From Sciurus carolinensis (taxonomy: Eukaryota; Chordata; Mammalia; Rodentia; Sciuridae), in the NCBI RefSeq assembly GCF_902686445.1, contig NC_062213.1, forward strand, positions 2,229,241-2,293,240: DNA of 64,000 nucleotides. Direction: 5' to 3'. The notes under the pieces are model-generated. The model did no database searches. It was not told the DNA's origin and saw only the letters and a list, made by a program, of their open reading frames with translations. Both the position numbers and the translations under genes were made by a program. Below are positions 1-64,000 of the stretch, one piece after another; the first letter of the stretch is position 1, and every line of letters starts with the position of its first letter.

Positions 1-688
1 GTGCTGAGCCTCCTCCAGAAATTAGTCGGCCCCTCACAGGTTCCTGTGTGATTCCACATCTCCCCCAGTTTCATTTTAGAAATCCTCCTGAGGCTGGACT
101 GCAGCCTTGATTGCCGCCTGTTCCACAGTGAGAGGCGCCTACGGTGCCGTGTGTGCTGTGCGAGGCAGGGTGCACACTCACACTCTACTGCGCAAAAGCA
201 CCAGTACTACCAGGAGCAGACCAGGAGGCCAACTCAGATGGGGAAGGACTTGCTTAGAGGTGACTGGTGGCAAGCCTGGTGTCTCTGGACTCTTGAGTTG
301 TGGCCTTAGGGGCTGCATGTTTTTATGTTGCACCTCTAAGTAGCCCTTTGGCTCCTTGGACTGCAGGAAGTTGGACGCAGCAGTCCACGTTTGGCTTTGG
401 GAGGGAGGTGGAGGGTGGGGCCCTCAGGAGTTCCTTTGTGGATCCTGTACATCATGGAGCAGGATTGTGGTGCTGCCACCTCTCTGGTCTGCAGGCCCTC
501 CCCTTGACAGTGGAGAAGGAAGGACTGAGGCTGAATCCTCCCAGAGGGAGTGAGGGGTTGCAGGACTATTGTAGCAAACAGGGCACTTGTTTCAGGTGAA
601 GCTTCCTGGTGGTTCTAAGTAATGATAGTGTGCTCAGATATGTCCCAGGCACGCTCCTTAACGTTTTTCTTTCTTATCTGCTTTTTAG
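1..688 (+). other. JRK: Intron upstream of the main JRK exon
   Basis: This stretch precedes a strong splice acceptor: a long T/C-rich tract ending in TTTTAG at 681-688. It contains no convincing reading frame, only short ones. In other mammals JRK has non-coding 5' exons separated from a single large coding exon, so I read this as intron. The first JRK exon and promoter would lie left of the window. This is inference from the acceptor and family gene structure. Confidence 0.5.
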
Positions 689-1100
689 TTCCTGAAGCAT
701 TGTGGGTGAGACACCATTGTGGACCCTGGAGAAAAGCCCCTCACTTATACCACAGAACCTTCATGAGCTTGAGGCCGGGCCTTATTTGAGGAAGTTCTGC
801 CACTGTCCTGAGACAAAGGCTGAGGACCCAGCCACACCAAGCAGTCTGGGGCAGACCGATTCTGGACATTTCCCCTGCAGAGAGGACCAGCAGCTGACCA
901 CTTTGTCAGAAGCTGACGCCTGAGCAGTCCAGAACCTGGATGCCTAGGGGAAGCTGAGGCAAGAAGCTGCTGCAGGTAGAAGGTAGAGCCAAGGAAGGAC
1001 TGGTCTTGAGCCCAGGATTAGTAGAGAGGAGAGGGAGAACCTGAGGCACAGAGGGGAGCCAGGGTGGGAAGGAGAGGCAGCAGGCCAGTCTTCCCCTCCC
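689..1100 (+). other. JRK: JRK 5' untranslated part of the coding exon
   Basis: The exon is predicted to start at 689, just after the acceptor, and to run without a splice site to the JRK start codon at 1101. The start context is CTCCC ATG G, with G at +4. At least one upstream ATG occurs (702, opening a 73-codon frame that ends at 923), so translation of JRK may depend on leaky scanning or reinitiation. The exact exon boundary is inferred from sequence only. Confidence 0.5.
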
Positions 1101-2750
1101 ATGGCCTCTAAGCAGGCTGCTGTGAAGGGCAGAGGGGGAAAGCGGAAGCGGGTGGTGCTGACCCTGAAGGAGAAGATTGACATCTGCACACGCCTGGAGC
1201 GGGGTGAGAGCAGGAAGGCGCTAATGCAGGAGTACAACGTGGGCATGTCCACCCTGTACGACATCAAGGCCCACAAGGCCCAGCTGCTCCGGTTCTTCGC
1301 CAATTCTGACTCCAACCAGGCGCTGGAGCAGCGGCGCACGCTCCACACACCCAAGCTCGAGCACCTGGACCGGGTGCTGTATGAGTGGTTCCTGGTGAAG
1401 CGGGCCGAGGGCATCCCTGTGTCCGGCCCCATGCTCATTGAGAAGGCCAAGGACTTCTATGAGCAGATGCGGCTGACTGAGCCCTGCGTGTTTTCTGGAG
1501 GGTGGCTTTGGCGCTTTAAGGCCAGGCATGGCATTAAAAAGCTAGACGCATCCAGTGAGAAGCAGGTTGCTGACCACCAGGCGGCCGAGCAGTTCTGTGG
1601 CTTCTTCAGGAGCTTGACCACTGAGCACGGGCTGTCTCCTGAGCAGGTTTACAGCGCCGATGAGACCGGCCTCTTCTGGCGGTGCTTGCCAAACCCCAGC
1701 CCAGATGGTGGGGCAGTGCCCGGCCTCAAGCAGGGCAAGGACAGACTAACTGTCCTGATGTGCGCCAATGCCACAGGTTCCCATAGAATCAAGCCCTTGG
1801 CCATTGGGAAGTGTCGCAGTCCCAGGGCTTTCACAGGTATCCAACACCTGCCCGTGGCCTACAAGGCCCAGGGTAATGCCTGGGTGGACAAGGAGATCTT
1901 CTCAGATTGGTTTCATCGCATCTTTGTCCCCTCGGTGAGAGAACACTTTAGAACGATAGGTTTGCCGGAAGACAGCAAGGCCATTCTGTTGCTGGACAAC
2001 TCCCGGGCCCACCCCCAGGAGGCCGAGCTGGCGTCTGATAACATTTTCACCATCTTCTTGCCTGCCAGTGTGACCTCGTTGATCCAGCCCATGGAGCAGG
2101 GCATTCGAAGGGACTTCATGAGGCACTTTATCAACCCTCCCGTGAGCCTGCAGGGCTTCCACCCGCGGTATAGCATGAACGATGCCATACTCAGTGTGGC
2201 CTGTGCCTGGAACGCTGTGCCCGGCCACGTCTTCAGGAGGGCCTGGAGGAAGCTGTGGCCCTCAGTCACGTTTGCCGGAGGCTCTTCCGAGGGCGAGGAG
2301 GAAGAGGAGACCGAGCGCTGCAGCACCAAGCCGCACAACAAGGCCTTCGCTCACATCCTCGAGCTCGCGGGGGAGGGCCCCTTCTGCCCGGGCCGCAGGC
2401 CTCTGCCCGGCACCGGGAGGGCAGTGGAGGAGGCGCCCGCTGCTGCGCTGCTGACCGAGGCCGACGGGGACGCAGGCCAGGTGGAGACGGAGGCTGGGGA
2501 GGAGGCCGAGTCCCGGGTGGCCTGGGAGCAGGCAGCCGCAGCCTTCCAGGCGCTCCTGCACTTCGCCGAGCGGCAGCCCTGCTTCAGCTCACAGGAGGTG
2601 GGGCAGCTGCAGGCGCTGCACTCCGCCTTCAGGAGGCAGCTACAGCTGAGGGCCGCAGTGAAGCTCGAGGCCCTCCAGGATGGCCCTGGTGGGTGCAGGG
2701 CCACAGCCCACCCCGACTTGCCCTGCTCATCCACAGCCGGTGACAACTGA
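1101..2750 (+). CDS. JRK: Jerky homologue (JRK), domesticated pogo/Tigger-type transposase, 549 aa
   Basis: A complete single-exon frame of 549 residues, close to the roughly 550-570 of other mammalian JRK proteins. Residues about 13-65 form a basic CENP-B-type N-terminal helix-turn-helix (KRKR at 14-17, then a psq-like helix region). Residues about 85-147 form the second CENP-B/Tc5-type DNA-binding domain. Residues about 180-375 are a DDE_1 endonuclease-like domain with D187 in SADETG, D299 in LLLDN and E332 in QPMEQG. The C-terminal third is acidic and low in complexity (EGEEEEETE near 397-405), then rich in Ala, Glu and Gln. JRK family proteins are nuclear, bind DNA and RNA, and have been linked to Wnt/beta-catenin transcription and to epilepsy in mice. 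No frameshift or internal stop is seen, so the frame is under coding constraint. The first ATG of the conserved frame was chosen as start. It lies in tandem with ARC on the same strand, 30 kb upstream. Confidence 0.95.
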   Translation: MASKQAAVKGRGGKRKRVVLTLKEKIDICTRLERGESRKALMQEYNVGMSTLYDIKAHKAQLLRFFANSDSNQALEQRRTLHTPKLEHLDRVLYEWFLVKRAEGIPVSGPMLIEKAKDFYEQMRLTEPCVFSGGWLWRFKARHGIKKLDASSEKQVADHQAAEQFCGFFRSLTTEHGLSPEQVYSADETGLFWRCLPNPSPDGGAVPGLKQGKDRLTVLMCANATGSHRIKPLAIGKCRSPRAFTGIQHLPVAYKAQGNAWVDKEIFSDWFHRIFVPSVREHFRTIGLPEDSKAILLLDNSRAHPQEAELASDNIFTIFLPASVTSLIQPMEQGIRRDFMRHFINPPVSLQGFHPRYSMNDAILSVACAWNAVPGHVFRRAWRKLWPSVTFAGGSSEGEEEEETERCSTKPHNKAFAHILELAGEGPFCPGRRPLPGTGRAVEEAPAAALLTEADGDAGQVETEAGEEAESRVAWEQAAAAFQALLHFAERQPCFSSQEVGQLQALHSAFRRQLQLRAAVKLEALQDGPGGCRATAHPDLPCSSTAGDN

Positions 2751-3985
2751 TGGCTGTCATCGCACCCATTTGGCCCCTGGAATGTGTGCTCAGTCCTGGG
2801 ACACAGACTGCCCTCTGGGCAAGAGAGCTGCCCAGGGGTGGTGCCCCGCCAGTGTCTGTTACTCAGAAGGACCCAGGCCTGCGTGTTCGCTGATGGATGT
2901 TACCTATGCTACGTCATCTGATGGGAGGCCTTCGGGAAGAGGCCATCCAACCTTAAGCATGCCCAAGCCGCCTCTAGTTGAAACGGGCCAGGCTGGGTGG
3001 ATCCTGCATCTTGTGTTGCCTGGCAAGCCTTGTTGTGTTGGGTAGAGGCGTGTCTGTCCTAGCAGAGAAGAGCCCTGTGCAGGCCCACAGGGGGCAGCAC
3101 CTCCCGTGCTCAGGAGGCTGGCTCTGCTGGCTGGCAGTTGTTCGTGTGCTGGGTGGGCCCCCAGTCTGGAGTCTGAGAGCAGTGACTTAGTGGGAAAAGG
3201 CTGTGACTCAGTTCCTGGCCTCCAGTGCCCTCTGGCCACACATCACCCCATTGGCACATGCCTACTTCCGCCAGGATCATGCTCGGCAGCAGGACTCTGC
3301 AGTGTCCCTTGTTGCCTGCAGGCCCAGGCCTCACTGTGCAGTTAGGGCTGCCTGGCCAGACCCTCTTGTGACCCCCAGGGACCACAGAACTGTGTTGTTT
3401 GTAGCCTTTGGCTCAGAGGCCACTACAAAGTCTGCATCCCATGCACCCTAGAATTTCAGTTACAGCCCTTCAGTGAACAGTCTCTGGCAGGCATTCAGAG
3501 ATTAGTCTCAGATTTCCACACAGCCACTGCAGCCAGCAGAACAGGTTCCAGCAGTGTGGAAGGTTTCGTCCTTGCTGTTGCTAGGTCAGCGATGCTCTTG
3601 GGGAAGGCCCGGCTTGTACCGGTGGGTATTATGGAGGTCGACTTAGGACGTGGTCACCCCAGCCTTAGCCCACCTGCAGTTTTACCTTTAGCAGCACTGG
3701 GCTGCCTGGCTGTGACTCCAGAGGCCTGTCCTCTGCATCCGCTGCTCGTGGTGTACGCGAGGTGGGTGTTCCATGCTCACTCTTCGTCCTTGAGCTCCGT
3801 TCCTTCTTGATTCCCATCCCGGCAGCTGAGTCGGCACGGTTTCATCCCAGCGCTCCTTATGTACTCCACTAGGAGGATCTACTGGGTCTGTGAGAGCCGA
3901 GGGACTTAGGGAGTGGGTCGTTTTTAGTTTGTCCAGACGCAGGTCCTCGTCATCATCGATGTAGCGCTGCGCTGTAGAGCGTGTA

Positions 3986-4086
3986 TTTCTTTCTTTCTTT
4001 TTTTTTTTTTGCGCTGCTGGGGATTGAACCCAGGGCCTTGTGCCTGCGAGGCAAGCACTCTACCAACTGAGCTGTATCCCCAGCCC
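3986..4086 (-). mobile_element. ID-type tRNA-derived SINE (squirrel type)
   Basis: Read on the minus strand this is an ID SINE: it begins GGGCTGGGGATACAGCTC and contains A-box-like and B-box-like promoter segments (GGTAGAGTGC; GGGTTCAATCC). It ends in a poly(A) tail, seen on the + strand as a T-rich tract at about 3986-4010. Short similar flanks (GTGTATTT on the left, GTGTACTT on the right) look like a target-site duplication. Only modest decay is visible, so insertion is fairly young. The copy lies antisense in the probable JRK 3' UTR. Confidence 0.85.
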
Positions 4087-6636
4087 AAACGTGTACTTCT
4101 TCAAAGCATGTGTGGAGATTATAAAAACCAGATAGTTTTGAAGTTGTGTTGCTGATTTTTGGGGCCCTGTTGCCTTGTGTTGTGTTGCCATCATGCTGTT
4201 CCCTCATGCATGTGGGGGACACCTGTGCATCTGCGTTGTGCCATTGCTGGCTCACAGTGGAGACTTGAGGCACTGCAGGCTGAGGGCAGGAGTCACACCT
4301 GTTGCTGGCAGTGCCAAATTTTGAACCTGCCAAGAGAATGTGCGCCCTCCTGCCAGCCCTCCCAGGGTGCCTACAGGTGATTTGTGCCCTGTAGACTACA
4401 TCCCAGAACATCACTCTCACCCTCATGACCTGCTCCTGTCCTGTAGGGGTGCTGTGTAGCCAAAGGGCACCCCTCCTTCCAGAACCAGCGGCAGGGGCCG
4501 GTCTCCTTTGGTTTGGACCCTTGCTCTCTCCCGTCCTCTCCTTTGAAGACGGTTGGCAGCTTCCTCACGGGCTGGTCACTGGAGAGTTCGGACTTTGTGA
4601 GGGAATGCCAGAGGCACGGGCTGAGAGAGGCGCAGGGCCACTGCTTACCGCTGAGCACTGGGTCCCGGCGCCTGGCATGGGCTCCTCCCTCGGCGGCTTC
4701 CATGCTCTCTGGACAGTTGTAAGCAGTTTCTTCAAAGCTCACGTGGCCCAGCATTTCACCCTCAGCATCTTTCCCGTGGTGGACTACTGTGCCAGACCAA
4801 ACCAGAGCTGGTGGGGTCATTTCTGCCCCTTCCCTTTCCCCAGTGGTGACTGAGGTCCATAGCAACCCCGTGGTCTCGAGTGGTGTGATCTGAGCCCCAT
4901 TTGCGTGCCTTCCCCTTCTCAGCTGTGAACTGACTGAGCATCCCTGCAGGTTGATGGGCTGGTTGAGGGGTTCTGCCGTCCCATCGGTTCCCCACAGGCT
5001 CCCCTGAGGTTAGGACCTGTGTGCTTGAGTCCCTCCATCCTCACCAGTGGGAGGGCGCTGGGGCAGCTGCCCATCCTGGGTGGCATGCCCACCCCGCAGG
5101 TGTTGCTGGTGCAGGCGCCCTCCCTGTCACCTCCAGATCCTCAAGGCCACTTCCTGGAGACCTCCTTGCCCAGCTGACCCCCTCTCCTGGTAGTCGGATG
5201 GTGGCAGAGCCACAGTGTCCTCAGCAGTGCCAGAGCAGCACCAGCTCCCCATTGCCTCCTGAGAGGATTCAGGAGTCGGCGTCCTCGGTCGCCGCCTGTC
5301 CACTGAGTCGGGCCTGGTTTCCGGGCTGGTGTCTGCAGCACTGGACTCGAGTGGGAGGAGGCACCGGAGTCTAATGGGGTCGCCGTGACTCCTAGTTCAG
5401 CTGCCCTGATTGGACTGCTCTGCAGCCCTGGGGCGTGTGCGATTGGTGTTGGGGAACTTCCCCGAGGCAGCACTGGGGACGGCTCGCCCCGCGGCCCTCG
5501 GGTGGGGTGCTGCCTCTGTGGCCTCTGTCCTCGTGGCAGCACTGTTGTTGACTGTCCTCTTCAGGTTCACGTGTTGAGATGCTGACCCGGGGGATGGCGT
5601 TAGGAGGAGGGGCCTGTGGAAGGTGCTTAGAGTAGGTGAAGTCAGAGTGGGGCCCCGGAGATTGGGCTCCTCGCAAGGGGCAGACAGTGCAGGAGTTCAA
5701 CAGGAAGAGAGCCCGCTGCGGGTCCTGGGTCTGCAGGACCGCAGCCGTGGGTCATCAGCCTTCTGAACCACGGGAAGTCGAGTCCTGTTGTGCACCGACG
5801 TCCAGTCGTCTGTGGCATCTTGTTGCATCAGCCCTAAGGTACTGAGCAGGCCAGTGGGGGGAGCAGGCCCAGCCAACGGCCATCACCCTCCGTCCCCAGC
5901 ACCAGCCACGTTCCTGGCACGTGGGCTCACGATAAGGAAGACTCACCTGCTCTTCTGGGGGTCAGACCCGCACAGTCCACCGTGACCCAGGAGGGAGGGG
6001 GCGTGGACCTCAGATCCACCCTGCCCATCGTGCTTACACAGTGGCGGCTGCATCCTTGAGTGGAGGAAGCTGTCCAGAGGTGAAGCCGTGTGACTGGCAG
6101 AGCCAGGCTCCTCTGCCACAGTGTCATGGTGGAAACCATAGACCTTACATCTTTTCAAGACTGTTCCAGGCCCTACCCTGTGTCTGCTTCCAGCCTGAAG
6201 GACAAGGTCCATCTCTCCTTGAGCACCCTGGGGCCACACACCTCACTTCCTCTTCTCCCCCTCACGTGAGCTCAGCCAGCTGCCAGGGGTCCCGGCAGCA
6301 TGTCTATAGAGGACCGGAAAGCACCTGCTCAGGAGGTGAGGCCAGCGCAGGTCCCCTGCCTGCAGGCCCTCCACAGCCCTCATGTTCTGACATCACAGCC
6401 CTGTCAGATTGGAGGAGAGCCCCACTGTGGGTGGTGGAGGCCTCGGCTCAGGAGACGGTGTTCAGCTCTTGAAGTAGGGAAGTGGGGCGTCATGCAGAGA
6501 TGTGACCGCATCCACTGCAACCCAGAGCTGGGCAGGGGCAAGTGGTCACAAGGCAGCTCCAGACCCCTCTCCAACTTCATTTGCGGGAGCGCGAAGTTCA
6601 AGTGGAAGGGCACTCTCAGAAATGGGGCAGGGCCGT

Positions 6637-6724
6637 GGGGCTGGGGCAGCTCAGTGGCAGGGAGGTACCTGGAGTGGACAAGACCCTGGATTTGATCCCA
6701 GCACCCCATGAACAAACCAACCAG
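6637..6724 (+). mobile_element. Degraded ID-type SINE
   Basis: The stretch GGGGCTGGGGCAGCTCAGTG starts a diverged ID element in sense orientation. It runs through a recognisable B-box remnant (TGGATTTGATCCCAGCACC) and ends in an A-rich tail near 6710-6724. It is more diverged than the copy at 3986-4086 and lies in the same probable 3' UTR. Confidence 0.7.
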
Positions 6725-7384
6725 GTGATGGGGTGGAGAAAGGCACCTGGGAGCAGGTCACAGCCCTACTGGAGAGACAAGCAGACAGCTGTCTGGCAGC
6801 AGCGAATTTCAGACCCGCCTCGAGAACCATCCCTGTGAGGGAGCCCACGTTTGGTTGGATTCAGCTGGGAAGCCATTTATCACAGGGCACTGTTGAAAAC
6901 AGTTGCACCATTGGCCGCAGGCAGTGGGGTTCAACAGCCTGTGTGGCCAAGAACCTGTAGTCGGGGGGCACAGCTACATTCAAACGCCCGTCACTGGTTG
7001 ACCGGCACCCAGGCTGTGCCCCTAGGGAGCGGTCCGGGCGGGGCTCCTGCGGGGGCTGCAGGGAAGTGTGACTCGTGACTGCTGGAGTGACCCTGCCAGC
7101 CTCAGCACAGTGAACCACAGGGTTGGCGTGGGCCTCGTGGTCCCCTTGAACGCACTGGTGGTCCTGGGCTCTCGCTGCAGCCTGTGTGAGGGGGACTGCA
7201 ACATGCACTTTCCAACCGAAAAGTATGAAGTGTGCTAAGGAACAGTGCGGCTGGTCACCGGGGAAGCAGGTGACGGGAACTGCCTGCCACAGCAAGAGCA
7301 GCTTGTAACTATACTAAAGACCAAGGGCACCCCATGTAAACAGGGGAGAGCGAAGGGAAGGCCCCAGACGTTCATTGCATAAAA

Positions 7385-7575
7385 TAGAGTCTGTCAGTAA
7401 ATGATGTAAGAAAAAACAGACACCATGGAGTTGAAGAGGACAGTTACTGAAATTAAAAATCCAGCAGGCACCCAACAGTAGATCCAGACGGGCAGGAACG
7501 AAGCAGTGAACCTGAACGAGGTGATGGATAGAAATCGTGCAGTTGGAAAAGCAGAGAGTGAGAAGAAGATCAGCA
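7385..7575 (+). mobile_element. LINE-1 fragment (old)
   Basis: An A-rich stretch containing ACTGAAATTAAAAATCCAGC, then a run resembling 'caacagtagat...gcaggaacgaagcagtgaacctga'-type text typical of mammalian L1 coding sequence. It is short, diverged and interrupted by stops, so it is a relic. The subfamily cannot be named without a library search. Confidence 0.5.
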
Positions 7576-8934
7576 GTGTCAGAAATGTGGACACCCCTGC
7601 GCACCCTTGTGCCCGTCCTGGGGACACCAGGAGGAGGGGCAGAGGAAGTATCTACAGAGCCAACACCCTCACATCCCCAGTCATTGAAAACACGTCCACC
7701 GGTCCATGAGGCTCGCTCCACTAGCCGATGTCCTTGCTGCCCGCAGAGGGGAGGGAAAGGGGTCTGGGCCTCAGAGGGCACTGGGGCCAACTAGGGAGCG
7801 TGGCTCTGCCTCACCTGAGACCTCCCTTGCCAAGTGCTGCCCTGCCCTGCCCTGGGTGGAGAGCCACACTCCTGCCCGGCCCACCCATGGCGGCAGCCGC
7901 CTTGCAGACATGGACACGTGGACAGGATTGTCCCCTTTCCTGGAGGTGCTGGACTTAGCCCAGGACTTGCAGGGTGTGGTGAGGTGAGGCTCCTGGGGCC
8001 CAGGGGGTCAGAGGTGGGGGCCTGGACACCAACTGTCTTGCTGTTGTCTGAGGACAGGGAGGCCCAGCCCATCCTGGAAGGGAGAGGAACCTGGATGGGG
8101 GCTGTGACAGTCACAGTGACCTCCCTGTTGAGGACAGGGCCTGAACTCTGGGGGGAGGCTTCTGAGGACACACAGTGGTGGTAGGTGGCTCTGGCCCTTA
8201 GTGGTGGGCCACCTGAGCTAGGCGGGGTGTGGCGGGTCTAGGACCCGGGAGGGCAGCAGGGCTACAGCTCTTAACAGGGAGCCCTCTGCCTGCTTAGTCT
8301 CTCCTGGCGCCAGCCCCTCACCAGCACACCCCATCTCCCCAGAGAGCGAACCGTCCTGTTCACGGGACAGAGGAGTCTAACCCAGGGTTTGATTTCCCGA
8401 AAGGCCCTAGCCAAGGCCCCTCTGCAGCGAAGGGGTCGCCCTGCTCAGGACACTTGTAAATCTCCGCCTATTTGCGATTCCAGCAACAAGGCCGCCAACC
8501 CTCAGTGTACCTTATTACTGAACAGCAGAGGGGCAGCGGGTGGCCTTGCAGAGGGAGGCCCCCGGCTGGGAGGCTGTGGTTGCTTCTTGTGTGATGGGGG
8601 AGGAGATGTGCCAGGGGTCTGAGGCCTCCCAGGCTGGGGGTAGCCCCCTCTGCAGGACCCTTGGACCAGCGTCTCTCCAGGTCAGCAGTCCCTGGCCGCC
8701 TGCCTGGCACCCTGGCCCCTAATTGCAGTGTATTCCTAAAATCAGGCAGAATCCACTCCCCACTGGCCACAGAGCCCCGATCTCCTGCCCCGGGCGCAGG
8801 CAAAATGTGCCCTCCCCACAGAGGTTCTTGCTCACCGTGGAGTGTGCTGTCCCTCAGGATGGACAGCTAGGTCTGCGGCTCATACAAGATGGAAGGAAAA
8901 AGACCAAAACTGCTTTTTGCAGCTAAAACAAGTG

Positions 8935-8940
8935 AATAAA
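8935..8940 (+). terminator. JRK: AATAAA poly(A) signal, probable end of JRK transcript
   Basis: A canonical AATAAA in an A-rich setting (8880-8945), followed within about 40 bases by a GT-containing segment. It is 6.2 kb past the JRK stop, close to the UTR length expected for the family. It is supported by motif and position only. Confidence 0.45.
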
Positions 8941-10069
8941 ACAACCCAGGGCATCAGCTAGTCAACTCACCTCCCCGTGTCGTGGGCTCCGCTCCACCTG
9001 TGTCCTCACCTCAGTCCTCAAGGCGGCCTTGGGGACTCACTGAGTCAGGACCTCTGCTGCCACAGGGGACAAGTGTGTGACCTTACCTTGGCTTCCTTGG
9101 ATGCCAGCCAGTGAGGCCATGGGCTGCCAGGGCTGTGACCTCCTGCAGACTGAGCTCCAAACAGGAGGGTGAGGACAGACACCGTCTGTGTGAAGCGGGA
9201 AGCTGGCAACAGTTTGGGGGCTCATCCTGCTCCAGGGGGCAGGAACCCCTTACCCGGGTGTGACGGGGAGACCCGGTTTTCTGAGGAGCTCCCCCGCCAC
9301 GACCCACTGCGCTGTGGCAGTGTGTACATGCGTGTGGCTGTGTCAGAAGCTAGGACGACCCACCCTGCTCAGCCGGCCCGCTCGCCGGGACCACCAGCAG
9401 TCAGTGCCTTAGGCTGCCCCAGGAGCAGCCCAGAGCCATTTCCTCTGTCCCGTGAGGCGAACAGGTTCATGCTTCACCAAAGAGGAGGACTAACCCTGGT
9501 GGCTTCTTTTTTTCTGGTTGAAATCTTGTAGGAGCAAATCCAGAAATTCTCCCAGAGCCCTGGGCCATCTGATCTCTAGATGCAGCCCGATCTGGGGGAG
9601 CCCTGCCTTGGTGTCTGTGCCTGCCATGGCCTGTTCCCAGCAGGTGCTCAGCAAAACTCCCGGTGGAGGTGCCCGCAGCTGCACCCTGGCCATCGGTTTC
9701 CAACGCAGCATGCCACCAGTGCCAGTCCAGAGTGAAGCATCTCCTCACCTGGGAGGACACCGGGCCTCCTGGTCCCTTGCAGGACTCTGGGCTGTCCTGC
9801 TGATTGGATTTTATTGACTGACATTATGTGGGGCAGTGGGCTGGCAAGCCTGGTTTCTGGTTTACAAAGTGGATCAAAATGCCACTGAGTCCTTTAAAAG
9901 TTTTACAAAGGACAGGTGTACCTGTCACCCATGTCTACAGTCTAGTTCTATGCCACCAGCTGCTGTGGACCTTTGCCATTCTCCCTTCCGGCCTCGCCAG
10001 TCCTTGCCCCGTGAGCCCCGGGAGGGGCTGGTGCTGAATCGCAGCAGTAAGTCTGTAGACCATCTATGT

Positions 10070-10290
10070 GAAACGAGCCAGGCACATGGGAAACCACGGA
10101 GGGTCCCACTTAGCAAACATTTCAAACAGGCGAAATCATACGGGCAGAAAACAGAGTGGAGGTGACCAGGGTCTGGGGCAGGGCACTCACGTTCTACCTG
10201 GTAGGTTCCATCATCGTGTGCCAGGTGGGACGCCCAGGAAATCTGGGCAACAAGTATATCACTGGTGGTGACTTTTGAAATAAATATCTG
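10070..10290 (+). mobile_element. Possible old L1 3'-end fragment
   Basis: The segment AGAAAACAGAGTGGAGGTGA followed by CCAGGGTCTGGGGCAGGG resembles the 3' untranslated region of ancient L1M-type elements. Divergence is high and the boundaries are approximate. Confidence 0.3.
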
Positions 10291-11135
10291 AGAGTTCCAT
10301 GCTTTTAGAAGGCTGGTAGGTGAGTGGTCAGACACCTGGAAATGCACACGTCTCCACACCTATGTAAATGAGTGCCAAGGACACAGGCTCCAGATGATTT
10401 CCAGCCTGTCAACAACCTGAGAACCTCGTGGAAATATCTGCAGGGTGGGACCTGGTCTTGCCGGCCAGCGGGACGCAGCCTGTTTCTGGCAGTGGTGCTG
10501 ACAGCGGCCACGCGATCTGCACCCAGGATGAGGGCTATAGCAGTGCCCCTTGCGCCACGTGTGGTCTAGGGAGCCAGACCTGGGGCACCATCAGCGAGGA
10601 CCAGGGGAGGCTCGGAGGAGAGGCTGGGGCCACCAAGAGCCCAGCAATCGTAGCAGCTCTGCAGGGATGGGGAGGCAGGGTCTCCTGAGCCCAGGGCTGA
10701 GTCCCTGTGGAAGCAGAAACCACAGCCTGAGAAGTCACACGAGGCCGAGAGGGGAGGGGACGAACACCCACCTGGCCCTCTCGTCCTGCCTCCTCATCTC
10801 CCTGGCGCTGGACTGGCCAGAGCCCAGGTGAGAGACCTGCCTGAAGGTCAGAAGCTGTGCTCTTTAGCCAGCGGGTAGCCAGGAAGGACAGGCCAAGGGA
10901 GGGTGTGGGGGGAGGTCACTGAGGTCCTTTGCCAGTCCCTGGAGGGGACCCAGGCCTGGAAAAACCAGGGAGAAGCTAAGGGTTAGACTCCAGGATGGAG
11001 CGAAGTCCCAGGCCCATGTCCTTGACCCAGCAGGGACGCAGTGGGTGATGTGGGTCAGTATGCAGCCGCCAGGCTTCAGAAAGCTTTTGGGCCAGGGCTG
11101 TACCATCCAGAGTTGGCTGCTCCCTCTTTACCTTT

Positions 11136-11185
11136 TTATCACACTTATTGAGCACCTACTATGTGCAGGCCCTGGGGATACCATC
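11136..11185 (+). mobile_element. Ancient interspersed repeat fragment
   Basis: The phrase TTATTGAGCACCTACTATGT followed by GCAGGCCCTGGGGATACC is a hallmark of an ancient mammalian interspersed repeat found many thousands of times. I cannot assign the family with certainty. The piece is short and diverged. Confidence 0.5.
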
Positions 11186-11544
11186 CTGATAAGAACAGAC
11201 CTTTGTGGCAAGGTCCCAGACCTGAGGGAGACATGAAGAAAGAGGTCCTATCCACCTGCTGCACAATTGCCATGAGTTCAAGGCTGTGTGTGCTCAGGAG
11301 GACATCATGCATGAGTGAGCACCAGGTGACATGGTGTCCAGCATCCGGCTGACCAGAGAGATGGCCTGGGTCTGCATCTGCTTTCTTGGCCTTCTGTGTG
11401 CATGTCCATGAGGCTTCTGCCTGCAAAGTCTCCCCGGTCAGCCAGGAGCACAGCAGCTCCACCACAGGTGTGGGAGAGGACAGCACCTGTGAAGTCAGGG
11501 ACGTTCACTCAGCTGGCTTGGCCAACGTTCCTCCTCACACATTC

Positions 11545-11735
11545 TGCATCCACTAATCTTCCCACCATCACCCAACAATCTACACCCCTGCCCGTCACCT
11601 ACCCATCTGCCCACCTACTCTTTTATCCATCCATCCATTCATCCATTATCCATCCAACCGCATCCCCATCTACCTGCCCATTATCTGTCCATCATCCACC
11701 CACCCATCACTCATCCACCCGCTGGTCCACCAGTC
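11545..11735. repeat. CATC/CCAT-type simple repeat
   Basis: An imperfect array of CCATC, CATCC and CACC units about 190 bases long, with the purest run at 11628-11660 (ATCCATCC...). This is an ordinary degenerate microsatellite that keeps a frame open on the + strand. Confidence 0.85.
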
Positions 11736-13164
11736 CTGCTGGGATCCACAGTGCATCCTAACTCAGTTTTCTTACCCCGCTTCGCAGATGGAGTGCCTGA
11801 GGCCTGTGTCCACTCATCAGGCAGCTGCTGGGAGGTGTGCAGTCTCAGCCCCTGTGCCACGCACGGCTCACCTCCTGCCCCCGAAGGGCAGAGTCGCAGT
11901 TGAAGAGCTTGAGACAGGCAGCGGGGGCTCAGGCTGGGGTCTGCCAGTGGTGCCAGGGTCGTGGTCTCTTCCTGCTCCTGTGGAGCAGTCCACCTGCCTG
12001 GGCCTCACCTGGGGACGGCCAGGGGGCTTCCCCTCGTGGCAGTCCCGTGCTCGGGTTCTGTCCTTATTCTAGTGCAGAGGTGCCGCCAGGGGGAGTTCCT
12101 GGATCCCACCAGCCCAGAGCGACCGCCCTTGGGGGCAGGCTCGCCCCTCTTCAGGTCCCTCCTTCCCTCTCTGGCGGGGTTCACGGGTGCCCATCCGCGA
12201 GCACTGCTCGGGGGCCCAGGGCCTCTCACCCCCCTCATCTTCAACATCACTGAGCTCCACCCGCTGCCAGGTGCATGCCCATGAGACGACAGGCATGGCT
12301 TCCAGGACAGTGGCGATGGCCACGCTGCCGCCAGCCCTGTGTGGTCGAGGCGCCGGCCTCTCCTGTGCCCCCAGGCTGCCAACTGCTCCCACTCACTCTC
12401 CAGGCTGGGCCAAGGTGGGCGTCTGCTCTCCGGGCGAGAGAGGGGGCGGGGAGCTGAGCTCCCCTAACCAGGCCAGCAGCAGGGCTCAGCCCTTCCACTC
12501 CTGCCCTTTGCTGGGGTGGCCCCAGGGTGGGAAAGCTCTGGGCGGGGAGGTGCAGACGGTGGGGAAGCCCACGCCTGCGCCAGGAGCCGGGCGTCAGTCA
12601 GGCCTCTGGGCCTTATTTAAGGTCCAAGCTGAGGTGGGGAAGCAGGAGCCCCAGACCACCTCCTGCCCTGTGCCCACCTCAGCCCATGTAGGAGCAGAGT
12701 CCTATAGGGACGGGAAGAGGTGTCTCCCAGGGGAAGGGACTTGCTGAGTGTCCCCAGGGGGGAGGCCCAAGGAGCAGGGGCCCAATGGGCAGCAACGCCA
12801 TGGAAGACGCACTTGTGGTGTTTGCTTCAGGCCCTGACTTAGCCCCGGCACGTGGCAGATGCAAGGGGTCAGCCGGTGGACCCTGGAGGGCAACAGAGGT
12901 CGCAAGGCAGTCCTGTGGGCTAGGGTGTCAGACACTGCAGTTAGAGCCATGGCCACGGTAAGCACGGGGGCTGTGGGGTGCAAGGAGGCCCCATTCTTCT
13001 GGGGTGTTATGGATGCTGCTTGAGAGTGTCCTCCAAGGGCTGAGGCCTGGTCTGCAGTGTGGCTGTGTGAGAGGTGCTGGGGTCCAGTGGGAGGTCCTTA
13101 GGCCCCTGTACTGCCATCCTCTGAGGGGATTAGTGGTTTGCAGTGACCCTGGTTCGTTCTAGCC

Positions 13165-13402
13165 AGAGGGTTGCTGTGAAGAGCAAGGCTGGTCCTTTCC
13201 CTGTCTGTCTCTATGTGAGTTCTCCCTCTCACATGGGCTCCCACCATGACACCATTGCCCAAGAGGCTCACCAGAGCCAAGAGGATGGGCGCTGGCAGTG
13301 TGCACTCAGCCCTCCACAACTGTGAGCTAAATAAACCCCTTTTTCTTTGTAAGGTACCCAGCCTCAGGTATTTTGTTATAGCAACGGAAACTAGAGTAAT
13401 AC
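13165..13402 (+). mobile_element. MaLR (ERVL-type) LTR fragment
   Basis: The 3' part of a mammalian-apparent LTR. It has the typical run of an ACTGTGAGCTAAATAAACCC poly(A)-signal segment at about 13318, then TACCCAGCCTCAGGTATTTT, and the closing ACTAGAGTAATACA. The left part (TGAGTTCTCCCTCTCACATG) also fits MST/MLT-type LTRs. It has no coding sequence and is a non-functional solitary relic. Confidence 0.8.
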
Positions 13403-13576
13403 AGGGGTCCAGCATTCTGCAAGGTTGGGTTAGTCCTGCATGTGCTGTCTTGCCTCCCCTCCATGGCCCTGAGATGTGAGAAACAAGCTGCAGGGACCCC
13501 AATGAAGCCCCTGCTGTGCTGAAGGCCAGGTCACAGGCAGGCAGTCTCCACATATTCATTCCATTGTGCGTCTAAA

Positions 13577-13762
13577 GCCAGCCTCAGGGTGCACACCTGG
13601 AATCCCAGTTACTTGGGAGGCCAAGGCAGGAAGATCACAAGTTCAAGGCCAGCCTGGACAACTGAGCAACACCCTGTCTCCAAAATAGAAAGGGCTGGGG
13701 GTGTAGCTCAGTGGCAGAGTTCTCTGGATCCAATCCCCTGAACCACACACACATACACACCA
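13577..13762 (+). mobile_element. B1-ID composite SINE
   Basis: The left half (13577-13690) is 7SL-derived B1-like: CCTGGAATCCCAGTTACTTG, then GGAGGCCAAGGCAGGAAGAT and a GTTCAAGGCCAGCCTGG box. The right half (13691-13745) is ID-like, with GGGGGTGTAGCTCAGTGGCA and a CAATCCCC box, followed by a CA-rich tail. Fused B1-ID dimers are known from squirrel-related rodents and help place the organism. Confidence 0.85.
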
Positions 13763-14605
13763 GTCCACCTACGAGGTGGCTTAGCAGGGACCCCCGGGGC
13801 TCGGAGAAGCCACCCCTTCTTGGGCCTGGGGGCCTCATCTCTGGAGCCCTTGCCTCTGGTTCCCAAACAGCACACCCACCTGCCTCAGAACTTCGCTCTG
13901 CCTTCTCCTCAGTCTGGAAGTTTCCTGCTGACTTACCCTCTTCACCTCAAGGGCTCTGGGAAGCTTCACTGGACACCATGCTGCAGTGGGGCCCCGACCT
14001 GTCTGGCTGCTTCTCCAGCTGCTGGGGGCAGTTTCCTGTTGAGCATCCTGTCCCCAGATGAGGGCACATGGTCCATGGGACCCAAGGCCACAGGGGCGGG
14101 GGGGCGGGCTGGGCAGGAATCGACCTCTGTGAAAGGACAGTTGCTGGCGACTGGGGAGAGCAGCGTGGCAGCCCTGGTGCTGGGTGCTGGCTCCAGTGGG
14201 CAATGGAGGTGCTTGGTCATGGCTCCCAGAGGGCTGTGTCACAGGGCAGGGACACAGCGGTTAGAGGAGGGAGGGAGGGGTGTGTGGGTCTGCTCCAGCA
14301 GGGAGGACGAGCAGACCCGCACTGAGCCTCCACAGAAATCTGCCCAAAGGCCCTGGGCCAAGGGGCTGCACCCCTGCCAGAGCCCCGGGACAGCAGGGCA
14401 TGGAGGGGAGGGTGCCCAGCTCCTGGCACACGCAAAGGGCTCCACACCTCCTCCCGCTGCTGATGGGGGCCGGGGCCTCTGCTCTGGTGCTGACGCCAAG
14501 GTTTTCCATACACAAAGGCTGCTTTCCGCTGCAGAGGAGGCCGGATACCTGGGAGGTGAGTCAGCAGTGGTGGGGCTGGTTGCCTGCGTCAGCTGCACCT
14601 GTGGA

Positions 14606-14745
14606 GAGGAGAGCAGGAGGTGGGGGAGGGGAGGGGTGAGGGGGGGAGGGGCAAAGAGGGGCGAGGGAGGAGAGGGAGGGCTGGGGTGGAGGCGGACCAG
14701 GATTTCAGCCTCACTCCCTCCTTCCCTCCCTCCCTCCCTCTTTTG
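14606..14745. repeat. G-rich purine tract followed by (TCCC)n
   Basis: Positions 14606-14695 are nearly pure purine with many runs of three to seven G (GGGGGAGGGGAGGGG near 14622). This gives strong G-quadruplex potential on the + strand. Positions 14713-14742 are a CTCCCTCCTTCCC-type pyrimidine tract. No gene is associated. Confidence 0.85.
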
Positions 14746-15229
14746 AAGCCAGATCTCTTCCCTCCTGGGACTTGGGCACATTGTTTGGCCCACATAAGTG
14801 CCACAACCAAGGCTGCAGGACCCCCTGCCAGGCCTCACCCTTGGGGAGCAGATGGGTTGGGGGACAGGGCCATGGACTTGCTGTGGGCCAACCCTGGGCA
14901 GCCAGGGGTCAGCAGAGGCGCAGCGCACTCAGGGAGGCTGCACAGTGGCCCCTGGTGTCTAGGCTCACTGCTGCACCTCGGGCGGAGGCCAGCTCTCCAA
15001 GGACAGTCCCCCAGCCTGGGGACAGAGGCAGTACTGCTGGGTGTAGACACTGGGGGCTGAGACACACAAACCAGGGAGGGAGCTTTCTTGTTTTCTTTTG
15101 GACCACATGGTGCCTCTGCTGGCCTCCCGGGAAGTGCAGGCGGCCTGCAGCTAGGTCCTGCAGCTACTGTGGGCTGTGGACGGTGGGCTGACAGAGGACC
15201 AAGCGACAACAGCAGGTCAGACCTGACCG

Positions 15230-17400
15230 GCTCCGCCATACTCCAACCCCAGACACACTGAGCCCTGACCCTGGCCACACTGGGCCCGGATCCTGGCCCT
15301 GTTCCTGGTCATATGCAGGGCTTTAACACTGGTCACACCCTGAGCTCTGGTCTTGGTAACACACTGGGCCCTGGTCCTGGTCATACCCTGAGCCCTGGTC
15401 CTGGTTGCACCCTGAGCCCTGGTCCTGGTTGTACCCTGAGCTCTGGTCTTGGTAACACACTGAGCCCTGGTCCTGGTCACACTGGGCCCTGACCCTGGTC
15501 ACACTGGGCCCTGATTCTGGCCCTGTTCCTAGTCATATGCAGGGCTTTAACACTGGTCACACCCTGAGCCCTGGTCCAGGTCACACCCTGAACTCTGGTC
15601 TTGGTAACACACTGAGCCCTGGTCCTGGTCATACCCTGAGCCCTGGTCCTGGTCACACCCTGAGCCCTGGTCCTGGTTGTACCCTGAGCCCTGTTCTTGG
15701 TAACACACTGAGCCCTGGTCCTGGTCACACCCTGAGCTCTGGTCTTGGTAACACACTGAGCCCTGGTCCTGGTCATACCCTGAGCCCTGGTCCTGGTTGT
15801 ACCCTGAGCTCTGGTCTTGGTAACACACTGAACCCTGGTCCTGGTCACACTGAGCCCTGACCCTGGTCACACTGGGCCCTGATCCTGGCCCTGTTCCTAG
15901 TCATATGCAGGGCTTTAACACTGGTCACACCCTGAGCCCTGGTCCAGGTCACACCCTGAACTCTGGTCTTGGTAACACACTGAGCCCTGGTCCTGGTCAT
16001 ACCCTGAGCCCTGGTCCTGGTCACACCCTGAGCCCTGGTCCTGGTTGTACCCTGAGCCCTGTTCTTGGTAACACACTGAGCCCTTGTCCTGGTCACACCC
16101 TGAGCTCTGGTCTTGGTAACACACTGAGCCCTGGTCCTGGTCATACCCTGAGCCCTGGTCCTGGTTGTACCCTGAGCTCTGGTCTTGGTAACACACTGAG
16201 CCCTGGTCCCGGTCACACTGAGCCCTGACCCTGGTCACACTGGGCCCTGATCCTGGCCCTGTTCCTAGTCATATGCAGGGCTTTAACACTGGTCACACCC
16301 TGAGCCCTGGTCCAGGTCACACCCTGAACTCTGGTCTTGGTAACACACTGAGCCCTGGTCCTGGTCATACCCTGAGCCCTGGTCCTGGTCGCACCCTGAG
16401 CCCTGGTCCTGGTTGTACCCTGAGCCCTGTTCTTGGTAACACACTGAGCCCTTGTCCTGGTCACACCCTGAGCTCTGGTCTTGGTAACACACTGAGCCCT
16501 GGTCCTGGTCATACCATGAGCCCTGGTCCTGGTTGCACCCTGAACTCTGGTCTTGGTAACACACTGGGCCCTGGTCCTGGTCATACCCTGAGCCCTGGGC
16601 CAGGTCACACCCTGAGCCCTGGTCCTAGTCATATGCAGGGCTTTAACACTGGTCACACCTTGAGCCCTGGTCCTGGTCATACCCTGAGCCCTGGTCCTAG
16701 TCATATGCAGGGCTTTAACACTGGTCACACTCTGAGCTCTGGTCTTGGTAACACACTGAGCCCTGGTCTAGGTCATACCCTGAGCTCTGGTCTTGGTAAC
16801 ACACTGAGCCCTGGTCCTGGTCATACCCTGAGCCCTGGTCCAGGTCATACCCTGAGCCAGGTCCTAGTCATATGCAGGGTTTTAACACTGGTCATACCCT
16901 GAGCCAGGTCCTAGTCATATGCAGGGCTTTAACACTGGTCACACCCTGAGCCCTGGTCTTGGTAACACACTGAGCCCTGGTCCTGGTCATACCCTGAGCC
17001 CTGGTCCAGGTCATACCCTGAGCCAGGTCCTAGTCATATGCAGGGTTTTAACACTGGTCATACCCTGAGCCCTGGTCCTAGTCATATGCAGGGCTTTAAC
17101 ACTGGTCACACCCTGAGCCCTGGTCCAGGTCACACCCTGAGCCCTGGTCCAGGTCACACCCTGAGCTCTGGTCTTGGCAACACACTGAGCCCTGGTCCTG
17201 GTCACACCCTGAGCCCTGGTCCAGGTCACACCCTGAGCCCTGGTCTTGGCAACACACTTAGCACTGGTCCTGGTCACACCGTGAGCCCTGGTCCTGGTCA
17301 CATGCAGGGCTTTAACACTGGTCACACCCTGAGCCCAGGTCCTGTCACAGGCCAAGCCCTGACCTGTTCACGGCAGTGTGTGCCGTGACCCCTGTCCTCT
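15230..17400. repeat. 24-bp minisatellite with 368-bp higher-order period
   Basis: About 2.1 kb of tandem 24-bp units close to ACCCTGAGCCCTGGTCCTGG plus TCAC/TCAT, alternating with a variant CTCTGGTCTTGGTAACACAC. A marker segment (CATATGCAGGGCTTTAACAC) recurs near 15310, 15534, 15902, 16270, 16628, 16703, 16870, 16915, 17035, 17083 and 17308. The interval 15534 / 15902 / 16270 is exactly 368 bases, and those copies are almost identical, so blocks of about 15 units were duplicated as a whole. A 24-base unit is eight codons, so no stop is introduced in several frames. That creates long artificial frames on both strands, which I do not call as genes. The right end decays over 17340-17400. Confidence 0.95.
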
Positions 17401-20400
17401 GTGGGTCCCCTGAGGCCAGGGGCTGGGAGTCCCCCACGTGTTTTGCTCTCAGCCTAGAGTCCCAGAGCTACCCCTGCCTCTCCCCCACGTGTGAGTCAGT
17501 ACTGTCCCTGGCCACTCTTCCCTCCTCTCCCACCACAACTGCACACTGAGTGAGGTTCCAGATCCTCTGGGTGACAGCCAGCACCTGGGAGTGGGTGACG
17601 GCAGGGCTGACTCACTCCAGGGCGGGGAGTGAGTGAGTGCCACAGCTGGCACCCATTCAGAACCAGAGCTGCCTCCTTCCTGGGGGACGAGGCCCTGCGG
17701 CCTGAGCCAAGACCCACTGCCAGCGTCCGTGGGGTCCTGGGCACTGGCCCCGCTTACCAGCTGGGATTGGTGGCCTCTCTGCCCTGGGGCCTGGGGTGAC
17801 CTGGCAGCATGGTAAAGAAGGACAGCAGGGGAGTGGCACGTGGCATGTTTTCCATGGGGACAGTGGAGAGAGGGGAAGAGGGCAGAGAGACCTTGAGAAC
17901 AAGGGGCAGTGTCCTGGAGGGTGGACCTGTGTGCCGGGCCTCCTGTGCCTGGCAGTGCATTCAGGCATCTGGGAGGTCAGGGGGTGGGGGACAAGGGCAC
18001 TAGGCCCCCCTCCATCCGGCAGGGCTACTGCTCTGGCCAGAGAGCTCCATCTGGCCCCACAGCAAGAGAGGGCGCCAGCCCCATCTCACTGGAAGAGCTG
18101 GAGGCGGACTTTGCCATGTGGCCGGGCGGGGAGAGGGGTAGGCATGCCAAGAGGGGCAGCCTGTGCCCCACCCTGCCCTGTTCATGGGACCCAGCAAGCC
18201 TCTGAGGGGCCACTCTGAGGGAGCAGGGAGCAGAGATGACCCTGGGTCCTCTGGGGCCAACCCTGCTCTCAGGGGCTGCCAGCACTCCCCTTTTGCTTGG
18301 GGACCTTCTGGGCATTTTCCTTGAGAACACCAGGGAGAGAGGGCCTGCCCTCAGACAGCCCAGGAGTGACAGGAAGGGTGGACCTCCGCTGCTGGTACTG
18401 TTCTTAAGAGCAGAGACAGGCCTGTGCCTGGGTCAGCTCCTGCACCTGGTTAGGGGTGGACACCAGCCACTAGGAGGCGCAGCCAGCAGGGCTGTCCTGT
18501 CCAAGGTGCTGAAGGAGGGCTGCCAGCTCTCTGCATTCTGCCCGGTCACCAGGTGCCTGCAAGGGACAACGGGGTGGGGTGGGGGCGGCAGGGAAACCTG
18601 ATGTCTGAGGGCTGAGCAGAGGTCTGCAGGGTTGTGTGTCCCTGTGCGTGCTAGCTCACCTCGCTCCTGCGGCCCTGTAGTCCCCACCTGGCTCCATGCA
18701 ACTCTGGACATGCATGACCCACCCTCCCTCCAAGGACCTCCCTTCTGGCCTCTGGACAGCTCACCCTCAGACCAGGACAGTCAGGACCAAGCCTTGACCC
18801 AGGGCACTCTACTGCCCTGGGATTGTGGTGTTGGCTGGGATAGGTGCACACCTGCAGGGGTGGGGAGCCGTAGGCTGACCTCCTGGAACCTTCCAGAACC
18901 AGCACAGAGAGCTCCTGGGCCCATCCTCAGACCACCCCCAGCCTGTCTCCAGTTCCTGTGCCCTCATCCTCATCTTGGGGCCTCAGAGACCCTCCTCCCA
19001 GGAGCAGAGTGGGAGCCAGCAGCACAGGGAGTGAGGCGGCCCCCAGTCCCACAGAGAGGGGCCACGCTGCCTGGCCTCTGCACAGGCCACCTGCCTCCTG
19101 GGAGCAGGGCCCTCCTCTGCCTTGGGTCTCTCCCCAGGTGGGAGGCCCCCAGTCCATGGAGGTTTCCAGAGGGCCTCGCCCATGTGGTTCACTTCGTGGT
19201 GAAAGAAGGAAGGACAGAGGAGCCTGCCCGTCACCTGCAGGCAGGGGTGGAGCCAGGCGCCCCTTCCCTCTTCTCAGAGGTTTTTGGCTCTGGAGCTTGT
19301 CCCAGCTCCCAGGAGCCCTCTGGGTTCTGCAGGGACAGATGCTGGGAAAGGACCAGGCTTTGCCACTGGCTGCTGGCACCCGACACAGAGCAGCATGCAG
19401 GCCAGGAAGCCATCTCTGCAGCCCTGGGTCCTGGCCTGGGACCTTGCTGTTTCAGGTTCCATTTCCCCTTGGGTGGTGTACGAGGAGAGGTTGCCGGGGA
19501 GGCTGGGTGGGGTGTGCGGGAGGAAGCCTTCAGTGATGCGTGTGTGGGGCTCTCAGGACACCCAGATTCAGAGACCCCTCACTGGAAGGGAGCCCAGCTC
19601 CTGTCCTGCTCCCTGTGCACAGCAGGCCGTTGAGAACTTCAGGGCAGCTCTGGAAGGCTCCCCCTTTTCCTGTCCTCCACCCCCACCCCCACCTCCAGCA
19701 GCCCAGCCAATAGCAGTTGAGGCTAACCAGGAACAGCTGGGTACAGAAGCTGAGGCAGACAGCGTCCTAGTCCGCCATCCGGGGACACCCACGGCACCTT
19801 CTCCACAGCCTCAGAGAGCCCCTGAGCTGAGTTCTCCCACTTCTGACCCCTCAGAAGCAGCAAATGATCAATGTCGCTTGGAGGCACAGGGCTGGACTAG
19901 CTGACCACATGGCGGGGGAGCATAGCTAGTGCACTTTGGGCTCTGCCAGCCCTTCAGCTGTGTGGCTCCCAACCCCAGCTGGTGACAGCTCACCAGCCCC
20001 CTCTCTGGAGAACAGAGGGATGCCATGCCTTCCCTGGGCAAATCGAAGCCACTGAGCAGACCACCATCTCTGCAGCACCCAGCCTGTGTCCCCTGGTGCC
20101 AACCTTCCACACTGCAGACTGCCCTCCCCTAGGCCTCAAACGCTGGGGCGGCGTTGGCTGGAAGGAAGGAGGCTGGGGCCGACTGCACCCAGCGCACGCA
20201 GACACCTGGGCACCCACGAGGCCTCCGCCTTCCTCTCCTGTCCTCAGCTTTCCCTGCTGGTGCCAGCATTGCCCACCCCACTCCACGTTACCTGGCTGGT
20301 CTCAGCACTTCCTACCTGTGGTCAGAGCCACCAGCAAGCAAACCCAGAGCTCCTTAGGGCAGTGATGTGATATGTCATCTTTGGGCTTCTTTATATTCTC

Positions 20401-21110
20401 TGTCACCAAAAGAAGTCACCAATTTAGCTATTGGATTAAAAATAAAGATAAGTCTACATGAGTGCCCTCTGGCCCACTAGGGGTGCTGCAAAGAGTTTGG
20501 CCCTCTGGTTGGGGTTGTGTCTGACCAGCCTCCCATCCTCCCATCTCTGTTGCTAGAGCTGTGTTCTCTCTGGGCCTTCCCAACAGGGCCTCCTAACCCT
20601 GGTTTGCAAAGAGGGGAAGCTGCACGGACAGTCTCTGGACCCACGTGGTGCCCACTGATTATCCATACTCCACCTGCCCGGCTTCAGGAGCCACTCAGTC
20701 TTGGTCCCTAGGACCCCAGAAGCTCAGGGGCTCCTCCTTCTGAGCCCCAGAGTTCTGGTAAACACATTTAGGGTTCCTGGAGGGCTGTGCCCAGACGTTG
20801 GCACATGTTGGGCCCAATGAGGACTGAAGTTTGGTCCTATACATCCTTGGCCTTGAAGGATACATGGGTAAGGGGGCAGAAGGTGGGTGGGAACTGGCGG
20901 GCTGGAAGAGTGGGCTGTTAGGGTGAAAAAGGTGGGTGGTTGGGGAATGACTGTCCCGAGCACATGGTTGATGTTACATAGAGGACCAGTCCAGCCGTGA
21001 GGGTGGGTGTTGGGTCAGGAGCATGGAGGAGAGAGGAGAGAGCAGCACCTGAGAGGATAACGATGCCCATGACGGTAACAAGACGCTCGTGATGACAAGA
21101 GGCTGACCTC
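17401..21110. other. Intergenic sequence, no gene seen
   Basis: GC-rich non-coding DNA. The longest frames (for example 18632-19633, + strand) are compositionally biased and have no recognisable domain or splice support. A possible CTCF site is listed separately. Positions 20370-20450 are AT-rich and may be a small conserved element. Confidence 0.5.
18467..18480 (+). promoter_or_regulatory. Candidate CTCF site
   Basis: CCACTAGGAGGCGC fits the CTCF core consensus (CCASYAGRKGGCRS) with one mismatch at the K position. A weaker look-alike (CCACTAGGGGTGCTG) is at 20474. Both lie between JRK and ARC, where an insulator would separate a broadly expressed gene from a neuronal activity-induced one. 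This is a motif match only. Confidence 0.35.
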
Positions 21111-21129
21111 GATGGAGTCCCCGAAGCAA

Positions 21130-21955
21130 TGATGGTGATGATGGTTATGGTGATGCACAGATGCTGACAAGGAATGACAGCACAGGAATGACAGCAACGG
21201 AGATGATGGTGATAACAGTGATCATCGCAGCAGCGTTGGAGGTGATGAAGGTGATGGCGATCGCGAGGACTAGGATGGCAGTGATGGTGAAGATGGCAGT
21301 GGTGAGCACTGTGATGGTGGTGGTCATGGTCATGGTCATGGTCATGGTGGTGTTGAGGGTGGTGGTCATGGTAATAGTGATGGTGGTGGTGTTGATGACG
21401 ATGATGGTGATGGTGATGGTGATGGTGACAGTGACAACTGTGGTGGTAACAGTGATGGTGATGGGGATGTTGATGTTGGTGGTGATGATGGTGATGGCGA
21501 TGGTAATGGTGGTGATGGTGATGATGGTGATGGTGATATTGATGACTTTGATGGTGATGGTGGTGTTGGTGATGGTGATGGTGATGGTGATGGTGATATT
21601 GATGACTTTGATGGTGATGGTGGTGATGGTGATGATGGTGATGGTGGTGTTGGTGATGATGGTGATGGTGATATTGATGACTTTGATGGTGATGTTGGTG
21701 TTGGTAATGGTGGTGATGGTGATGATGGTGATGTTGGTGTTGGTAATGGTGGTGATGGTGATGATGGTGATGTTGGTGTTGGTGATGATGGTGATGGTGG
21801 TGTTGGTGATGATGGTGATGTTGGTGTTGGTGATGATGGTGATGGTGATATTGATGACTTTGATGGTGATGTTGGTGTTGGTGATGATGGTGATGGTGGT
21901 GTTGGTGATGGTGGTGTTGATGATAGTGATAATGATGGAGAAGATGACAGTAACA
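21130..21955. repeat. GATGGT-type trinucleotide/hexanucleotide satellite
   Basis: About 820 bases built from GAT and GGT triplets. A non-repetitive module, GATATTGATGACTTTG, recurs at 21535, 21595, 21670 and 21847, which shows segmental expansion of longer blocks. The period of three keeps frames open on both strands, giving artificial Met/Val-rich and Ser/Pro-rich frames. Confidence 0.95.
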
Positions 21956-24088
21956 ATCGTGGAGGTGTCAAAGGGGACAGGTTGGGGGTGGTGTTGAAAG
22001 TAGTCGTGTTAGCGTCGGTGCCGGCATTTGATTTTGTGGAGGTGATAAAGGTCTGGCCGAGTTAGTATCACAGGTAATCATATGGATGATGAGGTTGGAG
22101 GTCCTGAGAAGACTGGGACTCTTTCCAGAAGTAACTCAACTGCCTCTCCCTAAATCCAGTGCTGTCTTCTCTCCAAGTGCCTGGACCGGTGTGGCCTGGT
22201 GGGGGAAATCGTTTTCAGTCTGAAAGTCTGCCCCCGGAGGCTGTGGCATGGCCCCTGGCCTTCTGTCCAGAGAGAGAGGAAGGCTGAGGGCCAGCGGACC
22301 CTCTGCTGCGGCAGTTCCCTCTTTGGCCTCCTGCAGGCACTGGAGGGAGAGTGTGCTTTGCCTTCTCTGCAGAGCTGGGTGGAGCAGGGACTCAAGTCCC
22401 ATCCCTGTGTGTCCCATGTGTCCTCGGGTTTCCCCCTGGCCAGCCTGTGAAGGGGGAGCCAAGTCACCTAGATTAGTGCTCTCAGGATTGAGGAAAACCG
22501 AGGCCAGAGGGAAAGTGTCCAGGTGAGCACAAAGCTGGGTCCCTGCCCTGGGACCTGAGGTGAGCCTTCCTTGTGTGGCAGACGCTCCCTGGCGGAGGCA
22601 GCACAAGTCCCCAAGTCCCCGGCCGGCCTGCTGGTTCTTGGGCCCCTCCCCGCTGTCTTCCGCAGTGCTGGAGGGGCGGGAAGGCCACAGGATGTGCTCT
22701 TTCTTTTCTGTCTGGTCCAAGATGAGAAATGCGGGTGGGAGGGAAGGAGAGCCGAGAGGGAGCGGGAGAAGTCGAAAGAAGAATCGGTTAATTTAGGAAG
22801 TACCTTGGGCTTCCAAGCCATTATGGTCCAAGAACGAGGTTCCGCGCCAGTCTCCAACAGCGTGGGAATCCGTCCCCCTCTCCTTTTATTAATAAAGCAG
22901 GGCAGCAGTGTCACTTGGCTCTCCCGCAAACGTGTCACTCTGCTGACTAATTCTTTTTAATTAGAAACAAAAAGAACAGGAAAGCACTGTCCTCGGGAGG
23001 CTTGACGGGCAGGGACTTCACGAGGCTGATCTGCTGCCCACCCACTGCCCCTGGCATCCCAGGCTCCCTTGCCCTCCCGGAAGGTGGGCCCTGTGGTTCT
23101 GGCTCCCTGCTGGGCACGAGCCGAGTGAAGCAGCCACGGAGGGGCAGTTGCTGCTACAGCCCCCGTGGGTATGGTGGCACCCACCCCACCTCTGGAGGGG
23201 CCCAGGGCATCAGCATATTCCCAGAGCCTCTGCAGCACCCAGCCCTCAGCAGGACGGACAAGGACCTCATGGCAGGACGAGTCCTGGAGGGTGCCCAGGG
23301 CGGGGTATCCTGCACATGGGGACCGGGCCAGCTGGGCAGACAGGGGAGGGGCCCCAGGAAGTGGCATGGACCATGGCTCCCTCGAAGCCACCCTCCCTGC
23401 CCCCATGTCCTCCTGCCAGTGTGCCGGCCCTGCATGCTGCCTGGGGCTGGGGGAGGCTCGCGGCAGAGCCTGTCCAACAGAAGCCCAGCCCAGGGCCAGC
23501 GCGAGCCCCCTCCGAGGTCAGGACTGGAGAGGCAGCCGCAGTGCAGGCGCTGCCGGCCGAATCCCACCTCCTCCTGGTGGGCACCCTTGCCGTCCTGGCT
23601 GTGACGCGGCAGCACTGGTGGTGGCCCTGCTGCTGAGCTGTTTTCACACTGAGAGGACCGCGGGTCCTGTGAGCGAGTGCCTCCAGAAGGCCAGACCCTC
23701 CGCTCTGGCACTCAGAGCAGAAGACTGTCCTGCCCTCTTCCTCAGCAACAGAGGTGTCCCCGCAGCTCGTCTGCAGAAACGGGCTGGGAGCCATGCTCCT
23801 GTAAGAGTGTGCTCGGACGGCCTCAGAAAGTGACCACGCTCCAAGCTCGGCCCCGAGTCTGGGATCTGCTCAGCAACTGCAGCCTCCTCTGATCCTGGGC
23901 ACCAGGAGGATCTTCCAGAGACCTGGGGACAGGGCATCCTCCTGACCACCAGGCTAGCCCAGCTATCACCCATGATCATGCACCCTGGGAGAGAGCCTAA
24001 GCCCTGGAGGCCAGGTGGCCAGCATGTCACTTTCAAAGTTGTCACATCACAGGGAAGAAAGATCTGGGTTGGAATGCCCTCTTCTTTT
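21956..24088. other. Intergenic sequence with an AT-rich island
   Basis: No gene is seen. Positions 22780-22985 stand out as AT-rich in a GC-rich setting (TCCTTTTATTAATAAAGC, TTCTTTTTAATTAGAAAC) and may be a conserved regulatory element. The remainder is GC-rich with only fortuitous frames. Confidence 0.45.
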
Positions 24089-24247
24089 CACCAACGAGGA
24101 CGGCTTTAAAGCCTCGTCCAGGGACACACGGCCAGCAGCAAGCGTGGGGTTCCAACCCGCGACGGTCTCCCTTGAAGCCCCTGCTCTTCCCTGGTGAAGC
24201 ACACTGCCAGGCAGGGGCAACCTGGGGCCCAAGTGGTCACGGTGACA
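24089..24247 (-). repeat. Left arm of a 159-bp inverted duplication
   Basis: The reverse complement of this segment matches 25766-25924 over 159 bases with about 5 differences and no gap. The core resembles an ancient MIR SINE (…TTCCAACCC…, GGGACACACGGCCAGCAGC), but two independent MIR copies would differ far more. The similarity also ends sharply on both sides, so this is a later duplication of one MIR-containing segment. Confidence 0.9.
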
Positions 24248-24254
24248 ATAGCAG

Positions 24255-24765
24255 CAGTGGCATTGATGGAACCGTGTGTGGTGGTGGTGACAGGGGAGGG
24301 CCGGTGTGGGCTGGTGGTGGTCATGGGAGGTGGTGGGCACGGTGGCACTGGGGTGACAGGGGAGGGCCGGTGTGGTGGTGAAGTGGTGGTGAAGTGGTGG
24401 TCATGTGGCTGATGGGTGAATGGTGGCGTGCTGTGGTGGTAGAGGAGGTGAGGCTGGCATGGTTGGTGCGGGGGGCATGATGTTGGAGGAGGTTGAGGCT
24501 GGGATGGTGCCGTGATCCTGGGTGGAGACGGTGGTGGCTGGGTCGATGGCGCGGTGGTGGCGATGGTGTTGGTGTTGGCAGTGGGGCATGTGGAGCTCGG
24601 GGTCTGTAGGCTTGGTGGTCACGGAGGTGGTGAGGTGGTCATTCTACTGATGGGCATGATGTTGGGGTGGGGGGGACGTGCGGGCGATGGGGTGAGGATG
24701 ATGGTGGCGTGGTAATGGCGGTGTAACTGTGGGCCTGGTGACGACCGCGGCAGTGCTCCTGACGG
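24255..24765. repeat. GGTGGT-rich degenerate simple repeat
   Basis: About 500 bases enriched in GGTGG, GATGG and GGTGAGG with poor periodicity. It includes a short duplicated phrase, GGGTGACAGGGGAGGGCCGGT, near 24352 that is similar to 24287. It lies inside the spacer of the inverted duplication. No gene is seen. Confidence 0.7.
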
Positions 24766-25765
24766 AGGTGGCAATGGGTTGACTGTAGGAGCCGACTGTC
24801 CATGGTGACAAACAGGACGCTCGCATTCCGCCCGCTCCCGGGCCATTCACCAGGACGCGGCAGATCTTAGGGAGCTGTTTCTCCTTGAGAATGAGCCCCC
24901 AGCAGCACCTGCAGTCCACAGTCCTGCTGGGGGGCTTCAGACACCTCCTCCTCCCTCCCCGGGGCCCAGGCTCATCTCTCCAGTGGAGACAGAGCCCCGC
25001 GGGCTCCTGAGACGGCATTTTATCTTCGTTTGGAAAAAGGTTCCCTTGGTTCCCTTGATGCGAGGTTTCCTTGTGGTAAACAAGGAGTTGGTTTGACTGT
25101 AAACCCAGGGCCCGTCCTCCACTTCCTCCTCCTGCCAGTGGGTGGGGGGACTGGGGGTGAAGGACTCCAGGAGCTGGGGTGGTGGGTGCTCAGTCGCATA
25201 GCTAACGAAGCTGCACTGCCTTGGGCCACCTGGGGTCTCCCACCTCTGGCCTGGGTGGTCTCAGAGGGGCATTCCTCTGCTCCTCTCTGGGAGGTGGCAG
25301 CACCTGGACCCAAGGACCCCCTTGCCTACTGGCCCAGCTCCATCCAGCCTCTTTCTGCTATCCTCTGCCCCATGCAAGGGAGGCCTGACTCCCGTGTGGA
25401 GGCTGTGTCTGGGGTTGTCCGGCTTCTGCTCAGAAGTTCCTTGGATCCCCCAGGCCTTGCCTGGGCCTGGTAAGGAGGCGTCACAGACCAGAGGGTAACA
25501 AGAGCCCTTGCTAGCTCCTGCCATCTCTACCTGTGGATGGCAACGGCCACAGGGACAGCCTGAGGGTCCTAGGAGATCTGATCACAATGAGTAAGGAGTC
25601 GAGAGAGCAGCCCAGGGCCTGGGTGGTGCACCCTGATCGTCCTGGTGGGACCACCTCCCAGAAGGCTATGCCGCCGTAGGGCCAGCAGGCATCAGAGGGA
25701 AGGGCACTGCTTCTCCACGACCCAGCTTGGCCAGCACGCTGCAGATGGTGCCCTCCGGAACGTAC

Positions 25766-25924
25766 TGTCACCGTGACCACTTGGGCCCCAGGTTGCCCCT
25801 GCCTGGCAGTGTGCTTCGCCAGGGAAGAGCAGGGGCTTCAAGGGAGACAGTCGCGGGTTGGAACCCCACGCTTGCTGCTGGCTGTGTGTCCCTGGACGAG
25901 GCTTTAAAGCCGTCCTCTCTGGTG
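25766..25924 (+). repeat. Right arm of the 159-bp inverted duplication
   Basis: Matches the reverse complement of 24089-24247 (about 97% by eye). The spacer between the arms is 1518 bases. The arms could pair as a hairpin in single-stranded DNA or in a through-transcript. Read on the + strand this copy is the reverse of MIR orientation. Confidence 0.9.
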
Positions 25925-26331
25925 TCCACTCCTGGCACCTGGTGGACGCTCAGGAGGCTACAGCTGTCCCCACTGTGGGCCCCACATCAGGTTCAGTGCA
26001 GGGTCAGGATCCCTCGGCCTGTGGGAGGCTGCTTGGGGACAGGCAGGGCTGACCTGCTGCTGGGCAGGAATGGACAGCCCGCTCCTCCTGTGCTGCGGAG
26101 AGCTTCCTGGGCCGGACGCTCTGGGTGCTGGTACGCAGGTGGGGGTGCAGGGAGCAGGGGCTTGCTGCTGTTAGCCACGCAGCAGGGGCAGTGCTGCCGC
26201 GGCTTCTGGCCTCTCAGCCTGCGACTCTGGCATCCACTGCTGGTGGGCCCGGGGCAGGAAGGGGTCTCTGGGCAGCCCTGGCAGCTGCTGGCAGGTGGCG
26301 CAGAGCCTGCCTGCGTGGGGAAGCTCCTTGC

Positions 26332-26419
26332 TGCGTCATGGCCCGCTATTCTCAGCCTCTCTCCTTTTATGGCTCCGGAAGTGAGCAGGGATGCTGGGCT
26401 GGCTGGGAGCTATTTAAAC
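26332..26419 (+). promoter_or_regulatory. ARC: Probable ARC distal enhancer (SARE): CRE, MEF2-like, CArG/ETS cluster
   Basis: Within 90 bases lie TGCGTCA (CRE-like, 26332-26338), CTATTCTCAG (MEF2-like, 26346-26355), a perfect CArG box CCTTTTATGG (26363-26372, SRF), CCGGAAGT (ETS/ELK, 26375-26382, 2 bases after the CArG box) and CTATTTAAA (26410-26418). The ARC synaptic activity-responsive element is an approximately 100-bp enhancer with CREB, MEF2 and SRF sites about 7 kb upstream of the start of transcription. This cluster is about 6.6 kb upstream of the predicted ARC start, with the same site order I recall. It would mediate rapid transcription after synaptic activity. Sites and distance are seen; identity as SARE is inferred. 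Confidence 0.8.
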
Positions 26420-26429
26420 GGAGATGTGG

Positions 26430-29400
26430 AGAACAGCGGGAAGTGCAGCCGCCAGGGAGGGCGTGGGCTGTTCTGGATGCCACCTCCTTCCCTGGCACGG
26501 GCACCCCAAGCCCCCAGCTCTGGGGGCGTCCACATAGGCCAGCTGGCAGCAGAGCCCCCATCCTGAGAGAGGGGCCGCCACCCTCGGGATTCCTGCGGCA
26601 CGACCCAGGCTGGTGGGCATCCCAGGAGGCGGTGGGGTGGGCACTCAGCCTGGCTGTGGGCCCAGTAGGGCAGGGAGGGGGCGGCCACCTGGTTCCAACC
26701 CCCTGCCTACCCAACCTGCCCCCACCCCGCCCAGTGCCCATCAGGCAGCTCTGCTTGGGTTCCCCTGCTCAGCACTGGCCACCTGGACATGGGGGTCCCA
26801 GTGCCTTCTCAGCCCTCTCCCCACTGCTGGTGGCAGCAAATTCAACTGACGTGTTGACCCTGAAGGGCGCAGGGAGGGACAGGCAGATGAGGGCAGCAGC
26901 CCTGCTGAGCCTTCTCTGTGCCGCACCCTCCCGTGCCCACCCTCCGGAGCCCCAAGCCCCGTGGCATCTGTCTGCCTGTCCCTCCCTGTGCCCTTCTCCT
27001 CCCCAGGTCACAGTGGGTCAGGCCCTGACTCAAGGCCTTCACCTGACCAAGATGAGGTAGGCCCTGCAGACCTGCCCTTCCCTCTGGTCTCTCCTGCCCT
27101 CTAGCACCTGCCCTGATGAACAGGGCCCAGGCAGCCACCCTGCTGTCCCCTGGCCCACAGGGCCATCCCTGCTGGCCCAGCTCTGAAAATGCAGACTTCC
27201 CAGGGCCAGAACCAGACTCTGAGGCCCCGAGCAAGCCCAGGGCCAGCAGGCAGTAGGCGCACAGAGGAGGGCAGACTCCAGAGCAGGAGGCCCCACAGTC
27301 ACACTCACCACGCACACGGACACCACGGGGCTTGGGACTCCTGGGGGAGGATGGGAGGGCGAGGTCAGGAACCTCAGCAGGGCTGCGGCCCAGGGGCCTT
27401 CCTGGAGGCAGCAACACTGAGAGGCAGCTGTTGAGCTGTCTGTCAACTGAACAGGGTGGCGGGAAGCAGGGAGGATGGTGTTCCCAGTGTGGGGAACATG
27501 GTGGGCACAGGTCCAACCATCACTCCTGACCCTGCGGCGCTGCCCAGGCTGAGAAGGTGCAGAGGAGGAGGGGGAGGGGAGGGGCCCAAGGCTAGGGTGA
27601 AGGTGCGCGGTCCCACGCTGCTCAGGGAGGAGCGGGCCAGAGGCGTCTGAGGGGCTGGCTCTGCTGAGAGACCCTTCCCCGGTCCCATCCTCACCCACCC
27701 TGGAGCTGGGGGCCCTCCTCCCTCTTCCCAGCGTGGGCAGTGCCAGTCAGAAGACCCCCAAGAAGCTCTGACGCTCACAACAGGCCACCTCCTGGTGCTG
27801 ACAGGGCAGACGGCAGTGGCCCTGCTGGCAGCACAGGTGAGGGCCCCTGGTAGGGCCCCTGAGGTCCACGAAGGGTGGGGGCTGTGGAGACCTGCCCACG
27901 GTCACAGGTGAAAGTGTCCGTGGGATGCGCCTGCCTGGCTCTGCCCTGCCCTTCCCACCTGACTCTGGCCTGCCCTGCCCCGGGCTTCCTCTCAGGGCCC
28001 CCGCCATTTCCCCTCCTGGGGAAAGACTAGGGCAGGTCCCTTGAGGACAGCTGCTCAGCCTTCTCACCCTTCTCAGTCGGCAGTGGGGCCAGGTCTGGGC
28101 TCCCTGGGCCTCTGGGCCTCATGGGGCTCTGCAGGATCAATGGAAAAATACAACGCTTCCCTGGGAGGCTGGACTGGAGGTGCTGAGGCAGGAGGCAGGA
28201 AGGAGGAGGGTCTGGTGTGTGGGGGCCTGGAATGCACAGGCTGCCTGTTCCGGGGACAGGGATGCAGCACACGGCCTGCCAGACGGAAGAGGAAGGAAGG
28301 AAGCGGGCAGAGAGAACATGTTCCCACAGCTCGGGGGGGGCGGGGGAGAGCTCAGGCCTCCGTAGTCCCTGCCCTGAACGCCCGCCTGGCACTTGCCAGT
28401 TCACCGGTCTGAGGCAGGTCCCCCGCTCAGGAACTCTGGGTGGAGTCAAGGCTGTCTTTGTGAGCATTAGCAAGAACAGTCGCTTTTCTGGATCCTTCTC
28501 TGCCACCCAATTCCCCACCTCCATCCTCCTTTTCCTTCTTTTGTCTTTTCTCCCAGTCTCAGCCCAGGCCCTCTGGTGGAGCCTGGGACCCTCACCCCTC
28601 AGTTCCTGGTCCAGGCCTCCCCTGCCCTCATTTCTGCATCCCAGGCTGGCCACAGAGGCTTCTGTGGGGCTGGTGGAAGGGCTGGGTGTCCTGCCTTCTG
28701 CCAGCGACTCGCCTGTGTCAGCAACAACAACCTGGGCAGGCAGAGGCAGTGGGCAGGATGCCCCAGAGCCCTCTCCTGAGGAGCCCAGGGGAGCCCACCT
28801 CTCCCCCTCTGTTCCAGGTGTGACAGTCTGAGGGCAGCTTGGCAGGAGGCAAGAGAGCCTTGGCTTTCCTGTGACCTGCAGCCTTGCTGGACACCTAGCC
28901 CTGGCACCATCACCTCTCCTGCAGGTGAAGGGCGGGGCTCAGGTGGGCAGCCGAGGTCTTCTGACTAGCAAGGGGTGGAGAAGCTACCCTCCTTGGTTCC
29001 TCTGGCTCCGGCCAGGTGCTGTTCTGGTCAGGCCCCACTCCAGGCTCCAAGACAGCACCATGGTAAGCCCTGACCTGTGCTGAGAAGAAGGGCAGGGGCT
29101 GGGAGCAGGTTGCGGGCCAAGGCCAGCAGATCTTGCAGCTCTGGAACCCCTGGGCCAGGACAGTAATGAACACCTGGCATAAAGCAGGTGGATGGGAGAC
29201 CATCTGCCAGATCCGGGCAAGGACCCTGGGCTTGTGGTGGGCTCCCTGAGGGCGTAGGGTCAGGCCGATCCTTTTCTCCCAGCCCTACTGGGCAGTGGTT
29301 GGCAATAGAATGAGGCCAGCTGACCTGGAATGACCCTGCAGGACAGTAGGACTGGGGAGCCTGGACATGGGGGCTGGACAGGAAGTTCTACAGTTCAGCC

Positions 29401-31900
29401 TGAGCAAGAGACAGGAAGTTACATGCCCCAACCCCTGTGCATCCCCACACCACGATGGCAGGACCATTGCCATCACCTGGCATAGACAGACCACCCATTT
29501 TCTTTGGCCTCCTGCTTGATGAGGACCAGGCTGGGGGGCCACCACCCAGGCCGAAGGGGGCAAAAGGGTCCCTGGAGCATGAGGCAAGTGATCAGCATGT
29601 TCCTGTTTGTACAGATGCAAGTGTGAGCACATGCAAGTGCACGCACACGTCGGCCTGCCTGGGCACCTGCGAATGCAGACCTGTGGTGTGCACACGGGTG
29701 CAGATGCCCTGAAGAGGCTGTCCTCGCACTCTCGGCTGCTCCACGGCAGGGTCAACAGGATGAGCAGGCTGGACTTGGGTGGTGGCATCCCTCGGAAACA
29801 CCTGGCAGTCTGCGGCATGTGGGTCCGGTGGGCTGGCCAGGTTGTGTTCAGGCTATAGCCTGCCAGGAGACCCCTTCCTTGGAGCCTGGCAGGGATGGCA
29901 GGGCACCCCTGTAAGGGAACCTGGAGGGGCTTGAGGAGCATGTCCTCTGGGGAATAGGGGGCAGATGCAGGGATCAGGCAGCCCCTTTGGGGGCCCAGGC
30001 TGTGGGGATCCCTGGAGGCAGGTGTGAGCCCTATCAGAAAGCATGTCACAAAGCAGACTCAGGAAGGAAGGGAGGCTCCAGGGGCAGGGGGCAGGACAGG
30101 GTGTTAGAAAGACCAGACACTGGGGGTGGGCTCCCTGAGATGCATCTGGCAGGGAGATTCCATCACAAGCTTAGAACCTGGGGCTGGGAGCCTGGAGCCT
30201 GGGAGCAGATGGGGAGAATGGCTTGAATGAGGGGTGCCTACATCCTAGTGCTGTGTAGACCCCTGTGGTCACCTCCACCTGTCCCCTCCCCTGAAGGACC
30301 TCCTTCTGCTCAGGCAGGTTAAGCCTGAAGAAACAGCCCAGGCTGGCTCTGGGAGTGGTCCCCCAGTCCTCTCCCAGGCCCACAGGGGCTGGGGGTCAGC
30401 GTTGGTGCCCAGCCCCTCCTGGCGGGGCTGCTGAGGAGTGCAGGCCTGTGACAGGCAGCCCATCGGGCTGCTGCCGGCCTCCTCTCCAGAGGCGGAGGAA
30501 CAGAGCCCCAGGTTCCAGTGCGGGGTTTTGCTGAAGGCTTCTGGGGCGATAATTGGGCAGCGATTAAGTGTTCCCAGAGCAGCTGCTGTTGCCTGTCACC
30601 TGTCACCTGTCACTGCAGGACCAGTGTTCAGAGCTTCTGCAGACCCTGTGAGGGGGCGGGGATGCCTGTCCTTGTGCTGTGCTGACCAGAATGTGCTTTC
30701 CACCCACAGGGGCTGCATGGGGCCAACTGTCCAGCTCTTCAGTGGTCAGGGAGGGGAGTGAGTGTCACGCATCTGAACACACGGCATCCTCCCTGGGCCA
30801 CCTTGGGAACTGCCATCCCTGTCCAGGCCTGGGCACCCAGGGGCTGGCCTTCCAGACCCAGCACCATAGGGCTCTGTGCCTGCAGCCATGCCAGTCCTTG
30901 CTCACTCTCCCTAGACTCCCACTCTGGGAAACCTGTCCTTGGCTGCGACCTAAGGTCGAGGTAGAAAGGGGAGCTGGAGGCCCCTGTGGGCCAGAGGCCC
31001 GAGAGTCATCCTGGCCCAGCTGGTGAGGCTGCCCCAGGGCCAAGTGGTCAGGCATTTGAACATGGAGGGCCAGCCCTGGTCACTGAAGCGCTGGCTCCCA
31101 CACTCAGGGACACAGGACCAGTGCATGTCCAGCTGCTTCATCAGCCCATCCCGCCGGCACAGTCCTTTGGTCCTCTTGGTGACTGCTGCCCAGACCTTTC
31201 AGAGTCAGGCACAGATCCTGCAGCCTCCGACTCTGGGAATCCTCATTGCAAAGACTCAGGCTGGTCCCTGTTCTCGCAGCTTCTCTGCCTGGCTCTCCCT
31301 CCCAGCTTGGAGGTGCCCCTCCGCCCTCCCTTCTCTGTCCGCCCACTTGCCTTTAATTAGAAATGCCAGGAGAGCCATTTTTGGGGAGTTTTTTTTTTTT
31401 TTTTTGCCAGAAAGACATTCCCCTCAGAGGCGGAAGCCCAGGGGGGAAAGGAGGAGACAGGCCGCTGTGAGGCGGGCAGAGAGAGTGGGGTGGGGGCAGG
31501 GGGTGCGGGCAGGGCATGGGGATTGCAGCCAGTGTGTGAGCAAGACAGCGTGGGACATGAGTGTACAGAGGGTGCTGAGTGGGGGGCATGAGTGAGTATG
31601 TGGGGGGCTGAGTGGGGGGCATGAGTGAGTACGTGGGGGGCTGAGCGGGGGGCATGAGTGTGCAGTGCCTGAGTCTGAGAGAGGCAGAGGCAGGAGCCGT
31701 GGGGAATAAGGCGTCCTGGCTGTCACTGTGCATCTGTGGCTCTCTGAGGGGGTATTAGTGTGTCACCTGCTTCCAGGTAACATCAGAAGATGTGAGACCC
31801 AGACCCACCCATCCAGCATTGGAGTAATCCAGAAAGGATGTCCCTCCCTCCCCCAACACACTGCGGTTGCCAGGGAAGCGGAAGGGGCCTCCCTCCTGAG
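26430..31900. other. Intergenic sequence upstream of ARC
   Basis: GC-rich DNA with no supported exon. It contains a 33-bp tandem repeat at 31574-31660 and a 17-19 base T tract at about 31390. Positions 30593-30612 hold three copies of CCTGTCA. Frames such as 26125-27060 (+) or 29285-30049 (-) have biased composition and no domain. Confidence 0.5.
31574..31660. repeat. 33-bp tandem repeat, 2.7 copies
   Basis: Units start at 31574, 31607 and 31640, with the form GCTGAGTGGGGGGCATGAGT plus GAGTATGTGGGGG. The period is 33 bases (11 codons), so the minus strand reads as a repeated Pro/Thr-rich frame without meaning. It lies 1.3-1.4 kb upstream of the ARC start. Confidence 0.9.
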
Positions 31901-31910
31901 GGAATCGCAG

Positions 31911-31936
31911 CTTCCGGAGCCCCGTTCCTTATATGG
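31911..31936 (+). promoter_or_regulatory. ARC: ARC proximal serum response element (CArG + ETS)
   Basis: A perfect CArG box CCTTATATGG at 31927-31936 is preceded 9 bases upstream by CTTCCGG (an ETS site on the opposite strand, 31911-31917), with another GCGGAAG at 31879-31885. A CArG box with a nearby ETS site is the layout of a ternary-complex (SRF-ELK) element. Rodent Arc has a functional serum response element in the 1-1.5 kb promoter region. This one is about 1.0 kb upstream of the predicted start. Confidence 0.7.
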
Positions 31937-32352
31937 TGTCTTGCTCTCCTCTGCATCTCTGCTGCCAGCCTGCCAGCACCCTCCTCCTCCCTCCTCTCTG
32001 CCCCTCCTCCCTGTTCCATCCTTAGTCTTGCAGTTTCTGGACAGGTTCTGGCTGTGACCTGGGGGTTTGGGGTCAGTATTTTGGGGGCTGAATGATCCTG
32101 CATCTCTTCCAACCCCCACCCTTGTCCCTAGGTAGCAACTTCCAGATCACCTGGAGACCTAAGTAAAATGTCTGGCAGCACCGAAGACCTGGCTGCGGGC
32201 ACTGTGCAGTCCTGTTCACCCATGGCCACCCTGCTGGGTGTCACACAACTAGTGCCCAGGCAGACTGCCTGGGTGCATGTCTCACACAGAGCTGGGAGGA
32301 CCAGGCCAGCACCTGGACTCAAGGAACTGGGGGCAGAGCTGGGCAGGAGCCG

Positions 32353-32376
32353 GTGTGTGCGCGCGCTTGCATGTGC

Positions 32377-32423
<47 letters not shown>

Positions 32424-32437
32424 CGCGCGAGCGCGCA
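32353..32437. repeat. (GT)n(GC)n microsatellite, Z-DNA-prone
   Basis: Alternating purine-pyrimidine sequence for about 85 bases: a GTGCGCGC lead, a pure GT run of about 38 bases, then (GC)n. It lies about 0.5 kb upstream of the predicted ARC start. Such tracts adopt left-handed DNA under negative supercoiling, and their length is usually polymorphic. Confidence 0.95.
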
Positions 32438-32639
32438 CCCCACTGAAACCACAGGTGAGGATAAAGGGCTCCGAAAGGAAAGGGTCCTGCTAGGGCTCTT
32501 CTGCGGTTGCTCATACTGCAAAGCCAGGATGGGCAGGGGCAGGGGCAGCGAGGATCCAAAAGGGCAGTGTCCAGCGGGCCCCGCTGCTTTCGGGTGAGAT
32601 ATCCTGAGACCCTGGGCGAATGTAGCAGGTAAACAACCT

Positions 32640-33560
32640 GTCCCTGCGCACCTCGTTGCCCAGCACTGCGAGGGCGCGGGGCTCGCTGGTCCCCAGCGCG
32701 GCCCCTCTGGGCCGTCAGGCTGAAGAAGCCAGAGTCCCGAGTGGGAGGTGCGCAGGGGAGCGGATTAGTCAGCCGAAGTGTGCAGGGGGCGGGTCCTCGC
32801 ACCGCCCGCCCGGGCGGGGCGCGTGGGCGCGGGGAGGCGGGGCCTGCGGCGGCGGGCGCGGGCGGGACGCTGGCGGGAGCCTGCGGCTGGGCCAATGGGA
32901 GCCGGGCTCGGCAGGGGCCGCCCACGGGCCGCGGGCAGCATAAAGAGCCCGCGGCGGCAGCTAGGCGCAGAGCTCGGGCGCCGCGTCCTCGCTCAGCCTC
33001 TGCCGCAAGGTACCTGCCGCGCCTGCCGCACCGCGGCTGCCGCACTCGGGCTCCCGCCGCTCCGCACGCTTCCCCGCGTTCCGCTGCCGCCGGCTCCCTG
33101 CGCTCTCACAGCGCCTGTCCCAGAATAAATAGTTCGCAGCCTGTCCGGAGCGCCGCCACCTGTGCGCAGATGGAGCTGGACCACATGACGAGCGGCGGCC
33201 TCCACGCCTACCCCGGGCCGCGGGGCGGGCCGGCGGCCAAGCCTAACGTGATCCTGCAGATCGGTAAGTGCCGTGCCGAGATGCTGGAGCACGTGCGGAG
33301 GACCCATCGGCACCTGCTGACCGAGGTGTCCAAGCAGGTGGAGCGCGAGCTGAAGGGGCTGCACAGGTCGGTGGGCAAGCTGGAGAACAACCTGGACGGC
33401 TACGTGCCCACGGGCGACTCGCAGCGCTGGAAGAAGTCCATCAAGGCCTGCCTGTGTCGCTGCCAAGAGACCATCGCCAACCTGGAGCGCTGGGTTAAGC
33501 GCGAGATGCATGTGTGGCGGGAGGTCTTCTATAGACTGGAGAAGTGGGCCGACCGCCTGG
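32640..33560. promoter_or_regulatory. ARC: CpG island over the ARC promoter and 5' coding region
   Basis: CpG density rises sharply here relative to the flanks (for example GCGGGGCGCGTGGGCGCGG at about 32815) and continues into the first third of the ARC coding sequence. This is expected for an activity-induced gene held ready for transcription. Confidence 0.8.
32892..32975 (+). promoter_or_regulatory. ARC: ARC core promoter
   Basis: A CCAAT box (32892-32896, GGGCCAATGGGA) is followed 47 bases later by a TATA-like CATAAA (32939-32944), and GC boxes precede both. Transcription is predicted to begin about 25-32 bases past the TATA-like element, near 32968-32975. The predicted 5' UTR is about 200 bases long and has no upstream ATG, so the first AUG is the ARC start. 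Confidence 0.65.
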
Positions 33561-34360
33561 AGTCCATGGGCGGCAAGTACCCAGTGGGCAATGAGCCAGC
33601 CCGCCACACGGTCTCCGTGGGCGTGGGGGGTCCTGAGAGCTACTGCCACGAGACTGATGCCTATGACTACACGGTCAGCCCCTATGCCATCACCCCGCCA
33701 CCAGCTGCTGGTGAGCTGCCGGGTCAGGAACCAGCTGAGGCCCAGCAGTACCAGCCCTGGGGCCCTGGAGAGGATGGGCAGCCAAGCCCTGGTGTAGACA
33801 CACAGATCTTTGAGGACCCTCGGGAGTTCCTGAGCCACCTGGAAGAGTACCTGCGGCAGGTGGGTGGCTCTGAAGAGTACTGGCTCTCCCAGATTCAGAA
33901 CCACATGAACGGGCCAGCCAAGAAGTGGTGGGAGTTCAAGCAGGGCTCCGTGAAGAACTGGGTGGAGTTCAAGAAGGAATTCCTGCAGTACAGCGAGGGC
34001 ACACTGTCCCGGGAGGCCATCCAGCGGGAGCTGGACCTGCCACAGAAGCAGGGCGAGCCGCTGGATCAGTTCCTGTGGCGCAAGCGGGACCTGTACCAGA
34101 CACTGTACGTGGACGCCGAGGAGGAGGAGATCATCCAGTATGTGGTGGGCACCCTGCAGCCCAAGCTGAAGCGCTTTCTGCGCCACCCACTGCCCAAGAC
34201 CCTGGAGCAACTCATCCAGAGAGGCATGGAGGTGCAGGACGGCCTGGAGCAGGGAGTGGAGCCAGCCGGCCCCCAGGCGCCCACTGAGGACGAGGCAGAG
34301 GCCCTCACTCCCGCTCTCACCAGTGAGTCTGTGGCCAGTGACCGGACCCAGCCTGAATAG
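33170..34360 (+). CDS. ARC: Activity-regulated cytoskeleton-associated protein (ARC), 396 aa
   Basis: A complete frame of 396 residues, the length of human ARC. The N-terminal half holds a cysteine cluster CLCRC (94-98, palmitoylation region) and a basic coiled-coil domain (about 20-140) with the oligomerisation motif MHVWREV at 113-119. Residues 141-206 form the flexible linker. Residues about 207-370 form the capsid domain: N-lobe about 207-277 and C-lobe about 278-370. The C-terminus is acidic. ARC derives from a Ty3/Gypsy Gag and self-assembles into capsid-like particles that carry RNA. In neurons it acts at the postsynapse in AMPA-receptor endocytosis, synaptic scaling and long-term memory, and in the nucleus. 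The ATG at 33170 is chosen because the conserved N-terminus starts there; the frame is open further upstream but runs through the promoter. There is no intron in the coding region and no sign of decay. Confidence 0.98.
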   Translation: MELDHMTSGGLHAYPGPRGGPAAKPNVILQIGKCRAEMLEHVRRTHRHLLTEVSKQVERELKGLHRSVGKLENNLDGYVPTGDSQRWKKSIKACLCRCQETIANLERWVKREMHVWREVFYRLEKWADRLESMGGKYPVGNEPARHTVSVGVGGPESYCHETDAYDYTVSPYAITPPPAAGELPGQEPAEAQQYQPWGPGEDGQPSPGVDTQIFEDPREFLSHLEEYLRQVGGSEEYWLSQIQNHMNGPAKKWWEFKQGSVKNWVEFKKEFLQYSEGTLSREAIQRELDLPQKQGEPLDQFLWRKRDLYQTLYVDAEEEEIIQYVVGTLQPKLKRFLRHPLPKTLEQLIQRGMEVQDGLEQGVEPAGPQAPTEDEAEALTPALTSESVASDRTQPE

Positions 34361-34948
34361 AGGGCAGCCCAGGGCCCCCAGCCTGCCCGCCACAGCCAAC
34401 CTGTGGCTTTCGCTAACCAGGACTTGATCTGGCACTGATTCCCGTGGGGCAGCCCTCATCCAGGCACCCCCAGTCTCCAGGCCTTGTTGCAGACACGACA
34501 CCCACATGTGTGCAGCACCCCAGCAGCAGGGGTGCTCCTCTCCAGGGCTCCTGCTGTCGCCCCCTCCTGTCTTCCTGGTCCTGCTTACCTGGCCCGGGGG
34601 CAGCCCCACCCTCCCCACTCTCAGGCCACCACAGAAGATCCCCAGCTTCTTCATTCTGCTCAGTGCCTCTGGCACACAGGAAACCAAATGTCCAGAAGGC
34701 AGGGACCGCTCACAGGGCACCCAGGCAGAAGGCAAGGCAGAACCAGTGCCGAGCCTCAACTTCCGGTCCGCCACCCGCTCCTGGCAGACACTGCAGAGCC
34801 AGCTGGCTCTCGTCGCCCCTCAGGGCAGACGGCCAGCCTCGGGCAGCACAGCTCCCTTCCCAGGGAGAACCTAAGCTGCACATGCAGCAGCGACAGCAGC
34901 AGCAGCAGCAGCAGAAGACCTGGCATCCTGGCGCCTCCTGGCCCCCAG
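34361..34948 (+). other. ARC: ARC 3' UTR, part in exon 1
   Basis: Runs from the stop codon to a donor site (GCCCCCAG|GTGAGTCC, GT at 34949). It includes a CAG-repeat tract at 34885-34913. The stop codon is 588 bases upstream of this exon-exon junction, far beyond the roughly 50-55 base limit for escaping nonsense-mediated decay. Confidence 0.8.
34885..34913 (+). repeat. ARC: CAG trinucleotide tract in the ARC 3' UTR
   Basis: CAGCAG, then CGA, then seven CAG units. It is short, interrupted once, and lies 35 bases before the splice donor at 34949. Confidence 0.9.
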
Positions 34949-35164
34949 GTGAGTCCCTGCCTCTGTGGCAGTTTAGAGTTGGGGGGGTGGTGTCCAGGGC
35001 CCAGCCCATTTTCCAGGTAGCAAGTTGGCTGCAGAGATGGGGTGAGGGCGACATCATGGGGGTGCAGAGAGGCCCCAAGGATCAAGGAGAGGGCTGGGGT
35101 GGGAGGCAGTGCTGGGGGAGCTTGCTAAGCCAGCTCACAGGGACCCTGTGCTTTCTCATCCCAG
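34949..35164 (+). other. ARC: ARC 3' UTR intron 1 (216 bases)
   Basis: Donor GTGAGTCC at 34949 and acceptor TTTCTCATCCCAG ending at 35164, both near consensus. Introns that lie wholly in the 3' UTR are a conserved feature of ARC. Confidence 0.8.
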
Positions 35165-35305
35165 CATAGTGATTCATGCCAGACGAGAAAGGTCTGAGCT
35201 CTGCTCGGTGACTCAGCTGTGGCGGGCGCAGAGTCCCAGAGGGGCCAAGTCCTCAAATCCGGCTGAGGCAGCAGCCAGCACTGGGAGCCAGGAGAATAAC
35301 AACAG
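35165..35305 (+). other. ARC: ARC exon 2 (non-coding, 141 bases)
   Basis: Bounded by the acceptor ending at 35164 and the donor ACAACAG|GTAACA (GT at 35306). It is entirely 3' UTR. Confidence 0.75.
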
Positions 35306-35489
35306 GTAACAGCCCATCCTTCCTACCTGACTGCCCCCTGCCATCCCGCCCAGGTGTGAACTCATCCCAACTCTGGGAAAGCCGAGTCTGTGCCAGGACC
35401 CCAGAGGCTCCAGCCCGAGCACCTGTCCCCCCGTCCCGCCTGCGAGCCCACTGCTGTGTTGCTAATGGCCCTGCTTTCTCTCCCTTCAG
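35306..35489 (+). other. ARC: ARC 3' UTR intron 2 (184 bases)
   Basis: Donor GTAACA at 35306 and acceptor TTTCTCTCCCTTCAG ending at 35489, preceded by a good pyrimidine tract and a branch-point-like CTAAT at 35462. Confidence 0.75.
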
Positions 35490-36320
35490 GTCTCGCTGCC
35501 TTGAAGTCTTTGCTGCTGAGCCTGGCACCGTTTTCCCCTCTCCCAAGGCTGCCTGCACAGAAGCCCAGGACGGCCGAGAGGGCCGCTGCAGAGGGGAGGC
35601 GTTCTGGCACAGGGCAGCACCCCAGCTCAGCCCGAGAGCTGGTGCTGAGGACGGACCAGCGTGAGGGCCAGGGCCTGCTGCTCTGCTCGCCCCGCTGGCC
35701 ACCGGCTGCCCGCCCCTAGAGCCACTGCAGCCAGAGCCAGGGGTCCACTACCCTGGCCCTTCCAGCAGGGAGCCCCTGCTTGCTGTGTGGCCATGGCTTC
35801 CTGCCAGATCCTTTCAGGAGCCCGAGGCTAGGGCCCCAACCCCTGCACAGCAGCACAAGCCCAGCCCCAGGAGATCCTGAGGCCTTTACTCCTGGGCTGG
35901 CCCAGGCTCTCTGTCCTGCCCTGGCCCTGCGTTTGCCCAGGCTAGACCCTGTGCTGGTGCTGGGCCACTCATGTCTGCAGCTGGAGCAGGCCCAAGCTGA
36001 AGTTTTGGAGGTTTCTCTTTCTGCCTTGCCTATTAGGGTTCCAGATTCTGGGGACCAACTCTGCAGATGACCTGATGATCCTCCACCCTGTGTCCCTGCC
36101 CACCTCCACAGATTTTATTTTTGCACATAAGCCATAACTCATACTCATTGGCCAGCACAGGCTGCAGGGAGGCCCTGGGGCCTGGGGCGACCTCAGAGGG
36201 TGTGGCCACCCCCCAAACTATGCCTTGAAAGTCCAGCCAGGCCTGAACCCCTGCCACCTTACCTCGAAGACAGACTCTTTTTATAAGATTTTGTTAATAA
36301 AACACTGAAACTTGCGGAGT
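35490..36320 (+). other. ARC: ARC exon 3, distal 3' UTR
   Basis: From the second acceptor to the predicted cleavage region just past the poly(A) signal. It is non-coding. In other mammals this mRNA moves to dendrites and its 3' UTR carries localisation signals. I cannot point to a specific one here. Confidence 0.75.
36296..36301 (+). terminator. ARC: ARC poly(A) signal AATAAA
   Basis: A canonical hexamer in TTGTTAATAAAACACTG, followed by a G/T-rich downstream element (GGAGTGTTCTGCTG at about 36316). Cleavage is predicted near 36312-36322, giving a spliced mRNA of roughly 3 kb, the size known for ARC. Confidence 0.85.
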
Positions 36321-36329
36321 GTTCTGCTG

Positions 36330-39300
36330 CCTCTCTGGGGGTAGGCTGGGCTGCGGGGGAGGTTTGAGGGAGGACCCATGGTGCAGGGAGAGTCTTGGGG
36401 CAGGGGAGCACCGCTGCATCCTCCCCTGCTCCCACCAAGAGAAACCTCCAGTGTCCTGGTCCTCAGCCTTCGGGACCTGAGGCTCCACCCCAGAGGTCGT
36501 CCCCCTGCAGCCTCCAGGCCTGAGGCCGTGGGGCAGGAGCCCTTGTTCACGCTGAGCAGAGGACTGTCCCTCTGAGTTCTGCAGGAGTATAGGGTGTGCC
36601 AAGGGGTCTCCACTGCCACAGCTGGATCCACAGCTGTTCAGGCCCTGGAGCCAGAGGGATGTGGCCCAAGCAGGGGCCATGGACTCGCTCTCTGAGGGTG
36701 AACTCTCCCTCAGGAGGATCCATGCATGGGCTCAGGAACTTGGAAGTGAGGTAGTTGCTGCCTGTAGGAAGCCAGCCTTTGTGGGTAGTGCCAGGTTCCC
36801 AGCCGGGGGGCAGAGGTGGCCTATAGGGGCTTGAAGCCCGTACCAGTCAGTGAGAAGCAGGGCTGGTAGAAGACAGTGAGGGAATTGTCTCAAGAATTGT
36901 TTTCTTGGCACTAGGACAGCCTAGAATTGTGGGCAGTTGGAACTCTTGGCACGGTGTGAAGTCAGCGTCCACAGGTAGAGCTTCGCAGGGGAGCCTCCCC
37001 TCTGCCCTTTGGCCTTCCAGAGGCTGTCAGGTCATCCGCACTGCAGGTCGTCCTCCGTAAGCCGAGGATTCTGGGCATTCCTCACATCTACAAAACACCT
37101 TGGTGCTTCACTGGATGGAGGTTTGACTGACTACCAAGGTTACCTGCAGGTGCCGCCCATCGCCCACTGACCCCTCTGACGGGGTTGCTCTGCTCTGAGG
37201 GGTCCCCGGGAGGCTGTGAGGGCAGGGCAGGCAGTGCCAGCCCAGTCCAGCCTAGGTTGAGCTGGCCCTGCTGGGCGCCTGGCCGCAGGATGGCCCTTGC
37301 TGCACCTGCTGGGGCAGAATGGAGCCTGCTGGGACATAGAGAGGAGGCCTGGGGGCCAGGACACAGATGGAGGGAAGACAGCCACCTGCCGCCAGGAAAT
37401 GTGGCCCTCGGGCAGGACCAGCGGGCAGCCTGAGTGCAGCCTGCATGACAAAGGGCTTCCTCTGCCCTGTTCTCTTGTGTTTCTTTTAAATAATGGAACA
37501 GCTGACAAGAAGGGGGAGAGGAGAGTGGCAGGGACAGGAGGCCGTGCCGCCATGCGGGGAACAGCACTTTGTGCCCCACACGCTACGCTCACATGAAAGG
37601 CTGGCAGCCGGGATGGGACTTCCCTTTAATAAGTCACTGACGAGGCTGGAGTGCAGCTCGGTGTCTGTTCCCAGAACAGGCAGAGGGCCTGGCCGCAGGG
37701 CATGGCATGGGGTGGGGCACCCGGCCTCCTGTGACCCAAGTCCCCAGGCTGGGAGGCTCCCAAAGTGGCCTTGACCCTGGCCACCCTGCCCAGGAGCCAC
37801 CACTGGCCACTCAGTCTCATCTGCCGTGGAGCAGGGAGATTGGGACACAAAGAGCGGCTGCTCTGGGGTTTTGGAACAGAATCGAGACTGGGGCAGGCAT
37901 CCGGGAGACCTGAGGGCCCACCTGCAGACCCAGCTTGGCAGGAGGTCTCTGGCCAGGTGGGCACAGGCAAAAAACCCAGGGCTGCCACATGCTGTCCACT
38001 GCCTTTCCCTTAAATCAAGTCTGCCTCAGCAAGTGGGCACCAGGATGGGAGGGTGGCATCAGGCTGTGTGGTGCCAAGTTTTAACCAAGGAACCTCCATG
38101 CCCAGAGTGGGGTGTGCACTGGTCTGACCTCGGGTCTGAGAGAGGAAGCAAGCTGCAGAAGCGCCGGGCCAGGAAGGGCAGTGCCCCACTGACCCACAGA
38201 CAGCCCCTGAGCAGGAGCACTTGGCAGGGTAGGGCGGGGGTGAAGGGCACTGTCCAAAGTGGGAGAGGAAGGTGCAGGAGAGCACAGCTGTGAGGAGGCC
38301 CAGGTGGGGATGAGGGAGCCCAGGCCAGGAGGGGCAGGAGGCCACGGCCCAGCACAACTCAGTCCTGGCTCCCTACCCAGACCTGCTGCAGCTATGCCCT
38401 GTCCCTGGGCAACCGGCCTGTGGGTGCAGAGACCATGACCCAGGATCTGCCCCAGTGACCTGGACCCGTCACCACGTGTTGGACTGAGTGCTGGGGTGGC
38501 TCTTTGGGGGGTGCAGGCTGGATGTCCACAGGCATGCAGGTGGGGAACCTGGAGGCGAGCTGGGGGAAGAGGGGAGAGAGGGAGGAGAGGGCGTTGAGCC
38601 TGGTGGCCAAGGTGGGAAAGGGAGGGAGGAAGTGGAGACGGCTGGGCCTGCCGGGGGGCAGGGAGGGGTCACCAGACTGGGCAGCCTGGTCCCACTCCCT
38701 CCAGTCCTGCTCTGCCTCTGCACTGAGTTCTTTCCTCAGGAACAGACCCTGGGGGCACAGAGGCCAGCATGGGAGGCCACTTGGAAACTGCGTGCTGAAT
38801 CCTCCCTGGACCTGGCAAGACCCAGTTGACTCCAGGGCAGTGAGGGTGATGTGGGAGAGGCAGGGCTGCAGAGGCCCTGAGGCCCAGTCCCAGAGACAGG
38901 TGATCAGCATCTGCCATCAGTATGCCCTTCCAAGCAGAGCCCCTCCCCAAAGATGGGAGAGCGTTGGACCCCTGCCCTCTGCCAGGGGTCCAGAGGTACT
39001 TGGAGGCCATGCCTGGCCCTGAGGGTGCTTGCTCACCCCGCTCCTCCCTCCCCAGATCACACAAGTGCTGGGCTGGGGGACAGAGGTCAGTCCTTCCCTG
39101 CTGCAAGGACAGAGAAGGTCTGATGAACAAGAGGCCTGTGCACGTGGACCAGGGTCTGGTCGCTTGGCCGGACTCTCCCGCCCTGGAGGCCAAGGCCAAC
39201 TTCCCAGCACTACCCAGACGGACACAGACCCAGCCTCCCCAACCCAGGATGGGGCAGCTAGCCACAGAAGTAGGTGGAGTTGCCCAAAGAGGCCACTGTA

Positions 39301-42300
39301 TCTGGCCGGCCAGTGAGAGGAGTCCCGAGCAGCGGCCTGCCCCATAGGCATTCTTGGCCTGTCAGAAAGGCCTGTCAACTTCCGATCTGCTCCCTGCCAT
39401 CGCTGAGGGCCTGGGGATACTTGGTGCCTTGGGAGGTGCTGTGGCCCATGGCTCACTGACATAGGCTCTAAGGGCCCACCTTGCCCAAGCGGGATGGCCA
39501 AGGCCCCCTACTTCCTGCCTGGGTTCTTCCCTCCTGCCCCTCCTCCCTCCCAGCCCATGCTGGAGGCCGGGGCCTCTGCCTCAGTGAGGCACCTGCCCAT
39601 GTTCTGGGACGCTGGCCTGAGACTAGGTGGGGCAGGGGGCAGGCAAGTCTTGGGTGGGCACAGGTGTGGGCAGCACTGTGGGCCCTGGTGCTCCCTGTGA
39701 ACCAGGGGGCTGATCGGGCTGGCTTTAGCACCAGGGCCTCAGGGTGCAGGGCACTGCCCCCACCCTCAGGAGCTGGCCCTGGCCCTGGTCAGCAGTGCTC
39801 TGCAGGGGACACCAGTTGTCCCCCACTCCAGGAGCCACCATCCTCAATGGCAAGGTGACCTCCTGCTACTGCCCACTCTGAGCCCCACCTACCTCTCCTG
39901 CCAGAGATGAGGTGATGTGAGCTTACTGGGTTCCGGGTTTGGTGAGGGAGCGAGGCTGGGACTCAGGGCCCTGCCCCTGGCATCCCCGAGATGCTCAGGG
40001 GGATGACCTGGTGAGGGGAGGCTCTTGACCGTCATGGAAGCCTTAACGTCTGACCCCCGCCCCAGGCCTGCCCAGAGCTCCCAGGCGGTCCCCTGCTTTT
40101 ACGGACATGGGGTGGTACACATTGGCTTCCCCACCCCACTGGTCGTGGGTGACCCCACCCCCACGACCTCTCTGCTCTCTGCACCCAGCCCCGGCCACAG
40201 GCGCAACTCCACTGCCCCACCTCTTCCATCTTGCTTCCATCCCGGGCAGTGCCCTCAGCCCCAGGCCTGGCACCCACCTGCCCTCCCCATTCCCAGGGGC
40301 CCTGCATGCCCCGGGCAAGCTGCGCAACCTTCCCTAGATGTGGCCACTTCCCCCCTGTCCACAGCCTGCCTGTCCTGCAGCGGCCTGGCTCCTCTGTCAC
40401 TTCCCCAGGCCTCTAGGTGGACTCCCTGACTCTGGAAGCTGGGTCCAAATCTAGGGAGCCTCCTGGGCCCAGCAGGAGGCCCAGGTTACCCCCGCCTCAC
40501 CCTCCTGGTCAGGTCTGCAGACTCCATTGCCCCTCTGTCTCTGCCTCCCGGTCTCACTCTTTCCTCTGTGTCTCACTTTGTCTCTCTGTCTCCCTCTGCC
40601 TCTCAGTTCCCTGTGTCTCAGCCTCCCTGTCTCTCCACTGCCCTAGCCTCTCTCGGCCCTTGCAGGCTCTCGGTCCTTCCAGGATTTCTTCACCGGAGCC
40701 CCTGCGAGGTGTGGACTCCTGACCTCATTCCCTCCCTGGGGCCCTTCATGGCTCACCCTGCCTGCCTGAGGTTCTCCAGTGTTCTCTGCTCAACTCAGTG
40801 CCCCAGGGCCCCTCCAGCGTGCCTTCTCCCTTCTCCAGGAACTGGACCTGCGGCTAGCAGCACCCGATCCCCCCATCACACTGGGTCCCATCCCTGTGCA
40901 GAGCACGCAGGGCCTTGGCCCAGGGCGGTCAGAACATCCAGGGGCGCTGCAAGGAAGGCTGTCCCCAAGACAGCAGTCACAAGTGACAGCACCCAAGGGG
41001 TCCAGACGGGGGCCGTTGAGTCCCTGCCAAGACGGCCCACATCTCTTCAGCTTGGAGTAGGTTGGGCAGGGCCCCTGTGCCATGTGTGGCACCACCCTTA
41101 CCTGCCTTCCGATTCTCGGGTGTCCCATGGGGACCTCAGAGCCCCCCTTTCTGCAGGGCATGGCCGCTGTCTGCAATCTCCTCTCTCCCCGAACACGGCT
41201 CTCTCAGCTTCTTCAAGGAGACCTGGGCTCACCCAGGTGACATTGCTGGGCAGTGGGCATCCCTGACCCCGCTGTTTGGATTGGCCCTTACTTGGTACTC
41301 TCTGAGGACAGAGACCCCCAAGTAAGCCCTGCGATGCCCGTGGCCAGCACAATCCCAGAAGTGGCCTTACAGCGAAGTGCAGCCCTCTCTCTGACTGGAA
41401 CCCCAGGCTCTGCTGCTGGCTCTTCCCTGAAGGAGGCTGGGCTGTAGAGGAGGCTATTCTCAGCCTCTGCTGTGCCCCTTAATTATCTTGCTTTGCCCTG
41501 TATGGTATGATCTTGCAGGAAAATGTCAGTTCTTCTCTCCACACTCAGGGCCACTAAGGAAAAGCCTCCCTGTCCCCACCAGAATGGGAGTGGGGGGCTG
41601 TGATGGGGACCAAGAACCTCCTTCATTCACAAACCCCCATCTCTGTCCACTTCAGGAGACGCTGGCCCCCCCACGACAACTCAGGAGGACTTCACAGGAG
41701 GCTCTGACATCCCCTAGCATGGGATGGTGCCCCCATAGCTTAAAACAGGGCTTGGCCTCAGAGAGCAGAGGCACTGAACCTGGTTGCAAGAGGCTTGTGA
41801 TCCACTCGGACCCCCACATCTCTGGGAGCCCTCTCCGCAGGCAGAGGCTGGGCAATTCTGCTTCCCTCCAAGAGCAGATGGGGTGTGGGCTGGGCTTCCC
41901 TGGGCTGGAAGTGGGCCCCTGGGGAGGGGGACCGGAAGAGGCAGGTTTCTTAGCCAGAGAGGGAAGGGGTGTGCTAGTCACCCAGGAGCGCTGACTGGCA
42001 GGGCAGGGGTTCCAGCCCTGGACCACAGGGGTCCCGAGCGTCTGGACTTCCTGGCTCCCAGGCCCGCCCTGTGCCCTCCCCATATGGAGTGGCAGTCCTC
42101 CTGAGGCACACCTTCCTCCAGCCAGCCTCTGCCCCGTGCCAGCCCTGGGCAGCTCCCCGTGGGCTCGGCCCTGGCAAGGACCCCCGTCCTGCCTACCCTA
42201 CCTGTGGTGGGCAGGACGCCCCCGCGTCCGCACCTCCCTGTTGGGCTGCTGGTGTGCACGGGGGACCAGAGGTGCTTACCACTGAGCCTGAGAGGAGGAG

Positions 42301-43660
42301 CCGGGCCAGCTACCTGGCTGGGCCCAGTGGACTCACAAGGCCCAAGAGAGTGCAGGGTGACAGTGAGGGCTGGACTGGGGACAGCGCCAGGCCAGAGTGA
42401 CTCCCCCAAGGCGCCGGGCTGTGTGGCTGGCTTCCAAGACCTAGAAAGCTGCCTGCAGCCGGGAGCGTGGGTGGCTCTGGCGGCTCCGAGGGTTGTGGGT
42501 TCTCCACTGAGCCTCCCGGGGAGCCGGCTCTGCCAGCACTTCCGTTCAGCCCGGCAGGGCGCAGGGCTAGCTGACCACAGACCCACGAGAGATGTGTGCC
42601 TGCGCTGTGGGCCACTGAGCCTCGGTCTTGTTAGGGCCCCCGCAGGTCCCTGGCGGCCTTTTCTGAGCCTGGCTGCAGTGTCCCTGCTCTGTGTGGTTGC
42701 TCTGTGCTTCACTTGCCTCATCCGTGAAATGGGGAGATGACAGTGTTGGCCAGTGGGCTGCCATGGGGCTTGTGGACATCCTGTCCTCAGAGCTGCCCCC
42801 AGGGCTGGGGTGAGAGTCGCCATCTCCCCTCTGCTGGGGGAGTTGGAGCCTGGCTGCCCTGCCTGGCCCCAGGCATGTGCTGCATGAGGGCCACGTTGCC
42901 TGTGCCGCAGAGCCAGCAGGACCAGCAAGACCGCATCTGATGGCCTCAGCCCAGGGCCTGGGCTGTCCTCACGGCTGTTTCCCTTGCTGCTCAGTTTGAA
43001 GCTGTTGATCTTTATGAGCCATTTCTCTGCATTTCCACCTTCTCCCCTCTGCACCATCCAGGCGTTGCTATGGGAACCAGGCTGGGGTACCCATGGCATC
43101 CCTGGTGGATGGGTTTCAGGCCCAGGCAGGGCCACAGGTGTGTGTGTGGTCTGTGCCTTGTGTGCAAACACGTGTGGGCTGGAGGGATCGGCAGCTCGAG
43201 AAGGGTTCCTGTGACGTGTCCAGCAGCCCACCCTGTGCCCAGCCCACACTGCCACTCGCCCTTTCTCTCTCCTGTTGTTAGCCCCGTGGGTGGCATCACT
43301 TTTGGGGATGCCACCATCACAGCAGCCTTGGCTCCCTTCCCGCTGCCGGCCTTTGACCTCCCCCGCCCCCTGTGGGAAGCTGGATCCCGGCCTCCGGCTC
43401 CCCAGGCCCACTCACTCCCCATCGCTGCGCCTCAGCCCTCCCAGCAGTAGAAGGGCGATGGGGCTGCAGGCCGTGGCCAGACTCAGGGCGGGGACGCGCC
43501 TGGCCTGCAGGCCTTCCTGTGAGCCCCTCTGCTCCCTGCCGCCTGCCTCAGTTCCCCACGACTGCGGTGGGGAACTTGGGCTGTTTGCAAGGCACCAAAG
43601 CCCACCTGCGCCCAGTCTGCACGCCTGCCTACAGGTAAGCTGGGGAAGGGGCATGGCTCT
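36330..43660. other. Intergenic sequence downstream of ARC
   Basis: No gene is seen. There are G-rich purine stretches at 38555-38640, a CT-rich tract at 40555-40640 and a MIR-like fragment near 42.7 kb. The longest frame (41978-43411, minus strand, 477 codons) overlaps the MIR-like fragment, has no domain and is judged fortuitous. Confidence 0.5.
42670..42745 (+). mobile_element. MIR-like SINE fragment
   Basis: CTTCACTTGCCTCATCCGTG followed by AAATGGGGAGATGACAGT matches the 3' core of MIR ('cctcagtttcctcatctgtaaaatggggataa'-type). It is old and diverged. Confidence 0.7.
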
Positions 43661-43667
43661 GTGCCAG

Positions 43668-43765
43668 TCACCTCCCAAAGGCCCCACCTCCGAACACAGC
43701 TGCCCTAGGGACCAAGCCTTCAGCACGTGCGCCCGTGGGGGACATTCCAGATCCAAAGCATGACA
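43668..43765 (-). mobile_element. MaLR LTR fragment
   Basis: On the + strand CCTCCCAAAGGCCCCACCTC, then CGAACACAGCTGCCC and GGGGGACATTCCAGATCC, is the reverse complement of the 5' part of a MaLR-type LTR. It is solitary and non-coding. Confidence 0.6.
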
Positions 43766-45591
43766 AAATCAACCTCACCAACCTCTTCTTATTTTCCCCT
43801 GGGGCCAGTGGGACTTGCTGAGTCACACTGGGGCTCTTTGCATTTCTGTTGTGAGGTGCTGCTGATGCCACCCACATGTCCTTGCCCTCAGAAGGCTGGT
43901 GGGGACAGCACGAGGGACTGACTTTCTTTCCCAAACACGGTTGGGCCTGGCCCCAGTGAGCCTGGGGGTCAGGGGCTGAGGTTGCTGATCTGGACTCCCC
44001 GGGTGTCCCTTTTGTGCCAGGCGGCCCTGGTACCCCTGGCGCTCCATCCACAGCTTCCTCACCCCTGGGCCAGGCAGGTGCCCTGGAAAGGCTCTGCTCA
44101 GACTCCTAGGCCCCGTGGGCCAGCTGGAGGTGGCCTCTGAGACCTGAGGTTGTGAGATGGCCAGACAGAGGAGGGAGCATCCTCCGTGCCATCTCCGAGG
44201 CCTTGAGCATCATTGCCAGAGTCCCTCAGCAGTGCGGGCTGTGCCCTGGAGTGTGCCTCTGCTCTTGGCCCAACTCTGCTGGGGACAATTTGGTCTCCCT
44301 TCGCACTAGATGGGCAGCTTAGGGCCAGAACTTCCTCTGTCCTGCACAGTCATCAGGGCCTGAGCCACAGCCCATAGACAGAATCAGGGTCAACCAGGCC
44401 AAAAGATAGTAGGGCCTCCACTGGATACCTCCACAGGACCTGTGGGCCAGCCCTGTAGGGTAGAGTCCACTTGGGGAAGAAAGGGCCAGCTAAGTTCCTA
44501 CCAGGCCAACACTACTTTTAAGTTCCTTTGTCTTCTTTAGATACGTGCTCAGGACTCTTCTCCAGCCAATGTACCTGGTGTCTCACACCTGTCCTCTTGT
44601 GGTGAAGCTGTGACCAGTCTCCTGGACTCCAGACCCAGCTTCCCAGTGGCCAGTGTGGTCATGCCTGGTACCCAGTGTACAGTGCTGCCCCAAGGAGGTA
44701 GGCCAGGTGTCCACCGCAGGAGAGGGAACCAGAGTCTGCTGTCCTTCCAGCCCAGCCCCACGCAGGACAGGTCCCATCACCAGGGGCACCTGGGTGGCAG
44801 AGCCCAGAGCTTTGGGTCTCCTCTGCATGCACCTGCAAAGCCCCCGACAGGATCCCTGTGCAGAAGACACAGGTGTCCACCCTTGTCTTCCACACCCCAT
44901 CAGGTGACCTTGGGTGGACAACCAGACTTTCATAGGCCTCTTTCCCTGCCTGCAGAGACAACTGGTGTCTTAGGACAAGCCCCAGGCCAAGGACTGTGTA
45001 GAGCACCTGCGTCCCACCGCTGCCCCATGGCTTCTGTGCTGGTGAGGGGTGTGCCGGGTGCAAGAGACAGCATGGGGGGCAGGTCCCAATGAGCAGCCCC
45101 ACCCATGAGCGCAGGGCAGTGGATCGGGGCCAAGGGCTGGCAGCTCTGTGTCTGGTGGGGAGTCCGGCTCCCTCCCACCATGGCCCATGGCACCACAGAC
45201 CCTCAGCCAGCTGTTCCCACCCTCCCGCGCCACCAAGGCCTGTCCTGACTGCCCTTCCAGAGTCAGAAATGAGTCCCCCTCTGGTCTCACTAGCTGGAGA
45301 AGAATATTTTCAGAAAGTAAAATCTTGATTCATGGGAATATCAAGGGGACACGTGCTGAGGCCTAACGAAGGAGCCAGTGAGAAATGAAAACAAACGTGG
45401 AATTAAAAACCCACTAAAAAATGGTCTGCAGGCTCTTGCAGCCACAACCCAGCAAAGGTCCAGAGGGGGCAGCGCCAGTTCTGCCCCATCTCCAACGCCA
45501 GTACAAGAGGACCCTGCCTCATCCGGCTGTGCAGCTGGAGTCCCTCCACCCACAGCAGACTGGCAGCACCGAGGAGAGAGCTGGGTTTCAC

Positions 45592-45910
45592 GCAGTCACA
45601 AGAGCGACTTAGAGGAGGAAAGCTGTATTTTGGCTCATGGCTTCGGAGATTTAGTGCCCAGTCGGCAGAGTCCGTGACTCCGGGCCCAGCCGAGGCAGAG
45701 CATCGCGGCAGGGAAGTGTGGGGAAGCAGAGAGGGGACGGGCCGCGCAGACCGCCCTTCCAGGGCACGCCCCGGACGCCTCCTCCAGCCCTTCCCACCTG
45801 CCTGCAGTCACCCTGGGTGGGTCCATCCAGCCAGGAGGACTGGCAGGCCACAGCTCTCACAGTCCCATCGCCCCACCTCCGAACACACCTGCGTCGATAC
45901 AAGAGACCTG
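45592..45910 (-). mobile_element. MaLR LTR (ORR1/MT-like) fragment
   Basis: Read on the minus strand this contains CCATGAGCCAAAATACAGCT, then TTCCTCCTCTAAGTCGCTC, typical of rodent MaLR LTR 3' regions. The far side (CCACCTCCGAACACACCTGC on the + strand) matches the 5' region. It is about 320 bases long, non-coding and diverged. Confidence 0.6.
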
Positions 45911-48900
45911 GCAGTGATCTGAGAAGGGAAAGGAGCAATCTGAGAGGAGGAGGAGTGGGAAGAATAACCTTCCCCCCAGCTCGAAGTCACTGAGTGGCTA
46001 CAGTGACTGAGGTTGGGCTTCACGGAGGGACAGACACACGAATGACAGAAATGACAACCCACCATCCGCACCATGGCTCCCGGGTCCTATCTGCTCAGGG
46101 CGGGGGCCGCTGGTGAGCCCCAGGGCCCTGGCTGCATGCCCTGGGGTGGGGAGGGGCCCTGGTGGGCTGGGCCGCTGTGGCTTTCTTCCCTGAATTGTCC
46201 TGAGACCTGCCTTCAGCCCCTCTGCCTGGAGAACCTGGGCAACCGTCACCATCCCTGAGCTGCTGTCCTTTGAAAGCCTCCTCTGTGCGTTCGGTGCTCA
46301 CCTGCCTGGTCTCCCCAGGTGCAGAGCTGGCCGTCGCCCGGATGGGGAGCCTGCCCTTTCTGTCAGCTGGCCCCTCACTCATTCAACACATGCTGAGCAT
46401 CATAAGGGCCCGAGGAGCAAGGCAGAAACCTTGAGAGAGACTGAGAAAGGGTGAGAGCCTCCAAGGGCTCCTGGGCAAGGGAGTCAAAGCCGGGAGGCCT
46501 CCAGGAGATGGGGCTGTGCTTTTGGTGCTCCGTCCCAGGCCTGGTGGGCACCCTACACAGCCTCTGTCCTCCAAGGGACTCTGGCTGAGCACCCCTGGGG
46601 CCCGTGGGTGGAGCCTGCTGCTGAGGGCTGGAACGTGTGATTCATGAGGGTGGGGAGGCCAGGGGAGGGAGGGGTCCAGTCTGCAGGAGGAGGACAGCCG
46701 GGTGTGTGGGTGGGGCAGCAGGGAACCAGTGGCCTCCGGCTGGGCCCTCCAGGCGCCCATGCAGTGCCCTCCCTGGCCCTGCAGCAGTCCAGGGTTGAGG
46801 CAGCTCCTCCCTCTCTCCCCTGCCTCCCTCCTCTGGGGCCACCCTGCACCCACCTTCTGCCCCTCAGGGACAGTGCCCCGGCTTCAAGGCCCAGCAGTCC
46901 CGCCTCAGGGGGAGCCATGTGCACTCAGAGCACCTACTGTGAACCGCCGGCTGCTAGGGCCTGTTGGTCACGTGAGCCTGGCCCTTCCCTTGACTGAGCC
47001 CAGTCCTGCTGGGAAGCTCATGGTAGGGCAGAAGCAGGCCACCGTGGCAGCTGGGCCCGGCCTCCCCCAGTGCTCTGCATGACCACGGAGCATGCTTATT
47101 TTATTCGTCAATTGGATGGAGGCAGCAGGAAAGCAGAACCTGTTCCGAAAGGTGGCCTGCAGCCCCATGCTGCCTCCTCACTGACTCAGCTCCCTGAGCT
47201 GGGCACTGCTCTCCCCACACCTCTGCTTCTGCTGCTCTGCCTGGAAGCCCCCCACTGGGTGCAGATTGGCTCCTTCCTGCATCTGCAGGACATCACCTGC
47301 TCAGGCATGAACCGCACCACCCAACCCACGGGCAGCAGCCCTGCAGCCCCGTCCAGGCCTAGATGCAGGCCCACAAGCTGTCCTCTCACAGCTCTGCATT
47401 TTCTCTGACAGGCTTTGTCTAAACTCACAGGGAAACGCTCAGCACCCTCATCATCGCCACACATGGCAGGGGTGTGTTTGCAGGAGGAACTGAGCACAAG
47501 CACTCAGTAACCTGCCATCAGGTCCCCAGGCTGACCCCAAGACCCTGGCAGCCTGTGGTCCTATGTTGTGGGAAGCAGAGGGTGGAGAAGCAGCAAGCGG
47601 CACTCGGAGAGGAGGAGGGCGCCACCGGTGGGCCCAGAGGAGAAGGACACTCCAAATTCGGAGCCTGATCCAGTGTCTCTCAACATTTGTAGGCTATTTG
47701 GCGCCATCTTAGACCCATCCTACCATTGGGGCTTTTCCCTCTTTTGAAAACTTTCCTAACCTACTGCTGAAGGCCTTGTGCAGGGTCTCTGAGGTAAAGC
47801 TGCTCACAGAGCAGGTGGGAGGAAAGGGCTCTTTTCACAGGCATCTGTGACATTTCAAGAGGGAGCAGCCAACGCCTAGGGCTGTCACTGACCATCCTGG
47901 AGGTGGGGACCCATGGTTAATGAGGCTTCCTGGAGAAAGTCTGAGAGAGGGGAGGGCCCTTCCCCGGCACCGGCCTCTTACCTGAGGTTCCTGACGTCCT
48001 GTCACGGTCAGGCCTGGTCTTGCCACCTCACCATCAGCTGTTTGCTTTCAGACGCTGTCACCGCAGGAGTTGAAGCTGGGTGCCACCACCCAGCTGTCCC
48101 CTGATGGGAGCTCTGGACCTGTGCCCTCTGGTCCAGGTGCCGTGTTGACCCTCCCAATGGCGCTGGACCCACAGCCTCTTTGTAGTGAGGAAATACCTCA
48201 GCAAGTGGCAGATCCACTGTGCCCAAGCTGGGTGAGAGGGGGCGGCGCCTGGTCCCCAGAGTCGCTACCCTGTCCGCCCAGACGTCCACGACAGTGCAGG
48301 CACCACGCTGCCCTCTCCTGCCCTGGCGAGGCTGGTCCCGACCTCCAGACACAGCCCACCTTCTCAGGCCGTGCCCACTGGGCAAGACCCCACGGCCCCA
48401 CCGCTGCTGGGGTGGTTGCCAAGGGTGCTACATGGGGAAGGAGCCTGCAGATTCGGTGACAAGGTCGCACGGCACACAGTGGAAGAGTGGGGTTTAGGGC
48501 TGAGCTCCAAAACACCCTGGGTCTGGCCCCTTGGGCCCAGGAAGAGGGTGCTGCACAGACTGACTGCAGGGAAGCCTGGCAAGGGTCCTCACCCACCCCA
48601 CCCCACACCTCTGGGCTCTGCCTCCAGCCCCCCTCCCAGCCCCATTGGCCTGGTGGGACATGAGGGTATGGGCAGGAGAAGGCAGGCATGTGTGGGGATC
48701 TGAGGAGGTCGGTGGTGGTCGGGGGCTCCCAGGAAGAGCTGCCCAGGCCCCCAGTGGTGCCCACCTCTGGCTGCTGTCCTGTGATGAGTGAGCGCTCAGG
48801 CCTAAGCCACCTGGACACCTGCTGGGAGGCTGAGTGACTGAAGTGGGTGGCCAGCCTCTCGGCCTCCCTCAGCGTGCCTTCCCTCTTGAAAGGGCCCGGG

Positions 48901-50900
48901 GTCCTCCTCCGCCTTGGGGCTGGAACCCTCAGAGGCTGTCCTTTTGCTGTGAGGTGCCCTATGTTTTAGAGGGCGTTGCCCTTTCTGCCATTGGGCCACA
49001 TGGACCTCCCAGGGGGAAGCGCCCACTCTCACCCCTCGCCCGTGCGTGCTGGGCCCTCTCCATGGGACTGTCCTCTCCCAGCCATTTGGCCATCTCCTCT
49101 CTGAGCTTCAAGCCCCAGTTCCAATGCCCCTTCCTCCGTGAGGCCTGCCCAGATTCTCCCAGGGCAACTCAACCCAGGTCTAGAGGCTCATCCAATGAAA
49201 ATCGCAGCACCAGAGAGACACACTGGGGAGGAGGAAAGGCTGCGTTCAGTGACCAGGGAGTGGGAAGAGGCGGCTCTGCTGCGGGTCAGCTTCCTCACTA
49301 GCAGGGAGCCGGCCGGGCTCCTGCTGAGTCACCCCTCGGGGAGAGCAGCGGTTCCCAGGCTCTGCCCACACCGTCACTGCCGATTCATGCGCAGCAGTGT
49401 GCCACGGGCGACCCCATGCCAGCTCAAGGGCTGAGGTGCAGCGACTCCACACCTTCTCTGCACATGCCAGGCACCAGCGTCTGCCAGGCACGGCCACGAA
49501 GCACAGGCTGATAGGTCGATCCCCCTGAGAAGAGCCCCGAGCTTGTCCAGTGGGTCAGAGGCACGGCGCGTGCCCCTAGCAAACTCGGTGGGCAACGAGC
49601 CCACGAGCTCACCAGACCCTCCAGACCAAGGAACGCCGCAACCCCCTCCCTCGAGGCCCATCAGAGGAGGGCCACCCTGTGACTGGACGGTATGGCCCCC
49701 AATCCCACCACCTGGTCACATGTTACCAGCCTTGCCCAGGAAAATCACAAAGAACCTCCAAATCCCTGTCCTTGGGCTTTAGCAGAGTGCGGTGTCTCCT
49801 GCCAGTGACGACCACGTCCAAGCTGACCCCTCAAGCTGACCAAGATGATGCTCAGAAACTGCCGATTACTGGACCCTGGCCTACAAGAAGCTCCTGTACC
49901 CCAACGGCTGACAGCTCTGGCCCTGGTTCTGATCGTATCTGACCGCCTGCAGTGGCTGCCTTCTGTCTGCTCACTGCCCTTGCTCTCAGCAGCCTCTGCG
50001 CCCCCTGTGGCCACCTTGACCCCTTCTTAGCTGTTCTGTGGCCTGCGTGTGTGTCGCTGTGTGAAGCATGATGTGCGACTTGGGAGCTACAGACACTAGC
50101 AGTTAAGATGGAGTAAGAACCTGGGATTGCCTGGCTCATGACCACCAGGTGATCTGCACGTAGTCAGTCAACTGCCACTGCCCAGCTGTGAGGCCTGGAC
50201 TTCATTGCTAGTTTGTGTTTGGTCTGTGTTAGTGGCACAGCTTGCTCATGACACCCCTCCAGGGGCTGAGGCCCTATGTCACAGACCCAGGAGTCCTGAG
50301 GGAAAGGGACAGGTGTTTTCCCCATTCCTGGGAAGGGGAGGGGTCTTCAGGGAACTCAGGCACCACCTCTTGTCATTCCTTTCACGGTATGTTTGAGGTC
50401 AGGGGTTGGCTGGTGGGTGTCTTTAGCCTCCAGTGGGTGGGGTCTAGGCAAGTCCAGGTCAAGTTAACCTATATTATAGTTTTGAACAAAGCATTTCTCA
50501 AATGCTCAACGTGTCTTTGTGCAGAGTTTGGTAGACTCTGACCTGAAGGGAGGCCCCACCTCTCTGTCCCGTTCCATTGCCCTGTGGACTCCTGCAGGAC
50601 AAGGGAAGAGTCACTGTCTCCAGCAAGAGCAGCCTTCAGGTCCCTAAGGAGCGCCCTGGGCAACTGACGTCCTCACAAGCCACTGGTCAGGGGCGTGGGC
50701 TGCAGGGAAGCCAGGGTCTCTCCACGCAGCATCCCAAGCCCCAAGAGCGCTGCTTTTCAGAAGTAGTGCGGTCATGTCATACTGGCTACCCCAGGAGCCA
50801 GTGGCCACATCACGTCCGCAGTGTGGGAGTGCCACTGTCAGCTGTGCCTGGGCAGGATGACCCTGCAAGCATGGACACCTCCCCTCCTGCGTCCCTGTTC
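45911..50900. other. Intergenic sequence, no gene seen
   Basis: Mostly GC-rich unique sequence. An L2-like fragment is listed at 49080-49190. Positions 49640-50560 are less GC-rich and may be remains of an old LTR element, but no coding domain is recognisable. Confidence 0.45.
49085..49190 (+). mobile_element. L2-like fragment
   Basis: AGTTCCAATGCCCCTTCCTC followed by CGTGAGGCCTGCCCAGATTC resembles the common ancient L2-derived phrase 'cacctcctcagggaggccttccc'. It is short and diverged. A similar phrase (CTTCCTCCAGGAAGCCCTCC) occurs at 56388. Confidence 0.4.
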
Positions 50901-50920
50901 CCTGCGCCTAGCTGCAGTGT

Positions 50921-51022
50921 GCCCTGGCTTTGGAAGTCGCCGTTTTGGAAGAATGCCAGAGGTCTCGTTATTTGCTGCAAATAAATACTGCTCCATGTGA
51001 CAACTGTTCTTAGGGTTCTGTT
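50921..51022 (+). repeat. Direct repeat copy A (unknown element, possible old LTR)
   Basis: Shares about 100 bases at roughly 75% identity with 52887-52998 in the same orientation, including GCCCTGGCTTTGG, GGTCTC, TTTGCT and GTGACAACTRTTCT. Copy A contains an AATAAA (50982-50987). Two copies 1.97 kb apart could be diverged LTR ends or two insertions of one unnamed repeat. Confidence 0.55.
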
Positions 51023-52886
51023 CTGATTCAGTTGACACCAAGAGGTGTCTGGTGACAGATGGTTGTGACCCAGAAGCACCTCGTAGAAGACTCTGGAACC
51101 CTCTCCCTGCTAAGGCCACATTTTGGGCCAGAGTCTCCTCTCGATACTCATGTGGATGCCCAAGCACTACTGACGAACCTGATGGGAACCCCAAGGCAGA
51201 AAGTGATGCTGGGTCCTTGGCACAGCATTTCGGGGGTTTATAGCTGTCACCGGAGCCTGGTGTCTGGGTGTTTGCAGGACTTGGTGGTGGAAGCAGGGAT
51301 CGCTTCCTGTGCAGCGAGAGCAGGGCCACGCAAGCCTGGGGTGACCCCTCAGTGCCAGGCTGTGACCCATTCTCTGTCTCCTGGGGACACCCAACCTCAA
51401 CCTTCCTCTGCCTTTCCGTCCCCTGTCTGTCTACCTGAGGTCTGAGCCCTGGCTCTTAAACTTACTTCCTTTTCCTGCTCAATCTGTGGCTGGATGGCTG
51501 GTCAAATCTGTAGCTCATTAAATGTCTTTTACTTCTTTTTTGCAAAACAAAAAGCAACATGAAAACATGGTTCCTCCAGAAACAGAGATCTCTTGTCTCT
51601 GGGCCAGCGGTTCTGTAAGAGCTCCTGGCCTTGGGCTGCCTCTGGGTGGGGCCCTGACAGTCCATCTATTTTTGACTTGCCATGTAGCTGTGGCATGCAT
51701 CCTGTGACTCTGTGGGGCCACCTCCAGAGGTAGTGAACCCGCCCCTTCTCTGTCCTTGAGCTGAGTTCCTGCCACAGTGCACCAGTATCTCCCTCAGCCT
51801 GACGACCTGTAAGGAGGACCACACAGACACACTAAGGCCTCTGACTAGTGTACTTGAGTCTGCCCCCCAGGAAGGATGGCTACCATCTCCCATCTCAATG
51901 ACCCAAGGGACTCATAGGCTACTGGCACCTGGGAAGAGGAGGCCCAGACCCCAAGGCCTCACCCATGTTTAACACGACTGTGCCCCTGACTCAGTATGGC
52001 TTCTCAAAGGTGGAATGGGGGTAACTAGGCCTGTGGCTGCAGCTGGGTCCCGCAGGAGAGCCGTGTAAAACTCAGCCACGACCCAAAGGCTTGCCGCTCC
52101 CACCAAGGCCCTGAGATGAAGTAGGCTACGTTGCCAGCCGCCTTGGAAGCCCCAGACTCCTCGGCAGCCATGACCGTAGATGATCAGATCGCTGGTTCCT
52201 TCTGGAAGAGCAGGTAACCTGGCAAACAGGCGGCTCAGACCAGCACAGGTGCCACTCAAACTTCATGGGAGGCACCTGGGGCCTGTGACCCAGGAAAGGA
52301 CCAACTTGGCACACAAATGTGGACACATAAAAGGGTCCTCTCAAACTGAACCTGGTTCCTCCCTTAGACGGCAGTAGCCACCAGTCTTGACCTTTGAATC
52401 GTGCCCCCTTGGGTCATTCCTGAAGAGGAGGAGGACAGTGAAACGCCATGTCCCTAGGTCACCCCTTTGCATTCCCATGAACCTGGCCAAGTCCAGGGAA
52501 CCATGAGAGTGGGCCTGGACCAAACATCCAGATAAGCGTCCCAAGGGACACACAGTGAGAGCGGGGCAGCTGGAACCATGTGTAGAAGCCACTTTCACAT
52601 GTGTAGGAGCAGCTGCTCCTTGGAAGGCTGGCCAGACAGTGGAAGAAAGCGACTTGGCTCGGCCATGCTTACGTGGCCTGGCCTAAAGCCCCTCCCTGCT
52701 GCAACTGGCATGGCCAGTTGCACACTAGCCTCCAAAAGCTGAGCTCCCCTTCACTGTGACGCCCAAATCTGCACCCAGGGCAGAGCAGCAGCCTGTTTGC
52801 ACCACATGGGAGGCACACAGCGTTGTCCCCCGTGCCTGTGATGACGTCCCCCCCTCCCAAGTATGCATCCCCAGCCCAGGTGAGCT

Positions 52887-52998
52887 GCCCTGGCTTTGGG
52901 GGTGACAGTTGTGGAAGGGATTGCCCGTGGTCTCCTTGTTTGCTACAGATGGATTTCATTCTGTGACAACTATTCTCGGTGTTCTGTTAGGGTTCCAT
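52887..52998 (+). repeat. Direct repeat copy B
   Basis: The partner of 50921-51022. The AATAAA of copy A reads as GATGGA here, so any poly(A) signal is lost. Between the copies (51023-52886) I see no recognisable coding domain. Confidence 0.55.
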
Positions 52999-55900
52999 TC
53001 CCACTGGAGGGGGACCCAGTCACTGCTTCCGGAAGGGAAGGCGCTCTTGTCCGTGAAGCCCCTCCACATGGCCTGAGGCAGTTCACCCAACTGCCTAGGG
53101 ATCCTCGTTTTGGAACTTTCTGTGGCCCAAGATTGGCCTCTAACTCTGAGCACTCAGTTCTCTTCAGAGCCTGAGTCCTCTGGAGACAGACTGTAGGTTA
53201 GAGACCCCGCCTGTGGCCCTCTCGTGGGGGCTGTTTTGGGGTTCATTCAGGTTCCCACCCTTACGGGGTGGCCACTGAATCTGCCCACCTGCCTGCCCTG
53301 ATCTTGGTCAAGGAGAGGTCTAGCCTCGCTCTGCTGGGGCAGTTCTGCACCTGCAGACCAGACCCTCCGGGCCTGGGCCCTGCAGCTTCTGAGTTTTTTC
53401 CACCTCGGGACATGGAGAGCCACACTGTCTGTGGCCTTCCTGCACAGGACCCGAGGCCAGTTACTGCCTACCTTTCCCAGAGGCTCCTTGGGTGCCGGGA
53501 GGATCCACAGCTCTCCCGGGAGAAAACTTGAACACAAGCCACTGAGCCTAGTCCTGTGGGCTCTGCACTGTATACACCAGGCTCTGGGCACAAGTTCTGC
53601 CCTGGAGGGGGCATAGACCCATCTGGGGGTCATTCCCAAGGCCACACAGCAGCAGTGGTCAGGGGCCCGAGGGCCGTGTGCTGTTTGGGACAGTGGCTGT
53701 CCTCAACCTGCTGAGCCAGTGCCGTCCGTCACCCAAGATCTCAGTAGCAGTTTGCTGGAGCTCTCTCAGATCTGAGGGTGGCAGTCGACTTAGCCACACC
53801 CCCTCCAACTGTCACTCCTGGGAGGGCACTGCAAATCCAAGGGGGCGGTCAGGTGAGCCCAGGGTAGAGCCTGTGGCCTGAGGGAGTCTCCCGGAGTTTG
53901 TTCTTGCTCTCAGGAGGTCGAGCAATCTCAAAACTCGGTCTGTACAGTGCCCCGGCGTCGAGCCGTGGGGGCGTCAGCCCAAACCCGTGGAATGAGCTCA
54001 GCGTGGATGTGGTACTCCAGCCGCCCGGGGCAGGTGCCCTCCCGCCCCTCCTGCTGGCCGTCAGGAGGCGCTGAGGGCTCAGAAGCGGGCCCCTCCACTG
54101 AGTCCTGTCCCGGCTCTTCCCAGCAGCCCCTCCTCTCATGATGCAGGGCTGAGTTTCCGACAGGCCTGGAAGGCACCATGGTCACCAGAGCTGTCACCAG
54201 GGAAGTTCCCTGCTGGGAAGTTCGCACGCTGGGAAGTTCCCTCAACTGCCCTCCACGTCGGTTGAGGGCGGAATTCTCAGGGGTGAATGAGCCTCGATCT
54301 CCAGGCCTTAGGAAGTGACTGTTGGGAACTGCCCCCTCATTACCCTGTCCTCTCCTGGGCTCTTTCCGGACGTGATCCCCCCTGAGCACTGGGGACAGGG
54401 ACTCACTGATCCAGACTTGAAGAAGGCTCTCTCTGGGGAGGTATTGGCACCCGCCCCATGACGTTGTCAGGCTGCCCTGGGGGCGTGGGCAGCTGGCTCT
54501 GGGCATGGTCTAGTTTTAAGTCCTGCCAGGACACCTCCAAGCCTGTCCCCTGCCCACAGTGGGGGCTCAGGAACCCTTTCAAAATGTTCTCCAGGGACAC
54601 ATTCCCGTGCTCTGCCCCTTGAGAAGGGCCCCTGCCCGCCTCCTCCTGCCCCTCCCGGGCCCTGTCACCTGTGGTATTGGTTCTGCCCTGTCTGCCCAGG
54701 GTCCCTCCAGCACAGGGACCTTTCTGGACGCTCAGATGACATTCAGGAAACTCCACCAATGGCTCTGTGGGGGAGGAGGGCGGTCCTCCTGTCCAGGGCT
54801 GTGGGGCTCCCCACATAGGTGGCCCTGGGAACAGGTGCAGAGTGAGACCAGGTGTCAGCGGTGCTGTGTGGGTTCAGTCGCTCACACCGTCTCCCCAGAA
54901 GCCTCTGCTGCCTCCATGGATCCTCCTGGATCTCGGCACAGCCACACGCCTGGAGACGGGTGTCCTCGGCAAATATGCCCAGGGCCCGAGGGGCAGAGAG
55001 CCACCTGCTCCCGGCTTGCACAGCCCCCACTGGCCGGCGGCTCCACCCTGAAAGGCCTGAGCCCCCCATCTTCTCCTCAGGCTGCCAAGGTCACCAGGCT
55101 CGGACCTAGGACTGGACAGAGCCCTGGGCCAGGTGCTGCCATCCAGCTCCCTGTGGGGCCAAAGGTAGTGAATGATGGCTTCTCTTTTCTTGTCTTTTGA
55201 AATCCCACATCCTTTCTGGTTGTTAAGTAAGCACCATTTGTTTTTGTTTTTGTTTTTGTTTCTGTTTTTTTTTCCGACAAGAGTGAGTCATGCTCATTAC
55301 AGACTCATTGGGAACTTTCAAAAAGGATCCGGGGGAAAGAAAGAGCTCCTAGAGCCCCAATCCCTGGAGAGAAGGTGGATCTTGGGGTAGACTCAGGACT
55401 TTCCTCCCTTCAGCCCAGCAGCCTCCACGTTGCCCGAGTCTTGAGAAGGGAGCCTTCACGTTGCCCGGTCTCCTCCTATGCACGTGGCTGCTTTAAACCT
55501 GGGAGGAACCTCAAGTCCTGGGCTTTCAGGCACTTCTAGGTTTTTCTGCAGATTAATTCCTAGAAGTGGGATTCAGGGCAAGCCAGCCGTGTCCCTGGCG
55601 AGGGGCCCCTGGCAGCACGGAGGCCTCGGGCTTCCTGTCTTTCATAATGCTCATGCCATCTGCGCTCGTGGGCACTCAGCTTTTGCTTCTTTTATTGGCC
55701 TTGAGGTGGCATCTGAGCTGCCTTTTCCACACCACCTGAGCCACATGGGTGCCTGTCCCACCTGCAGGCCTCAGGGAGCTCCCGCCCCCGTCCACATGCA
55801 GCAACCACCTCAGAGACAGGAAGCGAACGGGGCCGGCGTGCTCGAGGGGCGAGAGGGCAGGCAGGGGCTGACCAGGTGAGCCAGGCCCGGGGCGGGGGCC

Positions 55901-56960
55901 ACCTGGAAGGCACGTTCCCTGCAGTGTCACGCCGGAGCGGAGGTCCCAGCTGCCTGCCAGGGAAAGCTGAAGAGAAGCTGGCCCAGGGGAAGGGCAGGGG
56001 CTGTGGCTGCTGCAGGGAAGGGAGCTGGGAGCACACCAGGCTGCAGGTGCTGGGACCCCTCTGCCCGAGAGCAGCAGGGAGCCAGGAAGTTTTCCAGGGC
56101 TCTCTCTGGTCACTCTGGGCAGCTGAACTGGCTTGGGGCCTGGCTGAGGGAAAGAAGCTCCAGGTGAGCGAGTTGAGGACAGGCAGAACACGGGTGGAGG
56201 ACGTGCTGGGGCCACAGGTGGACTGGCCCTGGCGCAGTGGCTCTGGGGGCTGGAAGGTGCAGGCTGGCTTAAGTCCCTGCTGTCGACCTTCTCTGGCCCT
56301 TATCTGGGGCTCAATCGCCTCAGGCCACCCTGACCCCACCTCCTCAGCTAGTGGTCCTGACTTCAGGCTCCCTGGTCTCACCTCACTTCCTCCAGGAAGC
56401 CCTCCAGACCCACTTCCTCTGGCACCTTCAGCCCAGGTTAGGAAGGCAATGGATTCAGAATGGCTTTTGCCATCTCCATGAAAAGCATTTGAAGAACTGG
56501 TTTCCAGAGGGGTTTCGATCTCCCAACAAAACCAACTCCTCCAAATACCTTAGCAGTTCCTGAGGGGAGACTTTATGGAGGTCCTTGAGATAGGTACCCA
56601 GGCCTCACCCTGCAGCTAAGGAGCAGGGGCCATGGGGTGCTCAAGGGTGGGGAATGGGAGGTCAGCAGAGGCCAGGCATGAAGGAGCTGAGACCAGGACT
56701 GAGTGTGGAGCCAGTGGGTCCCCAGGATGTGCCTCCTGAGTGGTTTGGCCAGTGCGTCTTGGAGAGCAGATGGGCAGCTCAGACTGGGATGGAAGGGGAC
56801 AGAGGAAGATGGGGTGGGGTGGGCCTGGCACAGGGCCAGGGATGATGGACAGTAGAGGATCTGGGGACATGGAATGAACTTGGCTCACGGAACAGGGCCC
56901 TGCGGTCCTCAGGGAAGTTAATACCACTCAGGTCAGGCACCCCTGCAGTGCCCGCTGCCA
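52999..56960. other. Intergenic sequence upstream of the MROH4-like gene
   Basis: No supported gene. It contains a (TTTTTG)n tract at 55237-55275 and an L2-like phrase at about 56388. The MROH gene promoter may lie here or slightly downstream, but no clear core promoter is seen. Confidence 0.4.
55237..55275. repeat. (TTTTTG)n simple repeat
   Basis: Five or so TTTTTG units followed by a T run, probably the decayed tail of an antisense retroposon. No body of an element is recognisable next to it. Confidence 0.8.
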
Positions 56961-56963
56961 CAG

Positions 56964-57097
56964 GGAGGACGAGGCCTTCTTACTCATGGTGGCCCTGCTC
57001 CCACCTGCCCACTCGACCCCACATATGGATATGGGTCTCGCCGCCCTGCACAGCGAGCGCTGCCGGGCCAGGCATCCTGTGGGGCACAGACCTGGAG
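56964..57097 (+). CDS. Possible further upstream exon of the MROH4-like gene
   Basis: An open segment with an acceptor (CCGCTGCCACAG, ending 56963) and a donor (CCTGGAG|GTGAAC, GT at 57098). It would encode EDEAFLLMVALLPP followed by a His/Arg-rich stretch. It ends in phase 1, compatible with the next predicted exon at 58243, which is open across its acceptor. I do not recognise the protein sequence, and a one-in-three phase match is weak support. Confidence 0.2.
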
Positions 57098-58242
57098 GTG
57101 AACAGGGCCAGGAGGACCTGCTGCCCTCGGGAGCCTTCACTCCAGGCAGAGGCAGAGGCCCTGGACAGAGGGTTAGTGAGGAGGGTGGTGGGGAGAGCTA
57201 TGTGGAGGCTGGGTGCACACCAGGCCTGGGGCAGGGATGCTGAAAGCTGCCTGGGTCACAGAGCAACGGGAGGGCTGCTACAGGGGCCTGGCAGGCCGCT
57301 GGAGTGAGGGCCCAGGACAGGTGGGGCGACCAAGGCCTTTGCAGGTTCAGTCCCAGGTCAGGGTGGAGAAGTACCCAGGGGGGCCTCAGGAGACCCATGG
57401 GGGCCTTTGCTGGGCAGAGGGGTGGGTGGCGGCAGGGCGGGCCAGGTAGACCACCGAGGGCTCACTCGTCAGGTTGACAGGTCTGGTGATCCTGGCTGAG
57501 CAGGCAGGGGCTCTGCACCCTGAGGGAGGCCACCCAAGTGTGGGTGTGAGTCTGTGGCCGGCACCTGGGTTCGGGTGTCCAGAGAGCTCTGCGGGCCTGC
57601 AGCGACCTTGGATCCCTGCAGGTCCCCAGAGGCTAGCTGGACATGCAGCTCTGGCTCAGCCCCATGGCTGCAAAAGAGTGCACTCTCACTCGCTCCCAGG
57701 TGACCCTGGTGCAGGTGTGGACAGGGGGGACTGCTCAGGGAGGGCTGGGGGCATGAGAGGAAGGTGCTGATCTGAGCCCTGACAGGCATCAGAGGGGAGG
57801 CCAGGTGGAGGCAAGGGCAGTAGAGGCTCCGAGTCCCCACATGCCTTGAGAGGCTGCAGCACAGGAGGTGCCAGGACGTTCACCCAGGCCCAGGGGCTAC
57901 TGGCCACTGGTGTTGCCTGCAGACTGACCCTTGTGTCTCAGGGGTGCTGGGCTCCCTTCCACTCTCAGCTCCTGTGAGTGTGCACAGCCAAGCAGACCCC
58001 AGGCCCAGGCCACTGAGGAGGGCAGCGCAGGGACCCCTCCCTCCTTCGCAGGCCCCATGGTGAGGGCCCTGGAGGGTTAGGGGTGGCTGAGGGGGGCTGT
58101 GGTTGAGTTTGGGGTAACCAGGGGAGTACTGGTTAGGATCAAGGAGTCCAAGGTGGGCCTGATCAGGCTGGGGGTGACTAGGGGACCTCGCAAGGCCTGA
58201 CTCAGGGTGGGGTGCAAGGCGTAGCCTTCCTGTCCCTGCCAG

Positions 58243-58350
58243 GTCCCGAGGCACTGTGCACCATGTTGGCCCCAACCAACCACAACTTCCACCAGCCCCT
58301 CTGGTTGTCCAACCGCCTGTCACCCAGGGAGGAGCAAGAGCTGGAGCTTG
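58243..58350 (+). CDS. MROH4: MROH4-like exon a (possible start exon)
   Basis: Acceptor CTTCCTGTCCCTGCCAG ending at 58242; donor CTTG|GTGAGC at 58351. The frame starts MLAPTNHNF at 58263 in a CACC ATG context and ends in phase 1 after REEQELEL. The frame is open from the acceptor to the ATG, so translation could start in an earlier exon. Confidence 0.45.
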
Positions 58351-61300
58351 GTGAGCAGGGGTCAGCGGGCAGAGTCTGGGGTACGGGCACAAAGCTGGGG
58401 GTGCCAAGGCTCCCAGACTCAGCAGGGGGTCATCTGTTCCCACTGCACTGTGCAAGGGCATCGCAGTCCCTTTAGACCCAGACAAGCCTGGGACGGCTTC
58501 AGTGGCCCCAAGGGCCTGAGGTGGGATTTGCTGGCAGCCCCCTTCTGTCCCCCACCAGCCCATCTTCACTCCCCCTTACTCACGTCCTTCCTCACATCCA
58601 AGGACAAAGAGGGCTCAGAGCCTCCTGGAGCAGGTAGGGTCAGCTGGGTGCCACCTGCCAACCAGCTTCTCAGAGATCTTGCTGCTGCTCCTCTGCTGCC
58701 AGTCCTTGGGGCTTTGGGGACCCAGAAGAGGTGGTGTGGGTCTTCCAAAAGCCATTACAGACACATCTGGGCTGATTGGCAGCCCCAGGGCTGACCAGGT
58801 GGACAGTCAGTGGATTTTATGGGGTGAATGACCGCATAGATCTATGAGCAACAGAGTTCCAGCCCACCACACAGCCCCTCCTGGCCACCTGTTAGCGTCA
58901 GGGCTGGCGACACTCTCAATGCCAACAGCTGGCTCCTCCCCAAGGTGGCACGGGGCCAGGGTCAGGGGTGGGAAGGCGTGGGGGAGCTGCGAGGCTCAGG
59001 AGAGGATCCTGCATGGCGGTGCTGGCCTTTAGTCCCCAGGGGATCCGTGGCAGAGACTGAGCTTCCTCATGAGCAACACGCCAGGTGGGGGCGGGACCCT
59101 GACCAGAGAGACCTGCTTGGCCCACCCCGCAGCGTGACTGGCTCACAGCCTTCTGCAAATGGAAGCAGGGCTGGCTCTCCTGAGCGCACTGGCCAGGCGG
59201 AGTCTGCGGCGTCACCGCCAAGCTCCCAGGTCTCACTCTGCCTGGAGAAAAGAGCCCCACACCTGTGGTTCTGAACACACTTTTATTTGTGTTTTGAGAC
59301 GTGCAGTTTAATGGCTCGTCACCCTCCTGGGTGTGAGAATGTCTTTCTTCATGCTCTCTCATGTTTGTGTCATTGACAGATTAAAAAATATCACACCTTG
59401 TTGTTTCACTCTTCTTGGGTCGTTGGTGGGCACCACCATCTTGGGTTTGATGGCCCGTAGGTCTCCTTTGTCTGGGTTTAGTTGCAGAGGGGGGCCCACT
59501 GCTGGCCGCTGTGGAGGAGACTCGGGTTAACCGAGCCCTGTGTGTCTGTGGAAGCACCTCCTCAGTCTGTCCTTGCTGTGGAGGACAGTTTGTGCTGCTG
59601 ATTGCAGAAGTGGTCTCCCCGTCCCTGTTCTCTGCCACCTGGGGTCATAGAGAATAAGCCCACAGCTCCGTCACCCTTCAGACATTGCTGCTCTTTGCTA
59701 TTTATTTTGGTGTGAGAAATAGGTAGGGATCCAGGTCAATGTGATCCAAACGATTAGAAATGACTTGGCACCATTGACCCATCTGTGATTTCCCTGTTGA
59801 TTTGCAGTTTTGAGTTCTGGTTGTGGGTCTGGTCCCGATGCCCTGGGCTGTCAGAGCCCTGTCCCCAAGGCATTTGGCTGCACACTACCCTACTCTGAGC
59901 TGGTCGTGGTGCCTCTGTGACATGTCCCTGCACTCAGCAAGGCAAGCCCTCCCTCCACATCCGTGCTTTCAGTTTGCTTTAAGTACATTTTAAAGAAAAC
60001 ATGATGGCAGGTCCGGGGAGGGGTCCTCGCAGGAACGGGTGTGGGCTGCGGGGGTCTCCTGCCCCGGGTGGACAACAGCGCCTCCAGGGCGGGGTACTGC
60101 CACTGCAGCCCCGCCTCTCCTTTGCACCCGCGAGGGTCATGGTGCGGGTCACTGCGACTGGTGGGCAGAGTGTACTGCTTCCCTGCTTCTGGGCCCTCTG
60201 CAGATTTTTCAGACTCGGGGTTCCTAGGAGACACGGAAAAGTGCTGGAGTCACAACCCCCACTGGGAGGTCCACCTGGTCAGCAAAGCCAGGGCCATGCT
60301 GGTCACCGAGCAAAGCCTGGTGTTGGAGAACATCCGCATCCACCTGTGTGACCACAGCCAGGTAGGCCGGGACTCGCCCACGGCGTCTGCCCCAGAGTCA
60401 CGGGGCTCTGAAGCCTGAGCCCCGCTCGGCTCACCTCATGGCTCACCTCCATTCCGCCCCCGAGGCTCCCACGGGCCTCTGCCATCCTGAGGTGCCAGGT
60501 GTGAGGGAGTCAGGGCACGGGGGTCAGGAGCAGGTGGAGGAAGCTCCTGCCCGCTCAGGGCCTCCTCCTGCCTGCCTGCTGATGCTCACCAAGGCTCCCG
60601 GGCTCAGGACTCCTGCAATTGCTCTCCAGCCAACTGTGGGATGTGGGGCAGCAGGACCCAGACTTGTTCCTCCAGACCAGCCTGATGGCCTGAGCCGCCA
60701 CCAGAGGTTGCTGCGGTCCTGAAGTGGGTGAGGCTAGCCTGATCCCATCCCCCAAATTTCTGCTCCAGTCTTCATTTCCATCCTCTGGAGGCTGCTGGCC
60801 ACACCCGTGGGCCACTCAGGAAGATTCTTTGAGGTCTGGGGAATGGCAGAGGCAGGCTGCCGCAGGCCAGGCTTGCAGAGGGAGGCTGCCCAGCACGCGG
60901 CTGGGTATGGGGACCTGCCAGGCAGGCTTGGGAGCTGGGGGTGAGGAAGTGTCCTGTCCGAGGGAACCGGCTATGCAGGGGCCAGCGTGGTGGCAGCACA
61001 GATGGGGAGTGCTCCGGGATGTAGGCAGGGTTCCGGGCGTGTTAAGGGCTCAGCCTCTGTCCTGCCCTGGCAGGGTGGGTGGAAGCAGAGTTGGGACCTG
61101 AGCTCTGAGCTCTGCCCACAGCTGGTGGTGAAGCATCGGGTGCCAGACACAGGCATGGACATCCAGAGGCTGCTGGAGCTCCTGAAGCTGGACCCCCAGA
61201 AGGCTGAGGACAAGGTCAGTACCTGGGCCAGATCCCCAGGGCCTCCCTCTGCTGCTCAGAGGCCCCCCAAGAGGGCGACCTCCCAGGCTGACAAGACACC

Positions 61301-63594
61301 AGCCTGACTGCGCGGGAAGCACTGAGGGGCGTGAGGGCCAACCCGCAGTCTCCTGGTCTGCGGGGAGGGTGGTTTGTCCCACTACTCCAAGTGTGTGTGG
61401 GGGACCCATGGGAGAAGGACAGGGCCTGGGCCTAGGGCCCGAGCCCCAGGACAGCACTGTCGATGGGCAGTCTGGGCTTCACCTGCAGTAGCCATTACAC
61501 GTGGAGCAAGCAGGCCCCTCCCGCCCCACAGCCTGTGTGCTGAGCACCCGGCTGGGCCCTGCCTGCGGGTCAGCGCTCCCTTCTCTCTGCCCAGGCCTTC
61601 CTCTTCCAACTCTACGGGATCTTCCTTCGAGAGTGTACCGATGTAGACCTGGTGAGGAGGCACCTGACCTGCCTCCTGGAGTCCTCCCACCAGTCCTGCA
61701 GCCAGCGAGAGGTGGGTTGGTGCTCATGGCTTCCCCCTCTCCATACCGTGCCTCCTGAGGCCCCTGGCCACCTCCCAGCCCCCAGTCCTCACTGTGTGGA
61801 GATCTGTGTGACTCTCAGGTGGGGGATCTCTGCATCGGGCACTAAGTGATCCTCCCTGGGAGGATGGGGCCCAGGAGGCTGGGAGGGTGAGCACCTTGGC
61901 CTGGGACCGCTCACAGGAACCTCTGCCCACAGGGCATCGCCCTCTCTGTGGGCTTGGCGTCCACCACGCACTTGGAGCAGGTGTGGGCCCTGCTGGAGCA
62001 CATGGGTCGCACCAGATTCCTGAGGTGGGCCCTCCCATCCCCAGGCAGCCAGGTAGAGACTCCCGGGTGCTGCCAGCGTGGGGCTGGGTGGGCCTCGGCT
62101 TCAGGTGTCGTTGGTGACAGGAGGGTTCTGGAGGGGCCGGCGTGCAACACAGGCTGGATGAAGCCCCTCTCTGTACTTGACGTGAATCCTGGGCTGAGGA
62201 TCTGGAGTGGAGGGGCTCCCCTGATCCCAGGGCTGTGTGTGGCCTGGACTCGGTCTCTCCTCCGGGCGCTGGACCTAGAAGGGTGTGTCGAGCCGCTCAT
62301 TTCCCCAGCCACTGGCTCCCAGAATCATCTCTGGGAGAAGTAGAGCACCAGAGAGCCCCAGAGGGCGATGCCTGCCGGGAAGGAGGAGGGTTCAGGGCAC
62401 CAGCTCGAGGGAGTCCCTGGAGGGCAGGGCTGGTGCCAGGCCTGGGACTGGACCCCCAAGGAGCTGACCACCATAAGGAGCTGAGCAGAGGGCGTGGCCC
62501 TCCTGGGGCACAGGTGGGTGCAGGCTAGGAGGGCAGCCAGGGGGGCTGAGAAATAGAGCCCTCAGACCCTCTGCCCTCTGCCGCCCACAGCTGGAGGACC
62601 CTGACCTGCACTGGAAGTGGGTCAGCAGCACCTCCCTGCTGTGCTACGGGCAGATGGCCACACATGCCAAGGAGCGGATCCTGCCCTGGGTGGACAACAT
62701 CATCTCCAGGATGGTGTACTACTTCTCCTGCAGTCACTACGTGAGCCCTGCCGGCCCTCCGCATGAGGTGGGAGGGCAGGGCGCCTCAAGCCGCCTCGCC
62801 CCAGGCCATGTGCACCACGGAGGCAGCAGGCTGAGGCCAGGGATGTGGCCTGGCCAAGCCCACCCTGGGTCTGCTTCCTGCATTCCGGGCTGGGCCGGCA
62901 GAGGGGGTGGGCACCTGCCTGCACAGCCCCGAGCCGCCGGCGGCGGGAGCGCCCCTAGTGTCTCTGCAGCTCCTGCCAGGTGCTCCTGCTCCGGCACAGG
63001 GGTGGCTCTCAACGGCCCAGAGCTGCTGGCCCCTGGGGCTGAGGTGTGTGTGTGCTGTGTGGCACACGTGGCCCCAGGAGGGGGCTGCCTGGGGCTGGCG
63101 TGAGTTGTGCGAGCTGCTGTGCCCCTGAGTGTCTTTGTGCACGGCGGCCGGCGTGCGGGGTGTGCATTGCACACCTGCACGGGTGTGTTTGTGTGTGCGT
63201 ACATGCATGCTGTGACCCCTGGTCAGGGTGGCTGCTTGGGCTGCATGGCAGCTGTGGGGAACTGTCCACCACTGTCCCCTGACCCGGCCCATCCTTTAGG
63301 ACAAAATCCTAGAATCGAGCTTCCTTTCCGCGTCCATCCTGCTCACAAGGGTGCTCAGGCCGAAATACGGCGCCCAGAACTACAAGTTCGCTCAGACTCC
63401 AGAGCTCATCCAGTGCCTCCTGGTGAGCGGTGCCCCCAGGGCTGCAGGGGGCGGGCAGGCCCGCAGCTGGTCGGGTGCAGTGCCACTGCCACATCGGCCC
63501 CTGCTCTACCCTCCCAGTGCATCCTCCAGAAGGAGCCCGACTTCCTGGTCACCCTCTGCCGGCAGAAGATCATACTGGTCATTGTGGGCCTGAG
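58243..63594 (+). CDS. MROH4: MROH4-like maestro HEAT-like repeat gene (partial, spliced)
   Basis: Nine exons can be joined in one frame: 58243-58350 (ATG at 58263), 58559-58633, 60204-60361, 61122-61214, 61595-61711, 61933-62052, 62591-62740, 63300-63422 and 63518-63594. That gives 1001 coding bases (333 codons plus 2), with every junction phase-consistent and no internal stop. The gene runs off the right edge. Exons from 61122 on encode alpha-helical HEAT-like repeats with family hallmarks such as the pattern around SQREGIA, LEDPDLHWKW and KERILPWVDNII. MROH proteins are large HEAT-repeat proteins of poorly known function, some with testis-biased expression. The assignment to MROH4 rests on position next to ARC. 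The 5' exons are less certain than those from 60204 on, and other upstream exons may exist. Confidence 0.75.
58559..58633 (+). CDS. MROH4: MROH4-like exon b
   Basis: Acceptor CTTCTGTCCCCCACCAG ending at 58558; donor GCAG|GTAGGG at 58634. It is 75 bases long, phase 1 to phase 1, and encodes HLHSPLLTSFLTSKDKEGSE, a plausible HEAT-like helix pair start. Confidence 0.5.
58634..60203 (+). other. MROH4: MROH4-like intron holding L1-like debris
   Basis: A 1.57-kb intron. Positions 59280-59880 are AT-richer than the surroundings and include GGTGTGAGAAATAGGTAGGG followed by ATCCAGGT, typical of an L1 3' untranslated region. No other exon is supported. Confidence 0.45.
59690..59840 (+). mobile_element. 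L1 3'-UTR-like fragment
   Basis: TTTATTTTGGTGTGAGAAAT, then AGGTAGGGATCCAGG and TTGGCACCATTGACCCATC, resembles the L1 3' UTR phrase in which a 'ggtagggatccag' segment is followed by a 'ccatttgttg'-like one. It is diverged. Confidence 0.45.
60204..60361 (+). CDS. MROH4: MROH4-like exon c
   Basis: Acceptor TTCTGGGCCCTCTGCAG ending at 60203; donor AGCCAG|GTAGGC at 60362. It is 158 bases long, joins in phase with exon b (G+AT giving Asp), and encodes a segment including HWEVHLVSKARAMLVTEQ. A competing acceptor (TTTTTCAG ending at 60212) exists but would add a frame problem. Confidence 0.7.
61122..61214 (+). CDS. MROH4: MROH4-like exon d
   Basis: Acceptor GCTCTGCCCACAG ending at 61121; donor GACAAG|GTCAGT at 61215. 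It is 93 bases long, phase 0 at both ends, and encodes LVVKHRVPDTGMDIQRLLEL and onwards, a leucine-rich helix. Confidence 0.8.
61595..61711 (+). CDS. MROH4: MROH4-like exon e
   Basis: Acceptor CTCTCTGCCCAG ending at 61594; donor CGAGAG|GTGGGT at 61712. It has 39 codons, phase 0, and encodes AFLFQLYGIFLRE then LVRRHLTCLLESSHQSCSQR. The SHQS..QRE stretch leading into GIA is typical of MROH proteins. Confidence 0.85.
61933..62052 (+). CDS. MROH4: MROH4-like exon f
   Basis: Acceptor CTCTGCCCACAG ending at 61932; donor AGCCAG|GTAGAG at 62053. It has 40 codons and encodes GIALSVGLASTTHLEQVWAL followed by GRTRFLRWALPSPGSQ. An alternative donor (CTGAG|GTGGGC, GT at 62025) would end in phase 2 and not join to the next exon, so the later donor is chosen. 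Confidence 0.8.
62591..62740 (+). CDS. MROH4: MROH4-like exon g
   Basis: Acceptor CTGCCGCCCACAG ending at 62590; donor CACTAC|GTGAGC at 62741. It has 50 codons and includes LEDPDLHWKWVSST and KERILPWVDNIISRMVYYFS, the strongest MROH signature in the window. Confidence 0.9.
63300..63422 (+). CDS. MROH4: MROH4-like exon h
   Basis: Acceptor CCCATCCTTTAG ending at 63299; donor CTCCTG|GTGAGC at 63423. It has 41 codons, phase 0, and encodes DKILESSFLSASILLTRVLR followed by FAQTPELIQCLL, in the same order as in other MROH proteins. Confidence 0.9.
63518..63594 (+). CDS. MROH4: MROH4-like exon i
   Basis: Acceptor TGCTCTACCCTCCCAG ending at 63517; donor CTGAG|GTGACT at 63595. It is 77 bases long, ends in phase 2, and encodes CILQKEPDFLVTLCRQKIIL and onwards. 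The coding sequence must continue to the right of the window. Confidence 0.8.
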
Positions 63595-63765
63595 GTGACT
63601 CCCCCTGGGGTCCAGGAACAAAGACAGGCCAGGCCCTCTGAGTGTGGAGAGGGGGTCAGTGTGCAAAAGGATGCAAGAGCTGGGGTGAACTCCAGGGCTG
63701 GGGCCAGGACACATTCCTTCTGGAGGGCTAGGTCTGCTCTGTTCCCCGCCCAGACAGGTGGTTGT

Positions 63766-63925
63766 GTCCTGGTCGCACCTGAGCCTGACCCAGGTGACAT
63801 GCTGGGCGCTGATCCTGGTCAAGCCCTGGCCTTGTCACCATAGAGTCCTGACCTGGCCACAAACAAGTTCTGGTCTTGTCACCAGTTGCCCTTGATCCCA
63901 CTCACAGCCCTGACTGACCCCAGAG
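63766..63925. repeat. Decayed minisatellite related to the 15.2-17.4 kb array
   Basis: Units of about 20-26 bases built on CTGRTCCTGGTCA and CCCTGACC (GTCCTGGTCGCACCTGAGCC, CTGATCCTGGTCAAGCCCTG, TCTGGTCTTGTCACC). These share the CTGGTCCTGGTCAC and CTCTGGTCTTGGT cores of the large array, but divergence is high. It lies in the intron after the last visible MROH exon. Confidence 0.5.
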
Positions 63926-64000
63926 TAATCCCTAAGTTTTTCACGAATACCAAAGAACCCGAGAGAGTGGAGCCCCTTGGGATGGCTTGCTGCAGTCCCT

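Follow-up and report, generated by a model that had tools for sequence, protein, structure and literature searches.

The Sciurus carolinensis orthologue of the ARC activity-response enhancer SARE retains its weak sites

Gene content of the ARC locus

The window analysed is the whole 64,000-nucleotide stretch of Sciurus carolinensis DNA (NC_062213.1, positions 2,229,241 to 2,293,240), and all coordinates refer to it. ARC is intact at 33170–34360: the predicted product matches PDB 7r24_A (activity-regulated cytoskeleton-associated protein) with 841 bits over residues 1–396, and its Pfam domains are Arc_MA, Arc_capsid_dom and Arc_C. The putative ARC start, near 32971, was set by eye about 30 bases past a TATA-like box. 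A match to the published mouse +98 word (33022–33033, two mismatches) would shift this start about 35 bases further 5'.

32940..32945, forward strand: ATAAAG, a TATA-like element in the promoter of ARC, read in the sequence
33170..34360, forward strand: coding sequence of ARC (396 codons and a stop), which is presumed to be the target gene (PDB 7r24_A, Pfam)

The 5' part of the window holds a 549-codon open reading frame (1101–2750) with transposase-derived CENP-B_N and DDE_1 domains, which we take to be JRK, the neighbour of ARC in human. Between JRK and ARC runs a tandem array of about 2 kb with a 24-base period (15329–17349), within which a higher-order unit of 368 bases recurs 4.2 times at 92% matches (15330–16872). 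There is also an array of GTGATG-type hexamers, about 630 bases long (21311–21938), whose long open reading frames look like repeat artefacts, and a 33-base tandem repeat (2.8 copies, 31570–31660) that twice holds the starting word of the mouse −1302 reporter fragment. A tRNA-like SINE at about 4026–4080 and another ID-tail word near 13695 resemble the rodent ID family. None of the Alu, B1, MIR, carnivore, rabbit or ruminant repeat words tried is present in the window.

Four regulatory motifs within 51 bases

An initial annotation had proposed a compact activity-response enhancer, assembled from CRE-like, MEF2-like, CArG and ETS sites, at about 6.6 kb upstream of ARC. All four motifs are found where it placed them and in that order, spanning 51 bases (26332–26382); a fifth word, likewise weak, lies 27 bases past the ETS site.

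26332..26338, forward strand: CRE-like half site TGCGTCA (candidate CREB input), identical in the mouse core SARE (cSARE)
26346..26355, forward strand: MEF2-like site CTATTCTCAG, two mismatches to YTAWWWWTAR, identical in mouse cSARE
26363..26372, forward strand: CArG box CCTTTTATGG (candidate SRF input), identical in mouse cSARE
26375..26382, forward strand: ETS site CCGGAAGT (candidate TCF/Elk-type input), two bases past the CArG box, 7-base core as in mouse, last base different
26410..26419, forward strand: CTATTTAAAC, a second weak MEF2-like or TATA-like word, two mismatches to YTAWWWWTAR, beyond the aligned mouse core

The cluster combines a half-site variant of the CRE with a MEF2-like word that is weak by virtue of its two mismatches. 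Counting both strands of the 64 kb, CCTTTTATGG and CTATTTAAAC each occur once, while TGCGTCA, CTATTCTCAG and CCGGAAGT each occur twice. From TGCGTCA to the ARC ATG is 6838 bases, and to the putative start about 6.64 kb, in line with the annotated figure; the latter figure may be off by tens of bases because the +98 word would put the start further 5'. The measured distance agrees with the published values of about 7 kb (PMC13142304) and about 6.5 kb (PMC8486535).

Alignment to the mouse core SARE

Our mouse query was the 91-base cSARE insert of a cloning primer in PMC8489021, with the tails trimmed by us. Local alignment places 87 of its 91 bases on 26306–26389, the last four lying outside, and yields 87 columns with 78 identities, six mismatches and three gap columns. 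The score is 126; the runner-up location in the window reaches 32, and none of 60 shuffled queries exceeds 33.

26306..26389, forward strand: orthologue of the mouse core SARE, the ARC activity-response enhancer; local alignment, 78/87 columns identical
26304..26342, forward strand: longest block common to window and mouse; exact over 26310–26342 (33 bases), growing to 39 bases should a second mouse primer be genomic at its 5' end

None of the nine differing columns falls within the 34 motif columns, when the ETS site is taken as its core of seven bases; base eight of the ETS word (26382) differs from mouse, and the full word is not wholly conserved. The probability that the differences spare the motifs by chance is 0.009 by column but about 0.08 when they are counted as five runs, so that motif-specific constraint is only suggested by the comparison. 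Motif spacings are 7/7/2 bases here versus 8/7/2 in mouse. Global alignment of all 91 mouse bases places a 4-base gap within the ETS word, making the alignment of this region ambiguous.

A second cSARE primer from PMC8489021 matches 26304–26323 over the whole of its 3' part (AGCCTGCCTGCGTGGGGAAG, 20/20). Given this exact match, the two bases 'CA' by which the mouse insert differs at its 5' end may be a cloning linker, in which case the differing columns number seven instead of nine. The three enhancer guides of a mouse study (PMC13142304, a preprint) can also be placed, two exactly (at 26319 and 26313) and the third at 26363 with three mismatches; they derive from the same mouse stretch as the query and are not independent support. 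The four mouse eRNA primers of that preprint have no convincing place in the window (best placements four to six mismatches, scattered). Its promoter guides ArcProm1 and ArcProm2 likewise have no convincing place, the best showing five mismatches and lying away from the promoter. As expected, a 22-base word of the element has no match in viral and prokaryote contig collections.

We are confident, at roughly 97%, that 26306–26389 is the orthologue of the SARE of ARC described by Kawashima et al. (2009). The mouse alignment that had been suggested as a check came out in favour of the proposed SARE identity, which is further supported by the matching weak-site peculiarities and by the position upstream of an intact ARC. 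The element itself is already known, and the novelty of the finding is essentially nil; mouse core SARE is reported to overlap largely with macaque and human sequences (PMC8489021).

Published features of the SARE

The mouse Arc/Arg3.1 SARE (Kawashima et al. 2009, PNAS 106:316; cited in PMC8489021, PMC4005930, PMC3561385 and PMC13142304) is a known 100-base DNA switch that activates the memory gene ARC when neurons fire. A review from the discoverers' group lists its sites as CREB, MEF2 and SRF/TCF (PMC4005930), all of which have sequence counterparts inside the 51 bases. Two oddities have been published for the Arc element, a CREB site present only by half and two mismatches in its MEF2 site (PMC3561385), and the consensus search of that same paper missed it, the sites being weak. 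Both oddities recur here, in TGCGTCA and the MEF2-like word. The distance of about 6.64 kb to the putative start falls within the range of about 6.5–7 kb 5' of ARC, and homology to mouse is seen in the 78 identical columns of 87. For SRF/TCF, window and mouse share the arrangement of CCTTTTATGG, two bases, then CCGGAAG. The initial annotation had presented the ETS site as a little-stressed additional input; this was overstated, SRF/TCF being already named in PMC4005930 and CCGGAAG standing two bases past the mouse CArG box as well.

A conserved 5' flank

On its 5' side the longest conserved block reaches past the half CRE by up to 28 bases, which are free of the motifs named in the annotation. 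At 33 exact bases, the block barely exceeds the next block, 28 bases across the MEF2 and CArG sites. It contains GCGTGGGGA, a loose EGR-like word with two mismatches to the EGR consensus GCGTGGGCG. Allowing at most one mismatch, the consensus occurs at 20 places in the window, a number attained in 2 of 100 shuffles, where 12.6 were expected; 26304–26389 contains none of these places. Because GCGTGGGGA needs two mismatches, an EGR input is no more than a lead. A factor bound to the flank might reinforce the weak half site for CREB, or contribute a later phase driven by EGR. That the SARE has, in this mouse-conserved flank, a further input beyond its usual description seems to us rather unlikely. 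We note 26304–26331 as one small lead, to which the consulted passages of the papers cited here assign no factor.

The proximal serum response element

The published proximal SRE of Arc is conserved in the window together with the distal element.

31927..31936, forward strand: proximal CArG/SRE CCTTATATGG, identical to the mouse SRE word in PMC5458472, about 1.04 kb 5' of the putative ARC start

The 20 bases around CCTTATATGG match mouse ChIP primer P2 of PMC5458472 at 17 of 20 positions, a fit that none of 100 window shuffles attains. An ETS-like CTTCCGG is present nearby at 31911–31917. A third CArG-type word, CCATTTTTGG, lies beside a T run at 31375–31384, about 1.6 kb 5' of ARC; it is perhaps low-complexity sequence and is without mouse-match support of the kind seen for CCTTATATGG. 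Other published Arc elements include a Zeste-like element at about −1.4 kb (PMC8486535).

Alternative explanations

Weak sites raise the question of a chance gathering of short motifs in GC-rich non-coding DNA, devoid of any regulatory role. In favour of this are the weakness of the MEF2-like site, the reduction of the CRE to a half site, and the abundance of MEF2-like words (up to two mismatches), which number 128 in the window, above the 44.5 of shuffled sequence. Defining a cluster as a CArG box with CRE-like and MEF2-like (up to two mismatches) sites inside 60 bases, we found one in the window (at 26363), against none in any of 300 dinucleotide-preserving shuffles. This control is rough, its motif definitions having been fixed post hoc with the site already in view, and the shuffles understate chance (0.89 CArG boxes versus 3 real, alongside the MEF2-like shortfall); arithmetic from the real counts (3 CArG, 6 CRE-like, 128 MEF2-like) gives about 0.007–0.008 expected clusters. 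What decides the matter is the 84-base alignment to the mouse enhancer, far above the 60 shuffled queries, which rules out a chance cluster in practice and leaves it a negligible probability. Conservation could also come from a different transcript whose upstream exon or promoter lies here, with CTATTTAAAC, for instance, serving as a TATA box 27 bases past the ETS site. Two open reading frames of at least 150 codons in the program-made list do cross the region, but they occupy different frames, and the one-base gap relative to mouse between the CRE and MEF2 sites would shift the frame; we rejected a coding explanation, as these two overlapping frames fail to account for the pattern. Transcription here would be explicable by the bidirectional eRNA reported for the mouse enhancer (PMC13142304), and we regard another transcript as highly improbable.

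The remaining alternative accepts the SARE orthologue but makes it secondary, with the proximal SRE at 31927 giving the main activity response in this species. Beyond its conservation, mutation of the mouse SRE blocked the activity of a −1302/+98 reporter both at baseline and under BDNF induction (PMC5458472), and in mouse brain Arc protein fell more with promoter guides than with enhancer guides (PMC13142304). Against this, repression of the distal enhancer by dCas9-KRAB in mouse neurons blocks BDNF induction of Arc mRNA while leaving its baseline unchanged (PMC13142304), and the distal element by itself suffices for an activity response (PMC3561385, PMC4005930). A dominant proximal SRE is thus unlikely in our estimation, and we favour the distal SARE orthologue as the main activity enhancer in this species, a role extrapolated from the mouse work.

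Proposed mechanism and significance

Binding and activity of the element in S. carolinensis would presumably follow the mouse scheme. Synaptic activity would signal through calcium and ERK to three inputs: CREB on the half CRE, MEF2 on its weak site and, on the CArG–ETS pair, SRF partnered by a ternary complex factor of the ETS family. Their joint action, exceeding that of any single factor, would recruit RNA polymerase, yield eRNA and activate the promoter of ARC, which lies about 6.6 kb downstream. Combining CREB, MEF2 and SRF is reported to give a stronger response than each singly (PMC4005930), and dCas9-KRAB at the element in mouse neurons also reduces stimulus-induced eRNA (PMC13142304). 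Arc protein did not rise when dCas9-VP64 was targeted to the enhancer (PMC13142304), BDNF-induced Arc transcription was not reduced in a CREB Ser133Ala knock-in (PMC5458472), and one review considers the role of these Arc SREs not definitely confirmed (PMC8486535).

These data confirm, from raw sequence, that the ARC activity enhancer is closely kept in another mammal, including weak sites of a kind that a consensus search can miss. Practical value is modest: mouse tools may carry over, since two of the three mouse enhancer guides match exactly. No new question is opened beyond the conserved 5' flank.

Comparison with known elements

The proximal Arc SRE (PMC5458472), with its orthologue at 31927–31936, shares a CArG box with the distal element but stands apart from it, at about 1 kb from the start, and, under the definitions used here, is without a CRE-like and MEF2-like pair within 60 bases. 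Pintchovski et al. 2009, as cited in PMC5458472, described a distal Arc SRE at about −6.5 kb, a distance that PMC8486535 also gives; its CArG box stands at a distance matching that in the window. Judged by distance, the two are very probably the same element. The closest relative is the mouse SARE, which serves the same gene from the same side and distance and carries the same four motifs in the same order; the window differs in having one base fewer between the CRE and MEF2 sites, a CArG–ETS spacer of CT rather than TG, and T rather than C as the final ETS base. The CArG box with adjoining ETS site is also the arrangement of the c-fos serum response element, where it serves SRF and ternary complex factor, with the c-fos ETS site oriented the opposite way relative to its CArG box.
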